From contig CALUUD010000001.1 in assembly GCA_944323885.1 (NCBI GenBank), positions 248,001-312,000 on the forward strand: a stretch of DNA of 64,000 bases, read 5' to 3'. The position numbers were made by a program, and so were the translations under genes. Positions 1 through 64,000 of the stretch are shown piece after piece (the stretch's first letter is position 1; each line of letters starts with the position of its first letter). The stretch comes from an uncultured Helicobacteraceae bacterium. GTDB lineage: Bacteria > Campylobacterota > Campylobacteria > Campylobacterales > Helicobacteraceae. The notes under the pieces are model-generated. The model saw nothing but the letters and a program-made list of their open reading frames with translations, did no database searches and was not told the DNA's origin.

Positions 1-165
1 TATATAATTATAGATATCTTCTGCTTTGTTTTGCTCAACGCTACTATTTACACTTTTTATTTCAATGCCAATCTCATTTGCTTTAAGCAAAACATCTTTT
101 GCTTTAATGCCTAGTTCACTTGCAATTTGGGATACTTTAACTTTTGGTAGTTGTTCTTTTGCCAT
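1..165 (-). CDS. infB: Translation initiation factor IF-2, N-terminal fragment (cut by window edge)
   Basis: The 55 codons visible begin [19 protein letters not shown] and match the IF2_N helical subdomain at the start of bacterial IF-2, the GTPase that brings fMet-tRNA to the 30S subunit. The rest of the gene lies to the left of the window. The start codon is the ATG at 163-165; a GGAG sits about 11 bases upstream, which is far for a ribosome site. The ylxR gene upstream runs 55 bp into this reading frame, so the two are probably translated as one message. Gene order infB, ylxR, thrB, tsaB, lpxC, minC is, from memory, that of H. pylori HP1048-HP1053. Confidence 0.93.
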
Positions 166-395
166 TTATAAGACATCTCCTTAAAAAAATTCACTAACTT
201 TTCATCATTTTTTATCTTAAAAGTTTTACTAATTATATTGACTAATTTCACTTGCACTATACAACTTTGACAAACATAAAAACTCCTGCCATTCATAGTA
301 TATAAACATAATATTCCATTTTTTATTTGTAATCTTAGAAGAGAATCTTGCAAGAATCTTTCTCTGCAACAAATACACATTCTTATCTTTATCAT
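111..395 (-). CDS. ylxR: YlxR (DUF448)-family RNA-binding protein
   Basis: A 94-residue basic protein. Residues 6-50 carry the YlxR pattern: a CICCRER start (compare RKCI.CR in the family), a short beta segment, then YVCQSC. YlxR proteins are small nucleic-acid-binding proteins usually encoded between nusA and infB, and here infB follows directly. The Met at codon 1 and a second Met at codon 6 are both possible starts; neither has a strong Shine-Dalgarno. The last 18 codons overlap infB and lie outside the conserved domain. The assignment rests on the Cys motifs and location. Confidence 0.75.
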
Positions 396-407
396 TATAT
401 CAAAAGC

Positions 408-1286
408 CTATTCTATAAAAAATCCATTATTATCAAACTCTAATTCCAATACTTTAAATTCTCTAAATCTATCACTTAAATGCCTTGCAATTCTAAATGC
501 ATCATCTCTGTAGCATATATTTAAAAATGTAGAACCACTACCTGATAAAACACTCATTAAAGCACCTTTTTTCATTGCTTCTTTGCGCACTGAAAATAAA
601 GCAGGCAACATCATCATTCGCCTATCTTGATGAATCTTATCTTCAGCTGCTATCTTTAACAGATTCCATCTTCTTGATAAAAATATTCCAGCAATCATAG
701 ATGATCTAGATATATTAAACACTGCATCTTGCAAACTATAATGCTTTGGCAAAGTTTTTCTTGAATAACGAGTAGACATAGATTTATCTGGAATTACAAC
801 AACTGCTTTAATATCACTTGAAATTTTATGTTTAATATAAAATACTTTTGAATTTTTTACCATAGCGATATTAAAACCACCATTTACTGCAGGAGTAATA
901 TTGTCTGGGTGCTTTTCGTACTTTATAGCTCTAGATAGTATCATATCTCTTGTATAGGGTATTCTTAAAATTTCATAAGCAGAAACAATAGCTCCAACTA
1001 CAACAGCAGAGCTGCTGCCAAGACCACGAGAAATAGGAATTTCATTTTTCAAATAAAAACTAAACTCTCTACGCTCTCCACTCAATTCATAATACACATC
1101 TTTAAAAATTCTTATAAAATTATTATCTCTTAAAAGTTTTGGAATATGGCAGCCTTGTCCATCAATCTTAATACTTTGCAATATTGATGGTGAAATATTA
1201 AATCTATTATACAAACTAAGAGATAATCCAAGAGTATCAAATCCAGGACCTAAATTTGCACTTGTGGCAGGAACCCTTACTATCAA
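408..1286 (-). CDS. thrB: Homoserine kinase (GHMP family)
   Basis: 292 residues, usual length for ThrB. It phosphorylates homoserine with ATP, the step before threonine synthase in threonine synthesis. The N-terminus MIVRVPATSANLGPGFDTLG is the ThrB signature, and the GHMP ATP-binding motif PISRGLGSSSAVVVGA is near residue 88; a C-terminal LSGSGST glycine loop is present around residue 247. It ends 12 bp before ylxR and begins 8 bp after the tsaB stop, inside a long co-directional run. An ordinary biosynthetic gene; the threonine dehydratase gene elsewhere in the window uses its end product. Confidence 0.95.
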   Translation of the reverse strand: MIVRVPATSANLGPGFDTLGLSLSLYNRFNISPSILQSIKIDGQGCHIPKLLRDNNFIRIFKDVYYELSGERREFSFYLKNEIPISRGLGSSSAVVVGAIVSAYEILRIPYTRDMILSRAIKYEKHPDNITPAVNGGFNIAMVKNSKVFYIKHKISSDIKAVVVIPDKSMSTRYSRKTLPKHYSLQDAVFNISRSSMIAGIFLSRRWNLLKIAAEDKIHQDRRMMMLPALFSVRKEAMKKGALMSVLSGSGSTFLNICYRDDAFRIARHLSDRFREFKVLELEFDNNGFFIE

Positions 1287-1294
1287 TCAAACTC

Positions 1295-1756
1295 CTATAC
1301 AGCAGGTAAAACATAAAGTGGAAAACAAGAATTACTAAATTTTGCAGAATCAATTATGTCAGGTAACTCAAATACTGCACTTTTTTTGACCTCTAATTTT
1401 ATTGTTTTTATATCATTATTTTCTTTAAAGAAATGGATTCTACCATAAGCCTCTATAAAGTTATCTTTAGTAAAGTAAAAAGAATCCACGCAAAATAGTT
1501 CTACATCTTCTATTATTTTTAATGTTTGCAAAAAAATATGAGTAAGCTTAATAGAGCTAAAATTTCCTGGACCATTGGCATAAAATATCCTAGATATACT
1601 ATACTCACTCATAATATCAAAAAATACATCAAATAAAACATCACTTGTCTTACCAGAGGTCTCAAACTTTTTTAATAATTTATTATTAATATATATACCA
1701 AGTAAAATTGGTGATGAAACACTAACTAGTATAATATCACACTTTTGTCGTTGCAT
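1295..1756 (-). CDS. tsaB: TsaB-like tRNA threonylcarbamoyladenosine biosynthesis protein
   Basis: A short, divergent TsaB/YeaZ relative of 153 residues (E. coli TsaB is about 230). The ASKHA-fold core is recognisable: an opening beta hairpin ([19 protein letters not shown]) and the motif [13 protein letters not shown] near residue 60, matching the family's GPGSFTGLR. TsaB is a non-catalytic scaffold for TsaD in making t6A37 on tRNAs. It overlaps the lpxC end by 20 bp. The protein ends soon after the first subdomain, as is typical of the shortened Helicobacter forms; function is inferred from the motif and synteny. Confidence 0.72.
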
Positions 1757-2630
1757 ATTGAAGATTCTCTTCTTTTATACCATCTTCTAAAGTAACAATC
1801 TCAAATGCATCACTTTGTGATAATATTTTTTTAGTTAAAAAGTGATTTAACTTATGGCTACCAGCAAATGATATATATGTTCCAATAAGAGGCATACCAA
1901 GAATACTCATATCACCAATAGCATCTAATATTTTATGCCTTACAAACTCTTCTTTATATCTAAGACCCTCTTTATTTAGAATGCCACTTTCATCAAGTAC
2001 TATGCAATTAGATAAATTGCCACCTTTTGCAAGACCTATGGATCGCAAATAATTAACTTCTTGTAAAAAGCCAAACGTTCTAGCACGCGCAATTTCATCT
2101 TTGTAAGCTTGTATTGAATATACAAATCTATAATGCTGTTCTCTAATTGACTGATGATCAAAATTAATTGTAAAATCAAAAATAGTTTGGTTACTAGGTT
2201 CGACTTTTACAAATTTTTCTCCATCATTAATTTCAATAGGCTTTTTAATAGCAATTGCCATTTTTTTTGCATTCTGTTCTACTATACCTGCTTCATCTAA
2301 TAGCATACAATAACCAATTGAGCTACCATCCATTATAGGCACTTCTTCATTATCCAGTATAATTCTAATATTATCAATGCCATATGCATGTATTGCAGAT
2401 AATAAGTGTTCTATTGTAGAAATCCTTGCATCGCCACTTCCAAGGACTGTTGCTAAAGTAGTATCTATTACATTATCAGGGGACAACTTTATGCTAACGC
2501 CTAAATCACTTCTAAAAAACACAATACCACTATCCTCACTAAGAGGCTCTAAAATCATTTTTACAGATACACCCTTATGAAGACCTATTCCAACTAATTC
2601 AACACTATTTTTTATAGTTCTCTGATTCAT
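1737..2630 (-). CDS. lpxC: UDP-3-O-acyl-N-acetylglucosamine deacetylase
   Basis: LpxC is the zinc amidase that catalyses the first committed step of lipid A synthesis in the cytosol. Zinc ligands are visible: the [13 protein letters not shown] block near residue 75 and HKILDAIGD near residue 233. Length is 297 residues from the start chosen here. The ATG at 2628-2630 is preferred over an upstream GTG in the same frame because an AAGGTGG Shine-Dalgarno lies 5-6 bases before it. It follows minC by 28 bp and overlaps tsaB at its end. Confidence 0.96.
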
Positions 2631-2658
2631 TACAACCACCTTAATGAATTTGTATATT

Positions 2659-3282
2659 CTAAAGCGACAAAATATCTTTAATGTTTAAATTATTATCATC
2701 TTTGTATATCAAATTTAACTTATATTTTAACATATTAGGTGTTATTATTTCGCCTTGAAATACAACCTTTCCCTTGACTATTTTAGATAGTATCAAAAAT
2801 TCTCCTTCACACTTTACATCACCACTACACTCACCAAAAATACAAATATTGTTTTGACTTTCTATTTCTGCTCCACTATTAACACGATTAAAAACTAAAA
2901 TATCTCCATCACTTATAATGCTCTCTCCACTCCTAACTAACTTGGTTATGAATTTAGATTTTAAAAAATGTAAATTCATATTTTGTCGGCTTGAATAAGT
3001 ATTATAATTATCTTGATGAGATATTATTTGCTGCTTATTTAACTCATTTACAATATGTGTAACTCTATCTTTGTTATCCATAAACCTAAGATGTTTATTT
3101 TTAATGTAGTCAACATCATTAGAATCTAAAAACTCTTTTATACTTTCACTCAAATTATCAAATACAAGTAAATAGCCCTTAAATAAAGGAAGGTTTTTTT
3201 TTAAAAATTCCAATAAATCACCATCATTTTTATCATCTAGTATATGAAAGATTCTTATACTTTGTTGATCTATCTTTGGCAT
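2659..3282 (-). CDS. minC: Septum-site determining protein MinC
   Basis: 207 residues. MinC with MinD prevents FtsZ ring formation away from midcell. The C-terminal half (about residues 115-190) shows the MinC beta-helix pattern [19 protein letters not shown] followed by [20 protein letters not shown]. The N-terminal FtsZ-binding domain is divergent, as expected. The ATG overlaps the stop codon of the upstream peptidase gene (TAATG), so translation is probably coupled. minD and minE are not next to it. Confidence 0.9.
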
Positions 3283-4637
3283 TATTTATTCTCTATAATA
3301 TTTACTGCTTCATTTAATACATCATTAATATTAACTTTAAGCCATCTACTATCCATCCATTCCGTACTTAATGCAAAAACACCCTGTATCAATACACTAA
3401 AATGCAAATGATCCCCAAAAGCTAAGCCTGTTACCCCAGTCCTACCTATAACATCACCTTTTTTTACAAAATCACCCTCTTCTACATAAAACTCACTTAG
3501 GTGTGAATACAAAGTAGAAACACCAAAACCATGGTCTAAAACAATAGTATTACCATAAATACCAAGACTTTCTTTTAAAACAACAACTCCATCATTTGAT
3601 GCAAATATCTGAGCATTTTTAATATTAGCTAAATCTGTGCCTAAATGATAAGATTCTCCAGCAAACTCTTTATTTAATACATATTTTCTATGATCACCAA
3701 AAAGTCCAACAATAACAGAATCTTTTAATGGTTTAAATGTATTAATTTGATAATTATCTTGTAATTCCAAGTTTAATATCTTAGAATTAATTATCTTTTC
3801 ATCATTATTTCTAATAATTTCATTAACATATTTAAACATCTCTAAGCGTGACTTAAAAACATGTATAGGAATAGAGCTTGAACTTTCTATAACAGAAGCT
3901 ATTTTGTTATCAATAAAATTATCCTTCAGTGTTAAAGTGGTAGTGCGGTAATTTCTAGCATATCTTGCAAAACCAATATTTGATCTTTTAATATTTCCTG
4001 CTTTATCTTCTACAATAATCCTACCTTTAAAATTAGGATTATGTATAGACCAAGGAATAATACTAACATAATACCCATCTTTTAAAAATGGAAAAGCAAC
4101 AAAACTCTGATATCCATTACTAATTGAAATATTTGCTAAATTATCATCTTTTGCAAAAAATACAACAACGCCACTACCGCCTCTAGAAATCTTGTTACTC
4201 ATTGCGATAATACCAGCTTGAGGTGGTTCTATATCAACAATAATATTAAAATCTTTTGTTGTTACATTGCCAAGAAAAAAATTATATTTGCTATTATCAA
4301 CAGCCTCTATCTTGTATCGCAATGTATCACCATTTGCAATATTAATCTTTGGAATTGGAAGATTAAACTCTATATTAGTCTTAAACTCACTACTAATGTA
4401 TTCTTCTAAAACTATATTATCATTATCTCTAATTAAACTAACTTTATATGACTTAATACCACTAGAATCTGAAATTTTAATTGGTATATTCCATTTTAAA
4501 TTCCAATAAGTCATATTGGGTATTTCTATATCTGGTGATGTTCGCTCAAATTTTGGAGAAAAGTAAATAAAAGTACACAAACAGACAATCATAGTCAAAA
4601 TAATATAAAATGAAATATTATTGCCTCTTTTGCGCAT
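3282..4637 (-). CDS. M23-family (LytM) peptidoglycan endopeptidase, membrane-anchored
   Basis: 451 residues from the chosen start. One N-terminal membrane segment (ISFYIILTMIVCLCTFIYF) anchors a long periplasmic stalk with beta-rich domains at residues about 40-230. The C-terminal LytM domain has the zinc motif HLGTDLAN (HxxxD) around residue 325 and HLHFSV (HxH) around residue 410. Such enzymes cut peptide cross-links in peptidoglycan and in Helicobacter help set cell shape. The start is the ATG at 4635-4637, 25 codons inside the longest frame, because GAAAGG stands 6 bases before it. It corresponds by position to H. pylori HP1054 (from memory). It is not in the Csd1/Csd2 context. Confidence 0.88.
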   Translation of the reverse strand: MRKRGNNISFYIILTMIVCLCTFIYFSPKFERTSPDIEIPNMTYWNLKWNIPIKISDSSGIKSYKVSLIRDNDNIVLEEYISSEFKTNIEFNLPIPKINIANGDTLRYKIEAVDNSKYNFFLGNVTTKDFNIIVDIEPPQAGIIAMSNKISRGGSGVVVFFAKDDNLANISISNGYQSFVAFPFLKDGYYVSIIPWSIHNPNFKGRIIVEDKAGNIKRSNIGFARYARNYRTTTLTLKDNFIDNKIASVIESSSSIPIHVFKSRLEMFKYVNEIIRNNDEKIINSKILNLELQDNYQINTFKPLKDSVIVGLFGDHRKYVLNKEFAGESYHLGTDLANIKNAQIFASNDGVVVLKESLGIYGNTIVLDHGFGVSTLYSHLSEFYVEEGDFVKKGDVIGRTGVTGLAFGDHLHFSVLIQGVFALSTEWMDSRWLKVNINDVLNEAVNIIENK

Positions 4638-4729
4638 ATCAAGCCTTTCTATACAATGGAATAAAAGGATTATTTTAACCTTGATTTCATTAAAAATACT
4701 TGATAAGCACAAATAAATGCTAATTACTT

Positions 4730-5788
4730 CTATTTCATTTGCGATGCTATTTGTTCTGTAGTTTGTAAAACTTGTGCAACAGCTCTAAATAATTCTTGTG
4801 GGATATAATCATCAATATCACAAAGTTTATATAACTCCCTTGCTAACTTCGGTTGTTCTCTAATTGGAATATTATACTCCCTTGCTATCTCTTTGATTTT
4901 AATTGCTAACAAATCTGTACCCTTTGCTATAACAATAGGTGCAATATCTTCGTGTAATACAAATTTTAATGCAACTGCATAATGTGTTGGATTAGTCACA
5001 ACAACAGTTGCCTTTGATACATTTGACAACATTTTTCTTGATGACATTTTTCTCATTGTCTGTCTAATTCTAGCACGAATTTGAGGATTACCTTGCAATT
5101 GTTTATATTCATCTTTTACTTCTTGTTTGGTCATCTTTAAGCTTTGTATATATTGTTTTCTACGAATATAGAAATCAAATGCCGCCATAAAGAAAAATAA
5201 AATAAGCAATATTGATCCAAGTATCAATGCTTTATCTTTTAGCCATATTAGTTGAGAAAAAATATTTAAAAATGCAATATTTGGTATTTCTTGTAAAAAT
5301 CCTAAAAATATAAAAAAACCAAGACTTAATGTTATTGAAACTTTTAATGTAATAAGCAATCCATCTAGTATTTTTTTTAATGACATTACATTTTTAAATC
5401 CTGTAATCATATTTATTTTTGAAAATTTTGGAATAATAGTTTTTATAGTAATTAAAAATCCAAATTGTGCAACATTCCCAGCAATTACAGCTATCATCAA
5501 AACCAAAAATATAGGAGCAATAACAATAACACTCTCCTTTATAATAAAAATAGCTAGATTTAATGTACCTATGTTATCAAAATCATCAAGGCTAAACTTC
5601 ATAACATAAACAAATAGGCTCTTTATCCTATCAACTAAAAAGGGAAATAAAAAAAATATAATTCCAAATCCAAATAATAATGCTAAAAATCCAGTAACTT
5701 CTTGGCTTTTACCTACATTGCCCTCTTCTCTAGCTTTTTGTTTTTTATGATCACTAGGGAGTTCTGTTTTCTCTTCACTCTGTGCCAT
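4730..5788 (-). CDS. flhB: Flagellar type III export switch protein FlhB
   Basis: 352 residues, standard length. Four hydrophobic segments fill residues 30-210. The autocleavage motif TNPTHYAVAL is near residue 268; FlhB cuts itself between Asn and Pro and this controls the switch from hook to filament export. The start MAQSEEKTELPS is the ATG at 5786-5788, with AAAGG 6 bases upstream; an earlier ATG two codons before would overlap that site. The first 14 bases overlap mobA, which precedes it, as in H. pylori. Confidence 0.97.
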   Translation of the reverse strand: MAQSEEKTELPSDHKKQKAREEGNVGKSQEVTGFLALLFGFGIIFFLFPFLVDRIKSLFVYVMKFSLDDFDNIGTLNLAIFIIKESVIVIAPIFLVLMIAVIAGNVAQFGFLITIKTIIPKFSKINMITGFKNVMSLKKILDGLLITLKVSITLSLGFFIFLGFLQEIPNIAFLNIFSQLIWLKDKALILGSILLILFFFMAAFDFYIRRKQYIQSLKMTKQEVKDEYKQLQGNPQIRARIRQTMRKMSSRKMLSNVSKATVVVTNPTHYAVALKFVLHEDIAPIVIAKGTDLLAIKIKEIAREYNIPIREQPKLARELYKLCDIDDYIPQELFRAVAQVLQTTEQIASQMK

Positions 5789-6416
5789 GACCATCCTTTA
5801 GAATCTTTAAGGCATTTTTATAATCTTGTTGCATATTTAAATTAATAAATTCACATGTATCAAAATATATTGAAATAGTATTGCATAATGACAAAAAATC
5901 AATAATTCTAAAATTATTGCTTTCTAAATATTCCATGATTTTATATTTTATATTTGCTTTCCAGATTCCAACTAATGGATGAAGTTTTATAGAATCTTTA
6001 GCATAAACAATATCACAATTATCAATATTATTTACAAGCATATCAATTGTATGCAATGTTATAAAAGGATAATCTATAGGAATAAAAAATAATCTAGAAT
6101 GAGATAATTTATTAAAACAATTTAAAATACCAAATAAAGGGCTAAAATATGTCAAATCTTCGGCAACAATTTGAATAGATTCCATATTAATTTTGAAGTG
6201 ATTAGCATTATACTTTAATATATCGGCATACAAAATATCCAATATTTCATTTTTATTATTTTCTTTTAATGAAATAGCTATATTAGAAAAAATATTTGAT
6301 AATTTTATCACCTGATAAGAAATAAGCCTATAACTACCAAAAGGCAGCAGAGTCTTATTAGACCCCATCCTGCTGCTTTTACCTCCACATAGAATAACAC
6401 ATGTATCACCAATCAT
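5775..6416 (-). CDS. mobA: Molybdenum cofactor guanylyltransferase
   Basis: 213 residues. The N-terminal nucleotide-binding loop ILCGGKSSRMGSNKTLLPFG matches the MobA consensus LAGGxxxRMGxxK. MobA joins GMP to molybdopterin to form the bis-MGD cofactor of enzymes such as formate dehydrogenase, nitrate reductase and TMAO/DMSO reductases. Central residues ('FSPLFGIL', 'IPIDYPF') fit the family's GPL and D-P-F metal-binding region. It overlaps flhB by 14 bp. The C-terminus is short and AT-rich. No other moco gene is in the window. Confidence 0.88.
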   Translation of the reverse strand: MIGDTCVILCGGKSSRMGSNKTLLPFGSYRLISYQVIKLSNIFSNIAISLKENNKNEILDILYADILKYNANHFKINMESIQIVAEDLTYFSPLFGILNCFNKLSHSRLFFIPIDYPFITLHTIDMLVNNIDNCDIVYAKDSIKLHPLVGIWKANIKYKIMEYLESNNFRIIDFLSLCNTISIYFDTCEFINLNMQQDYKNALKILKDGHGTE

Positions 6417-6437
6417 ATGTAATTTTATAATAAATAT

Positions 6438-7877
6438 TTAACAAGAATATGTACTTACAAATTCAAATGGATGTGGTCTTGCCTCCCAAGGCCAGATCTC
6501 TGTTTCAAATTTATATGCTTTATAGGTCTGCAAGAATTCCTCGCTAAAAACATTTCCACATTTTAAAAATTCTCTATCTGCAAGCATTTCTTCTATAGCA
6601 CTTCGCAAAGTATGTGGAAGTTGCTTTATATTTCTTTCTCTAATCTCATCAAGAGTCAAATCAAACAAATTAATATCCATAGGTTGACCAGGATGAATCT
6701 TATTTGCTATACCATCTAATCCTGCCATTAATAATGAAGCAAATGCTAAATAAGGGTTGCTAGAGCTATCTGGAAATCTAAACTCCATTCTCTTTGCTTT
6801 CTCTCCACTATTATATGGGATTCTAACACTTGCACTTCTATTTTGTGCAGAATAGCTAAGAATGCTTGGTGCTTCAAATCCTGGAATTAATCTCTTGTAT
6901 GAATTTGTGGAGGCATTGGTGAAAGCTGCTATACTTCTTGCGTGTTTTAATACACCACCCAAATAAAATAAGGCAATATCACTTAATCCTTGATATTCTT
7001 TACCTGCAAACAAATTTTTTCCATCTTTCCAAATACTAATATGAACATGCATACCACTTCCATTATCACCATATAATGGCTTTGGCATAAATGTTGCAGT
7101 TTTTCCATTTAGATGTGCAACCATTTTTACTACATATTTTAATTTTTGAACATTATCTGCTGCTTCTAATAAATCTCCAAACTTTACTCCTATCTCACAT
7201 TGTGCTTGACCGACTTCATGATGAACAACAAATGTCTCCAATCCAACCTGATTTAAAACTTTCACCATTTCTGCCCTAATATCAACCATAGTGTCAATTG
7301 GTGGAGTTGGGAAATATCCACCTTTTGTTCCACTTCTATGTCCTATATTAATTCCACCTTCAAATTCTTTATCCCTATTCCATTCACCTTCTTCTGTATC
7401 AATCTCATAATATTGACAATTAATTGTATCTTTCATTTTTATGCTATCAAATACAAAAAATTCATTCTCTGGACCAAAGTAAGCAACATCACCTACACCT
7501 TGTTCTTTTAAATATTCTAGTGATCTTTTTGCAATACTTCTAGGACATTTTTCGTATGGTTGATTTTTATAAATATCCCAAATATCACAGAAAACTACAA
7601 TAGTGGTATCTGCTGTAAAAGGATCTAAGAAATACCTTACTGGATCTGGGATAAGTAGCATATCAGACTTATTGATTGGTTGCCAAGCTGGAATTGATGA
7701 GCCATCAATTGGAACACCATTAAAACTTTCCTCATTGATTGCACTCATAGAAAAACTAATATGATGCCAAGTCCCTTTTATATCAGTAAATCTAAAATCT
7801 ACAAATTCAACTTCATTATCACTACAAAATCTAAAAAATTCTTTTATTGCACTTACTCTGTCTGTTTTCTTGCTCAT
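6438..7877 (-). CDS. glnA: Glutamine synthetase type I
   Basis: 479 residues, full length. GlnA condenses glutamate, ammonia and ATP to glutamine. Visible are GSSIPAW near residue 58, the ENEFFVFD metal site, and the HVHISIW and [17 protein letters not shown] active-site segments. Near residue 402 the adenylylation loop reads NLFDLT where enteric enzymes have NLYDLP, so the regulatory Tyr is Phe and the enzyme should not be adenylylated. This fits H. pylori GlnA, reported to lack the site. It has its own upstream region (7878-8040) and a good AAGGAG site. Confidence 0.98.
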
Positions 7878-8040
7878 ATAACACTCCTTATCATTTTGAC
7901 GACAAAATCTTATAAAAGTTTAGTTTAATAAATAATAAGCACTTAATGGAAGAATAGTAAGGATAATATCAATTACTTAAATATATACAATAGCATTTAA
8001 TAAAAAATTAATAATTGTGAGATATTTTACTTTTGAAAAA

Positions 8041-8544
8041 CTATTCAAATTTATTAATAATAACAATAACTCCGTTTGTAAGATTCTTAAAAAATATAAC
8101 ATCATCTGAATGCTCGTATATAAAATCATTACCACCAAAACTAAATTTTTGAGTTATTAAACCATTTGCATCTATACTTTTACCAATACCATCAAAAATA
8201 TCCTTTTTGCTTAATATTTCTTCAAATAAAGTATCATATCCAACATCACCAAAAAATGCTTTGCTGGCAACCCATTTTGGAGCACAATCATCATCAAAAC
8301 AAATTTCTCTTTCTTTAATCATAAACTTACCAATTGATTTTCCAAGTTTAAATAATTCTAGTGAAATTTCTGGAGTAAGATTTAGAATTCCAAAATCATA
8401 AAAACTAATATTTTTACTTTTAATCAAAACTAGTTTTAAATCTTTCTTATTGATATTGGCTTGATTATTTACTTCCTCTTGCAATTGTGGAGTAGCACAA
8501 GAAATAAATAATACACCAAAAATAACAAACGCAATATATTTCAT
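8041..8544 (-). CDS. Small lipoprotein of unknown function, downstream of the LPP20/FlgP-like gene
   Basis: 167 residues starting with a lipoprotein signal: MKYIAFVIFGVLFISCATP, lipobox FISC with Cys16 as the predicted lipidation site. The mature part is a mixed alpha/beta region with no motif I can name; a Cys pair (ICFDDDCAPKW) lies near residue 90. The gene starts 5 bp after the stop of the LPP20-domain lipoprotein, so the two form an operon. In Campylobacter flgP is followed by flgQ, and this could be a partner of that kind, but no sequence similarity to FlgQ was recognised. Confidence 0.7.
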   Translation of the reverse strand: MKYIAFVIFGVLFISCATPQLQEEVNNQANINKKDLKLVLIKSKNISFYDFGILNLTPEISLELFKLGKSIGKFMIKEREICFDDDCAPKWVASKAFFGDVGYDTLFEEILSKKDIFDGIGKSIDANGLITQKFSFGGNDFIYEHSDDVIFFKNLTNGVIVIINKFE

Positions 8545-8549
8545 CTAAA

Positions 8550-9359
8550 TCAACTATTAGCCTCACTTAGAATCTTATGCCATACCTTACCATCTAACTT
8601 CAACTCCATGGTAATTTGACACAATCCATCCTTATAAACAGTTTCTATAATCTCTGCATTTTTAATAAGTGCTTCTACTTTTGTTTTTACAACAGAATTA
8701 ATCAATACCATATCTCTAACTGTATCTTGAGCATTCAATCTAATTCCATACATTTTTTCACCTATTTGTCTATATGCATCAATTATAGCTGCCCTTTTTG
8801 CTAATGCTAATGCTTGAGAAGGTGATATTGTAGATTCTGGTGCAACACCCATTCCAACAGCGCTTAACTCTATAGTATTATTTGGTGTTAAAATTGGAGA
8901 ATTTGGAATAATGCTTGAATTGCCATTTGATTCTGGTTTTTGCTGTGAAGATGAAGTAGAATCCTGTGGCAAAGATTGAGTATATGGAACTATTTCATTT
9001 GGAGCCACATAATTTGGCATATAATCATTTCTTTGATCTCTTATATAAACATCTACACTTGGATTAGAATTTTGTGATTGTTGAATATTATTTTGAGGCA
9101 AAGTAGCCTGTGGTTGAGGCATATTTGGAATATTAGCCTCGCCAACATTCAATCTATCTATATTCATAACCCTACTATTGTCCTCAGTAAGCATATTTGG
9201 AGTATATGGATCCTTGAGTGGTGGATAAACTGGTGCTTGAATTGGAGAATAATTTGCAGATGGTGGTATCATTGAAGTATCAGCATCCTCACCAAATGTA
9301 GCACAACCTGATAAAACTACTAACAAACTTGATGCTATCCCTATTGTAATCTTTGACAT
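8550..9359 (-). CDS. LPP20/FlgP-like outer-membrane lipoprotein
   Basis: 269 residues. Signal and lipobox VVLSGCAT place a lipidated Cys at residue 19. Residues 25-160 are a low-complexity Pro/Gln/Asn/Ser linker. Residues about 170-265 form an LPP20-type domain: ALALAKRAAIIDAYRQIGEK, then RDMVLINSVVKTKVEALIKN, then ITMELKLDGKVW. The family includes H. pylori Lpp20 and Campylobacter FlgP, the basal-disk lipoprotein around the flagellar motor. The long disordered linker is unusual beside the 170-residue FlgP. It leads a two-gene lipoprotein operon. Confidence 0.75.
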   Translation of the reverse strand: MSKITIGIASSLLVVLSGCATFGEDADTSMIPPSANYSPIQAPVYPPLKDPYTPNMLTEDNSRVMNIDRLNVGEANIPNMPQPQATLPQNNIQQSQNSNPSVDVYIRDQRNDYMPNYVAPNEIVPYTQSLPQDSTSSSQQKPESNGNSSIIPNSPILTPNNTIELSAVGMGVAPESTISPSQALALAKRAAIIDAYRQIGEKMYGIRLNAQDTVRDMVLINSVVKTKVEALIKNAEIIETVYKDGLCQITMELKLDGKVWHKILSEANS

Positions 9360-9417
9360 ATCCTTAACCTCATAATTTTAAATTTCAAATAATGTTAAAG
9401 CAAATTATATTCCATTA

Positions 9418-11055
9418 TCAATCAAACCTAACTAAACTACCTTGTCTAAGCAATACTAGTTTACTCTGTATATTTCTTATTTTATTATTTTTTTCTTCAT
9501 ATGAAATATTTTTATCCAATTTTATAATTTGCATTTTTTTCATATATTTACTTACTATGAATAAACGAAGCTGATTTTCAAAATCATCTCCATTTAATAC
9601 GCAAATAGATTGATTAAGCATTATTCCTATCAAGCTCTTATCATCAATATTGCCTTGTATTAAACAGTCAAATTCTTTTTTATTAAATTCAAATGAATTA
9701 GAATCTATATATTCAAGACTAAAGTCAAGTAAATTCGGGTTTTCTAAAATTGATTTTATTATAATTTCTTCTACAATTTGAGTATTTGATTTTATATGAT
9801 TTATAGGCTTGGTATTTTTCTTATGCTTTATTTTTAATAAATAAGGAGAGATTTTTAGTCTATTTGCAATAAATAATCTATATTCATCTTGAAGTATAGG
9901 AGATAATGTTTTATAAAATTCCAAAATTTCAGTTAATGCTCTTTCTTTTTGAATAGGAATCTTTAAATCAAATTTGTTTGCAATACAATCAATAATAAAT
10001 TCTATAAATGGAATTGGATGATTTAGTAATTTTATTAATTCATCTTTTTTATTTTCCAATACCATATCAGCAGGATCTTTATTATCTTTAAATAATACTA
10101 CACCACCACTCTTATTAGATAAAAGCAATGAAGCCTTAAAAGCTGCATTAATACCTGCGCTATCACCATCATAACAAAGTAAAATATCCCCACCACTCTT
10201 TGATAATAATGGTATATGATCTTTTGTCAACGCTGTTCCAAGTGTAGCAACTGCATTGCCAAAACCAGCTTGTGAAAGCATAATAACATCAATATACCCC
10301 TCTGTAACTATTATCTTTTTATCTTTAAATATACTTTCTTTAGCAAAGTTGTATCCATACAAGATTCTAGATTTATTAAAAATTTTACTTTGTTGTGAAT
10401 TAATATATTTAGCTACATTGCCATTTAAAACTCTTCCACCAAAACCAACTATCTTGTTACTTGAAGAATATATAGGAAACATGATTCTTGAGTTAAATTT
10501 TGCAAAATAACCATAATTACCTTTACCTATTATTCCAATTTCTAGTAATTTATCAAATGGCATATGATTTTGATTTAAAAAATTAATAAAATCATTGCTT
10601 TCACCACTAAAACCAATAGAAAATTTCTCTATTGAATGATTTGTCACACCTCTATCATCAAGATATTTTAAAATATTTTTATTTGTGTTTAATTTTTTCT
10701 GATAATATTTAGCAATTTTATCTAGTAAATCTTCATAACTATCATCTCTATCATTTTTGGCATTTGTATAAGATAAAGTAAAATTATACATAGAGGCAAG
10801 CTGCTCTACTGCTTCATAAAATTCTACATTTTCTTTCTGCATTATGAAATTTATACTATCACCACCAACACCACAGCCATAACACTTAAAATATCCTTTA
10901 GCAGGACTTACAACAAAGCTTGGAGTTTTTTCATTATGAAATGGACAATTTGCTATATAATTAGCACCAGCACGACGAAGTTCAATATAATTAGATATAA
11001 CATCGACTATATTTATAATCTGTTTTAATTGATCTAAAGAGTTTTGTTCAATCAT
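9418..11055 (-). CDS. dnaG: DNA primase
   Basis: 545 residues. DnaG makes RNA primers on the lagging strand and binds DnaB helicase. The CHC2-type zinc finger CPFHNEKTPSF...CYGCGVGGD is at residues 38-66. The TOPRIM domain follows (KIIVTEGYIDVIMLSQAG, and LLCYDGDSAGINAA near residue 297, with the DxD metal site). The C-terminal helicase-binding region is short and poorly conserved. The start is the ATG at 11053-11055; a TTG directly before it is in frame but less likely. The hairpin at 11069-11101 separates it from the gene upstream. Confidence 0.96.
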   Translation of the reverse strand: MIEQNSLDQLKQIINIVDVISNYIELRRAGANYIANCPFHNEKTPSFVVSPAKGYFKCYGCGVGGDSINFIMQKENVEFYEAVEQLASMYNFTLSYTNAKNDRDDSYEDLLDKIAKYYQKKLNTNKNILKYLDDRGVTNHSIEKFSIGFSGESNDFINFLNQNHMPFDKLLEIGIIGKGNYGYFAKFNSRIMFPIYSSSNKIVGFGGRVLNGNVAKYINSQQSKIFNKSRILYGYNFAKESIFKDKKIIVTEGYIDVIMLSQAGFGNAVATLGTALTKDHIPLLSKSGGDILLCYDGDSAGINAAFKASLLLSNKSGGVVLFKDNKDPADMVLENKKDELIKLLNHPIPFIEFIIDCIANKFDLKIPIQKERALTEILEFYKTLSPILQDEYRLFIANRLKISPYLLKIKHKKNTKPINHIKSNTQIVEEIIIKSILENPNLLDFSLEYIDSNSFEFNKKEFDCLIQGNIDDKSLIGIMLNQSICVLNGDDFENQLRLFIVSKYMKKMQIIKLDKNISYEEKNNKIRNIQSKLVLLRQGSLVRFD

Positions 11056-11068
11056 CAATAAAATGAAG

Positions 11069-11101
11069 AAAAATAGATTCTATAAATTAGAATCTATTTT
11101 T
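11069..11101 (-). terminator. Intrinsic terminator after the large exported-protein gene
   Basis: A perfect 14-bp stem (AAAAATAGATTCTA with TAGAATCTATTTTT) and a 5-base loop. The T run at each side lets it work in either direction. It lies 7 bp after the stop of the minus-strand gene at 11108 and 14 bp before the dnaG start. The arms contain the heptamers AGATTCT/AGAATCT that recur across the window. Confidence 0.8.
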
Positions 11102-11107
11102 ATTGTT

Positions 11108-13456
11108 CTAGAAACCACCTGTCCTACTTCCACTTCTAGTATTCTTTCCTTTACCCATATCAACACCAAAATCTCTATTGTCATCTCTTATTTGACTATA
11201 TATTGTTACAAATGCACTCGTTCCATTTAATGCATTTTTATTAAAATAAGGATTATAGAGTAAAAATAATGGGAAACTATTTGGATCTACGCTTTGATTA
11301 ATTTTTACTTCATATTTTCCTGCAGATGCATTTTGATAACTTATAGTCTGCATACTATTTGAAAATTGACTCACATTATTTACACTTAAATTCCCTGTAG
11401 TGGTAATATTATTTGTTTTAATCCTACTTGCATTATGAGTGCCAAATGTAGAATCTTGCCACCAACCCTGTGAAGTTGTACTGCCCACATATTTTTGCAC
11501 ACCTGTAATTTGACCAACTCTATTTAAATCACAAGTTTGACAATAAAACTCATAATACACATTAGTAACTGGCATTCTTGAATAATCATCAGCATTATCT
11601 GAATCAATTGCATTTATTCTACCCCTTAATATGACAACATCATTTAACGCATTAAACAATGGGGTATATTGTGGATAAGCAGCATCATTTTTCTTTCCAG
11701 TAAAATACATAAGAGGTTTTACATCAGCACCCAAAAATGATGGCTCAGCAACCATTGATGGCTCCCAATCACCACCATTTGCTCTTTTAATACTTAATAC
11801 TCTGTTCAAATCAGCAATGGCAGTGCCATCAACATTTGATTTAAAATCTTTTGCATATATTGTGGTTGATGTAGAAGTTATATTTGGATTATTTGGATCA
11901 ATAAATACAATAGATACATCTTTGCCATTCAATTCTAATTCTGTATCTATTGCAGCACAACCATCTATAAAATTTTTTATAGGTTTATTTGTTGAATCTA
12001 CTGGTATTACTTTTAATATAGAAGTTCCTTCATTATCAGGAGAACTTCCTTGCCCATAATACAATACTTTAATATCTTGATTAGCATTATTTTTTAAAGT
12101 TACTTGAAAATTATTTGGAACAACCAAATACTTAAAAGTAAATTCAAATGTTGGTGGAAATGGACATTTGCCATTTCCTGTTCCATTACCAGAACATCCA
12201 CCTCTTGCTCTTTCTTGTTCAATAATATTATTCATATCTTGATCATTATAAGATACAGTAATTGTGCCTTTATATGCATCATCAAATACAATAGATGTAA
12301 CTTTGCCATTAAAAATTCCACTATTGATTCTAATATTGCTTCTGTCTGGCAATTTTGGTGCATCTACTTTACAGATACGATTACCAGAACCAGCATTAAG
12401 ACCTTCAACAACATTTTGCATTTGACCTTTTTGCTGCATTGATGTATTTACGCCACTATCTACACTGCCACTATTAGCATTGGCACTTCCAGATAAAAAT
12501 AAACCTATTTCTTCTCCTATTTTTACTACAGGAAGCAAACTTGTATCCAAACTTGATTTAATAGTGCTGCCATTGGAAGTACCATTTTTTCTATTGATTA
12601 CATAATCTTGTCCATTAGCATTTATTTTAAATTCAGCACTATAGCTAGCAGGAGCTACATAAAAAGGTAATTTTTGACCTTTGACTTCTTTGCTTGATTT
12701 GTATCCTGTGCATTCTACATAATATTGACCTGCTTTTGACAAGACACTACCATTTTCAAATATGAATGCACCACCTCCGCTCCAAAAGTCATACTTAGCT
12801 TCTTGCTCTAATACAACACCACTACCATAATAAACTTTGCATTTAGCACCATCCAAACCGGCACCTATGCCTCCTGAGCTATCTTTATGAAAAATTCTTA
12901 GTTTAATATTACTACCAGTAGTCTTGGTATAGATAACATTTGGAGGGAGACTACCTATTAAATTATTTTCTTCTACTATTAAATCCTTTAATTCTGGCTC
13001 AGGATCAGGATCTGGATCTGGAGTACCTCCTGGCCTTGATATATACCAACGAGTTCCGCACCTGCTACATACAATTGCTTCTTGTTGATATTGAGAAAGA
13101 TCATAACCATTAAGGCTTCCAGTTGGTGCATAGCAGGAATTCACTTGACACCAAAATCTAGCTGCGTTTTTTGTAGAATCTCCATCCTTAAGTTTTAATT
13201 TTGGGGTTTGACCACTAGGCAATAAATCAACATTATTAGTTATCCCATTACTGCGAGGATCTATGCAATTAATATAGCAACCTCCACTTTGCTGACACCA
13301 TCCTCTAGGATCGTTGTAGATTTTTCCCTCCTCATAAAACTTTGTTCCTGGAACTTTATTCTTTCCGTCACCATATCCAAAACAAACAAAATCCTGTCTA
13401 CCACTAGCAGCATTAGATATAGTAATAAATATAAAAATAAATAATAATAATCTCAT
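11108..13456 (-). CDS. Large exported Cys-containing protein, possibly MshQ-like surface/pilus protein
   Basis: 782 residues, not firmly recognised. The start is the ATG at 13454-13456: AGGAAGG stands 6 bases upstream and the signal peptide MRLLLFIFIFITISNAASG follows at once. The mature N-terminus (residues 20-145) is rich in Cys (about 10), including GWCQQSGGC and CSRCGTRW, then a DPDPDPEPE linker near residue 150. The rest is beta-rich with Gly/Asn/Ser stretches. Around residues 590-660 the layout (YFTGKK..., VILRGRINA, then a Tyr-rich strand with CQTC) loosely recalls the DUF6701 region of MSHA pilus protein MshQ. The tail ends GKGKNTRSGSRTGGF. It has its own upstream region and a strong terminator, so it is likely monocistronic. 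Confidence 0.65.
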   Translation of the reverse strand: MRLLLFIFIFITISNAASGRQDFVCFGYGDGKNKVPGTKFYEEGKIYNDPRGWCQQSGGCYINCIDPRSNGITNNVDLLPSGQTPKLKLKDGDSTKNAARFWCQVNSCYAPTGSLNGYDLSQYQQEAIVCSRCGTRWYISRPGGTPDPDPDPEPELKDLIVEENNLIGSLPPNVIYTKTTGSNIKLRIFHKDSSGGIGAGLDGAKCKVYYGSGVVLEQEAKYDFWSGGGAFIFENGSVLSKAGQYYVECTGYKSSKEVKGQKLPFYVAPASYSAEFKINANGQDYVINRKNGTSNGSTIKSSLDTSLLPVVKIGEEIGLFLSGSANANSGSVDSGVNTSMQQKGQMQNVVEGLNAGSGNRICKVDAPKLPDRSNIRINSGIFNGKVTSIVFDDAYKGTITVSYNDQDMNNIIEQERARGGCSGNGTGNGKCPFPPTFEFTFKYLVVPNNFQVTLKNNANQDIKVLYYGQGSSPDNEGTSILKVIPVDSTNKPIKNFIDGCAAIDTELELNGKDVSIVFIDPNNPNITSTSTTIYAKDFKSNVDGTAIADLNRVLSIKRANGGDWEPSMVAEPSFLGADVKPLMYFTGKKNDAAYPQYTPLFNALNDVVILRGRINAIDSDNADDYSRMPVTNVYYEFYCQTCDLNRVGQITGVQKYVGSTTSQGWWQDSTFGTHNASRIKTNNITTTGNLSVNNVSQFSNSMQTISYQNASAGKYEVKINQSVDPNSFPLFLLYNPYFNKNALNGTSAFVTIYSQIRDDNRDFGVDMGKGKNTRSGSRTGGF

Positions 13457-13645
13457 TGCAACCTTCCTAATTTTTTGCACAACTATGTTTAGATAATCAA
13501 GTAATATTTAAAGAAAACTACATATCGCTAAACCATAAAACTTATTATGATATAAGTAAATTAATTATAAACAAATTTAAAATAATAAAAACTTAAATAA
13601 TTCTATAATTTTAAGTTTAATTAAAATATAATTTAATTTTATTTT

Positions 13646-13722
13646 GTGCCCATAGCTCAGCTGAATAGAGCAACAGGTTGCGGTCCTGTAGGTCGGGGGT
13701 TTGAATCCCTCTGGGCATACCA
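13646..13722 (+). tRNA. tRNA-Arg, anticodon GCG
   Basis: A full cloverleaf can be drawn. The acceptor stem GTGCCCA pairs with TGGGCAT (one G-T end pair); the anticodon stem ACAGG/CCTGT (13673-13677 / 13685-13689) encloses loop TTGCGGT with anticodon GCG at 13680-13682; the T arm is GGGGG-TTTGAAT-CCCTC. Discriminator A and an encoded CCA finish the gene. It reads CGC and, by wobble, CGU codons. It stands alone, between the exported-protein gene and an outer-membrane protein gene of opposite direction. Confidence 0.95.
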
Positions 13723-13735
13723 TATAAGACTACTT

Positions 13736-14800
13736 TTATATTAAAAATTTAAATCCTAAATTAATATTAAAACTATTAACAGAACCTTTAAAACTTCCTA
13801 AATATAAGCCATTTAAAAATATAAATGATTTTTTTGTCATAGCAAAATTAGCACCTATAAGCAAACTTACATAATCTTTAACACTATTTGTAACATCTAA
13901 TAAATTTGGAATTGATTGAATCCCTGATATAGAATAATGCATAGTTGGGTTAAATCTATATTGATAACTAGGAAAAAAATATAATAAAACACTATTATAA
14001 TGCATACTAAATTCTACACCACCAAATGCACTTAAAGAAAGATAATTGTTAGTTGATATAGTGATTTCATTATTGCTTATATCATATTTTGGGCTATATA
14101 TTACATCTAATCCAATTAATGGCTTGATAAAATTATTATTACTAGTGTCTATTATAAATCCACCATTTATATTTCCAAAAATATAATTATGATTAAATAG
14201 CACATTATTAAACATACTAGAATTCATATGGTTTAAGCCGTAGTTAAAACCTGATGTTGCACTAAACTCAAATAAAGAACTTGAAAATTTTATTGATAAG
14301 CCAGATGAAATATTATTCTGCTTTATATTATTAATAGAATCTTTTGAATTAGTATTTATAAATGATGCAAATAAAGTAAATATTAAATAATCATTTGCAT
14401 TGATATTGTATATTGTATTTACATTATAACCTTGTGAATTTATAGAGTCTATTGTTGCATTAACATAACCTGCAAGCAAATAAAAGTCATCATAAACTTT
14501 ATCTTGAATTTTAATTTCTTGATTATTTAAATTTCTTATACCCCTCCTTGATTGTTCAGATAATAAAGGGCTTCGCCTATTTTGTAAATTTATTCTTGTT
14601 TGCTGTAATGTATTTGAATCACTATTAATATGATGTTTAATTTGTGATAAATATATATTTGACTTCAATGAATGCATTAATATAAAATCTAAAACACTGG
14701 TTGAATATAATACTTTAATATCACCTAAGGGATTAGAATTTTGTGCCCCAAGCAAAATGCTACAATACAATAAAATAAAATAAAATAATCTAGTTATCAC
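13736..14800 (-). CDS. Outer-membrane beta-barrel protein, Helicobacter type
   Basis: 354 residues from a GTG start. The GTG at 14798-14800 is preferred to the ATG 13 codons upstream because AAAAAAAGG stands 6 bases before it and the signal peptide VITRLFYFILLYCSILLGAQ follows directly. Residues 100-354 alternate in polarity (many YxFxLxA-type strands, Asn/Ser-rich turns) and the chain ends NLGFKFLI, as barrel proteins do. A Gln/Asn/Arg-rich helical part at residues 40-95 precedes the barrel. No specific family (Hop, Hof, Hom) was recognised. The TetR gene is divergent from it and may control it. A short pentanucleotide repeat lies in the signal peptide. Confidence 0.72.
   Translation of the reverse strand: MITRLFYFILLYCSILLGAQNSNPLGDIKVLYSTSVLDFILMHSLKSNIYLSQIKHHINSDSNTLQQTRINLQNRRSPLLSEQSRRGIRNLNNQEIKIQDKVYDDFYLLAGYVNATIDSINSQGYNVNTIYNINANDYLIFTLFASFINTNSKDSINNIKQNNISSGLSIKFSSSLFEFSATSGFNYGLNHMNSSMFNNVLFNHNYIFGNINGGFIIDTSNNNFIKPLIGLDVIYSPKYDISNNEITISTNNYLSLSAFGGVEFSMHYNSVLLYFFPSYQYRFNPTMHYSISGIQSIPNLLDVTNSVKDYVSLLIGANFAMTKKSFIFLNGLYLGSFKGSVNSFNINLGFKFLI
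14771..14788. repeat. Pentanucleotide repeat in the outer-membrane protein signal peptide
   Basis: Three full TAAAA units plus a partial one (TAA), inside codons 5-10 of the barrel protein at 13736-14800. A change of one unit would shift the frame in the signal peptide. Only 3.6 copies are present, so slippage may be rare. Confidence 0.5.
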
Positions 14801-14876
14801 TTCTAACCTTTTTTTGAATAAAATATTTTTGAGTATCAATTCTACAAAAATATTGCTTTAGAGCTTATCTATAGAA

Positions 14877-14900
14877 TAAAATGTAATATAATGTATTTTA
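14877..14900 (+). promoter_or_regulatory. Candidate TetR operator overlapping a -10 box
   Basis: TAAAAT and ATTTTA are inverted arms 12 bases apart, and two ATGTA units lie inside. A TATAAT at 14887-14892 sits at the centre, about 35 bp before the tetR start codon. A repressor bound here would block transcription of its own gene and could affect the divergent outer-membrane protein gene. The arms are AT-only, so chance is a real possibility. Confidence 0.4.
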
Positions 14901-14924
14901 TGTTTGAATATTTAAAAGGTATAT

Positions 14925-15530
14925 ATGAAAAAAGAAGAAATAATACAAAAAACAATAGAACTTATAAACAAAACAAAAAAAGATAAAATAGAAAATTTAA
15001 CACTAAATACAATCTTAAAGCATCTTGGAATTTCAAAAGGAAGCTTTTATTATCATTTTAAAAGCAAAGATGATTTACTATTTCAAGCAATAGACCCTCT
15101 CATCAAAAATCAAACTCAAGAATTTAAACAAAATATAAAAAAACTAAATAATCTGAAAGAGCAATTTTGTTTATTGTTTGAGCCATTTATAACAGAACCA
15201 AATAATGATAAATTAAAACACATTGAAAATTTTTATATCAATCTATTCTTTAAAGATTATACAAATCATACAAAGTTTCTAAATACAAAAAAACTATATA
15301 CAAAAATTAAAAATGACAGAAAATCACTTTTAATTCAAGCATTAAAATATAATGATATAAGAGTTGACAAAAAACTAACTACACTAATTGAATTTATTGA
15401 TATTACGATAATGTTTTATTGTTGGAGCAATAAAATCTTATACAAAAAACATACAAATAATGAAATTATGGACTTGATAGATATATTATGCAACTTAATA
15501 GATAAACAATATAAAAATAAAGCAAATTAA
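14925..15530 (+). CDS. TetR/AcrR-family transcriptional regulator
   Basis: 201 residues. The N-terminal helix-turn-helix is clear: LTLNTILKHLGISKGSFYYH at about residues 25-45, followed by the family's FKSKDDLLFQAI. The C-terminal ligand domain is Lys/Asn-rich and divergent, so the effector is unknown. AAAAGG precedes the ATG. It is divergent from the outer-membrane protein gene, the normal layout for a TetR repressor and its target, and a possible operator lies between. It ends 56 bp before ppk. Confidence 0.88.
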   Translation: MKKEEIIQKTIELINKTKKDKIENLTLNTILKHLGISKGSFYYHFKSKDDLLFQAIDPLIKNQTQEFKQNIKKLNNLKEQFCLLFEPFITEPNNDKLKHIENFYINLFFKDYTNHTKFLNTKKLYTKIKNDRKSLLIQALKYNDIRVDKKLTTLIEFIDITIMFYCWSNKILYKKHTNNEIMDLIDILCNLIDKQYKNKAN

Positions 15531-15586
15531 GATTTTTTTTTGATGTATAATTAAGATAGAGATCTTGATTAAAATAAGGATAGATT

Positions 15587-17674
15587 ATGAATGTAGAATC
15601 TAAGCTATTTTTCAATAGAGAGCTATCTTGGCTTGCATTTAATACTAGAGTTTTAAATGAAGCAAAAAATACAAAAATTCCATTATTAGAAAGATTAAAA
15701 TTTATAGCAATATATGGAACAAATTTAGATGAATTCTATATGGTTAGAGTTGCTGGACTAAAAAGACTTTATTTGGCAGGTATAGCAGAATATAGTGCTG
15801 ATAAATTAACACCATTGCAACAACTAAGTGAAATAAGAAAATATATTCATAATGAGCAATATCAATTGCACGATGTATTTAATGAAATAAGCAACGCATT
15901 AGTAAAAGAAAATTTAATATTTAAGAATTTTAATGAGCTAAATAATGAACAAAAAAAATATCTAAAAGACTTTTTTCATTCATCTTTATATCCTGTTATA
16001 GTGCCTATCATAGTAGATTCTACACATCCATTTCCACATCTTAATAACTTATCATTTGCTATGGCAATAAAACTAAAAGACACTACAAATAAAATCAAAT
16101 TTGGAATGGTTAGAATTTCTAGAATGCTGCCTAGATTTATAGAAGTTACAGAAGGCATATATATACCCATTGAGAATGTTGTTGGTGAATTTATCGGAGA
16201 GGTTTTTGAAGGTTGTGAAGTTATTTCATATACTCCATTTAGAATTACAAGAAATGCAGATATGGAGATAGAAGAAGAAGAAGCTGATGATTTTATGGAA
16301 ATTATGACAGAAGGATTAAAGGCTAGAAAAAAAGGGGAGATAGTTCGACTAGAAGTTGGGAAAAATAAAGATTCTAGTTTATTAGAATTCATTACAAGTC
16401 ATATAAAAATCCAAAGTGATGATATATATGAGTATTCTATACCTCTTAATTTAGGAACACTATGGCAAATAATTGGATCAAAGAAATTTGCACATCTAAC
16501 ATTACCCGTGTTTAATGCAAAAACATTACCTCCATTAAATGATAATGTAGACATATTTAATGCAATAGATAACAATGATATAGCTTTATTCCATCCATAT
16601 GAAAGTTTTGACCCTATAGTAAATTTTATATCTAGTGCAGCAAAAGATCCTGATGTATATGCTATAAGAATGACACTTTATAGAGCAGGAAAAAATTCTC
16701 CTATAATAAAAGCATTAAGTGAAGCAGCCGAAAACAATAAGCAAGTAACAGCCTTGGTTGAATTGAAAGCAAGATTTGATGAAGAAAATAATCTATATTG
16801 GGCAAAAGCATTAGAAACAGCTGGAGCACACGTAATATACGGAATACCAAGACTAAAAGTTCATGCAAAAATAGCATTAGTAATTAAAAAAGTTGGGAAT
16901 GAATTTAAAAAATATGTTCATTTATCAACAGGAAATTACAATCCAGCAACAGCAAAAATATATACAGATATTAGTTATTTTACTTCAAATGAAGGCATTG
17001 CAAATGATGCAGTCAAATTCTTTCATACATTATCAACAGGATATGCTCAACAATGCAAGCTAGATTCTATACTTATGGCTCCAATGCAAATAAAACCAAA
17101 AATTTTGGAATTAATAAATGAAGAAATAAAATATGGTAAAAATGGACATATTATTTTAAAGGCTAATTCCATTGTTGATGTAGATGTTATAGAAGCTCTA
17201 TATAGTGCAAGTAAAGCTGGTGTAAAAGTTGATATGATAATTAGAGGTATATGCTGCTTAAAACCAAAAGTATCAGGAATAAGCGAAAATATAAGAGTAA
17301 TTTCAATTATTGGAAAATACTTAGAACATGCTAGAATCTACTATTTTAAAAATAATAATCCGCAAATATATTTTGCAAGTGCAGACCTTATGCCTAGAAA
17401 CCTAGAAAAACGGGTTGAGATAATGACACCAATCACAAATAAAATAGTTGCAGATAAATTATTTGGAATATTAAAATTACAATTAGAAGATAACACGCAA
17501 GCACACGAACTACAAGAAGATGGCACTTACACAAAACTTATGCCAAATGATAATAAATTTACAAACTCTCAAGAAGCATATGAAAACTATATAAATGCTA
17601 TATTTAACAACTCCATAAAAGCAAAAGACACAAAGGCAGATAAACTTTTAAAACGAATGATAGGAGAAAGCTAA
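15587..17674 (+). CDS. ppk: Polyphosphate kinase 1
   Basis: 695 residues, standard PPK1 length. It makes inorganic polyphosphate from ATP. The N domain starts FFNRELSWLAFNTRVLNEA, then NLDEFYMVRVAGLKR. The autophosphorylated His lies in the segment RLKVHAKIALV near residue 425, followed by HLSTGNYNPATAKIYTDISY; a second conserved His is in LEHARIYYF near residue 582, followed by the MPRNLEKRVE block. The start has AAGGATAG upstream. Together with Pst it links phosphate uptake and storage, though the two loci are 40 kb apart. Confidence 0.97.
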   Translation: MNVESKLFFNRELSWLAFNTRVLNEAKNTKIPLLERLKFIAIYGTNLDEFYMVRVAGLKRLYLAGIAEYSADKLTPLQQLSEIRKYIHNEQYQLHDVFNEISNALVKENLIFKNFNELNNEQKKYLKDFFHSSLYPVIVPIIVDSTHPFPHLNNLSFAMAIKLKDTTNKIKFGMVRISRMLPRFIEVTEGIYIPIENVVGEFIGEVFEGCEVISYTPFRITRNADMEIEEEEADDFMEIMTEGLKARKKGEIVRLEVGKNKDSSLLEFITSHIKIQSDDIYEYSIPLNLGTLWQIIGSKKFAHLTLPVFNAKTLPPLNDNVDIFNAIDNNDIALFHPYESFDPIVNFISSAAKDPDVYAIRMTLYRAGKNSPIIKALSEAAENNKQVTALVELKARFDEENNLYWAKALETAGAHVIYGIPRLKVHAKIALVIKKVGNEFKKYVHLSTGNYNPATAKIYTDISYFTSNEGIANDAVKFFHTLSTGYAQQCKLDSILMAPMQIKPKILELINEEIKYGKNGHIILKANSIVDVDVIEALYSASKAGVKVDMIIRGICCLKPKVSGISENIRVISIIGKYLEHARIYYFKNNNPQIYFASADLMPRNLEKRVEIMTPITNKIVADKLFGILKLQLEDNTQAHELQEDGTYTKLMPNDNKFTNSQEAYENYINAIFNNSIKAKDTKADKLLKRMIGES

Positions 17675-17812
17675 AAACAATAAAAGCTTAATGTAATTAA
17701 TGAAAAGTAATAATATGATTTTATATAAATTTATATCTAAATAATATACAATTCGTTCTTTTTTAAAAAATTAGAAATAAAATTTAGTAAATATAAATCA
17801 AATGAGTCTTAA

Positions 17813-20179
17813 ATGAGTATCCTTAAAGTAACAAAACGCAATGGCAGAATCGAAGAACTAGACATTACAAAAATACAGAAATACACTAGCTCAGCTGTGA
17901 AAGGTTTAAGCGGTGTAAGTCAAAGTGAATTAGAAGTTGATGCAAGAATTCTATTTAGAGATGGAATTACAACAGAAGAGATACAGCAAACACTAATTAA
18001 AACTGCTGTAGATAAAATAGATATGGATACTCCAAATTGGACTTATGTAGCTGCAAGGCTGTTTCTATATGATTTATATCACAAGGTTAGTGGATTTACA
18101 GGGTATAGACATTTAAGAGAATACTTTGAAAAAGGTATAAACGAAAATAAAATATTAAAAGGTTTTATAGATAAATTTGATTTAGATTTACTAAATAGCT
18201 ATATAAAACCAGATAGAGATTTGCAATTTAACTATTTAGGTATTAAAACATTATATGATAGATACTTAATAAAAGATAGAAATGGAAACCCTATAGAATT
18301 ACCACAACAAATGTTTATGGCTATATCTATGTTTTTAGCTCAAAATGAAAATGATTGTAATGCAAAGGCTATGGAATTCTATGATGTATTATCTAAATTT
18401 GAAGTAATGGTTGCTACCCCTACTTTATCTAATGCAAGGACACCTAGACATCAATTATCTAGTTGCTATGTAGGTAGTATGCCAGATAATATAGAGGGTA
18501 TATTTGATAGCTATAAAGAAATGGCTTTACTATCAAAATATGGTGGTGGCATAGGATATGATGTATCTAAGGTTAGAGGGCTTGGTAGCTATATAGATAA
18601 TCATAAAAACGCTGCAGGTGGAGTAGTGCCATTTCTAAAAATTACAAATGATGTAGCTGTAGCAGTAGATCAATTAGGCACTAGAAAGGGAGCTATAGCT
18701 ACATATCTTGAAGTATGGCATATAGATGTTATGAATTTCATAGATTTAAGAAAAAATAGCGGTGAAGAAAGAAGAAGGACACACGATTTATTCCCTGCAT
18801 TATGGATTTGTGATTTGTTTATGAAGAGGGTTGAAGAAAATGGATTATGGACATTATTTGACCCTTATGAAGTAAGCCAATTAACAGAACTATATGGCGA
18901 TGAATTTGAAAAAGCATATATAGAATTAGAAAAAAGAGAATATTTATCAAAAGAAATAATAAATGCAAAAGACTTATGGAAAAAGATACTTACAAACTAT
19001 TTTGAGAGTGGATTACCTTTTCTTTGTTTTAAAGATAATGCAAATAGAGCAAATCCAAATTCGCATAGTGGAATAATAAGAAGCAGCAATCTATGCACAG
19101 AGATATTCCAAAATACTTCACCTAGTCATTATAAAGTAAAAGTAGAATTTGAAAATGGAGATATTGAATTCTTTGAAGAAAATGATATTATCAATCTTGA
19201 TAGTGGATTAACAAAGGTTGCAAACAAACTAACTTCATTAGATTCTATTAATAACAAAAAGATATTTATCACTGAAAAAGTAGGAAGTGATGGAGAGAGT
19301 GCAGTATGCAATCTAGCAAGTGTAAATCTATCTAAAATAAATACAAAAGAAGATATAGAAAGAGTAATACCTATTGCTATTAGAATGCTTGATAATGTAA
19401 TAGATTTGAATTTCTACCCAACAAGAAAAGTAAGAGCAACAAATCTAAAAAATAGAGCAATAGGACTTGGTGTAATGGGTGAAGCAGAAATGTTAGCAAC
19501 ACAAAAGATAATGTGGGGTAGCAAAGAACACCTAAACAAAATAGATAATATTATGGAGTTAATTAGCTTTAATGCCATAAATGCAAGTAGTGATTTAGCA
19601 AAAGAAAAAGGCATATATCCTGATTTTAAAGGCTCAAATTGGAGTAAAGGAATATTCCCTATTGATGTAGCTAGTAGTGAAGCATTAAAGATAGTAGATA
19701 GAGATTTGTTTGATAGATGCGATTGGGATAGTCTAAGACAAAAAGTAATAACACAAGGCATTAGAAATGGGTATCTAATGGCTATAGCACCTACTAGCTC
19801 AATATCTATACTTGTTGGAACTACACAAACAATAGAACCTATATATAGAAAGAAATGGTTAGAAGAAAATATGAGTGGCATGATACCAAATGTAGTGCCA
19901 AATCTAAACATAGATACTTATAATTACTATGTTAGTGCTTATAGTTTAAATCAATTAGACATCATAAAAGCAGCTAGTATAAGGCAAAAGTGGATAGACC
20001 AAGGACAAAGCATAAATATATTTATAGAATTAGACAAAGCAAGTGGTAAATATCTAAATGATATATATATGTTAGCTTGGAAGCTTGGGTTAAAATCTAC
20101 TTATTACCTAAGAAGCCAAAGCCCAGATGTAAAAGATGAAGCTATGGATAGAAGCATAGAATGTTATAATTGTCAATAG
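17813..20179 (+). CDS. nrdA: Class Ia ribonucleoside-diphosphate reductase, alpha subunit
   Basis: 788 residues. It reduces ribonucleoside diphosphates to deoxy forms using a radical supplied by NrdB. An ATP-cone domain fills residues 1-90 (SILKVTKRNGRIEELDITKI). The active-site Cys are seen in LSSCYVGSM near residue 222, SNLCTEIF near residue 430 (radical Cys with Asn and Glu) and SAVCNLASVNLSKI near residue 500. The C-terminus ECYNC is the thiol-exchange Cys pair. nrdB is not nearby, as in H. pylori. The 138-bp upstream gap contains only AT-rich DNA. Confidence 0.97.
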   Translation: MSILKVTKRNGRIEELDITKIQKYTSSAVKGLSGVSQSELEVDARILFRDGITTEEIQQTLIKTAVDKIDMDTPNWTYVAARLFLYDLYHKVSGFTGYRHLREYFEKGINENKILKGFIDKFDLDLLNSYIKPDRDLQFNYLGIKTLYDRYLIKDRNGNPIELPQQMFMAISMFLAQNENDCNAKAMEFYDVLSKFEVMVATPTLSNARTPRHQLSSCYVGSMPDNIEGIFDSYKEMALLSKYGGGIGYDVSKVRGLGSYIDNHKNAAGGVVPFLKITNDVAVAVDQLGTRKGAIATYLEVWHIDVMNFIDLRKNSGEERRRTHDLFPALWICDLFMKRVEENGLWTLFDPYEVSQLTELYGDEFEKAYIELEKREYLSKEIINAKDLWKKILTNYFESGLPFLCFKDNANRANPNSHSGIIRSSNLCTEIFQNTSPSHYKVKVEFENGDIEFFEENDIINLDSGLTKVANKLTSLDSINNKKIFITEKVGSDGESAVCNLASVNLSKINTKEDIERVIPIAIRMLDNVIDLNFYPTRKVRATNLKNRAIGLGVMGEAEMLATQKIMWGSKEHLNKIDNIMELISFNAINASSDLAKEKGIYPDFKGSNWSKGIFPIDVASSEALKIVDRDLFDRCDWDSLRQKVITQGIRNGYLMAIAPTSSISILVGTTQTIEPIYRKKWLEENMSGMIPNVVPNLNIDTYNYYVSAYSLNQLDIIKAASIRQKWIDQGQSINIFIELDKASGKYLNDIYMLAWKLGLKSTYYLRSQSPDVKDEAMDRSIECYNCQ

Positions 20180-20197
20180 ATAAACAAATAATGTAAA

Positions 20198-22462
20198 TTA
20201 TTTTAAAATATTAAAATTAACACTATGGCTATCACCATTGCTATCTATAACAGTAAGTGTGTGGTGGCCTATACCTAAATTTAAAATCATAGTATTATTA
20301 TTACTAACTCCTATATATTTTTTATCCAAATACCAAAATACATTATTATTGTTTACATTTGCAATACGAGCTATTAATTCATTTTTGCTACTAAAATCTT
20401 TGGTTCTAATGATTGATAGATGTTCTTTTGGATATAAAATTTGCAATGATTTGCCTTGAGTTTTGATAGAAATATTTTGCTCTTTATAATATTCAAGTAA
20501 TGATAATGGCAAGTTGAGTTTTGTTATTTCTCTTGAGTGGATAAAATCGGTATCTAATGAATTTACCTCCTTCATATTATCATTGATAAATACATTTTTT
20601 AAAAATGGAGATGTTTTTAATGAGTTTGCAGATTTAGGGTATAAAGCTTTCATTGGTTTTATATCTTTATAATTAATATCATATCTATACCCTGTTGGCA
20701 TATCTAACAAAATTTCTTTTAAATCGCTACTTTTTAAAAATTCACCACCTAAATCACCCAAATCATTAACAATATCAAACAACAATGCCCCAGCAGTATT
20801 TACACCAAATAAGTTTGCATTAGAATCTCCATTAAAATTACCAGCCCAAACTACTATAGTATATTTTGGTGATGTTCCTGCAGCCCAAGCATCTTTTCTA
20901 CCATAACTTGTTCCACTTTTCCAATAAAATATTTTTTTATTAATGAAATAATTATCAATACCAACTCTTTCTACATCTTTTAGTGCATCAAGCATTAAAT
21001 ATGCGCTACCTTCAGAAAACAATCTTTTAGTATTGTTTACTCTCTCTACATCTCTTGTATAATATATATCACCAAATTCACCATAATTACCAAATCCAAC
21101 ATATAGTTTTGCCACATCTTCTATACTCATCTCTTTTGTGCCAAGTATTAGAGATAATCCATAACGCTCAAAGTTACTATCATTAAATCCAAGGATATCT
21201 TTTAAATTGAAAAAAAATTTATCATATCCATATTCTTGCAAAAGCCATACAAAAGGGATATTCAATGATTTAACTAACGAATCTTTTGCACTAATTAAGC
21301 CAAAATATTTTTTTGATGCATTACGTGGTTTAAAATTACCAAAAAATGTAGGTGCATCAACTAATTTTGATTGTGGTGCTATTATTCCACTATCTATAGC
21401 AAGTGCATACAATAATGGCTTCAACACAGAACCTGGGCTTCTTCTTGCAATAATACCATCAATTTGCCCAAAGCCATCAATATCAAAAAAATCTTGAGAG
21501 CCACCATATGCAAGCACTTCCCTACTTTTTGTATCAACTATTATTCCAGCTACATTTTGTATTCCAAGATTAAGTAATTTTTTATGATATAGCCTTAATC
21601 TATCTTCTAATAGAATCTGAATATTTTTATCTATTGTAGTTTTTATGATGGGATTATTATCGAATCGAAACAACAAATGTGCTGCAAGATTCTTATCACG
21701 CTTTATAATGGGTAATTTTTCTTGTTTTGCTAATTTTAAATTATCACTATCAATATAACCTCTTTTATATAATTCATCTAATAATTTATTTCTTTTTTGC
21801 AGCAATAAATGATTATTTTTTTGAACATTGATTAATCCTGGTGAATTTGGTAATACAGCAAGAAGTGCACTTTCACTCCATGTCAAATCTTTAGTGCTTT
21901 TATTAAAATACATAAGAGATGCAGCACTTACACCAACGATATTACCACCATAAGGTGCATTATTGAAATACATCTCCAAGATTTCATCCTTTGAATATAA
22001 AAATTCAAGTCTAAGTGATAAAATCATTTCATTTATTTTATTAATATATGTGCGTTTATTATTAGTTAAAAGTTTAATAGTTTGCATTGTTATTGTGCTG
22101 CCACCAACACGCTTATTATACATTGCATTAATATATATACTTCTAATAATTGCAGTAAAATCAATACCAATATGAGAGTAAAACTCTTTATCTTCAAATA
22201 CAAGTGTGGCTATTTTCAACTTTTTACTAAATTCTACACTATTTTTAATATGCCACTGCTCATCTCTATTTAGCAATATACTTAAGATCTCATCATTTCT
22301 ATCAAGCATACTTCTGCTATAACGATCATTAAATGGATCACCTTTTGGATTAAAGCTAAAAAAAATAAATAAAAAATATAAAAAAAACAATAAAAACATA
22401 AATATAAAGATTCTAAATAATATGCTTTTATATAGAATCTTTATTTCAAAAGCATTAGACAT
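20198..22462 (-). CDS. pbpC: Penicillin-binding protein 1C
   Basis: 754 residues. After a membrane segment (residues 13-35), a GT51 glycosyltransferase domain has the catalytic Glu in EDKEFYSHIGIDF near residue 90. The transpeptidase domain has SPGSVLKP (S-x-x-K) near residue 343 and KSGTSYGRKDAW (KTG-type box) near residue 513. A C-terminal beta domain of PbpC type (about residues 665-754) closes it. PbpC polymerises and cross-links peptidoglycan. It starts 18 bp after the alpha-2-macroglobulin gene stop; bacterial A2M genes are often paired with pbpC, as yfhM-pbpC in E. coli. Confidence 0.95.
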   Translation of the reverse strand: MSNAFEIKILYKSILFRIFIFMFLLFFLYFLFIFFSFNPKGDPFNDRYSRSMLDRNDEILSILLNRDEQWHIKNSVEFSKKLKIATLVFEDKEFYSHIGIDFTAIIRSIYINAMYNKRVGGSTITMQTIKLLTNNKRTYINKINEMILSLRLEFLYSKDEILEMYFNNAPYGGNIVGVSAASLMYFNKSTKDLTWSESALLAVLPNSPGLINVQKNNHLLLQKRNKLLDELYKRGYIDSDNLKLAKQEKLPIIKRDKNLAAHLLFRFDNNPIIKTTIDKNIQILLEDRLRLYHKKLLNLGIQNVAGIIVDTKSREVLAYGGSQDFFDIDGFGQIDGIIARRSPGSVLKPLLYALAIDSGIIAPQSKLVDAPTFFGNFKPRNASKKYFGLISAKDSLVKSLNIPFVWLLQEYGYDKFFFNLKDILGFNDSNFERYGLSLILGTKEMSIEDVAKLYVGFGNYGEFGDIYYTRDVERVNNTKRLFSEGSAYLMLDALKDVERVGIDNYFINKKIFYWKSGTSYGRKDAWAAGTSPKYTIVVWAGNFNGDSNANLFGVNTAGALLFDIVNDLGDLGGEFLKSSDLKEILLDMPTGYRYDINYKDIKPMKALYPKSANSLKTSPFLKNVFINDNMKEVNSLDTDFIHSREITKLNLPLSLLEYYKEQNISIKTQGKSLQILYPKEHLSIIRTKDFSSKNELIARIANVNNNNVFWYLDKKYIGVSNNNTMILNLGIGHHTLTVIDSNGDSHSVNFNILK

Positions 22463-22480
22463 GCAATAAATTAGCAGCTA

Positions 22481-25400
22481 CTATTTTTCAAAAACATTAA
22501 CTCTAAAATTATCAGTACTTGCCTGATAACTACCATCATACATGACTTCTGCGTATGCAGGTGGAAGCATATAACTACCTGGTGTCACTGCATTTATCTT
22601 TACATATACAACTTGTGGCTTATCTCCTAAATTAAAAAACCACATAATTTTATCATCACGAATATCAGTATATGTTATATTAGAATGCGATCTCTCAACC
22701 ACATCTGGAAGTGGATCATCATTTAATCTAGTATTTTCTATCTCCCATCCACTAGGCAAATTCTGCACCAAAGCGATATTTTCTAGATATGGGAGATAAT
22801 CATAAGAAGAGTTAGTCTGCTGTAATGTAAGTTTGATATAAAAACTATCTGCACTCTTTAAATTCCTAGGATCTATAGAAACTTCATTACCATAATTATC
22901 AATACTAACAAAATCCCTTTTTAATTGTAATTTTTTAGAAATATTATTACCAGCATTATCTGCAATAACACCCTCCCAAATGTAGCTAATAAATAAATTT
23001 TTATTAGATTCTACTTTTGCATTTCCATTATTAAAATCAAAAATAATTTTGTCTGTATCTTTATTAAATGATTGCTTATTATTGTTTATCGTTATTGAGC
23101 CCTCTATATTGCTATTTTTAACATCATCTTTAATATTTGCCAAAACAAGCAAAGCGTAACTCAAAGTTTGAGTAGATAGCCATTCATTACCCTCTAAAGC
23201 ATTTTTAATATCATTATACAAATCTTTTTGTATATCACCATTTATAATTTTATATGATTCAAGTATCATTGCTTTACTTCTAAGAGATGAGCCATAGCTA
23301 TAATTATAATAATCATGTGTATCATCATTTGGCTCTATACTAAGATTTGCAGATATCTTTAATGCTATATCATTAAATCCAGCAAGTTTATAGCTTGCAG
23401 CAAGTAACCATCTATTAGTAATACTTAAATTTTTTAAATTATTTTCATAAACTTCATTCATAATTCCAAGCTGTGGATTACCACTTAATGCTAATATATA
23501 TAATGGATACATATCATTATATTTATTTCTTGCATTATGAATTTGATAGTCTAATAATCTATTTAACATACTATCACTTACTGCAAATCCCTGTTTTTTT
23601 GCCATAAATAAAAAATGGCTTACATAATTGCTACCCCAAAAATCACTACTCCCCTGCCCTTTCCAATATGAAAAACCTCCATCAGAAGTTTGAAATAACG
23701 AGATTCTTGAAATACCAGCATTGATATTATCTATCATCGTCTGCTTATCAATAAAATCCGCATTACTTAACTTGCTAATAAATAATTGAGGAAATACGCT
23801 TGAAGTAGTCTGCTCAATACAGCCATATGGATACCTCATAAGCCACAATAATCTATGATCAATATTTATAATTGGTGTAGCACTTATTATAATTTTTCCA
23901 GTATTTGAGTTATTTACAAATGATGATGGAGAATTAATTGAGGCAATTTTATTATCACCATTTATTATGAAGTTTTCTATTAAAGTTGTATAAGGATTTG
24001 GTGCTTTTATATCTATATCAGTAGAATCCATCATTGTAAAATCATTGCTTTTTAGAGTAATAGAGATATTTTCTACACCAAGCTCTTGACTTACACGACC
24101 TTCAAAAAATATTGTTTTTGATTTTTTGTCATTGAAAGATAAATTATAAGACTTTTTATCGAATTTGATAATACCATTACTATCTATATCTATTGCAACA
24201 TTTTTAACATTATCATTAATTGGCATTATTTCTACTGGGATCTTAAAATAATCATTAATTTTTAAGCTTCTAGGGATAGTAGGCAACATTACAACAGGTG
24301 CACTTACTTTAATATTTTTACTTGCACTACCAAACTTATCTCCATCTACAGCAACAACCATAGCCCTAAGATTACCTAAATATGATGGAATCTTAAATTT
24401 AAAATCTACATTACCAGAACTATCACTTTGTATAGGTTTTATAAAAAATACTACAGGTTTAAAACGCTCTGCACTATCATCTTTTTGTCTATCATATTTA
24501 TTAGATAGGCTTTCTGCATTCATATCACCACCAATTGAATAAACCTTTTCTATCCTACCAGTAGTTTTATTTATTACATATCCATATGTATCAAATGTAT
24601 CTATATTATATTTCTTTTTAGCATAAAAATAATCCCAAGGTGATGGGGAGTTAAAATTGGTTAATCCCAATAACCCTTCATCTACTAAAGCTAGTGTATA
24701 TATCATTTGTTTGTTTAGACTATTTGAAATTTTGATATTTAAATCACTATTTGGGCGTATTTCATCATCTGATTGAATATTTACATCGAACTTTGTCTGA
24801 TTATTTATTATATTGATTGGCACTACTCCATAAAGTCTTAACGATCGATCATTATCGCTATCTTTATAATTCTGAAGCAACAAAACACTAACATATAAAT
24901 TTGGTGAATACTTTTCATCTATCTTTACATCAACTATACTCTGTCTATCTTTTGTATCAATCCAATATCTATCCAAAATAGTATTACTATCACTTATGGT
25001 AATTAAAGCCTTTCCATTCTCAATGCTCTCAAATACAACTCTAGCAGTTTCATTATGAGAATATTCTTTTTTATCTGTTCTAATTTGTAATTGTGTTATT
25101 TTATCCACATCAAGTGGTTCACCCCAAGTTGATGCATATAAAGATATAGATGCGCTTTGATTGTTTGTAGTATCAATTACTTCTACTAGAATCTCTCCTC
25201 CATCTTTAACATTAAAATTAATATTATTAATTTTATCACTACTAATTACTTCACCTTCATATATAAGCTTTGTATTTTTATCACTTTTTATAGATAGCAT
25301 ATATTGTTCATAACTATTATAATCCCACCACCAAGAATAATTGTTGCTATAAACCTTATATTTTAATTTTCTATCTCTAATAGGCTTTTCATTTTCATCA

Positions 25401-27874
25401 ATCAAAACTACAGATAAATTTACATTATCATCTTGCTTGATATATTTTGTAACAGGCTTTTTAATACCAACAAAGCTATCAAATAGTTTTAGATTAACAA
25501 CCTTTCTATTATTTACCTGTCTTCCATTATTTTCAAATACTCTTGCTATTAAAACAGCCTCTAGATTCTTATTAATTGAATTAATATTACTTATATCTAT
25601 ATCACCTCTAATAAAACCATTATCATTTAGAATTCCATTGTAATTTTTATTATCTTGATAACGAAGATTTGTTTTATTGTCAAATATATAATCTTTATAC
25701 TTTTTTGATACAAATTGTTTTGGCCTAAAAGTGACATCTAATGAATATCTCAAACCACTTGCTGGAGCACCAAATAGATAATCACTTTGAATTTCAAAAT
25801 TAATATTTTTTGCTTTTAGTAAGTTAATCTCTTCTTGAGTATTAATATCAACCTTAATTCTATTTGGAACAATAGATTCAATTGCAAATTTATAATTAAA
25901 TATATTTCCCCCAATATCCACTATGGCATTATAAATTCCTGTATCAGCATTTATATCCGTATTAAACTCATAATAATATACACCATCAGATATGGGAGAT
26001 AAACTTAACTCATTCACTTGTTTTTGATTTCTTGGTGTTATAATACTTAGTTTTATGGGGTGTTCTACTGATTTGATACCATTTCTTGCTACTATATTTA
26101 GATGTATATTATCTCCTGGACGATAAACACCTCTATCTGTGTATATATAAGCCTTTATATTATTAGCATCATTTATTCCACCAACATCAAAGCCATCTAA
26201 AGATAACATTGTAGAATCAAAATCTAAAATAGCAAAGTTACCATCTTTAAAACCATACAGATACATAGGTTTAACATTCTTTATATTTTTACCACCATAA
26301 TAATCTAATATTATATTTCCATTTTTATCTGTAAAGCCACTTGATATGATCTGATTATTTCTACTTATAGATTTTATGTTTACATCGCTTATTGGTTTAT
26401 TATCGCGTATATCAATTGCAGAAGCAATAATTTTTGATTGATTACCATCATAAAACTTTTGAGCAATTAAAGCCATATTGGAAAATATCAATTGTTTATA
26501 CACGCTTCCATTATTGTAAAAATAACTATTTTGTTTCCAGCTAGCAGTCCCCTCTGGGAATACATAATCAACACCATCTTTATCAAAATGTATACTAACA
26601 ATAAAAATCCCATTGATATCTTTAATTGAACTCAAATCAATCTCATTTTGAACCCAAATATTTTTAGGTGCATTAATGTCAATTGATAATTCTTTTATAA
26701 CATCACCTATATGTTCAAAATTATAAACCCAATAGTCATAAGAATTATTTTTGATTAGAGATGAATTATTTAGAAATTGAGTAATGTTATTATCATAAAC
26801 TTTTTTTATCACTATATTTGCTTTTTTAACATTTATAGAACGAAAAGCTATTTTTTTATTATTTATATCTGGTAAAAAAATACCATCATTTGAAAATTTA
26901 ATCTTGGGGGCTATATTATAAGTTTTTATATTCAGCTTTATGTCATTTTCTAGTTGATTTTTTTGTGACTTGATACCTCTTAATATTTCAATAACATAAT
27001 CACTATCTTGAGTAAAATTACCTGTAATATTTATTATGTTTTCTACTTGAGATACACTAAATTTTACTTTTGGAGAAATCTTTATAAAATTATCTAAATT
27101 AGCATTATTAGCCAAAGATTCTGAAAATTTGATTTCTATACTTATCCTATCACCATTAATAACTCTATAACCAATTACTTCTAGAGATAAAGACTTAGAT
27201 GCCGTAATTTTATTGCTAATTTCTTTTTTTAAACCTATATCTTTTTTTAATACAAGATTATATATTTCATCTTTATTATTTGGTACATCTAAAGGTATTG
27301 AAGAAATATTATATGTATTTGCTTGAAGAAAATCTTTGCTAATATTTATCTCAACTTTATCACCACTTGGATTTAATAATATTAGATTATTTTTTATATC
27401 CATCAATGAAACATCTTGTGATAATTCCAATTTTGCCTCAAGCTTAAGCTTATCTAATAAATGAGCATCTCTAATAAAATGAATCTCTTGAAATTGTGCT
27501 TCTAGTGGAAATGTTTCAAAAGACATATTAAAATTCTTAAGAGGAATATTAGAATTAGTATTTTTATTAATTAAGCTAAAATCTATTGTTACATCATAAT
27601 GTTTATTGGGACTAAATGGTTCATCTGGAAGTAAAGTTATTCTATTCCCATTATTAAAAACATAACTACCAATAAAATAACTACCATTTACTTTTATTTC
27701 ACCATTTGCAGGAATTAAATTATTATTATTTGTTGTTATTTCATTATCAAATAAAATAGTAGGTTTAACATCAGTTTTAATAACTCCATTAGTGCTTTCT
27801 GTAATACCTTCTTGATTACTACAAGATATAAAAAATAAAGATAAGCATAAAAATAAAAAACTAAAAAAATTCAT
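22481..27874 (-). CDS. Bacterial alpha-2-macroglobulin lipoprotein (YfhM type)
   Basis: 1797 residues, the largest gene here. The lipobox FISC puts a lipidated Cys at about residue 19. A chain of macroglobulin-like beta domains follows, with ADRGVYRPGDN-type text (IYTDRGVYRPGDNIHLNIVA) near residue 585. The thioester motif YPYGCIEQTTSS near residue 1350 is intact, so the protein should covalently trap attacking proteases. An alpha-helical thioester domain follows (GGFSYWKGQGSSDFWGSNYV). Residues before the thioester (KPVVFFIKPIQSDSSGNVDF) match the A2M core. It protects the periplasm and, with PbpC, is thought to help repair the cell wall after a breach. Confidence 0.95.
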   Translation of the reverse strand: MNFFSFLFLCLSLFFISCSNQEGITESTNGVIKTDVKPTILFDNEITTNNNNLIPANGEIKVNGSYFIGSYVFNNGNRITLLPDEPFSPNKHYDVTIDFSLINKNTNSNIPLKNFNMSFETFPLEAQFQEIHFIRDAHLLDKLKLEAKLELSQDVSLMDIKNNLILLNPSGDKVEINISKDFLQANTYNISSIPLDVPNNKDEIYNLVLKKDIGLKKEISNKITASKSLSLEVIGYRVINGDRISIEIKFSESLANNANLDNFIKISPKVKFSVSQVENIINITGNFTQDSDYVIEILRGIKSQKNQLENDIKLNIKTYNIAPKIKFSNDGIFLPDINNKKIAFRSINVKKANIVIKKVYDNNITQFLNNSSLIKNNSYDYWVYNFEHIGDVIKELSIDINAPKNIWVQNEIDLSSIKDINGIFIVSIHFDKDGVDYVFPEGTASWKQNSYFYNNGSVYKQLIFSNMALIAQKFYDGNQSKIIASAIDIRDNKPISDVNIKSISRNNQIISSGFTDKNGNIILDYYGGKNIKNVKPMYLYGFKDGNFAILDFDSTMLSLDGFDVGGINDANNIKAYIYTDRGVYRPGDNIHLNIVARNGIKSVEHPIKLSIITPRNQKQVNELSLSPISDGVYYYEFNTDINADTGIYNAIVDIGGNIFNYKFAIESIVPNRIKVDINTQEEINLLKAKNINFEIQSDYLFGAPASGLRYSLDVTFRPKQFVSKKYKDYIFDNKTNLRYQDNKNYNGILNDNGFIRGDIDISNINSINKNLEAVLIARVFENNGRQVNNRKVVNLKLFDSFVGIKKPVTKYIKQDDNVNLSVVLIDENEKPIRDRKLKYKVYSNNYSWWWDYNSYEQYMLSIKSDKNTKLIYEGEVISSDKINNINFNVKDGGEILVEVIDTTNNQSASISLYASTWGEPLDVDKITQLQIRTDKKEYSHNETARVVFESIENGKALITISDSNTILDRYWIDTKDRQSIVDVKIDEKYSPNLYVSVLLLQNYKDSDNDRSLRLYGVVPINIINNQTKFDVNIQSDDEIRPNSDLNIKISNSLNKQMIYTLALVDEGLLGLTNFNSPSPWDYFYAKKKYNIDTFDTYGYVINKTTGRIEKVYSIGGDMNAESLSNKYDRQKDDSAERFKPVVFFIKPIQSDSSGNVDFKFKIPSYLGNLRAMVVAVDGDKFGSASKNIKVSAPVVMLPTIPRSLKINDYFKIPVEIMPINDNVKNVAIDIDSNGIIKFDKKSYNLSFNDKKSKTIFFEGRVSQELGVENISITLKSNDFTMMDSTDIDIKAPNPYTTLIENFIINGDNKIASINSPSSFVNNSNTGKIIISATPIINIDHRLLWLMRYPYGCIEQTTSSVFPQLFISKLSNADFIDKQTMIDNINAGISRISLFQTSDGGFSYWKGQGSSDFWGSNYVSHFLFMAKKQGFAVSDSMLNRLLDYQIHNARNKYNDMYPLYILALSGNPQLGIMNEVYENNLKNLSITNRWLLAASYKLAGFNDIALKISANLSIEPNDDTHDYYNYSYGSSLRSKAMILESYKIINGDIQKDLYNDIKNALEGNEWLSTQTLSYALLVLANIKDDVKNSNIEGSITINNNKQSFNKDTDKIIFDFNNGNAKVESNKNLFISYIWEGVIADNAGNNISKKLQLKRDFVSIDNYGNEVSIDPRNLKSADSFYIKLTLQQTNSSYDYLPYLENIALVQNLPSGWEIENTRLNDDPLPDVVERSHSNITYTDIRDDKIMWFFNLGDKPQVVYVKINAVTPGSYMLPPAYAEVMYDGSYQASTDNFRVNVFEK

Positions 27875-27900
27875 TTATTTCTCTTTAAGTTTATAAACAC

Positions 27901-28101
27901 TTACTTCACTAAAAAACCAGCATCTTCAATAGCTTCTATAACACTATCAAGTTTAGAATCATCATCCATTTCTACTTCTAAAATCTTCTTATCAATATCT
28001 ACATTGATAAATTCCACTCCATTACAATCACTAATAAATTTTTTAATTTTTTCAATACAATGATTGCAATTCATTCCATCTACATTTAGTATTTTTCTCA
28101 C
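27901..28101 (-). CDS. HMA-domain copper chaperone (CopZ/CopP-like)
   Basis: 66 residues, one HMA fold with the metal motif GMNCNHC (residues 9-15) and the usual betaalphabeta-betaalphabeta order, ending [10 protein letters not shown]. Such proteins carry Cu(I), often to a P-type ATPase. Its ATG overlaps the luxS stop (ATGA), and it starts 26 bp before the A2M gene, so it is within the luxS-A2M-pbpC run. No copper ATPase is adjacent, which makes its place here odd; the metal is inferred from the family. Confidence 0.9.
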
Positions 28102-28595
28102 TTTATATCCTTAAGCAATAATTCCTCTGTATTCATTATCCCAATGCCAGAATCTAAAACTTTATTTGCTATATCTTGTGCCTCATTTAACGAATGCATA
28201 GAAGCAGTGCCGCATTGATAAATATTTAACTCTGGAATATCCTCTTGATTTTTAACTCTCAATACATCTCTCATAGAATCTTCCCAAGCCTCTTTTACAC
28301 TATCCAAAGATGGCTTACCTATAGTACTCATATAAAAACCTGTTCTACATCCCATAGGTGAAATATCAATAATCTCAACATTACTGCAATTTAGATGATC
28401 TCTCATAAAACCTGCAAATAAGTGTTCTAGCGTATGAATACCCTTTTCGCTTAACAAATCTTTATTTGGTATGGTGAATCGCAAATCAAATACACATATA
28501 TCATCACCTCTTGGTGTTTGCATAACTTTTGCTAACCTAACAGCTGGAGCTGGCATCCTTGTATGATCTACTTTAAAACTATCTAATAGTGGCAT
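28098..28595 (-). CDS. luxS: S-ribosylhomocysteine lyase (autoinducer-2 synthase)
   Basis: 165 residues from the start [10 protein letters not shown], chosen because GGAG stands 6 bases before the ATG at 28593-28595; an in-frame start 11 codons earlier lacks this. LuxS splits S-ribosylhomocysteine to homocysteine and DPD, the AI-2 precursor. Metal ligands H54 and H58 with E57 are in HTLEHLF, the catalytic Cys83 in MGCRTGF, and the third ligand Cys in [10 protein letters not shown]. It leads the operon and its product homocysteine can feed MetE, found elsewhere in the window. Confidence 0.97.
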
Positions 28596-28753
28596 ATTAA
28601 TCTCCAAATTTTTATGTTTTAATATCAAATTTATGATGGTGGCAACGATATCTACATTAAGCTTAATAGATTATTAAGTACATCATAAAAATCAATGTTT
28701 CAATAAATGACAAAATTATAAAAAATGAATGATTGCTTTTAAGTCTTAAATTG

Positions 28754-28793
28754 ATACATATAAATGTATAAAAAATTATTTTTGTAATATAAT
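28754..28793 (+). promoter_or_regulatory. Promoter and dyad upstream of ccoN
   Basis: A TATAAT at 28788-28793 lies about 45 bp before the ccoN ATG. A perfect dyad, ATACAT-ATAA-ATGTAT (28754-28769), covers the -35 zone, where a repressor or class-II activator could bind. The region also serves the divergent luxS operon. The regulator is unknown. Confidence 0.5.
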
Positions 28794-28837
28794 TGCAATC
28801 ATTTAAACTTTAAAGTAAAAAACAAACAGGAGGGTGT

Positions 28838-30307
28838 ATGCATACAGGAAATGTATTAGAATATGACTATTCCATAGCAAAGCTGTTTATTTGGACAACT
28901 TTGATTTTTGGCTTAGTTGGTATGCTAGTTGGTGTAATCATTGCTTTTCAAATGGCTTACCCTGCACTAAATTATATTGCGGGAGAATATAGTATTTTTG
29001 GCAGATTAAGACCTATTCATACAAATGGTGTAATATATGGTTTTACACTTAGTGGAATATGGGCTGCTTGGTACTACTTAGGGCAGAGGGTACTAAAAAT
29101 AACATATAAACAATACACATTTTTAAGAGTGGTTGGTTTGTTGCATTTTTGGTTATATGTTATTTTGATGATTGCAGCAGTAATATCACTATTTGCTGGA
29201 TTAACTCAATCAAAAGAATATGCTGAATTAGCATGGCCTCTTGATTTACTTGTTGTAGTAGTGTGGGTTTTATGGGGAATAAGCTTATTTGGGTCTATGG
29301 CAGTTAGAAGAGAACATACACTTTATATAAGTCTTTGGTATTTTATAGCAAGTTTCGTAGCAATAGCTGTTCTATATATTTTTAATAACTTAGCAATTCC
29401 AACATACTTAGTTGCTGGTGTTGGAAGTATTTGGAATTCTGTATCTATGTATGCAGGCACAAATGATGCTATGGTGCAATGGTGGTGGGGTCATAATGCT
29501 GTTGCATTCGTATTCACATCAGGAATTATTGGAGTAATGTATTATATATTGCCAAAAGAATCTGGGCAACCAATTTTCTCATACAAACTTACGCTATTTT
29601 CATTTTGGGGATTAATGTTTGTATATATTTGGGCTGGGGGACATCATCTAATATATTCTACCACTCCAGATTGGATTCAAACACTTGGTTCTGTATTTTC
29701 AGTTATACTAATACTTCCTTCTTGGGGAACTGCGATAAATATGTTATTAACTATGAGAGGTCAATGGCATCAATTAAGAGAATCGCCAATGATTAAATTC
29801 TTAATATTAGCATCTACATTTTATATGTTATCTACACTTGAGGGGCCTATACAATCAATAAGATCTGTTAATGCATTAGCTCACTTTACAGATTGGATTG
29901 TAGGGCATGTCCATGATGGTGTATTAGGTTGGGTAGGATTCACAATCATTGCAGCTTGTTATCATATGACTCCTAGAATCTTTAAAAGAGAAATTTATTC
30001 CAAAAAAATCATGGATATGCAATTTTGGATAATGACACTTGGTATCATTCTTTATTTTTCAAGTATGTGGATATCAGGCATTACTCAAGGTATGATGTGG
30101 AGAGCAACTGATGAATTTGGTAGCTTAGCATATTCATTTATTGATACAGTATCAGTATTGCATTTGTATTATGTAATACGATCTATTGCTGGTGTATTGT
30201 ATTTGGTTGGGTTTATCATGTTTATTTATAATATTATAATGACTATGATTGCAGCTAGAGAGCTTGATAAAGAGCCTCAATATGCAACTCCTATGTCTAA
30301 TAAATAG
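28838..30307 (+). CDS. ccoN: cbb3-type cytochrome c oxidase, subunit I
   Basis: 489 residues, about 12 membrane helices. It holds heme b, heme b3 and CuB and reduces O2 to water with high affinity. Conserved His are seen in RPIHTNGVIYGF (residue about 65), WWWGHNAVAF (about 212), GGHHLIYSTTPDW (about 268) and HFTDWIVGHVHDGVLGW (about 350-365). An AGGAGG Shine-Dalgarno precedes the ATG. It leads ccoNOQP. The enzyme is the typical terminal oxidase of microaerophilic Campylobacterota. Confidence 0.98.
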   Translation: MHTGNVLEYDYSIAKLFIWTTLIFGLVGMLVGVIIAFQMAYPALNYIAGEYSIFGRLRPIHTNGVIYGFTLSGIWAAWYYLGQRVLKITYKQYTFLRVVGLLHFWLYVILMIAAVISLFAGLTQSKEYAELAWPLDLLVVVVWVLWGISLFGSMAVRREHTLYISLWYFIASFVAIAVLYIFNNLAIPTYLVAGVGSIWNSVSMYAGTNDAMVQWWWGHNAVAFVFTSGIIGVMYYILPKESGQPIFSYKLTLFSFWGLMFVYIWAGGHHLIYSTTPDWIQTLGSVFSVILILPSWGTAINMLLTMRGQWHQLRESPMIKFLILASTFYMLSTLEGPIQSIRSVNALAHFTDWIVGHVHDGVLGWVGFTIIAACYHMTPRIFKREIYSKKIMDMQFWIMTLGIILYFSSMWISGITQGMMWRATDEFGSLAYSFIDTVSVLHLYYVIRSIAGVLYLVGFIMFIYNIIMTMIAARELDKEPQYATPMSNK

Positions 30308-30316
30308 GGGGTATAT

Positions 30317-31009
30317 ATGTTTAGTTGGTTAGAAAGAAATCCATTCTTTTTTACAGTTGCATTTTTAATCGTATTTTCTATTGCAGGGCTAGTTGAAATA
30401 CTTCCAGATTTTGCAAAAACTGCAAGACCCATAGAGGGTTTAAAACCATATAGCGTGCTCGAATTGGCAGGAAAGCAAATATATATGAAAGAAGGTTGCT
30501 ATAACTGTCATTCTCAATTAATTAGACCATTTAAAGCAGAAACAGATAGATATGGAGAATATAGCAAGAGTGGTGAATATGCATATGATAGACCATTTCT
30601 ATGGGGATCAAAAAGAATTGGCCCAGACTTACATAGAGTTGGTGATTCAAGGAGCTCTGATTGGCATGCAAATCATATGTATGAACCTACTAGTGTAGTT
30701 CCAGAATCTATAATGCCAAATTATAAACATACATTTAAAAAAGACACAGATTTTGAAACAGCGTATGCTGAAGCATATACAGTAAAAACTTTATTTGGTG
30801 TTCCATATGATGTTGATGAAAATTCAATAAAGTTAGGGAGTATAGAAGAAGCTAAAAAACAATTTATGAAAGAAGCAGAAGTTATTGTTGAAGAAATGAA
30901 AAATCAAGAAATAAAAGAAGCATTCAATAGAGGTGAAGTAAAAGAAATAGTCGCATTAATTGCCTATATGAATAGTCTAAGTCAAAAAAGACGAACTAAT
31001 GCTCAATGA
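30317..31009 (+). CDS. ccoO: cbb3 oxidase subunit II, mono-heme cytochrome c
   Basis: 230 residues. One N-terminal membrane helix, then a periplasmic domain with the heme c site CYNCH near residue 55 and a downstream axial Met (SIMPNYKH) near residue 135. It passes electrons from CcoP to CcoN. The long charged tail (about residues 160-230) is helical. It starts 9 bp after ccoN. Confidence 0.97.
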   Translation: MFSWLERNPFFFTVAFLIVFSIAGLVEILPDFAKTARPIEGLKPYSVLELAGKQIYMKEGCYNCHSQLIRPFKAETDRYGEYSKSGEYAYDRPFLWGSKRIGPDLHRVGDSRSSDWHANHMYEPTSVVPESIMPNYKHTFKKDTDFETAYAEAYTVKTLFGVPYDVDENSIKLGSIEEAKKQFMKEAEVIVEEMKNQEIKEAFNRGEVKEIVALIAYMNSLSQKRRTNAQ

Positions 31010-31023
31010 TTTAGAGGTATAAA

Positions 31024-31236
31024 ATGTTAGAATTTTTAGTAGAAGCTAGAGCATATATATATCTCATTGTAACTATATTACTTGTAGTATTTTTGTATTC
31101 GTATATCTATCATATGTATAGTATGCAAAGAAGTGGGAAAAAAGACTATGAAAAATATGCAAGGCTTGCCTTAGATGATGGAATTTTAGATACACCTATA
31201 GAATTAAGAAGAACTAACAAAGATAAAGGGGAATAA
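31024..31236 (+). CDS. ccoQ: cbb3 oxidase small subunit CcoQ
   Basis: 70 residues: one membrane helix (AYIYLIVTILLVVFLYSYIYHMY) and a short charged cytoplasmic tail with RSGKKDYEKYARLALDD, the usual CcoQ pattern. CcoQ helps stabilise the oxidase. Position between ccoO and ccoP supports the call. Confidence 0.92.
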   Translation: MLEFLVEARAYIYLIVTILLVVFLYSYIYHMYSMQRSGKKDYEKYARLALDDGILDTPIELRRTNKDKGE

Positions 31237-31239
31237 ATC

Positions 31240-32100
31240 ATGCAATCTTTATTTAGTGATAATGTAACTATACTAGGTTTGCTTGGAGCTTTTGCTATTT
31301 TGGTATTAACAACATGTGTAGTTAGTACTTATCTAAAAAAAATGAAACATAGCAAGGCAGATGGTGTTTTAACTCAAGAAGAATGGGATGGAATTAAAGA
31401 ATTTAAGAATGATCTACCAATAGGTTGGACTGCTATATACTTATGTGTAATTATTTGGGGATTGTGGTATATATTTATTGGATATCCATTAAATGCATAT
31501 TCTCAAATTGGCGAATATAATAGAGAAGTTAATAACTATAACAAGAATTTTGAAGAAAAATGGGCGAATCTAGATGAATCTGAGTTAGCAATAATGGGAG
31601 ATAATATTTTTCAAGTCCAATGCTCACAGTGCCATGGCATAGACAAAAGTGGAATTAATGGTAAAGCTGCAGACCTAAACCAATGGGGAAGAAAAGAACA
31701 TATAGTAAATGTCATTTTAAATGGTAGCAAGGGTATGAATTATCTAGCTGGTGAAATGATACCTATCCCTATAAGTAAAGAAGAAGCGCAATCAGTAGCA
31801 GATTTTGTTATGGCAGAAATATCGAATTCTAAGATTCCAGCAAATGCAGATTCTATTGCAAAAGGAAAAGAGCTATTTGCTATCAATTGCACAGCATGTC
31901 ATGGTATAAATGGAAAAGGGGTTGATGGCATGCCAGATTTCGCACCAGATTTATCAAAATATGGAACATATGAATTTTTACAAATAGTATTATCAAGAGG
32001 TAAAGATGGACATATAGGCAAGATGCCTTCTTTTAATTATGTAAATTTCAATGAGATTCAAGAAAAAGCTTTAAATAACTTCATATTATCTAATGAATAA
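31240..32100 (+). CDS. ccoP: cbb3 oxidase subunit III, di-heme cytochrome c
   Basis: 286 residues. Two N-terminal membrane helices (residues 8-30 and 60-82) flank a cytoplasmic loop; two heme c sites follow, CSQCH near residue 130 and CTACH near residue 213, each with a downstream Met (NYLAGEMIPIP; GKMPSFNY). It accepts electrons from the soluble cytochrome c or bc1 complex. It overlaps none of its neighbours; its stop lies 10 bp before the DUF4006 gene start. Confidence 0.98.
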   Translation: MQSLFSDNVTILGLLGAFAILVLTTCVVSTYLKKMKHSKADGVLTQEEWDGIKEFKNDLPIGWTAIYLCVIIWGLWYIFIGYPLNAYSQIGEYNREVNNYNKNFEEKWANLDESELAIMGDNIFQVQCSQCHGIDKSGINGKAADLNQWGRKEHIVNVILNGSKGMNYLAGEMIPIPISKEEAQSVADFVMAEISNSKIPANADSIAKGKELFAINCTACHGINGKGVDGMPDFAPDLSKYGTYEFLQIVLSRGKDGHIGKMPSFNYVNFNEIQEKALNNFILSNE

Positions 32101-32110
32101 GGGGGAATGT

Positions 32111-32317
32111 ATGAATGGTGGATATTTTAGTTTGAATGGATTGACTGGATTTATAATTGCAGTGTTGCTAGTTGTAAGTATTGCTATAATATTTAGCGTA
32201 TGTGCTATCAATGTCCAAAAAAGGGAAGCAACAAATTACTACAACATGGACACATCAAAAATAGAAATGATAAATAGTGCAAATTCTAAATACTATAAAA
32301 TGCAAGAAAAGGAATAA
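32111..32317 (+). CDS. DUF4006 small membrane protein of the cco operon
   Basis: 68 residues from the ATG at 32111-32113, preceded by AAGGGGGAATGT; an in-frame ATG six codons earlier overlaps ccoP and is less likely. Sequence MNGGYFSLNGLTGFIIAVLL leads one membrane helix, then a charged tail with NYYNMDTSKIEM. DUF4006 proteins occur just after ccoP in Campylobacterota (from memory). The role is presumably in assembly or stability of the oxidase. Confidence 0.82.
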   Translation: MNGGYFSLNGLTGFIIAVLLVVSIAIIFSVCAINVQKREATNYYNMDTSKIEMINSANSKYYKMQEKE

Positions 32318-32320
32318 TTT

Positions 32321-32428
32321 ATGGATTATACTATTATTGAAAAAATACTTGGGATTTCTTTGGTAGTCTTGGCTATTATCTCTATAATTATTGCATTTAT
32401 ACCAGATATGTTTCTTCATTTGGTGTAG
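32321..32428 (+). CDS. 35-residue single-pass membrane peptide in the cco operon
   Basis: ATG at 32321 opens a frame of 35 residues, MDYTIIEKILGISLVVLAII and then a further hydrophobic stretch ending in FIPDMFLHLV. One membrane helix spans nearly all of it. AAGGAATAATTT precedes the ATG at good distance, and it sits exactly in the 3-bp and 11-bp gaps between the DUF4006 gene and the next gene. Size, hydrophobicity, ribosome site and packing support a real small gene; size alone recalls CcoS/CcoM-type oxidase peptides, but no homology was recognised. Confidence 0.7.
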   Translation: MDYTIIEKILGISLVVLAIISIIIAFIPDMFLHLV

Positions 32429-32439
32429 TTTTGCTATCT

Positions 32440-33036
32440 ATGATAAAAAGGATTCTATTATATGGAATCCTGGTTGTTTTATCTTTTATACATCTATCTG
32501 CAAATAGTTTTGTTTTAAATCCGGATGATTTACTTACACAAAAAAGTTCAGAATTTATAGAAAAAGTCTCACAAGAGTTATTTCAAAAAACAGGGGTAAA
32601 TCTATATGTTTATATGTGTAATAGTTTAGATGGAATAGAATATTTGGATTTTAAAGAAAATCTTATACAAAAATTCAAAAAGCCATTTACAGCAATTGTT
32701 CTAATTAAAAATGACAAAAAAATAGATATTATAAGCTCACAAGATGATTTATTAAATAAGAAAAAAGTATATTGGGAATATATGGTCCCTTTAATACCGA
32801 CAAAAGATTCTGAATTAACACCTCAAGCATTATCTGCAGTAGTATTTAATGGATATATTGAAAGTGTAGATTTGATAGCAGACAAATTTAATGTAAAAAT
32901 AGAACATAATATCCCAAAAGATGAAAAAGGTGCAAAAGCAATAGCACAACTAATTTTATATGTTATGTTATTTTCTATGCTTGGAATTGTGGCATTTATG
33001 TATATTGTTAGAAATAAAAGGAAAACTAATGGATAA
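32440..33036 (+). CDS. Periplasmic TPM-like protein with C-terminal membrane anchor
   Basis: 198 residues from the ATG at 32440-32442 (a TTG three codons earlier is also in frame). An N-terminal signal (MIKRILLYGILVVLSFIHLSA), a periplasmic alpha/beta domain (residues 25-160) that resembles the TPM fold (FIEKVSQELFQKTGVNLYVY, then FTAIVLIKN), and a C-terminal helix (LILYVMLFSMLGIVAFMYIV) followed by a basic tail. It overlaps the FixH-like gene by 8 bp. Similar genes follow ccoNOQP in Campylobacterota; the function is not known. The TPM link is a visual judgement. Confidence 0.65.
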   Translation: MIKRILLYGILVVLSFIHLSANSFVLNPDDLLTQKSSEFIEKVSQELFQKTGVNLYVYMCNSLDGIEYLDFKENLIQKFKKPFTAIVLIKNDKKIDIISSQDDLLNKKKVYWEYMVPLIPTKDSELTPQALSAVVFNGYIESVDLIADKFNVKIEHNIPKDEKGAKAIAQLILYVMLFSMLGIVAFMYIVRNKRKTNG

Positions 33037-33571
33037 CAAAAAAAATATCTGGCCTATAGGAATAGCTATATTTCTAATCATAATGGTATGTATGATTGTT
33101 TTGACCGTATATTTATCTATAAAATCAGCACCAGAAGATGATAATACATATTTCTCTACAAGACAAATTGTGGATAAAAATATAAATAATATTTTAGAAA
33201 ATCAAAATCAATTAGAAAAACAATATAAATTTTATTACATTGACAAAAATTACAATAATAAAGAGTTAATAAGAAAAATAAATAAAAAATCAACAATGCC
33301 TATTGAGTTAAGCCTAAATGAGCCATTTGAATTAAATATAAAGATAATAGATAACAATGACAATATAATAGATTCTGCAAAGGTAGAAGCAATTATTACC
33401 CGTTTTGCAACATCAAAATTTGATAAAAATCTAGGTGAATTAACAAAAATAGATAATATTTTTAAATCAAATAAAGTCATATTAGAAAAAGGTGATTGGA
33501 AAGTAATGATAAAAATAACAATAGAAAATAAAAGTGCTTTCTTTGAACAATATATAAGAATAAAGGATTAA
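33029..33571 (+). CDS. FixH-like membrane protein of the cco operon
   Basis: 180 residues starting MDNKKNIWPIGIAIFLIIMV; one membrane helix near the N-terminus and a periplasmic beta-rich domain. The WPIGIAIFL text and location after ccoP fit the FixH family, which helps deliver copper or mature the cbb3 oxidase together with FixG/I/S. The start is the ATG inside the previous gene, after GGAAAAC; the longer frame upstream has no ribosome site. Its stop lies 2 bp before the phase-variable gene. Confidence 0.78.
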   Translation: MDNKKNIWPIGIAIFLIIMVCMIVLTVYLSIKSAPEDDNTYFSTRQIVDKNINNILENQNQLEKQYKFYYIDKNYNNKELIRKINKKSTMPIELSLNEPFELNIKIIDNNDNIIDSAKVEAIITRFATSKFDKNLGELTKIDNIFKSNKVILEKGDWKVMIKITIENKSAFFEQYIRIKD

Positions 33572-33573
33572 AA

Positions 33574-35209
33574 ATGGATAATTTTATAAATAGGGGGGGG
33601 GCAGCAAGATAGTAAAATCTCTACAAACATAAAAAATAAATATTTCTTATCATTTTTATTCTTTTTGATATTATATAGCGTTGCATTAATCTCATTTAGC
33701 AGATACACATTTAATCTTGATGATATTTGGATGTGGCTTGATATATACAATCATACACCAATATGGAATGGATATGATCCAAGCCATGGTAGATTTTTCC
33801 CTTTAGCATCACTTGATTTAAATATACTTATGCAATTCTCAAATTCACCATATTTATTTTTTACATACAATGCATTTATAGCAGTGATGTTCGCATTTGT
33901 ATATGTAAGTTTTCTAAACACAATAAATAAATCAACAATCAATTTGCTATTAGTGTCTCTATTAATGCTTAGTGTTGGTTTTGTTGTGATTTTTTTTGGC
34001 ATATGTTATGGTGATAAAATGATGCTTTTATTCTTGAGTATTTTTATACTATCAAGCTTTTATGTATTTTATCAATCAAGTAAAACTAACATATTTATTG
34101 GAATATTATTTTTAAACCTTAGCATCTACCTAAAAGAACCAATATTTATTTCTGCATTTATTATTGGGATGGTATTTTTTATAACTAGTTTTAAAAATAA
34201 AAATAAAACACTAAGATTATATTCTATTTTAATCATAATAAGCAGTTTAGTTTATATAGTGCTTTATATGCTACTTATATTTGATAAACTCCAAGATAGC
34301 TATGATAGGTATACAGAAAATAGCGATATATTAACAATAAAGCTACAAGGGATAGTAAATTATATTTTAAATGATGGGATTATTGTCTTTTTATTAACAA
34401 CAATATTTATATATAGATTATATAAGGTATTTATAAAAAAAGATGAATTTGAGCCATTTTTTGATGGCTTTATTGGTGCTGCTTTTATATATTTATGTGC
34501 ATATTTATATCTTGGTATCTTTGAGACATATTATTTATTACCTTGTTATATTTTTAGTGGTGGAAGTATTATCTATTATCTAATAAATAAAGAATATATA
34601 AAAATAAGATTTATAAAATACATACTTATAATAAGTATATTTGGTTTTATAACTTCATCACTTCCTTTTGGAATCTACAACATAATAAACCTAAAAGCAC
34701 AAGGGGTACAATTTAATGATATTTTAAATTTTAGTGCTAAATATATAAAAGAAAATCCAAATACTGATATTTATTTTGATGGCACAGGAAGAGGAAGAGA
34801 ACTTTATGCCGAATATTATGTTGGATATTATGCAGAATATTTAAACAAAATATACAATATAAAAAAATTTGATATAAAAACAAATAATCCAAATCTAAAA
34901 GATATAAAAATTGATTCTAAAAAAGAATACACCTACTTTAATTCATTAGATATACATACACCAAAAAGCGGAGATTTGATAATACTAAATAATACAACTA
35001 CAAATAAAATAAATAAAGAATATATAGATAAGCTATCAAACAAATATCAGCTCATTTACAAAACAAACTTTCCAACAATTCCATATATCAATATAAAATC
35101 ATTTATAAAATATATAAATACAAAAATCACAAAAGCAGAACATAGTATTTTTGGCCATGAAAATATATTTAGAATGCCACTTGAGACATATATTTTTAAA
35201 GTCAAATAA
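33574..35209 (+). CDS. Phase-variable GT-C-type membrane glycosyltransferase, OFF by frameshift in G9 tract
   Basis: ATG at 33574 with AAGGATTAAAA before it starts MDNFIN, then a run of nine G (33593-33601). As written the frame stops at 33610-33612. With eight G (or eleven) it would continue without a stop into the long frame that ends at 35209, a protein of about 544 residues. The long frame on its own has only a TTG start at 33665, inside a hydrophobic stretch and without a ribosome site. The product has about 11 membrane segments, a DD pair in NLDDIWMWL after the first segment as in GT-C enzymes, and a soluble tail. It likely adds a sugar to a surface glycan; substrate unknown. The gene follows fixH by 2 bp. 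Confidence 0.8.
33593..33601 (+). repeat. Poly-G tract (G9), slipped-strand phase-variation site
   Basis: Nine consecutive G in a genome of very low G+C, seven codons into a gene that is out of frame by one base. Poly-G tracts of 8-12 are the standard contingency loci of Campylobacter and Helicobacter. Gain or loss of single G residues changes translation of the membrane glycosyltransferase. Confidence 0.92.
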
Positions 35210-35288
35210 ACTTAGATTCTTTTAATTCAAATTATATAAATAACTCCTAAATGATAGTAGAATCTATCACATATAATAAGGAGAAATA

Positions 35289-36203
35289 ATGACTAGAACA
35301 AAACTTATCAATTTTGGTATGTTTTATATGCTCGCAGGGGCATTTTTCTTCTCACTGATGAATTCATTTATGAAAGTATTATCAGAATCTATCACCATAA
35401 ATGAAAATATTTTTTTTCGTGGTATTACTATGGTTGTATTTATAATACCATTAATTATTATCAAAAAAAATAAAAATAAAAAGCATCATCAAAATAAAAA
35501 AGGTGGTTGGGGAAGATTAATTTTTAGAGCATTAATTGGATCATTATCACTTTATGCTATGCTTTATAATATTTCTACAATATCACTTGGCACATCAATT
35601 GCATTTGCTCAAAGTGCACCTATATGGACTGCATTATTTGCATGGATAATATTAAGAGAAAAACCTAACATTGGAGTAATTGTAAGCATATTTATAGGAT
35701 TTATTGGAGTAATATTAATAAGCAACCCTCAAACATCAAATTTAAGCATAATAAATATTATACTTGGTGTATTAAGTGGTATTTTTGCAGCACTTGCATT
35801 TATAAGTATAAAATCCTTAAAAGGATATTTTGATGATTTAACTATAATGCTAAGCTTTGGTCTTGGTGCTAGTTTGCTTGGAATCATTGGTATAATATTC
35901 TTTCAAAATTCTTTTAGCACTATAGAAATCAAAGAATTTGCTTCTATTATACTAGTTGGAATTACAGGAACAATTGGACAATATTATATTACTAAAGCCT
36001 ATACATTAGCTCCAGCTGGAATAGTAGCACCTATTGATTATACAAGAATTGTATTTAGTTTAGTTTTTGGAATAATGCTAGGTGATGTAATTCCTGATAT
36101 GTATAGCATTATTGGAATGTACTTAATTATCTTATCTGGTGTTTTAGTTGCAATGCCTATAATAATTAGAGAAATAAAAATACACACAAAAGGAAAGAAA
36201 TGA
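35289..36203 (+). CDS. EamA/DMT-family transporter
   Basis: 304 residues, ten hydrophobic segments in two repeats of five, the EamA layout. The first repeat has FFRGITMVVFIIPL and ISLGTSIAFAQSAPIWTALF, a typical EamA segment; the second has the matching APAGIVAPIDYTRIVFSLVFG. Such proteins export amino acids or metabolites; which one is not visible. It overlaps the threonine dehydratase start by 4 bp (ATGA), so a link to threonine or its products is reasonable but inferred. Confidence 0.88.
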   Translation: MTRTKLINFGMFYMLAGAFFFSLMNSFMKVLSESITINENIFFRGITMVVFIIPLIIIKKNKNKKHHQNKKGGWGRLIFRALIGSLSLYAMLYNISTISLGTSIAFAQSAPIWTALFAWIILREKPNIGVIVSIFIGFIGVILISNPQTSNLSIINIILGVLSGIFAALAFISIKSLKGYFDDLTIMLSFGLGASLLGIIGIIFFQNSFSTIEIKEFASIILVGITGTIGQYYITKAYTLAPAGIVAPIDYTRIVFSLVFGIMLGDVIPDMYSIIGMYLIILSGVLVAMPIIIREIKIHTKGKK

Positions 36204-37408
36204 TAGATTTAGAGCGGTTTAAAGCTGCAAGAGCTCGAGTAAAAAATATTGTTGTCAAAACAGAATTATCATTTGCACCAAAACTTAGTGAAATAAGTGG
36301 CTACAATGTGTATTTAAAAAAAGAAAATTTACAAAAAACAGGAGCATATAAATTAAGAGGTGCATTTAACAGAATAGCTGAATTAAGTGATGCAAAAAGA
36401 AGTCTTGGGGTTATATCTGCAAGCGCTGGTAACCATGCTCAAGGTGTAGCATATAGCGCAAAACACTTTGGAATTAGATCTGTTATTGTCATGCCAGAAG
36501 CAACACCATTACTTAAAGTAGTATCTACAAAATCACTTGGTGCTGAAGTAATACTTGCAGGTGAAAATTATGATGAAGCATACAGATATGCAAAAGAGTT
36601 ATCAAAAATAGAAAAACTAGAATATATTCACCCATTTGCAGATGATGATGTAATCATAGGTCAAGGCACAATAGCATTAGAAATGATTGAAGAAGAAAGT
36701 CTTGATTATGTATTAGTTCCTGTTGGGGGTGGAGGTTTGATATCTGGTATCTCAAGTGCTTATAAAAATATAAGTCCAAATACAAAAATAATTGGAGTGG
36801 TTGCTCAAGGGGCTTGCGCTATGTATCACTCATTTAAAAGTAAAAAAGTATGTAATTCAAAATATGTAAAAACAATTGCTGATGGAATTGCAGTTAGAGA
36901 TGTAAATGAAAAAAATTTGAATTTAATCTTAGAATGTGTTGATGACATAGTGATGGTAGATGATGAAGAAATAGCAAATGCAGTATTATTTTTATTAGAA
37001 AAACAAAAACTTGTAGTTGAAGGGGCCGGTGCTGTTGGTGTTGCAGCAATACTACATGAAAAAATTAACATACCAAAAAATAAAAATGTAGGCATAATTC
37101 TAAGTGGTGGAAATATAGATGTAACAATGTTAAGCCTCATTATTGAAAAAGGTTTAATTAAATCATATAGAAAAATGCAATTTAAAACAATATTAATAGA
37201 TAAACCTGGGAGCCTGCAAAGACTAACAGATATACTATGTAAAGTTGGTGCAAATATCATAAAAGTTGATTATAATAGAATCTCAACAACACTTGATTAT
37301 GGAGATGCAATAATTAGTATGGCATTAGAAACAAAAGGATTAGAACATCAAAATGAAATTAGAAATAAACTATCAGAAGCTGGCTACAAAATAGATGAAT
37401 TTTATTAA
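36200..37408 (+). CDS. ilvA: Threonine ammonia-lyase (threonine dehydratase)
   Basis: 402 residues, a PLP enzyme making 2-oxobutanoate for isoleucine synthesis. The Schiff-base Lys is in TGAYKLRGAFNRIAE near residue 54; SAGNHAQGVAYSA and the phosphate-binding loop VPVGGGGLISGI follow. A single ACT-like C-terminal domain (residues about 325-402, FKTILIDKPGSLQRLTDIL) is of the short TdcB/IlvA2 form, not the double domain of E. coli IlvA. Sits between an EamA transporter and a membrane protein, overlapping both by a few bases. ilvD elsewhere in the window serves the same pathway. Confidence 0.93.
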   Translation: MIDLERFKAARARVKNIVVKTELSFAPKLSEISGYNVYLKKENLQKTGAYKLRGAFNRIAELSDAKRSLGVISASAGNHAQGVAYSAKHFGIRSVIVMPEATPLLKVVSTKSLGAEVILAGENYDEAYRYAKELSKIEKLEYIHPFADDDVIIGQGTIALEMIEEESLDYVLVPVGGGGLISGISSAYKNISPNTKIIGVVAQGACAMYHSFKSKKVCNSKYVKTIADGIAVRDVNEKNLNLILECVDDIVMVDDEEIANAVLFLLEKQKLVVEGAGAVGVAAILHEKINIPKNKNVGIILSGGNIDVTMLSLIIEKGLIKSYRKMQFKTILIDKPGSLQRLTDILCKVGANIIKVDYNRISTTLDYGDAIISMALETKGLEHQNEIRNKLSEAGYKIDEFY

Positions 37409-38561
37409 TAAATTTGATATTTACTTTATACTTGTATTAATATGCAGTATATGTATAATATTATTTATTATTAGCGGGCTTAGTATAAGTTATCAAGAAT
37501 CAATATTATATTTTAGTAATGACAATATAACATCAAAATTATCTAGATTTTTTACATCAATATTTGGTGCAAATGATTATACATTCAGAATCTCAAATGT
37601 AATAATATTTGCCTTAAACTTAATACTAATATATCTAATATCTAAAAAAGTCCTAAAACACCAAAAAGATGCCATATTGTGCACCATTATTTATGCATTA
37701 ATACCTGGTGTAATTATGCAAGGCACACTTCTTAATCAATCATCAATTATATTATTTGTCGTGTTATTGGTATGCTATATAGAAATAGCATACGATAAAA
37801 TACCATACTTTATATTGGCTGTATCAATATTTTTAGGTCCAAGTATTGTTATGTTGTTTGTGGCATTATTTTTTTATGCATTAAGTATGAAAAAAAAATA
37901 TATGGCTATATTTGCAATTGTATGTTTTACCATCAATACATATATATTTGGTATTGATGTTAGTGGACGACCAAGTGGTAAATTTTTGGATGTAGTTGGG
38001 GCACTTGCATTATTATATTCCCCTCCTTTGTTTGTATATTATATATACACACTTTATAGAAATATAACAAAAGAAAAAAAGAATCTATTACTATATGTTA
38101 GTGTGTGTAGTCTTGTTGTTAGTATGCTTTTATCGATTAGGCAAAATGTTGATAAAGAAATATTTTTGTTTATGTCATTATGTGGAATTCCACTAATGAT
38201 AAAACAATTCCTAAGTGATATAAGGGTAAGACTTCCTATATTTCAAAATTCATATAAAAATAGATTTTTAATAGTTGTCACATTTCTCATAATAGAAGCA
38301 GCAATGTTAATTTTCTCTAAATATCTATATACAATAATAGAAAACCCAGCATTTTTAGATTCATTTTACATTGCAAAAGAGTTGAGTTTGCAACTAAAAG
38401 AAAGAAATATCTCTAGAGTAACAATAAATGATAAATCAATGAAAAAAAGATTGGAGTTTTATGGAATAGGAGATGGTGGGCAAATATTAAGAAAAGTTAA
38501 TAAAAATGGGAATATAATTATTCAATATAATGGGAAAATAGTAGCTAGATATGCAATATGA
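37395..38561 (+). CDS. Multi-pass membrane protein, GT-C glycosyltransferase-like
   Basis: 388 residues with about 9-10 membrane segments. The first loop carries SYQESILYFSND where GT-C enzymes have an acidic pair; the body follows the ArnT/PMT-like pattern (RISNVIIFALNLILIYLISK; IYALIPGVIMQGTLLNQ). The C-terminal part after residue 320 is a short soluble domain. It overlaps ilvA by 14 bp. A lipid-linked sugar transferase is the most likely role but the missing DD/DE pair weakens that. It is smaller than the phase-variable protein nearby and not clearly its paralogue. Confidence 0.55.
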   Translation: MNFINKFDIYFILVLICSICIILFIISGLSISYQESILYFSNDNITSKLSRFFTSIFGANDYTFRISNVIIFALNLILIYLISKKVLKHQKDAILCTIIYALIPGVIMQGTLLNQSSIILFVVLLVCYIEIAYDKIPYFILAVSIFLGPSIVMLFVALFFYALSMKKKYMAIFAIVCFTINTYIFGIDVSGRPSGKFLDVVGALALLYSPPLFVYYIYTLYRNITKEKKNLLLYVSVCSLVVSMLLSIRQNVDKEIFLFMSLCGIPLMIKQFLSDIRVRLPIFQNSYKNRFLIVVTFLIIEAAMLIFSKYLYTIIENPAFLDSFYIAKELSLQLKERNISRVTINDKSMKKRLEFYGIGDGGQILRKVNKNGNIIIQYNGKIVARYAI

Positions 38562-38581
38562 ATATCAAATAAGGCAAAAAA

Positions 38582-39199
38582 ATGGATATTGTTTTAATAT
38601 TTGATATTATTGGAATTGTTGCATTTGCAATTAGTGGTTTCTTAGTTGGGATAAGAAAGCAATTTGATATCTTAGGTATTGCAATAATGTCAGCTACTAC
38701 TGCATTTGGTGGTGGTATTGTGCGTGATAGCATTGTATCTAGAATGCCTTTTGTATTTAACTTTTATTATCCAAGTATTACATTATTTATTGTTCTTATA
38801 GGTTGCATTATTTTTAGAAAATTACTTGATGATACATTGGAGCAAAAAATTATATTTATTGTAATGGATGCAGTTGGACTGGTAGCATTTGCAATCTCTG
38901 GTGCATTGCTAGCTATTGATATGCATTTCAATTTATTTGGTGTTGCAATATTATCATTTATTACTGCAGTTGGAGGAAGCATTATAAGAGATTCTATTAT
39001 AAATGAAGTGCCTATGTTATTAAAGAGTGAAATATATGGCATTATTGCGATATATTGTGCTTTAACATTATTTATCTATTCATATTTTTTTGATGAGTAT
39101 AATGTCTATATTATCTCATTTGTTGCAATAAGTGCATTTTCATTAAGGATTGCTGCATATATAAAAAAATGGAAATTACCAACAATACACTATAAATAA
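38582..39199 (+). CDS. UPF0126 (TRIC-like) membrane protein
   Basis: 205 residues with two matching halves, each of three membrane segments. The halves carry GGGIVRDSI (about residue 42) and GGSIIRDSI (about residue 130), the UPF0126 signature. Related prokaryotic TRIC proteins are trimeric cation channels; some are linked to glycine uptake. A good AAGG site precedes the ATG. Converges with the flagellar hook gene, whose stop is 2 bp away. Confidence 0.9.
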   Translation: MDIVLIFDIIGIVAFAISGFLVGIRKQFDILGIAIMSATTAFGGGIVRDSIVSRMPFVFNFYYPSITLFIVLIGCIIFRKLLDDTLEQKIIFIVMDAVGLVAFAISGALLAIDMHFNLFGVAILSFITAVGGSIIRDSIINEVPMLLKSEIYGIIAIYCALTLFIYSYFFDEYNVYIISFVAISAFSLRIAAYIKKWKLPTIHYK

Positions 39200-39200
39200 A

Positions 39201-41396
39201 CTATCGTTTAAGGTTTATAGCTTCTTTTATCAAATCATCACCTGTTGTGAATGCTTTTGCATTCATTGCATAACCTCGTTGAAATACAATTAAATCAGTC
39301 ATAGCATCTGCAGGATTAACATTACTTGTTTCAAGATATTTATGCAAAACTTGGCCAAACCTAAGTTTGCCATCTACATCCCAACCAAGTATTGGACTTC
39401 CACTTGCAATAACACTTTCTTGACCATCTCTGCTTATAGCGCTCATTTCAAAAAGATTCCCACCAATTTTTTGCAAACCTTGATCATTTACAAATGCCAC
39501 TACACCAACTCTACCCATAGTCTCTGTAATACCATTTGAAAATGCAAGATTAATAAGACCATTGTTATCAATAGAAATATTGCTCAATTCTCCCTTTTGG
39601 ATACCATCTTTCATTTCACCTAATATTGATGAATCTACATAAGTAACACTTGTGCTACTTTTATCTTCACTACCATTTAAGCTATATAAAATGCTTCTAT
39701 CATTAACCTTTAACTCTATATCATCACTCTGGATAACCTTGCCATCCTTATCAAACACAATATTACTAGATACTTCATCACTAAGAATATTTAATCCATC
39801 TTTATCATATACAGCAGTCTTAACATTCCAAGTTTTCTTATCATTTGAGTTATCTTGAAGTATAAATTTTGAAATTATCACCTGTTTTTGACCATTTTCA
39901 TCAAATATTTCTGTTGTAGTCTTATAGTTTGCAACACCTATTTTGTCACTTAGGAACTTTTCACTATCCAATATTTTCCAATTCATTTTATCATCTTCTG
40001 GATTACCATTGCTAGAATCTCCAATCTTGATATATATTGAATTATTAAAATACACTAGATCATTTTTTAAATAATTTATGTTGCTATCATATTGATTAAT
40101 ATCAATATTTTTGACATCACCAAGTTCTTTCCAACTTGTTGTATCCTCTAAAGATGAATTTGCCTCATTTATTTTTTGATAAATCTTACCATTATTTTTA
40201 ACTAGATCATTAAGCTCATAACTAGATTCTGCATTGTAATCCTTAACTCCACTAGAATCCACTAAAGCCCAAGATTGACTATCATCTAATGGATTAGAAG
40301 ATCCACTAGAATCTAATCGCCTAAATATAGCACCATCAATTTTTGTGTAATCACCAATTTCATATATTTTAGAAGGATTAAAATCTTTAATTTTTAAATT
40401 ATCAAGTTCTTTTGATCCATTTAATCCAAGTTTATCAAACAATCTACCACTTAATTCAACACCAATATTTGAGAGTGAATTATTTTTTAATTCAAGTAAA
40501 ATATTTTTATGAAAATCGCCATTTGCATTACTATTTAATTCTAAATCTAGACCTGTTTTATCTTTTATTTTCTGAATTAGTTCACCAAGTGTCCTAAAAC
40601 CATTCTCACCATCGTCTTTATATTTAAAAATATATTCCTTAGTGTTATTATTTTGTGTTACTTTGATATTTGCATCATTAAATATCTCTGCATTTATTTG
40701 CTCATTATCAACTAAAAAAGAGTTAATATCTTGATTTAATATAGCCTCATTATCAACTACACCATTATTATTTGAGAATATTTCATAAGCTGGCAATATG
40801 CTTTGATTTGGATTCAAATTTATAGCTACATTAACCTTTGTAGTTTGTGTTGGACCATAATATAAATCTTGTGGAATCCTAAGTGGCTGCAATTCTCCAC
40901 TAGATAACGCCTCTTCATCAATTTCTTTGTTGCTTATAAAAACACCATCTTGTATCTTGCCTAAATCAACACCCATCATATAATGTCCGGATGAATTTAC
41001 AATATAACCTTTAGCATCTCTTAAAAATGATCCATCTCTAGTAAAAAAAGCATTTGAATTTGGTTCTTCTATATTAAAGTTACTACCTTCATTATTTCCA
41101 ACTACAAACCAACCTTTTCCTGCATATGCAATATTTAACTCCCCATCACTTTCTTTATAACTACCACTTATAGTAGATATTGCATTTGAAGCAGCACTAG
41201 AACCATAGTTCATATCACTAGAGACAGGAGAGTTTGGATTGGTTGAATTTAATGCATTTGAAAATAGGCTTTTAAATTCTGGCATATTTGCTCTATAACC
41301 GGTAGTATTAATATTTGCAATATTATTGGAAGTAGAATCTAATCCAAATTGATGAGTTTTAATACCACTATATCCATTAAATAAAGTAGAATTCAT
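39201..41396 (-). CDS. flgE: Flagellar hook-family protein FlgE with CBM-like insert
   Basis: 731 residues. The N-terminus STLFNGYSGIKTHQFGLDST and the NNIANINTTGYRA motif, and the C-terminal ETSNVNPADAMTDLIVFQRG, are those of FlgE/FlgF/FlgG axial proteins. Length is that of a Campylobacterota hook protein. Genus members often have two flgE genes; this one lies next to flgD and fliK, so it may be the hook or the second copy (FlgE2). Residues about 340-475 are three tandem repeats that look like carbohydrate-binding modules (see separate entry). It starts 18 bp after flgD stops. Confidence 0.92.
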   Translation of the reverse strand: MNSTLFNGYSGIKTHQFGLDSTSNNIANINTTGYRANMPEFKSLFSNALNSTNPNSPVSSDMNYGSSAASNAISTISGSYKESDGELNIAYAGKGWFVVGNNEGSNFNIEEPNSNAFFTRDGSFLRDAKGYIVNSSGHYMMGVDLGKIQDGVFISNKEIDEEALSSGELQPLRIPQDLYYGPTQTTKVNVAINLNPNQSILPAYEIFSNNNGVVDNEAILNQDINSFLVDNEQINAEIFNDANIKVTQNNNTKEYIFKYKDDGENGFRTLGELIQKIKDKTGLDLELNSNANGDFHKNILLELKNNSLSNIGVELSGRLFDKLGLNGSKELDNLKIKDFNPSKIYEIGDYTKIDGAIFRRLDSSGSSNPLDDSQSWALVDSSGVKDYNAESSYELNDLVKNNGKIYQKINEANSSLEDTTSWKELGDVKNIDINQYDSNINYLKNDLVYFNNSIYIKIGDSSNGNPEDDKMNWKILDSEKFLSDKIGVANYKTTTEIFDENGQKQVIISKFILQDNSNDKKTWNVKTAVYDKDGLNILSDEVSSNIVFDKDGKVIQSDDIELKVNDRSILYSLNGSEDKSSTSVTYVDSSILGEMKDGIQKGELSNISIDNNGLINLAFSNGITETMGRVGVVAFVNDQGLQKIGGNLFEMSAISRDGQESVIASGSPILGWDVDGKLRFGQVLHKYLETSNVNPADAMTDLIVFQRGYAMNAKAFTTGDDLIKEAINLKR
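39970..40377 (-). repeat. Three CBM5/12-like tandem repeats inside FlgE
   Basis: Residues about 340-475 hold three units of about 40-45 residues with the pattern Y-x4-D-x-(V/T)-x-x-(G/N)-x-(I/F)-(Y/F), then NP or SL before DD/ED and a W: KIYEIGDYTKIDGAIFRRL...W; SSYELNDLVKNNGKIYQKI...W; INYLKNDLVYFNNSIYIKI...W. This resembles the chitin-binding CBM5/12 fold. Boundaries are approximate. Confidence 0.7.
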
Positions 41397-41414
41397 ATTA
41401 ATATCCTTAGTGAT

Positions 41415-42257
41415 TTATTGCTTTTTTGCATAAAATTCTAATGCATCCTCAAGTGGAACTATAAGTTCCCCAAGTCTTAAATGTGGCTTACCATCATTAA
41501 AGATAATACTTTGAACTTCTCCTCTGCCTAGTCTAGCTACATTGAAATTACCATCTAAATTCTGATTATAATTTGCTATCACATTATAAGCTCCACTTGG
41601 AAGAGCATTTCCTAAGTTATCCCTAGAATCCCAACTAAACCTTAAATATCCACCCATACCATTATATGCACTAATATCAAACTCACGCACTAATTCTTTA
41701 TTTTCATTAAAGATCATTATTGTAGGTCTGCCTTTGCTTATATCAATATTTTCATCAAAATAAAGCTCAAAATCTATATCTTTACCCTCTTCTACATTCA
41801 ATCCATTAATTTTAGTTTCTACAATTTTGCCTATCATATTAATGCTATTATATGGTGATGAAGTAAGCACATTTGAATTATTATCAACTAAAGATTCTGA
41901 ACTTTTATTAATACTTGCAAGCAATGCCTCAAGTGTAGTTTTCATATCATTTTGAAAACTTCTTAATTCTTCATTTGTTGCTTGTGTGCTTTTCATAGCA
42001 TCTGCAACTTCAATCATAGTTTGCTTTGTTTGTTCTTGCATTTCAACTTGAGTTAATTGGGCTGTTTGTGTGATAATTTTGTCAGTCTCCATTGGTGAAG
42101 TTGGATCTTGATTCTTCAATTGCTCTAAAAATAATTTCATAAAAGCATCATTATCAAGTTCATTTGGATTCTTTTTTGGTTTTTCACTCTGTGCCTTATT
42201 GTATCCTGTAACTTCATTTAAATCTATTGGTTGCTTTATTCCGTCTGTTGTCATCAT
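41415..42257 (-). CDS. flgD: Flagellar hook assembly (cap) protein FlgD
   Basis: 280 residues. FlgD caps the growing hook and is replaced by HAP1. The family N-terminus is clear: LDNDAFMKLFLEQLKNQDPTSPMETD near residue 33, then TAQLTQVEMQEQTKQ. A C-terminal Ig/tudor-like beta region includes FSWDSRDNLGNALPSGAYNV near residue 210. It starts 6 bp after fliK. The two Met codons at the start are equivalent. Confidence 0.95.
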   Translation of the reverse strand: MMTTDGIKQPIDLNEVTGYNKAQSEKPKKNPNELDNDAFMKLFLEQLKNQDPTSPMETDKIITQTAQLTQVEMQEQTKQTMIEVADAMKSTQATNEELRSFQNDMKTTLEALLASINKSSESLVDNNSNVLTSSPYNSINMIGKIVETKINGLNVEEGKDIDFELYFDENIDISKGRPTIMIFNENKELVREFDISAYNGMGGYLRFSWDSRDNLGNALPSGAYNVIANYNQNLDGNFNVARLGRGEVQSIIFNDGKPHLRLGELIVPLEDALEFYAKKQ

Positions 42258-42263
42258 AATCCT

Positions 42264-44027
42264 TTATGCATAATTATTTACAAGAGTTATTTCTAAGTTT
42301 GCTATTTCATTATCTACTTCATCACGAGAATCTATAGATTTACTTAAATGCCTAAAATTCCATTTTCCACTATTATCACTAAAGCCCATTTGAGATCCAT
42401 TTGAAAAACTCATTGTTATATTTTCATATCCTATTTGACTAAGTGCAGAACGAAGATCACTTTGATTTTGGATAAACAAATTTATAGTATTTTGATTACC
42501 ATTTAGTTGAAGTTGTATATTTTTTCCTTGATGAGTTACGCTAACTTCAATACTACCTAGATTCGCTGGATTCAACTCTAATGTTAATTTTGAAAGTGGT
42601 GGCTTATAATTAATAATCTCTTGTTTTAGTGCTCTTGCAAAACTATTAAAAGTTTCTTTTAAGTCTATATTTTTTTGAACCTGATCATTTTTTACATTAT
42701 TTGCATTAATAGCATCTAAATTTTTATCATTAGTTACTTGTTTTACATCATTCTCTTGTTTTATATCATTTTTGTTGCTCACCTTAAAACTAGTTGGTTT
42801 TAAATCTTTATTTTCGTTAATAGCTGATTCTTGTTGCAATAATTCTCTTGTATTTAGGTCACTCTTTATCTCTTTATTTTGGATATTTTGATGAATATGA
42901 GATTGTTGCAATTCTTGTTTTTGTGAAATCCTTGATTGTTCTTTTATATCTTTTTTTTGACCTTGATTATTTTCTTTACTATCTAAATTATCTTTTTGTT
43001 GCATATTTATATTTTTAATATCATCTTTAATAGTATTTTTTATATTATTCAATCTATTCATATCTTTATTATCATATTGCACAGCTTCCTGCTTATCTAA
43101 TTTTTCTAAAGAATTAAAACTATTTTTTGAAGATTCTATTTTTTCTTTTAATTCATTATTCTTTAATTCAAGTGTTTTTTTATTATCAATCTCATTTGGC
43201 TTATTTACCTCTTTTTTATGCTGTATTTTTGTAAGATTTAAAGCTAATTCATCAGCTTTTTTTATCAAATCACTCAATTTTTTGCCATCACTTGGTTTAA
43301 GGAGCGACAAAGCATCAAATGCTTTAAAAGCACCATATTTAAGCGTATCTTTTAGTGACAATTTAATATCATTATCGCTAATGGTAGAAAATTTTGATGT
43401 AGTATCTTTTAATATATTATTTATTAAAGAATTATTGCTACTTTCTTTTATGCTATTTGCAATACCCGCATCTTTAACATCTGTAATTTCTTCTCTTGTA
43501 TCAAGTTTTAAAATATCTGCATTAGATGTCTTTACTTGTGCAGTGTAAGGCTCTTCTTTTGTATTGCTAATTACAGGTATGCTTTTTGCATCATCTTTGT
43601 TAGCAACAACATCATTTTGAGATCTATTTTGTAATATTTTTTTTAAAAGTTCATCTTTTACTTCTTTATTATTAATCTCTTTAGAATCATTTATTAAAGG
43701 AGAAAAACTATCTGACTTAATAGCAGATGGTTGTTCATCTAATTTGGTATCAATTTGACTTTGATTAGCATTGGATTCAAATGCAATTTTTTGAATATGA
43801 TTTTTTTGTGGCAAAGACTTTAAGTGCTGCATATAATCTTTATCATTTAAGTGCATTTTTTTTTGTGGAATCTTGCTTTGAGATGGCAAAGCAGATTCCA
43901 TACTTTTTTTGGGCTTATCTGTTTTTCCAAGATTATCTAAAAACTTTGAAAAATCTGCACTATTCTTTTTTGTAGGCTTTTTTGTTATATTTGATGTTGC
44001 ATCGTTTTCTATACTATTTACAACCAT
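42264..44027 (-). CDS. fliK: Flagellar hook-length control protein FliK
   Basis: 587 residues. The middle (residues 40-450) is Lys/Asn/Gln-rich low-complexity, as in FliK molecular rulers. The C-terminal domain has the switch motif LTLELNPANLGSIEVSVTHQ near residue 480, then LNGNQNTINLFIQNQSDLRSALSQIG, which contacts FlhB. Order fliK-flgD-flgE is the usual one. FlhB itself is coded at 4730-5788. Confidence 0.9.
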   Translation of the reverse strand: MVVNSIENDATSNITKKPTKKNSADFSKFLDNLGKTDKPKKSMESALPSQSKIPQKKMHLNDKDYMQHLKSLPQKNHIQKIAFESNANQSQIDTKLDEQPSAIKSDSFSPLINDSKEINNKEVKDELLKKILQNRSQNDVVANKDDAKSIPVISNTKEEPYTAQVKTSNADILKLDTREEITDVKDAGIANSIKESSNNSLINNILKDTTSKFSTISDNDIKLSLKDTLKYGAFKAFDALSLLKPSDGKKLSDLIKKADELALNLTKIQHKKEVNKPNEIDNKKTLELKNNELKEKIESSKNSFNSLEKLDKQEAVQYDNKDMNRLNNIKNTIKDDIKNINMQQKDNLDSKENNQGQKKDIKEQSRISQKQELQQSHIHQNIQNKEIKSDLNTRELLQQESAINENKDLKPTSFKVSNKNDIKQENDVKQVTNDKNLDAINANNVKNDQVQKNIDLKETFNSFARALKQEIINYKPPLSKLTLELNPANLGSIEVSVTHQGKNIQLQLNGNQNTINLFIQNQSDLRSALSQIGYENITMSFSNGSQMGFSDNSGKWNFRHLSKSIDSRDEVDNEIANLEITLVNNYA

Positions 44028-44176
44028 ATCCTAACCTAAAGTATTTTATTTTATTAAGTCTCAAACTACATTAAGCAATTGCTATTCCTAAAAGACAAAC
44101 AAACAAATATAAATATTTTTTAAAGCTAAAAATTTATAGAATACATCCTTTTTAATTTAATCTTAAATCACAAGAA

Positions 44177-45982
44177 ATGGAAAATATGCAAAATATAAGA
44201 AATATAGCAGTTATAGCACATGTAGATCACGGAAAAACAACACTAGTAGATGGATTACTTACACAATCTGGGACATTTAGTGAGAGAGAACAAATAGATG
44301 AAAGAGTAATGGATAGCAATGACCTTGAGAGAGAAAGAGGAATTACAATTCTCTCAAAAAATACTGCTATCAATTACAAAGGGACAAAGATTAATATTAT
44401 TGATACTCCTGGGCACGCAGATTTTGGTGGAGAAGTAGAGAGAGTTTTAAAAATGGTAGATGGCGTGCTTTTGCTTGTAGATGCACAAGAAGGGGTAATG
44501 CCACAAACTAAGTTTGTTGTAAAAAAAGCATTGAGTTTTGGAATTCGTCCTATTGTTGTTGTAAATAAAATTGATAAACCTGCTGCTGAACCAGATAGGG
44601 TTATAGATGAAGTTTTTGATTTATTTGTAGCAATGGGTGCAAGTGATGAACAGCTTGATTTTCCTGTGATATATGCTGCTGCTAGAGATGGGTATGCTAT
44701 TAAAAATTTAGATGATGAGAAAAAAAACTTGGAACCATTGTTTGAAGCAATTTTAGAGTATGTTCCAATGCCAAGTGGAAGCGTAGATTCTCCGTTACAA
44801 ATGCAAATTTTTACACTTGATTATGATAACTATGTGGGTAAGATTGGAATTGCACGGGTATTTAATGGAAAAATTAAAAAAGGCGAAAATGTCATGCTTG
44901 CTAAAAGTGATGGTGAGAAAGAAACTGGAAGAATAACAAAACTCATAGGCTTTTTAGGACTTGCTCGCACAGAAATAGAGAGTGCGCAAGCAGGTGATAT
45001 TGTTGCTATTGCAGGTTTTAATGCTGTTGATGTAGGAGATTCTATCGTAGATCCAAACAATCCAATGCCACTTGATCCAATGCATCTTGAAGAACCCACA
45101 ATGAGTGTATATTTTGCAGTTAACGATAGCCCACTTGCAGGACTTGAAGGGAAACATGTAACAGCCAATAAAATAAAAGATAGATTACTAAAAGAAATGC
45201 AAACAAATATAGCAATGCGTTGTGAAGAAATGGGTGAAGGTAAATTTAGAGTAAGTGGTAGAGGCGAGTTACAAATAACAATTCTAGCAGAAAATCTTAG
45301 AAGGGAAGGGTTTGAATTTAGCATCTCAAGACCAGAGGTAATAATAAAAGAAGAAAATGGTATAAAAATGGAACCATTTGAACATTTAGTGATTGATACT
45401 CCTCAAGATTTTAGTGGAACAATTATTGAGAGACTAGGACGCAGAAAAGCTGAAATGAAAGCAATGAATCCAATGGGAGATGGATATACAAGATTAGAAT
45501 TTGAAATTCCAGCTCGTGGGTTAATTGGTTATAGAAGCGAATTTTTAACAGATACAAAAGGTGAAGGGGTAATGAATCATAGCTTTTTGGAATTTCGGCC
45601 ATTTAGTGGAAATGTAGAATCTCGTAAAAATGGCGCATTAATCTCTATGGAAAATGGAGAAGCTACAGGATTCTCACTTTTTAATATTCAAGAGCGTGGA
45701 GTATTATTTGTCACACCACAAACAAAAGTATATGTAGGGATGGTTATAGGAGAACATAGTAGAGATAATGACTTAGATGTAAATCCTATTAAATCAAAAC
45801 ATCTAACAAATATGCGAGCAAGTGGTAGCGATGATGCGATAAAACTTGTCCCACCAAGAGATCTCACACTAGAACGCGCTTTAGAATGGATAGAAGATGA
45901 TGAGATTTTGGAGGTTACACCACAAAGCATTAGAATCCGTAAAAAAATCTTAGATCCAAATCAAAGGAAGAGAAAAAAGTAA
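44177..45982 (+). CDS. typA: Ribosome-associated GTPase TypA/BipA
   Basis: 601 residues, full length. The G1 loop [11 protein letters not shown]3 [10 protein letters not shown] and G4 NKIDKP are all present, followed by EF-G-like domains and the C-terminal domain of BipA ([25 protein letters not shown]). It assists 50S assembly and stress adaptation. Start could be the first ATG or one three codons later, which is better spaced from GGAAAAT. A hairpin terminator follows. Codon use and GC content look slightly higher than in neighbours. Confidence 0.97.
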
Positions 45983-46018
45983 AATCACTACCAAGCATCA
46001 TTACTTGGCAGTGATTTT
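45981..46018 (+). terminator. Terminator of typA
   Basis: AAAATCACTACCAAG pairs with CTTGGCAGTGATTTT around an 8-base loop (15-bp stem, one mismatch), ending in TTTT directly downstream of the typA stop. Confidence 0.8.
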
Positions 46019-46226
46019 AAATTGCATAAAGTATAATATCTTCACCTACACCCTGTCTATTTCTTAAGAATAATTTATAAATTGTATCCAAAAAAGAATG
46101 TATAGTTTGTTTTATGCTATAGTGCTTCAATTTTAAGACTTCTATATCCATTTATATCACAATAAAAATATAAAACACGATACAATACATTGTAATTGAT
46201 ATAAATAATAATATAAGGAATAGATT

Positions 46227-46850
46227 ATGAATAAATTTCTAGAGGCTATGGAATTTAGACATGCTTGTAAAGAATTTGATAACAATAAAAGTATAGATGA
46301 AGAAAAATTTTTAGATATTTTAGAATCAGGAAGACTATCACCAAGCTCAATGGGAATGGAGCCAACAAGATTTGTAATAATAGAAAATACTCAATTAAAA
46401 GAAAAATTACGAATCCTTTGCTGGAATCAAGTTCAAATAACAAGTGCTGCAAAAGTAGTAGTATTAAAAACTATTATTCAATCTCTTATACCACCATCAA
46501 ATTATGTAGATTCTATATCTTTTAGAAGAGGAAAAACAAAACAAGAAAGAGAAGCTTGGATTCAAAGATATGGAAATTTTTTAGAATCTATGCAAGCTAA
46601 AGGTATAAATGTAGAAAACTGGGGACAAAAACAAGCATATATAGCAGCAAGTTCTATGATGAATTGTGCTGCGTATATGGGGATAGATTCTTGTCCTATA
46701 GAGGGATTTGATATCGATGGTGTAAATCAATTATTAGGATTTGATACATTTAAAGAAAGCGTAGCATTAATACTAACATTTGGATATAGAATAAAAGAGC
46801 AACAAAAAAGATATAGATTAAATCTTAATGAACTTGTAGAATATAGATAA
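46227..46850 (+). CDS. Nitroreductase-family NAD(P)H flavin oxidoreductase (RdxA/NfsB-like)
   Basis: 207 residues. FMN-binding nitroreductase features: RHACKEFDNNKSIDEEKF at the N-terminus, the LESGRLSPSSMGMEPTRFVI block and CPIEGFDIDGVNQLLG near residue 160. The text matches the general shape of RdxA/FrxA and NfsB. These reduce quinones, flavins or nitro drugs such as metronidazole; the real substrate is unknown. Good AAGGAA site before the ATG. The next gene downstream is a decayed one on the other strand. Confidence 0.9.
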   Translation: MNKFLEAMEFRHACKEFDNNKSIDEEKFLDILESGRLSPSSMGMEPTRFVIIENTQLKEKLRILCWNQVQITSAAKVVVLKTIIQSLIPPSNYVDSISFRRGKTKQEREAWIQRYGNFLESMQAKGINVENWGQKQAYIAASSMMNCAAYMGIDSCPIEGFDIDGVNQLLGFDTFKESVALILTFGYRIKEQQKRYRLNLNELVEYR

Positions 46851-46879
46851 TCCCAAAATATAATATTTGGGATCTTGCC

Positions 46880-47274
46880 TCAACATTTACTACTAATATA
46901 AATATAAAAATATTTACTTTCATACTTTTTAAATCCAAATTCTTCCATTTTGCTTAGTGTATTTAAGCTTTTTATCAAGAATTCATCATTTGGATTTTTT
47001 ATTTTTTTGGGTCAAACCACATAGAATCTTTATTTAGAATAATTACATTTGCAATGGAATAAAAGCTAAAACACCTAAATAAACGCTACTTATATAATAT
47101 CCACTCCAAGATTTATTTACAAAGAAAAATAAATATAAAAAACTAATTATTACTGCACCAATGATTGGAAAAAATAAGTCCAAATCTCTATTTTTATCTT
47201 TAAAAAATCTACAAATAAAGAATAGGCTAAATAAATAAGTATGCATATATAAAATTATCTTTTACAAAACTCAT
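46880..47274 (-). pseudogene. Decayed small membrane-protein gene (three frameshifts)
   Basis: The ATG at 47272-47274 with AAAGGAGAAAT before it starts MSFVKDNFIYAYLF, then hits a stop after 15 codons. The next frame continues (SLFFICRFFKDKNRDLDLF ... YLGVLAFI), a third continues (ANVIILNKDSMWFDPKK), and after a second A-run the last piece reads NPNDEFLIKSLNTLSKMEEF to a TGA at 46880-46882. Joined, it is about 130 residues with about three membrane segments. The family is not recognised. It accounts for most of the gene-free stretch 46851-47536; the rest (47275-47536) is AT-rich metE leader in which I see no further structure. Confidence 0.7.
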
Positions 47275-47536
47275 ATTTCTCCTTTAACTAAAATAAAAAA
47301 ATATAGTAGCCTCAATTAGCGACAAAAGTAAATAAATATCTAATAATATATAAAAAATTGATACTACAATATGTATTTGTTACTTTTTGTATATATTGAG
47401 TAAAGATAGCGCTGCATGTATTTTTAAGGAACTATTAGTATCTAGTGAGATAAAAATCTATACAAAAAAATAAAAATATATATTGTATTTGATTATTTTA
47501 TGCAATAATTTTATAAATTTTTATGAAGGATTAAAA

Positions 47537-49804
47537 ATGAGTAATATTTTAGGATTTCCAAGAATTGGAAAAAATAGAGAACTTAAAAAAGCACTTGAAA
47601 ACTTTTGGAGCGGTAAATGCAATCATGATGAATTAGAATCTATAGCAAGATCTTTGCGTGAAAAGCATTGGCAAATACAAAAAGACTTAGAATATGTTTG
47701 TGTTAATGATTTTAGTTTATATGATAATGTATTAGATTTAGCATATGCACTTAATGCAAAACCTGCAAGGTTCAAAGAATTGGATGGATTAGAAGGGTAT
47801 TTTGCAATGGCAAGAGGACATAAAAATGGCATAGCTTGCGAGATTACAAAGTGGTTTAATACAAATTATCACTATGTTGTTCCAGAGCTTAGCAGTGATG
47901 ATAATTATAAAGCTAATGTGGAATCTATAAAAAAACAATATAATGAAGCTAAATCTCTAGGATACAAACCAAAAATTTCTCTAATTGGTATTTTTACATT
48001 TTTTGGACTAAGTAAAATTATAAAAGGTGAAAAACAAGAGATTTTTAGTAAATTAAAAAGTTCATATTTAGACTTAATAGATGAAATAGCAAAATTAGAT
48101 TCTGAAGTGGTAGTAGAATTTAGTGAGCCAATTTTTGCACAAGGATTAAATGGATTAGATAGCCTAAAATGCGGCTATGATAGAAATGCTATTGTATGTA
48201 TTTATAATGAAATTACAAAAAAAGGGATAAAAGCTATTGTAAGCACTTTTTTTGAACACAGCAATGAATTTACAGAAATTCTTCTAAATACTAACATCTA
48301 TGGCATTGGTCTTGATTTTATATATGGAGAAAAAAATAAAGAAAGCTTGCAAGCTATAGCTAAAAGCAATAAAATATTACATGTAGGAATTATTGATGGA
48401 AGAAATATTTGGGTAGCAAACATAGAATCTAAATTAGAATTTCTAGATTCTATAGCAAAGATAGTACCAAAAGAAAGAATTATTCTTAGCACTTCTTGCT
48501 CACTCTTGCATATTCCTTTTAGTAAAGATGGTGAGGAAAAAATAGATTCTGAAATTCTATCTTGGCTTAGTTTTGCTGCAGAAAAAATAAAAGAACTCAC
48601 AATACTTGAAGCAGCATTTAAAGGTAATATAGATTCTAATGTTAAAGAATTTTTAGAAAAAAATAAACAAATAAATGCTAATCGTGCAAAATCTAGTAGG
48701 ACAAATAACAAAACAATACGAGATCGTGTGGCTGCATACAAGCTAATACAAAGAGAACTTGAATTTAGCGATCGTATAGCAATTCAAAAAGAAGATTTCA
48801 AGCTTCCTATCCTGCCTACAACTACGATTGGTTCATTTCCTCAAACTAATGAAATTAGAGCATTAAGACAGCAGCTTAAAAAAGGTGAAATTACAGAATC
48901 TCAATATAAAGAAGGCATCAAAGAATACATAAGAGATTGCGTGAAATTTCAAGAAGAAATTGGCATAGATGTATTAGTGCATGGAGAACCAGAGCGTAAT
49001 GATATGGTGGAATATTTTGGAGAACAATTAAATGGATTTGTATTTAGCACTAATGCATGGGTGCAAAGCTATGGCAGCAGATGTGTAAAACCTCCAATTA
49101 TCTATGGTGATGTTTCAAGAACAAAGGCAATGACGCTAGAATGGATAACTTATGCACAAAGTCTTACAAAGAAACTTTTAAAGGGTATGCTAACTGGTCC
49201 TGTTACAATACTTAATTGGAGTTTTGCAAGAGATGACTTACCAAGAGATGAAGTATGCAAACAAATTGCACTAGCAATTGCTGATGAAATAGATGATTTA
49301 CAAAATGCAGGAATAAAAATAATACAAGTTGATGAAGCAGCATTTAAAGAAGGTTATCCATTAAGAAGTGAAAATATTAAAAAATATGAACAATGGGCAC
49401 TAGAATCTTTTAAAATTTCTACCGCTATTGCAAAACCTAGCACTCAAATTCATACACATATGTGTTATAGTGAATTCAATGACATCATTAAGACTATTGA
49501 AGCACTTGATGCAGATGTTATAAGTATTGAGACTGCAAGAAGTGGCAATGAGATTCTAAAAGTCTTTGAAAAAGTTGGTTATACCAATGAAGTAGGACCT
49601 GGTATCTATGATATTCATAGCCCTAGAATTCCAAGTATTGAAGATATTGAAAATCAAATTAAAGCTTTACTTGAAGTATTACCAAAAGAACAATTATGGA
49701 TCAATCCTGATTGTGGATTAAAAACACGCAAATGGGAAGAAGTAAAACCAAGCCTAAAAAACATTACTAAAGCTGTAGAAAACATAAGAGAGAGTTTAAA
49801 ATAA
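47537..49804 (+). CDS. metE: Cobalamin-independent methionine synthase
   Basis: 755 residues from the ATG at 47537-47539, preceded by GAAGGATT; the longer frame upstream has no ribosome site. MetE transfers a methyl from 5-methyl-THF (polyglutamate) to homocysteine. N-domain start SNILGFPRIGKNRELKKALE; zinc ligands in IHTHMCYSEF near residue 640 and NPDCGLKTR near residue 727. TTTIGSFPQT opens the catalytic barrel near residue 428. It is followed by a metF-like gene 39 bp on, as in Campylobacter. Confidence 0.97.
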   Translation: MSNILGFPRIGKNRELKKALENFWSGKCNHDELESIARSLREKHWQIQKDLEYVCVNDFSLYDNVLDLAYALNAKPARFKELDGLEGYFAMARGHKNGIACEITKWFNTNYHYVVPELSSDDNYKANVESIKKQYNEAKSLGYKPKISLIGIFTFFGLSKIIKGEKQEIFSKLKSSYLDLIDEIAKLDSEVVVEFSEPIFAQGLNGLDSLKCGYDRNAIVCIYNEITKKGIKAIVSTFFEHSNEFTEILLNTNIYGIGLDFIYGEKNKESLQAIAKSNKILHVGIIDGRNIWVANIESKLEFLDSIAKIVPKERIILSTSCSLLHIPFSKDGEEKIDSEILSWLSFAAEKIKELTILEAAFKGNIDSNVKEFLEKNKQINANRAKSSRTNNKTIRDRVAAYKLIQRELEFSDRIAIQKEDFKLPILPTTTIGSFPQTNEIRALRQQLKKGEITESQYKEGIKEYIRDCVKFQEEIGIDVLVHGEPERNDMVEYFGEQLNGFVFSTNAWVQSYGSRCVKPPIIYGDVSRTKAMTLEWITYAQSLTKKLLKGMLTGPVTILNWSFARDDLPRDEVCKQIALAIADEIDDLQNAGIKIIQVDEAAFKEGYPLRSENIKKYEQWALESFKISTAIAKPSTQIHTHMCYSEFNDIIKTIEALDADVISIETARSGNEILKVFEKVGYTNEVGPGIYDIHSPRIPSIEDIENQIKALLEVLPKEQLWINPDCGLKTRKWEEVKPSLKNITKAVENIRESLK

Positions 49805-49843
49805 ACTCTTTTAAATATAAGGCACAAAGCCAAAAGGGTAGAT

Positions 49844-50764
49844 ATGTGTAGCAAAAAAATAGATTACAACATAGAATCTGTTATAAAAAAAATACAATCA
49901 AAAGAAGATTTTTTAAGCTTAGAGATAAATCCTGCTTTAAGTGCAAAAATTGAAAAAAATACTATTGATGAATTAAAAAATTTTTGTAAAATTGATGCAT
50001 TTGTAGTGACAGATTCTCCATTAGCAAGATTCAAGCCTTCATCAATTCTTACTTCACTTAAAATGCAGAATCTTTTACAAAAGCCAGTAATTTGCACACT
50101 TTCAATGAGAGATCGTAATTCCTTAGCACTATGTGGCGACATCTTAGCAGTCAATGAATTAGGGATTCGTGTATTTTTGACTCTTACAGGTGATTGCATT
50201 AAAAATGGTGACTGCAAGAATGCAAAAAGTGTTTTTGAGGATAATTCACTCAAACTTGCTGATATTATAGACAACCTAAATAATGGAATAGCAGTTAATG
50301 GTAAAGAATTAAAAGAAAATGTAAAAAAAATTTATAATTTTGCTGTAATTAACTCGTATGCAAATAACCAAAAATCAATCACAAACAAAATCTATAAAAA
50401 ATTAAAATCACGCAATATTAGTGCACTTTTTACACAGCCCATATATTCAAGAGAAAGTGCTGAGATATTATTACAAAGTATAGAACAAGCAAACAATGAA
50501 CTAAAAATAAAATCTTCAATTATATTTGGTTTCTTTCCGGTATTAAGTTACAAAACGGCACTTTTTTTAAGAGATAGGCTACCAGGTGTATACATACCAA
50601 CATATTGGGTAGAAAAACTAGAATCTGCTTCATTGTGCGGTAAAGAAGAAGAATACAAAGTAGGATTAGAGTTATCATTAAATATTTTTAATAAACTTAG
50701 AAAAATACATAATAAATTTCATCTAATGAGCAATAAGACAAGTATTTTAAAATCATTTGTATAA
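49844..50764 (+). CDS. metF: Methylenetetrahydrofolate reductase family protein (MetF-like)
   Basis: 306 residues with the MTHFR barrel: SLEINPALSAKI (catalytic Glu strand), FVVTDSPLARFKPSS, PVICTLSMRDRN near residue 85, then FLTLTGD near residue 105, and ALFTQPIYSRESAEILL near residue 200. It supplies 5-methyl-THF to MetE, which it follows. The text diverges from E. coli MetF (SxEFFPP in place of SLEINPA), placing it in the shorter epsilonproteobacterial group. The FTQP motif supports reductase activity. Confidence 0.85.
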   Translation: MCSKKIDYNIESVIKKIQSKEDFLSLEINPALSAKIEKNTIDELKNFCKIDAFVVTDSPLARFKPSSILTSLKMQNLLQKPVICTLSMRDRNSLALCGDILAVNELGIRVFLTLTGDCIKNGDCKNAKSVFEDNSLKLADIIDNLNNGIAVNGKELKENVKKIYNFAVINSYANNQKSITNKIYKKLKSRNISALFTQPIYSRESAEILLQSIEQANNELKIKSSIIFGFFPVLSYKTALFLRDRLPGVYIPTYWVEKLESASLCGKEEEYKVGLELSLNIFNKLRKIHNKFHLMSNKTSILKSFV

Positions 50765-50810
50765 TATAAATCTATAATATTGGGATATATTTTAAATTAG
50801 GATATAGATT

Positions 50811-52520
50811 ATGAAAAGTGATATTATTAAAAAAGGTTATCAAAGGGCACCTCACAGGAGTTTGCTTAGAGCTACAGGACTAAAAGATGAAGATTTTAAT
50901 AAACCATTTATAGGTGTAGCAAATAGCTATATTGATATTATCCCTGGGCATTTTTTTCTAAATAAATATGCGCAAATTGTAAAAGAAGAAATAATAAAGG
51001 CAGGTGGCATACCTTTTGAATTTAATACAATTGGCGTAGATGATGGTATTGCTATGGGACATGATGGAATGCTTTATTCATTGCCAAGTCGTGAGCTTAT
51101 AGCTGATGCAATAGAAACAGTAATGAATGCGCACGCCCTAGATGCAATGATTTGCATACCAAACTGCGATAAAATAGTCCCTGGAATGCTTATGGGTGCA
51201 TTGCGTGTAAATGTGCCAACTATTTTTGTAAGTGGTGGACCAATGCTAGCAGGGAGGTTAGATGATGGCACAATTTTAGATCTTAACTCTGCATTTGAGG
51301 CAGTAGGAGAATATGCAAGTGGAAAAATTGATGAAAAAAGATTGCATGAAATTGAATGCAATGCCTGTCCTGGTGGAGGAAGCTGCAGTGGTATGTTTAC
51401 TGCAAATTCTATGAATACACTTTGTGAAGCTATGGGAGTAGCATTGCCTGGAAATGGAACAATTCCAGCACTAACAAAAGAAAGAGAAGAATTACTAAGA
51501 AGTGCAGCAAGAAGAATTGTAGAAATTGCACTAGATGAGGAAAAAAGTGAAAAGTTTAAATTTAAAAATATTTTAAATTTAAAGGCTATTAACAATGCCT
51601 TTGTCATAGATATGGCAATGGGTGGTAGCACAAATACAGTTCTTCATATGCTTGCTATTGCTAAAGAAGCAGAAGTAGAATTTGATTTAAATAATATTAA
51701 TGAAATTGCCAAAAATGTAGCACATATCGCAAAGATTGCCCCCGCATTAAGTAGCGTGCATATGGAAGATATTAATCGTGCTGGTGGAGTAAATGCAGTA
51801 ATAAATGAAGTATCTAAAAGGTGTGACACACAAAATACTGCAAATATCTTACAACTTGATGCATTAACAATTACTGGAGAAACCATTAAAGAAAGAATAA
51901 AAAATGCAGAGATAAAAGATACTTCTATAATTAGAACAAATGAAAATGCTTATTCGCAAGTTGGTGGTCTTAAGATTCTATTTGGAAATCTTGCAGAACA
52001 AGGGGCTGTGCTAAAAGTAGCTGCAGTTGCAGAATCTATGAAGGAATTTGTAGGCAATGCAGTATGCTTTAACTCTCAAGAAGAAGCAATTAAGGGCATC
52101 ACTAGTGGTAAAATAAAAAGTGGAGATGTAGTAGTTATACGCTATGAAGGACCAAAAGGAGGTCCTGGTATGCAAGAAATGTTAAGCCCTACAAGCCTCA
52201 TTATGGGTATGGGATTGGGAGAAAGTGTAGCACTTATAACAGATGGTCGCTTTAGTGGAGCAACTCGTGGAGCATGTATAGGACATATAAGCCCAGAGGC
52301 AGCAGAAGGTGGATTAATTGCACTTATTGAAGATGGGGATAAAATATCAATATCTGTAAGCAAAGGCAGTTTAGAGTTACTTGTAGATTCTAGCACATTA
52401 GAATCTCGTCGCAACAAGTGGAAGCCAATAAAAAAAGATATAAAAAGCAAATGGCTTAAAAGATATTCGCTACTTGTAAGCAATGCAGCAAATGGAGCTA
52501 TATTGAAAACAGAACTATAA
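50811..52520 (+). CDS. ilvD: Dihydroxy-acid dehydratase
   Basis: 569 residues, full length. IlvD dehydrates dihydroxy acids for isoleucine, valine and CoA synthesis and carries an Fe-S cluster. Cluster Cys are in [13 protein letters not shown] near residue 122 and [20 protein letters not shown] near residue 190; the C-terminal [21 protein letters not shown] block is intact. AGGATATAG precedes the ATG. A hairpin follows the stop. Confidence 0.98.
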
Positions 52521-52550
52521 TATAGAGTTGTTTATTTAAACAACTCTATA
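52521..52550 (+). terminator. Hairpin between ilvD and the acfC-like gene
   Basis: TATAGAGTTGTTT and AAACAACTCTATA form a perfect 13-bp stem with a 4-base loop, placed directly after the ilvD stop and 18 bp before the stop of the convergent gene. No long T run follows, so it may act in both directions but less strongly, or stabilise the mRNA. Confidence 0.65.
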
Positions 52551-52568
52551 ACAACAAATTAAAAAATT

Positions 52569-53315
52569 TTATTGTCTCCAACCATATTTCTTGAAAATTT
52601 CTTGAGCTTTTTTACCTGAAAGATAATCAACAAATTGTTTAGTTTCATTGCTTGCATTATTTTTCATAACAATATTAAAAGTCCTATAAACCACCAAATC
52701 CTTTTCAATGCTCACTACATCACCAAAATCTGGGTTACTCTTTGCCCAATCTAACCAAGTAATCCAAACATCTGCTTGATTATCTAAGAATGCTTTTCTT
52801 GCACTACCACTATTTGGTGTATATGCAACAATATTTTGTCTAAATTTGCTAATAAGTTCAATATCTTGGGTTCTACCTATCATATCTTCCCATACACCAG
52901 TTCCTGAAGTATTACTTTTTCCTGCCCCATCTGGCACTACAATTCTGACTTTTTTATTTGCAAGATCTTTTAAACCCTTAATTTTAAGTGGATTACCTTT
53001 TTGTGTAAGTATAATTGCCTCACGAAAATACAAAGGCTTAATTGCTTTAATATCAAAACTATTATTAAAGTCACTAGCTATAGCTAGTGCAGACTGATCT
53101 GATGCACCAAATAAGGCATCTGCATTTTTTTCTGCTTTATCTTGCCAAGTTTTTTGTGGTCCAAAATTAACATTTACATTAATTCCAGTATCCTTTTTAA
53201 ACTCTTTTGCAACATCAATTAAAGCAGTATGTGGCCCACCTGGTCCATATATGTTTACATCAGCAAATAAAAAAGCATTGCTCATTAAAGCTAAAGATAG
53301 TAATAACTTTTTCAT
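52569..53315 (-). CDS. Periplasmic substrate-binding protein, AcfC-like
   Basis: 248 residues with a signal peptide (MKKLLLSLALMSNAFLFA). The mature start DVNIYGPGGPHTALIDVAKE resembles AcfC, the accessory colonisation factor, and the fold is that of sulfate/molybdate-type type 2 binding proteins (GPQKTWQDKA, FGASDQSALA, PDGAGKSNTSGTGVWEDMIG). It may bind an oxyanion such as sulfate. No ABC permease or ATPase gene is adjacent. Well spaced from both neighbours, with its own promoter region. Confidence 0.8.
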   Translation of the reverse strand: MKKLLLSLALMSNAFLFADVNIYGPGGPHTALIDVAKEFKKDTGINVNVNFGPQKTWQDKAEKNADALFGASDQSALAIASDFNNSFDIKAIKPLYFREAIILTQKGNPLKIKGLKDLANKKVRIVVPDGAGKSNTSGTGVWEDMIGRTQDIELISKFRQNIVAYTPNSGSARKAFLDNQADVWITWLDWAKSNPDFGDVVSIEKDLVVYRTFNIVMKNNASNETKQFVDYLSGKKAQEIFKKYGWRQ

Positions 53316-53464
53316 ATTAATCCTTAAAAAATAAAATAGACTTAAGATTATATAGATATATTATCAATATTTTATAAATTAAATTTAGTTTAATAAATTA
53401 AAGTCTTTTCTATCTATAATATATTTTTAGTAAATATTAATCCATAGAACAATAATAAAAATTA

Positions 53465-55015
53465 TTATCTAAACTCCTTTTTAATAAAAGACACTTCTTC
53501 CTTGCATATTTGCTCCCAATCTTCACATTGATATTGATTAAGAGATTCCTTATCTTCTCTTAATAAAACTTCATAAGCAAACAACCAATATTCATCATTT
53601 AAAATTTTAGAAGTTTGTATAATAAAATTATTTGCTATTGTTTTATATTCTTGTATATTGTTACCATTCTTTTTATCATAAAGGTAGCATAATAACATTA
53701 GAATGCAATCTTCTTTTTTTCCTGCTTCTTCTAATAAATTAATTTCTGCTTCTAGTTTAAAATCATATTTTAGTGCAAAATAAATGGCATAAGACATTGC
53801 TTCGTAGTTTCTTTTTTCTTTACCTAGATTAAAAATATCTAAAGAGATTTTTTGTATATATGATTTTGCAACAAGGTCTTTTTCATCAAATACTTTATCT
53901 AATAAAAAAATCAAATATGGATATAGCAAAACTAAATGATGAATTGTGTTAATAAAATATTTTTTAGCACTTATGGTCATTTTCTTTTTAAGTAAAATTT
54001 TAATTGCATAGTGTAAAATAGCAGCATTATCTTTATTTTCTTTCATTAACTCTAAAGCCATATCTAAAAATGGTGCTATTCCTGAATGCTTTATTTCTCC
54101 ATTATGGGAATCTAATTGAAAAAGCTTTAATTTTCTTATCCACTTTTCTTCAAATGAATTAGGTAGTTCTATGATTTCTGTTTTTTTATGATTTAAATAT
54201 AATCTATATTTTTTAAGCTCCATAGATAAATCTAAAAGAAAATTTTGGGCTTCTTCGTGAGATTTAACATAGCAAGCATAATCATCTATGTTTCTAATAT
54301 ATTTATATTTTTTGCTAAGTTCATAATCAACTGCAACTAAAATAATCTCTGAGATTAAGTTCGAGCTATGAGAGCCTATTAATATTCCATGAGTTTCTCC
54401 ATAATTAAGCCCTTGTGTAGCTCTATCTATCTTATTATAATACACAGATTTATTGTTTTTATTGTTTTTAGCTTCTTCCTTTCCAGCTAATGCCCAAGGT
54501 ATAGAATGTGTATAGATGCTAGGGAAACAATTTGAAATATCTGCTTTTACTTTATATCTTTTGCCAATAACAATTTCTTGCTTAGGAGAATCATCAAGCT
54601 TGTAGTTATTATAGTTCATCTCAAAAATTGCTTTGCATTTTAACTTTCTAATATGAATGCGACTAATTTTATAATTATCATTTTTGGTTTTTTCAAAAAA
54701 ATATTCCTTTAATTCACCCCAGCTTTCTTTTAAGGCTTTACATTGTTTGTAGTATGCAAATGGATTTGGTATTGATAGGATTCTAGGAATATTAATATGT
54801 CTCATATTTTCATATTTAATATACTTGTATTCTTTTTGTTTAAAACATGGCTTATTTGATTTGCAAAATTCAAAGAAAGTTTCTGAAGTAAGAAAATTTG
54901 GTATCCTTTCGGCAAACATTCCATATCCCAATAACCCTTCATAGAGCATATCTTCTGATAATTTATTAAGACATTCATGATATTTTTTTAAATTTTCCAT
55001 CTCTTTAATTTGCAC
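53465..55015 (-). CDS. Stand-alone reverse transcriptase, Abi/UG (defence) type
   Basis: 516 residues. The start is a GTG at 55013-55015, with GGAGG 6 bases upstream. RT motifs: A, VKADISNCFPSIYTHSIPWA (D159); B, LNYGETHGILIGSHSSNLIS (204-222); C, RNIDDYACY (D244, D245); D, LYLNHKKTEI (273-282). The SIYTHSI box and a C-terminal helical repeat region (300-516) mark the Abi/UG (DRT) class, not retrons or group II introns. No maturase, HNH or msr/msd part is present. Members of this class block phages by making DNA. The residue before IDD is Asn, not the usual Tyr/Phe. Which UG/DRT group it belongs to cannot be decided here. Confidence 0.88.
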   Translation of the reverse strand: MQIKEMENLKKYHECLNKLSEDMLYEGLLGYGMFAERIPNFLTSETFFEFCKSNKPCFKQKEYKYIKYENMRHINIPRILSIPNPFAYYKQCKALKESWGELKEYFFEKTKNDNYKISRIHIRKLKCKAIFEMNYNNYKLDDSPKQEIVIGKRYKVKADISNCFPSIYTHSIPWALAGKEEAKNNKNNKSVYYNKIDRATQGLNYGETHGILIGSHSSNLISEIILVAVDYELSKKYKYIRNIDDYACYVKSHEEAQNFLLDLSMELKKYRLYLNHKKTEIIELPNSFEEKWIRKLKLFQLDSHNGEIKHSGIAPFLDMALELMKENKDNAAILHYAIKILLKKKMTISAKKYFINTIHHLVLLYPYLIFLLDKVFDEKDLVAKSYIQKISLDIFNLGKEKRNYEAMSYAIYFALKYDFKLEAEINLLEEAGKKEDCILMLLCYLYDKKNGNNIQEYKTIANNFIIQTSKILNDEYWLFAYEVLLREDKESLNQYQCEDWEQICKEEVSFIKKEFR

Positions 55016-55064
55016 ACACCACCTCCCATATAGTTGTTACACAATTATCATTTATTACATCTAG

Positions 55065-55070
55065 ATTATA
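55065..55070 (-). promoter_or_regulatory. Predicted -10 box of the reverse transcriptase gene
   Basis: TATAAT on the minus strand, 50 bp before the GTG start. GACAAA about 14 bases upstream is a weak -35. It puts the whole transcript leader at about 45 bases, leaving no room for a long upstream ncRNA. Confidence 0.5.
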
Positions 55071-55088
55071 AATAGCTGCTCATATTTG

Positions 55089-55163
55089 TCTTTTATATAT
55101 CTTTAATAATTTACAAAAATTTTACAAATTCAACCATCATATTTTACACTGTATCTTTATAAT
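55089..55163 (+). promoter_or_regulatory. pst promoter with 11-bp direct repeats (pho-box-like)
   Basis: TTTACA occurs at 55110-55115 and 55121-55126, an 11-bp step, and TCTTT at 55089 and 55100 gives a second pair in the same phase. PhoB-type regulators bind repeats of this spacing. A TATAAT is at 55158-55163, about 31 bases before the pstS ATG, placing the repeats over and above the -35 zone. The TTTACA text differs from both the E. coli pho box and the C. jejuni PhosSR box that I remember. Confidence 0.5.
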
Positions 55164-55194
55164 TACCTAAGATATCAAGAATTAAGGAAATAAA

Positions 55195-56016
55195 ATGAAA
55201 AAAATAATTTTAGGAATCTTGGTGATATTTGGTTTAAGCAATAACATGTATGCAGAAAATATACATCCAATAACAAGGGAGATGGGATCTGGAACTCGAG
55301 GAGCTTTTGTAGAAATTTTTGGTATACAAAAAGAAATTAAAGGAAAAAAAGTAGATGCTATATCACAAAAAGCGGAAGTAACAAATTCAACTGGTGTTAT
55401 GATAACAAGCATTGCTAATTCTAAAAATGCAATTGGATATATATCTTTAGGTTCTTTGAAAGATAATGTAAAGGCACTAAAAATAGATGGCGTATATCCG
55501 AATTTAGACACTATTATAAATAAAAGTTATAAAATTTCTCGTCCTTTTAATCTTGTTACAAAACAAGAAAATGATCTTATTAAAGATTTCTTAGATTATG
55601 CAATTAATGCAAAGGATATAATAGAAAAAGCAGGATATGTAGCTACAAAACAAATTCCTTTTATCTCTAAAAAACCAAATGGCAAACTTATTATTGCTGG
55701 ATCAAGCTCTATATATCCACTGATAGAAAAAATTACTGAAAGTTATAGAATAATAAATCCAAATGCAAATATTGAAGTATTACAATCAGATTCTACTACA
55801 GGTATTAATGCTGTGCTTGATGGGACAGCAGATATTGGTATGGTATCTCGGGAACTAAAACCTACAGAAATAAAAAGAGGCATAAAAACTCATATCATAG
55901 CAATTGATGGTTTAGCAGTTATTGTAAATAAAGCAAATAAACTAGACTCTATAACTAAAGAGGATATTAAAAAAATATTTTTAGGCGAAATAAAACAATG
56001 GGGTGACCTTAAATAG
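55195..56016 (+). CDS. pstS: Phosphate-binding protein PstS, circularly permuted
   Basis: 273 residues with a signal peptide (MKKIILGILVIFGLSNNMYA). Both halves of PstS are present but in reversed order. Residues 24-150 are the normal C-terminal half (HPITREMGSGTRGAF, IGYISLGSLKDNVKALKIDG, SRPFNLV). Residues 163-273 are the normal N-terminal half (KLIIAGSSSIYPLIEKITES, DGTADIGMVSREL, IAIDGLAVIVNKAN, IFLGEIKQWGDLK). Phosphate ligands GSSS and GSGTR are intact, so it can still bind phosphate. It leads pstSCAB-phoBR. Confidence 0.88.
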   Translation: MKKIILGILVIFGLSNNMYAENIHPITREMGSGTRGAFVEIFGIQKEIKGKKVDAISQKAEVTNSTGVMITSIANSKNAIGYISLGSLKDNVKALKIDGVYPNLDTIINKSYKISRPFNLVTKQENDLIKDFLDYAINAKDIIEKAGYVATKQIPFISKKPNGKLIIAGSSSIYPLIEKITESYRIINPNANIEVLQSDSTTGINAVLDGTADIGMVSRELKPTEIKRGIKTHIIAIDGLAVIVNKANKLDSITKEDIKKIFLGEIKQWGDLK

Positions 56017-56054
56017 TTAATATCATTTATTAAGCAGCAAAGCTAAGGATAAAT

Positions 56055-56906
56055 ATGTCAGAAAATTTAAAAGAAAGAATTTTTTATATCTTATTTGGGT
56101 TATGTGCATTTGTATCAATTATTGCTGTTATATCCATATGTATATTTTTATTTGCTAATGCTATACCAACGATACGCACTATTGGAATAGTTGATTATTT
56201 ATTTGAAACATACTGGAATTATGAAATTGAGGCTTTTGGAATATTAACTATGATAGTAGGCAGCCTATATGTAACGGCACTTGCTATCATTATTGGTGTT
56301 CCAATTGGTGTATTAAGTGCTATATATCTTTCACAATTCTGTCCAAAATATTTAAAAAAAATTTTAATGCCTGCAGTTGAGCTTTTAGGTGCGATACCGA
56401 GTGTTGTATATGGTTTTTTTGGACTTGTAATCATTGTCCCTATTTTGCATACAATATTTGATGATATATCTGGAAAAAGCCTTCTAGCAGCATCAATTAT
56501 ACTAGCTATTATGATACTACCGACTATCATACTTATGTCAAAAAGTGCGATAGATTCTATTCCTAGAAGTTATTTTGAAGGTGCTCTAGCACTTGGGGCA
56601 AGTAAAGAAAAAAGTGTGTTCTTTGCTATGTTACCTGCGGCAAAATCTGGGATACTAGCATCTATAATACTTGGGATTGGGCGTGCAATAGGCGAAGCTA
56701 TGGCTGTGGTTATGGTTGCGGGCAATCAGACACAAATACCAACTTCAATACTAGATGGTGTAAGAACACTAACAACAGGTATTGTTCTTGAGATGGGGTA
56801 TTCTACTGGGTTACATAGAGATGTATTAATTGCTAATGGTGTAGTTTTATTTGTATTTATACTACTTATAAATATTAGCCTTAATATGCTCAAAAAAGAT
56901 AGATAG
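56055..56906 (+). CDS. pstC: Phosphate ABC transporter permease PstC
   Basis: 283 residues, six membrane segments. The permease EAA loop is YFEGALALGASKEKSVFFAM near residue 174, and GAIPSVVYGFFG (about residue 115) is typical of PstC/PstA. It starts 38 bp after pstS and precedes pstA by 8 bp. Confidence 0.95.
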   Translation: MSENLKERIFYILFGLCAFVSIIAVISICIFLFANAIPTIRTIGIVDYLFETYWNYEIEAFGILTMIVGSLYVTALAIIIGVPIGVLSAIYLSQFCPKYLKKILMPAVELLGAIPSVVYGFFGLVIIVPILHTIFDDISGKSLLAASIILAIMILPTIILMSKSAIDSIPRSYFEGALALGASKEKSVFFAMLPAAKSGILASIILGIGRAIGEAMAVVMVAGNQTQIPTSILDGVRTLTTGIVLEMGYSTGLHRDVLIANGVVLFVFILLINISLNMLKKDR

Positions 56907-56914
56907 AGGAACAA

Positions 56915-57733
56915 ATGCAAAGAGATCTTACTTCAGATATTATTTTTTATTCTTTAAGAATAGCAATATTTTTAACAATAAGTATTTTTATAATCATCAT
57001 TGGATTTATAATTATAAAAGGTGTTGCACATATAAACCCTAAATTATTTGAATGGGAATATAATAGTAATAATATTTCTATGATGCCTGCAATGATTAAT
57101 ACTATCAATATGATAGTTGCCTCACTTGCCATTGCTATGCCTTTTGGAATATTTGGAGCAATATTTCTCAATGAATACAATAAAAAAGATACTAAGATTA
57201 TAAAACTAATTAATATTGCAGCAGAGACACTTGTTGGGATTCCAAGTATAGTATATGGATTATTTGGATTTTTAGTATTTGTAACATATTTTGGGTTTAA
57301 ATTTAGCTTTTTATCTGGAGTGTTCACGCTTTCTATAATGATACTACCACTTATTTTACGAAGTTCACAAGAAGCTCTAAAATCCGTACCAAATAGTTTT
57401 AGAGAAGCGAGCTTTGCACTTGGTGCCACCAAACTTCGCACAATATTTTGTATTGTAATCCCTGCTGCAATACCTGGGATTTTAGCTGGTGTAATTTTAA
57501 GTATTGGCAAGATAGTAGGTGAAAGCGCTGCTCTACTGTATACAGCAGGTACAGTGGCAAAAATAGCAGCACCACTAGATTCTGCAAGAACATTAAGTGT
57601 GCATATGTATATGATTTCAGGTGAAGGGCTGTATATCAATGAAGCATATAGCACAGCAATGATATTAATTATCATGGTTCTTTTTGTAAATCTTATATCA
57701 AATTACATAGCAAAAAAACTTACAAAATCTTAA
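56915..57733 (+). CDS. pstA: Phosphate ABC transporter permease PstA
   Basis: 272 residues, six membrane segments. PstA pattern GIPSIVYGLFGFLVF near residue 110 and EAA loop SFREASFALGATKLRTIFCI near residue 160. The C-terminus has GESAALLYTAG, as in PstA. It pairs with PstC as the channel. Confidence 0.95.
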   Translation: MQRDLTSDIIFYSLRIAIFLTISIFIIIIGFIIIKGVAHINPKLFEWEYNSNNISMMPAMINTINMIVASLAIAMPFGIFGAIFLNEYNKKDTKIIKLINIAAETLVGIPSIVYGLFGFLVFVTYFGFKFSFLSGVFTLSIMILPLILRSSQEALKSVPNSFREASFALGATKLRTIFCIVIPAAIPGILAGVILSIGKIVGESAALLYTAGTVAKIAAPLDSARTLSVHMYMISGEGLYINEAYSTAMILIIMVLFVNLISNYIAKKLTKS

Positions 57734-57745
57734 GGGGTTATACTA

Positions 57746-58504
57746 ATGGATAAGAAAACTTGTTTTAACATCAAAGATATGAATCTATACTATGATGATT
57801 TTCATGCACTGAAAAATATTAATATGCAAATTCAAAAAGGCGATGTTACAGCATTTATAGGACCTAGCGGATGTGGAAAATCAACTTTTATTAAAAGTCT
57901 CAATAGAATGAATGATCTTATTGAGGGATGCAAAATTACTGGTAAAATCCTATTTTATGGTGATAATATCTATAAAAAATATAATGTAACCAATTTAAGA
58001 AAAAAAGTAGGCATGGTGTTTCAAAAACCAAATCCTTTTCCTATGAGTATTTATGACAATATAACATTTGGACCAAAAACACATGGTATAAAAGATAAGT
58101 ATAAATTAGATTCTATAGTTGAAGAAAGTTTAAAAGATGTCGGATTGTGGAAAGATTTAAAAGACAGATTAAAGCAAAATGCACTAAGCCTTAGTGGTGG
58201 GCAACAACAACGATTATGCATTGCAAGAACTATTGCGGTTAATCCTGAAGTTATACTTATGGATGAACCAACAAGTGCTCTTGATCCAATTTCAACCCTT
58301 AAAATCGAAGAACTAATAAATAAACTTAAAAAAGAATATACAATCATTATTGTTACACATAATATGCAACAAGCACATAGAATATCTAATAAAACAGCTT
58401 TTTTCTTACTTGGAGAAATGATAGAATTTGATGATACAAAAAATATTTTTACCAAACCAAAAGATAAAAAAACAAAGGATTACATTGAAGGAAGATTTGG
58501 ATAA
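57746..58504 (+). CDS. pstB: Phosphate ABC transporter ATP-binding protein PstB
   Basis: 252 residues. Walker [10 protein letters not shown] near residue 37; the PstB-type [20 protein letters not shown] follows; Q-loop [16 protein letters not shown]; signature [15 protein letters not shown]; Walker [14 protein letters not shown]; switch His in [10 protein letters not shown]. Length and motifs are standard. phoU, often next, is missing; the RR gene starts 33 bp on. Confidence 0.97.
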
Positions 58505-58537
58505 AAATTTAAATATATTTTACACAAGGCAAAATAT

Positions 58538-59209
58538 TTGATTTATATATTAGAAGATGATAGTTCTATATTGGAGCTTATCATATATGCATTAAAAACA
58601 CAAAATATCAAATCCAAAGGTTTTATAAATTATGATGATTTCTTACAGGCAATAAAGGATAAAAAACCAGAGATAATCATACTAGATGTTATGTTGCCAG
58701 GTATTAGTGGATTTGAGATTTTAGATACAATCAAGACTAATCCAAAAACTAAAAATATACCAACTATACTCCTAACTGCATTAAATAGTGAATATGAAAA
58801 AGTAAAAGGTCTTGACCTAGGTGCTGATGATTATATAACAAAACCATTTGGGGTAATGGAGCTACTTGCTAGGATTAGGGTGATTTTGAGAAGATTGGAT
58901 AGTAAAGATAATGCAATATTCTTTGATGGTTTGGAATTTTCATATAAAAAACATAGTGTATCTATAGATAATCAAAAAATAGAACTAACATTAAAAGAAT
59001 TTGAATTATTAGGATTCTTAATTAAAAATCCAGATCATACATTTAGTAGGGATAAATTACTAGAAGAAATATGGGGATATATGTATACATGTGAAAGCAG
59101 AACACTTGATATGCACATAAAGACATTGCGTCAAAAGCTTGGAATCTGGGGAGAACGCATAAAGACTATTCGTGGAGTTGGTTATAAACTAGAAAAAACA
59201 AATGTATAA
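58538..59209 (+). CDS. phoB: OmpR/PhoB-family response regulator
   Basis: 223 residues from a TTG start (ACAAGG upstream). Receiver domain: acidic pair EDD at residues 5-7, phospho-Asp in IIILDVMLPG near residue 51, Thr/Lys in LLTALNS and DYITKPFGV. C-terminal winged-helix: LTLKEFELLGFLIKNPDHTF and SRTLDMHIKTLRQKLG, ending TIRGVGYKL. Position behind pstSCAB implies control of phosphate genes; the candidate target is the repeat region before pstS. The symbol is by analogy. Confidence 0.88.
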   Translation: MIYILEDDSSILELIIYALKTQNIKSKGFINYDDFLQAIKDKKPEIIILDVMLPGISGFEILDTIKTNPKTKNIPTILLTALNSEYEKVKGLDLGADDYITKPFGVMELLARIRVILRRLDSKDNAIFFDGLEFSYKKHSVSIDNQKIELTLKEFELLGFLIKNPDHTFSRDKLLEEIWGYMYTCESRTLDMHIKTLRQKLGIWGERIKTIRGVGYKLEKTNV

Positions 59210-60854
59210 AAAAATATTTAGCTCTATTTTTCTCACAACAATTTTTACGCTAGTTATTGCAAATATAATAATATTATTTACAATAGAATCTATACTTACA
59301 AAACAAGCATTTTTAGAACTAAAAAAAGAAGCAAATGTATTAGAAAATAAAATATTAGACTTAATGAATAATAGAATACCTAATACATATAGAATAAGTA
59401 TCATAAAAGAAAATGGCGAAGTAATATATGATAACACAAATGAAAATCTAAAAAACCATAGTGATAGAAGAGAAATAATAAATGCAATAATAAATAATGA
59501 AGCAACAAGTATAAGATATTCAGATACTATGAATATCAAGATGCTCTATTTTGCAAAAATAATTGACTTTAATAATGAAAAAATTATATTAAGAATATCA
59601 CAACCAAAAAAAGATATACAAAATATTATTTTCAATCTCTTGCCTTATTTTGGATTTGAATTTATATTGTGCACTATAATATGTTTTTTTATTGCCAAAA
59701 TACTCACAACTTCAATAATAAAGCCACTACATAAGATTAATTTAAACAATATTGCACAACAAATGCCATATACAGAATTAAAGCCATTTGCTCAATCATT
59801 AAAAAATGAGCATAAACTAATAAAAAATCAACTTAAAGGATTAAAGCAAAAACAAAATCAAATGCTACTCTTAACACAAAATATGAGTGATGGGCTTATA
59901 ATGTTAAATAGGCAAGGAAAGATTCTATTATCAAATAAAAAAGCAAATCAATACTTTGATAATCTTGAAAAAATTACAAACATAAATGAAATAAATGATT
60001 ATTTATTTTTACAACAAGTATTATTACGACTAAATACACTAAAAAAAGACAATAAACAACAAGTATTAAGAATAAAAATTAACAATAAAGAATGCGAAGC
60101 TGTATTTTGTCCAATATATTCAAAAGTAAAATTTAGAGGGATAATTATCATATTGCGCGATATTGATGCTATCTTAGTAATGAGAAATATGCGAAAGGAA
60201 TTTAGTGCAAATGTTACACATGAATTGAAAACACCATTAACTTCAATTCTTGCAAGTAGCGAAATGATAAACAATAATCTAGTAAAACAAGAAGACATCA
60301 ATATATTTGTAGAAAAGATAGAAAAAGAAGCAAAACGATTATTAGAAATGATTGATGAAATATTGAAACTTACATTCTTAGATGAGAATAAAGAAAATAT
60401 TATAATGAGTCAAATAAATTTAAAAAAAATTATAAATAGTGTGCTTGATAGACTTCAAGTAATTGCAAAAAATAAAAAAATAGATATCACATCAAACCTT
60501 AATGATATATCCATACTGGGCAATGAACAATTAATAGAGAATCTAATATATAACCTGTGTGATAATGCAATTAAATACAATAAAGAAAAAGGGGGAATAA
60601 AAATTAAGTTATACAAACAAAAGGATAAAACTATATTTAGCATAAAAGATAATGGTATAGGAATACCAAAAGAAGAACACAATAGAATCTTTGAAAGATT
60701 TTATTGTGTTGATAAAAGTAGAAGTAAAAAAATAGGTGGAACAGGGCTTGGGCTTTCTATAGTTAAATCTGTTGCAAAATGCCATAATGCAAAGATAGAA
60801 TTAAATAGTAAAGAAAATAAAGGTAGCGAATTTAGAATTATTTTTGAAACATAA
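59202..60854 (+). CDS. phoR: PhoR-like sensor histidine kinase
   Basis: 550 residues. Membrane segment at residues 5-27, a periplasmic sensor domain (28-145), a second segment near residue 150-170, a PAS-like part (about 225-320), then the H-box NVTHELKTPLTSILASSEM near residue 340 with the phospho-His, N box NLIYNLCDNAIKYN and G boxes DNGIGIPKEE, GGTGLGLSIVK. It overlaps phoB by 8 bp. It is the cognate kinase and presumably senses phosphate through Pst; PhoU is not encoded nearby. Confidence 0.9.
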   Translation: MYKKIFSSIFLTTIFTLVIANIIILFTIESILTKQAFLELKKEANVLENKILDLMNNRIPNTYRISIIKENGEVIYDNTNENLKNHSDRREIINAIINNEATSIRYSDTMNIKMLYFAKIIDFNNEKIILRISQPKKDIQNIIFNLLPYFGFEFILCTIICFFIAKILTTSIIKPLHKINLNNIAQQMPYTELKPFAQSLKNEHKLIKNQLKGLKQKQNQMLLLTQNMSDGLIMLNRQGKILLSNKKANQYFDNLEKITNINEINDYLFLQQVLLRLNTLKKDNKQQVLRIKINNKECEAVFCPIYSKVKFRGIIIILRDIDAILVMRNMRKEFSANVTHELKTPLTSILASSEMINNNLVKQEDINIFVEKIEKEAKRLLEMIDEILKLTFLDENKENIIMSQINLKKIINSVLDRLQVIAKNKKIDITSNLNDISILGNEQLIENLIYNLCDNAIKYNKEKGGIKIKLYKQKDKTIFSIKDNGIGIPKEEHNRIFERFYCVDKSRSKKIGGTGLGLSIVKSVAKCHNAKIELNSKENKGSEFRIIFET

Positions 60855-60972
60855 ATTCATTATTTAATTTATCTAAAATATTTATAATCACAAAATCAAT
60901 TAATAAACTACAAAAACTTTAGAAATAATTGCAAGTTATGTTACAGTGATATGTTTAACTTAGGGTTTAGAT

Positions 60973-61380
60973 ATGAATAAATTAATAACAAAATTTATAC
61001 AAAATAATCATCTTTTGAGTTTTAGTGTTATTGATGACAATGATGTATATTGTGCAAATTGTTATTATGCTTTTGATGAAATAAATATTAACTTGATTAT
61101 AAAAAGTAATGAAGAATCTAAACATATAAAATTAGCAAAAATAAATCCAAATATAGCAGCAACAATCGCAAAAGATTCAAAAAAATTATTACTAATAAAA
61201 GGTTTGCAGATAAAAGCAGTTTTTTTAGAATCTAATAAATATGAACAAGAAATATATTATTCAAGATTTCCATTTGCAAAATTAGGTGATGGAAAAATAT
61301 ATACACTAAAAATTTTATGGGCAAAATATACTGATAACAAATTGCTCACAAATAAAAAAATAATATTTAGCAGAGAATAA
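60973..61380 (+). CDS. UPF0306 (YhbP) family protein
   Basis: 135 residues with the split-barrel (pyridoxamine-oxidase-like) layout of E. coli YhbP: VYCANCYYAFDEININLIIK near residue 26, HIKLAKINPNIAATIAKDSK, then IKGLQIKAVFLES and YYSRFPFAKLGDGKIYTLKI. The order and wording match UPF0306. Flavin binding is possible but no function is proven. It stands alone between phoR and the porin gene. Confidence 0.85.
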   Translation: MNKLITKFIQNNHLLSFSVIDDNDVYCANCYYAFDEININLIIKSNEESKHIKLAKINPNIAATIAKDSKKLLLIKGLQIKAVFLESNKYEQEIYYSRFPFAKLGDGKIYTLKILWAKYTDNKLLTNKKIIFSRE

Positions 61381-61459
61381 CTTTACAAGCATATTAAACC
61401 TAATTTACAATCTTTTTACATTGTTAAGATTTTATTAATATTTATTAAGATTCTATGTT

Positions 61460-61496
61460 TTTTGTATATACAAAACAACTATTTTTTAGTTATACT
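61460..61496 (+). promoter_or_regulatory. Promoter with 16-bp palindrome before the porin gene
   Basis: A perfect palindrome, TTTTGTATATACAAAA, at 61460-61475 lies over the -35 position of a TATACT -10 box at 61491-61496, 33 bp before the porin ATG. Both arms are perfect, so a dimeric regulator is plausible. Confidence 0.5.
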
Positions 61497-61528
61497 TTTT
61501 TGTTTTTAAAAAAACATAAGGAGACAAA

Positions 61529-62833
61529 ATGAAGAAAATTTCACTAATTGCAGCTTTTGCATTAGCTGGTTCAAGTCTTGGTGCTGTATCATTAGAAGAT
61601 GCAATAAAAGGGGCAACTATCTATGGTAATTCATATATTAGATATGTATCAAATACAGGAACAAATGATGGAGGACAGGGTTACTCTATGAGATTTGTGG
61701 CTGATATAAATAGTGGAAATATTGCAAATAGTAACCTTAGTTTTAATGCTGGTATATTTTACCAACATGGTGGAACAATTAGAGCTGGTGTTAACACGGA
61801 TGATGCAGTAAATGGTTCTAGAGTTGAGGGTGGATATGGAAATCCAGCACTTACATCAGGTCTTAGCACATTATGGGCTAGATATTCATTTACACAATCA
61901 AAAACAGAAATCACTGGTGGAAAAATGAGAATTAATAGTCCAATATCAGAAACGACTCTTGATAGGGGTGTTGGTGCAACCATTACAAATAATGATATAG
62001 ATGGATTAAAAGTAACTGCAAGTTATTATGATAGCTGGGTTAGTGATACATATTACCTTGGTGGTATACAATCTGCACAAAATAGAACAACTAAACAAAA
62101 TACTGGTAATGGTATGGCTATGATAGGCTTTGATGGTGAATATGGAATGTCAAAGTTTAAAGTATGGTATGCAAATATTGATAAATTTATGAATACAATA
62201 TTTGGTGAATATAGCATAGGTGATAATTATGAGTTCAAAGCACAAATAGCATATACCGATATGTATAAAAATGCTATGCTAAGAGAAAGTGGCAAAAGAG
62301 TATGGTATAAATTTGATGGAACAGATGGAGCTAAATCAAGAGGTTTATATACTCTACAATTCACTATGAAGCCAATCAATGAATTTGCAACAAGAATTGG
62401 ATATGTAGGCAGTTTTGGTTCAGGTTATGGTGTAGCATTAAACAATCAAGCATCATTTAGTAAAGCAGGAAGATGGTGGTATGATAATTATGGAGATTCA
62501 AGAAATGGTTTTGCTTTCTCTGGACAAGGTGGAAAACAAGATACACATATAAATATATGGTATGTAGCTATGCAAGGAAAAGTTTCAATAGTAGATCTAG
62601 GGCTTGATATAGTGGGAATAAGTGGTAAAAATAACTTTGCAGTGAGTGCTTACAAATCACCAACTGGCGGTAAAATAGCAGAAGTTAATGCTAAAGATAG
62701 AACTTTCTTTGAAATCACACCATCAATTGATCTAAACATAACAAAAGGTGCAAAGATATCTACCTATTATGCTATAGTATTTGGACAAATAAACGTTCAA
62801 AGATTATGGACTCAATTCTCATACAGATTCTAA
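61529..62833 (+). CDS. Major outer-membrane porin, Campylobacter MOMP-like
   Basis: 434 residues. Signal peptide MKKISLIAAFALAGSSLGA; the mature start VSLEDAIKGATIYGNSYIRY followed by SMRFVADINSG is the MOMP/PorA pattern. The rest shows amphipathic strands with Gly/Asn loops and ends with LWTQFSYRF, a terminal Phe for BAM recognition. Such porins are the main diffusion channel. AAGGAG precedes the ATG. A palindrome overlaps its promoter and a hairpin follows. Confidence 0.85.
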   Translation: MKKISLIAAFALAGSSLGAVSLEDAIKGATIYGNSYIRYVSNTGTNDGGQGYSMRFVADINSGNIANSNLSFNAGIFYQHGGTIRAGVNTDDAVNGSRVEGGYGNPALTSGLSTLWARYSFTQSKTEITGGKMRINSPISETTLDRGVGATITNNDIDGLKVTASYYDSWVSDTYYLGGIQSAQNRTTKQNTGNGMAMIGFDGEYGMSKFKVWYANIDKFMNTIFGEYSIGDNYEFKAQIAYTDMYKNAMLRESGKRVWYKFDGTDGAKSRGLYTLQFTMKPINEFATRIGYVGSFGSGYGVALNNQASFSKAGRWWYDNYGDSRNGFAFSGQGGKQDTHINIWYVAMQGKVSIVDLGLDIVGISGKNNFAVSAYKSPTGGKIAEVNAKDRTFFEITPSIDLNITKGAKISTYYAIVFGQINVQRLWTQFSYRF

Positions 62834-62838
62834 AAATA

Positions 62839-62873
62839 ATATAAAGATTGGGTGTTAATACCAGTCTTTATAT
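62839..62873 (+). terminator. Bidirectional terminator between the porin and pglB
   Basis: ATATAAAGATTGG and CCAGTCTTTATAT form a 13-bp stem (one G-T pair) around a 9-base loop. It starts 5 bp after the porin stop and reaches the stop codon of the convergent pglB gene. Confidence 0.75.
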
Positions 62874-64000
62874 CACCTTAATTTATAAGCCTTAGCCCAC
62901 TTATCACTATGTATCAAACTAAATAATTCTTTATTATAATTTTCATACAAAAACAACTGGACACTAAGTGAATTATTTGTTCTATCGTCTATTGCAAAAA
63001 ACATGTTTAGTTCTTTTGAATAGATAATATGAAGCTTTGTTTTATCATTATTATATGTAGTTGTTATTGTCTGTAATTTATCTCCAATTCTATCAATTAT
63101 ATGAAACTTTTGCACATTAATATATTTGCCACTCTCTATACTTTTAAATACACCATCTTGTGGATAAAACTCAAATTCACCATCAAGTAAATAATAATCA
63201 TCTTTATTAACGACAGAAGAATATTGAGCCAATGTTTTGCTATCTTCTTTATGTATAACTTTTCCATTTGAATAATCAATATCACTAAACTCATCGATAG
63301 CAGTTTGTATAGCAAGTATACTAAATGGGATATATAAATAAATACTATGATTTATTTTTGGTGTAGCAAAATTAGAATCCCCTAAACTATCCATAAAAGA
63401 CTTTGGGTCATCAAAAGCGTTATACTTATATAGAATTCTATCTATATTATGATATTTAAGTAAATCTTTATCATTTGTGTAAAATGCTTCTGCAATAAGT
63501 TTTGACATATTATATGATGATAGTTGATTTGTAGAAGATAAAATAAAACTAGAAATAAAATGATTTACACCATCTAAATCAGTGCCTTGAATGATTACTT
63601 TTGTATTAGAATAATATGGTATCAAAAAGCCATAATCCCACCATGAAATAGTCAAATCATCTTTGCTTACAGAATCTTTCTTTATTGAATCAAGTGCATT
63701 AATTTCATAACCAAAAACAACAGGTGGTATAAAATAATTCTTTGTATGATAATAATTTGGCAATATTGCAAACAATGCAAGACAAGTTACTACAATAAAT
63801 TTGATACCATTTAATACAAATCTATCTTTTATAGCCAAACAAAAGAAATTTAATACAAAATATAAAAGATAAAAATATCCCAAACTAAATACTGGGGCTC
63901 CAAACATAGAAAATCTAAGACCAAGCTTCAAACTTGCTAATGACAAAAGTAGCAATGGAAGCAAAATGATACTTCGTGGAATCTTTGCAAACATCAAAAT
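62873..64000 (-). CDS. pglB: Oligosaccharyltransferase PglB, C-terminal part (cut by window edge)
   Basis: 375 codons to the right edge, where the frame is still open, so the N-terminal catalytic membrane part is missing. The last membrane segments are followed by the STT3/PglB signature ISWWDYGFLIPYYSNTKVII (63590-63650) and a periplasmic domain matching the C. jejuni PglB order (NHFISSFILSS, NMSKLIAEAFYTNDKDLLK, then HSIYLYIPFSIL). It transfers a lipid-linked oligosaccharide to Asn in D/E-x-N-x-S/T sites. No other pgl gene is in the window. Confidence 0.9.
   Translation of the reverse strand: MLMFAKIPRSIILLPLLLLSLASLKLGLRFSMFGAPVFSLGYFYLLYFVLNFFCLAIKDRFVLNGIKFIVVTCLALFAILPNYYHTKNYFIPPVVFGYEINALDSIKKDSVSKDDLTISWWDYGFLIPYYSNTKVIIQGTDLDGVNHFISSFILSSTNQLSSYNMSKLIAEAFYTNDKDLLKYHNIDRILYKYNAFDDPKSFMDSLGDSNFATPKINHSIYLYIPFSILAIQTAIDEFSDIDYSNGKVIHKEDSKTLAQYSSVVNKDDYYLLDGEFEFYPQDGVFKSIESGKYINVQKFHIIDRIGDKLQTITTTYNNDKTKLHIIYSKELNMFFAIDDRTNNSLSVQLFLYENYNKELFSLIHSDKWAKAYKLR

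Follow-up and report, generated by a model that had tools for sequence, protein, structure and literature searches.

The pstS gene at positions 55195..56016 of the window, the whole 64,000-nucleotide stretch of DNA analyzed here from an uncultured Helicobacteraceae bacterium, encodes a complete and genuine circular permutation of the phosphate-binding protein PstS, in which the C-terminal half of the ordinary protein comes first and the N-terminal half second. The observed order of the halves, the predicted fold, the residue conservation, the operon, the distribution among genomes and the clustering in the tree are best explained by a working, secreted, circularly permuted PstS that had one or very few origins, probably in Bacillota, and whose operon spread by horizontal transfer (probability of about 0.93). 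The permuted form is an old, widespread and little-noticed variant, of which a crystal structure has already been deposited. The gene, its parts and the genes that follow it are listed below.

55195..56016, + strand: permuted pstS, 273 aa; an ORF with swapped TIGR02136/PF12849 stretches, collinear with PDB chain 4H1X_A (E 2.2e-53)
55195..55254, + strand: putative N-terminal signal peptide, about residues 1-20 (MKKIILGILVIFGLSNNMYA, followed by E), without a lipobox Cys; from reading of the sequence and a helix at 2-15 in the model
55258..55644, + strand: ordinary PstS C-terminal half, now first (residues 22-150), with the R28-x3-S32-G33-T34 phosphate loop
55645..55680, + strand: linker between the old C- and N-termini (residues 151-162); rotation optimum at 151-158, coil between helix 140-145 and strand 163-170 in the model
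55681..56013, + strand: ordinary PstS N-terminal half, now second (residues 163-273)
56055..56906, + strand: pstC permease (TIGR02138, 281 bits, cutoff 196)
56915..57733, + strand: pstA permease (TIGR00974, 257 bits, cutoff 193)
57746..58504, + strand: pstB ATPase (TIGR00972, 415 bits, cutoff 343)
58538..59209, + strand: PhoB-like response regulator (TIGR02154 PhoB is the best NCBIfam match, 214 bits, below its cutoff of 296; Pfam Response_reg and Trans_reg_C)
59202..60854, + strand: PhoR-like sensor histidine kinase, its gene overlapping that of the regulator (reading of the translation shows the motifs HELKTPLTS and DNGIGIPKEE)

Order of the two halves in the sequence

Pfam PBP_like_2 (PF12849; E 1.9e-35) and NCBIfam TIGR02136 (189.0 bits, E 1.1e-55) each match the window PstS in two stretches, and the start of both profiles is matched by residues 163-271. 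After rotation of the protein by script, a single continuous match to TIGR02136 was obtained (protein 5-244 to profile 40-294 of 295; 200.9 bits). All 253 rotations of the mature protein were also scored against an HMM of 17 ordinary-order PstS sequences, and the scores rose in a smooth peak at starts 151-158, where one alignment of 263.6 bits covered profile positions 42-292; the native order gave two pieces of 134.9 and 123.1 bits (profile 161-294 and 42-155), and the best of 200 shuffled controls reached 8.2 bits. The half placed first aligns to residues 122-243 of 4q8r and 143-277 of 1twy (HMM positions 161-294), and the half placed second to residues 4-113 of 4q8r and 20-135 of 1twy (HMM positions 42-155). 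Both domain halves therefore show significant similarity to PstS, which becomes continuous once the chain is rotated. The protein narrowly misses the curated TIGR02136 cutoff of 206.6 bits in the native (189.0) and rotated (200.9) order, rotation restoring 12 bits, and this cutoff serves for naming and does not define PstS biologically; the domain, fold and operon tests support its membership in PstS despite the missed cutoff.

These data, together with the AlphaFold model described below, bear out the original prediction that the halves of PstS stand in swapped order in a true circular permutation. The motifs on which it relied occur in the ORF translation where it had placed them (GSGTR at residues 31-35 and IAGSSSIYPL at residues 167-176), and the rotation scan and the model agree with a cut between the W-D-L region and PITREMGSGTR and with a short linker at about 151-162. 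Just about 5 profile positions are absent at the junction in the rotation scan, so the statement that nothing is duplicated or missing holds, and the signal peptide, as judged from the sequence, appears to have been kept.

The chain begins at the ordinary loop between '..ITNWKEVGG' and 'PIVVISREEGSGTR' and runs to the old C-terminus, from which a linker of about 12 residues leads to the old N-terminus, the chain ending at the old loop.

Predicted structure

An AlphaFold2 model built from a 50-sequence alignment had a mean pLDDT of 93.7. Its elements, from strand 24 to helix 263, follow the order seen in an ordinary Clostridial PstS modeled as a control, but cyclically shifted. The best PDB match to the protein was 4H1X_A, which is PstS2 of Streptococcus pneumoniae (SP_2084), released in 2012: residues 19-273 are collinear with 7-265 (E 2.2e-53, 40% identity), and since the two are collinear end to end, 4H1X has the same permuted order. 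The same entry was the top hit by far in structure searches with the model (Foldseek E 5e-33; VIA Z 34.3, 2.0 A over 252 residues). Ordinary structures superposed on one half only, 1twy on the first (20-151 to 141-276) and 9l8j on the second (159-273 to 2-117), while in sequence alignments 4q8r, 4gd5 and 1twy match both halves in swapped positions. In line with the original prediction, the model fits the PstS halves in swapped positions; Foldseek and VIA returned ordinary PstS as half matches, and alignment under permutation was carried out by sequence rotation. Moreover, the protein has the arrangement of the 4H1X-type group, with the C-terminal half first, the cut between NWKE(V/L) and the GSGTR strand and the old termini joined, and the other permuted ORFs that were tabulated have the same order.

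Conserved residues and operon

In the phosphate loop, R28, S32, G33 and R35 are invariant among 50 homologues and T34 is conserved in at least 90% of them, and S170, S200 and S218, located in other loops, are also invariant. The phosphate-contacting residues conserved in PstS, namely the R-x3-S-G-T loop and the Ser/Thr of the first loops, are therefore present. According to the alignment, the corresponding E. coli residues would be R135, S139, G140, T141 and S38. Because all ligand loops are kept, the permuted protein should close on phosphate as ordinary PstS does.

The permuted pstS is the first gene of an intact pstSCAB-phoBR operon, with pstC, pstA and pstB encoded alongside, and a pstC-like gene lies directly 3' on the same strand for 76 of the 84 permuted ORFs with enough flanking sequence (a few loci being counted twice). 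No second relative of the protein was found in its own genome at E <= 0.001. Most likely, the protein acts as a Venus-flytrap phosphate receptor of the ordinary kind and feeds PstCAB, its family and operon pointing to phosphate as the ligand. It would serve as the secreted phosphate receptor of the pstSCAB importer, docking on PstC/PstA, under the adjoining PhoBR-type two-component pair, and we infer that it binds and delivers phosphate for transport.

Distribution among genomes

Full-length collinear homologues were detected in 45 of the 121 genomes of the window's family (41-70% identity, the window itself excluded), and ordinary-order PstS in fewer of them (e.g., G074, G078, and G118), so that the permuted form is the usual PstS among those Helicobacteraceae-like genomes that have any. 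It also occurs elsewhere in the same phylum (G130, G152, G349, G125, and G198) and in about 60 of the 341 Clostridia sampled. Plasmid records of Monoglobus and Treponema saccharophilum carry it as well, and a match of the same type lies on an uncultured Helicobacter contig (L032). There was no match in IMG/VR, and in a collection of phages permuted matches were restricted to short unannotated fecal "Bacteriophage sp." records. The search for homologues suggested with the original prediction thus recovered the same order across the genomes of many relatives, and its implication that this protein is singular has to be given up, since dozens of relatives, many Clostridia and 4H1X (2012) share the permuted order.

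Within the same genus, the pst operon of G002 (L087, 4490-7546) is decayed, with pstS present from about residue 93 only and pstC, pstA, pstB and the regulator truncated or frameshifted. A pstS match was absent from three other genomes of the genus, one of them only 56% complete.

Origin and spread of the permutation

For phylogenetic analysis, every sequence was first put into ordinary order; the sample comprised Campylobacterota, Clostridia and a few others, and the truncated pstS of G002 was excluded. The 59 main permuted sequences, including 4H1X and the window PstS, formed one clade (99/95). Two very divergent permuted PstS-like sequences on long branches, L101 (G459) and L102 (G596), fell outside this clade, and their cut point is identical to that of the other permuted PstS; they could reflect a second origin or long-branch effects. 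The main permuted group of Campylobacterota formed one clade (100/97) nested among Bacillota, and a permuted Bacillota clade without this group was rejected (p-AU 0.012). A single Campylobacterota clade including family f5 was also rejected (p-AU 0.008), pointing to two or more transfers. These p-values are indicative, as the groups for the AU tests were chosen after the first tree had been seen, and together with the limited taxon sample this makes the direction of transfer less certain than the permutation.

The window PstC shows the same affinity, being mostly 55-62% identical to the PstC adjoining Clostridial permuted PstS, versus 31-33% to the PstC in ordinary-order operons of its own family (L073-L075). 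Taken together, the nesting and the affinity of PstC indicate Bacillota as the probable source of the operon, whose pstS would already have been permuted at the time. A single permutation event, or very few, would have taken place, probably in Bacillota; the permuted pst operon would then have spread and been passed horizontally to the ancestor of the Helicobacter-type permuted group. The permutation did not arise in the genome of the window; the tree puts its origin deeper, in Bacillota.

Duplication followed by trimming is the textbook route to circular permutation, and, as the original prediction proposed, it may have been the route to the permuted PstS. An N-C-N-C intermediate was not found among the loci read, including those of two Clostridia (L083 of G602 and L084 of G492) that each carry two permuted pstS genes in tandem.

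Defense genes near pstS

A gene for a DRT4 anti-phage reverse transcriptase (53465-55015, - strand; PADLOC Drt4, 688 bits; NCBIfam Drt4, 435 bits, just under the cutoff of 450) lies divergently just upstream of pstS, and beyond it there is a gene for an unrelated extracellular solute-binding protein (52569-53315, - strand; SBP_bac_11, E 1.1e-43). In another genome (G085; L067, 2355-8060), the region upstream of the permuted pstS and the 5' portion of the gene (about 176 codons) occur once more, in a copy that does not represent an N-C-N-C intermediate. The direct repeats (300 nt at 99% and 63 nt at 92%) flank three genes whose translations read as two DNA adenine methylase-like proteins and a restriction endonuclease-like protein, an arrangement that looks as if a restriction-modification unit had inserted there and duplicated a long stretch of its target. 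Considered alongside the DRT4 gene of the window, this arrangement suggests that defense genes may insert at the site upstream of pstS.

Alternative explanations

An ordinary pstS that was misassembled, or two partial genes fused into a chimera, could in principle produce such an ORF, and the original prediction itself named an assembly error as grounds for rejecting it; nothing in favor of such an error emerged. The identical order in one ORF in independent homologues, that is, in 45 of 121 family genomes and about 60 of 341 Clostridia, and in the crystallized pneumococcal protein excludes an assembly artifact, and we give this explanation practically no weight. Rather unlikely is a separate permutation in Campylobacterota or in several lineages, through recurrent duplication and trimming at the same loop. 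It would suit the position of L101 and L102 off the main permuted clade and the three changes of order that the best tree requires; against it stand the single clade of the 59 main sequences, a single clade of all permuted sequences that was not rejected (p-AU 0.363), the same cut point everywhere, L101 and L102 included, and the nesting of the permuted Campylobacterota among Bacillota. One or very few origins, followed by horizontal transfer, is therefore the reading we retain.

A shift of the receptor to another oxyanion or to a signaling role, so that it would no longer be a phosphate receptor, is very improbable. The TIGR02136 score under the naming cutoff leans in that direction, and as Pst1 of the pneumococcus has the primary role at low phosphate (PMC4913102), permuted receptors may be specialized; however, the window protein heads an intact pstCAB-phoBR operon, has invariant phosphate-loop residues and is accompanied by no further relative in its genome at the threshold given above, which argues for a phosphate receptor. 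A more speculative idea is that the permutation is functional and not neutral: the moved N-terminus (the tether in lipoprotein members) would alter anchoring, closure or PstC/PstA docking, and this would have helped the permuted form to become fixed among Clostridia and relatives of Helicobacter and to displace ordinary PstS. We regard this as unlikely.

Significance and comparison with known systems

The permuted PstS is apparently an undescribed variant. In the open-access literature we found no paper that describes PstS as circularly permuted, which agrees with the original prediction, in which no report for PstS was known. Open-access papers also yielded no mention of 4H1X, and thus the permutation appears undescribed even though it is visible in the structure. 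Genetic work on the pneumococcal Pst1 and Pst2 systems treats them as "evolutionarily distinct" phosphate transporters and does not mention the permutation (PMC4913102). Annotation deserves caution, given that plasmid-borne permuted relatives are named just "substrate-binding domain-containing protein" and the window PstS misses the PstS naming cutoff. Besides, permuted and ordinary PstS together make up a large natural set, and the two forms sometimes share a family or a cell, as in the pneumococcus, where the ordinary PstS1 and the permuted PstS2 have both been crystallized. The effect of chain order on folding, closure and transporter docking is therefore directly testable, and the same set allows the study of how natural permutations arise and spread.

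Ordinary PstS proteins (1twy of V. cholerae, 4q8r and 4gd5 of C. perfringens, and 4exl, PstS1 of S. pneumoniae) have the same two halves and phosphate loop as the window PstS; however, their halves are in the opposite order and their termini lie where the window PstS has its linker. The closest counterpart, 4H1X, was deposited as a phosphate ABC transporter phosphate-binding protein and, unlike the window PstS, comes from a Gram-positive source. The nearest precedent is TpMglB-2 (Tp0684), the glucose-binding protein of Treponema pallidum. This ABC-importer binding protein is naturally circularly permuted and has relatives among treponemes and among Gram-positive bacteria of the gut; it retains ligand binding and closure, and its authors proposed the class "Type Ic/Cluster Bc" (PMC4990184). 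Both are permuted binding proteins of ABC importers, but TpMglB-2 has the Type I/Cluster B sugar-binding fold and another cut point, whereas the window PstS is a phosphate receptor with a different fold.
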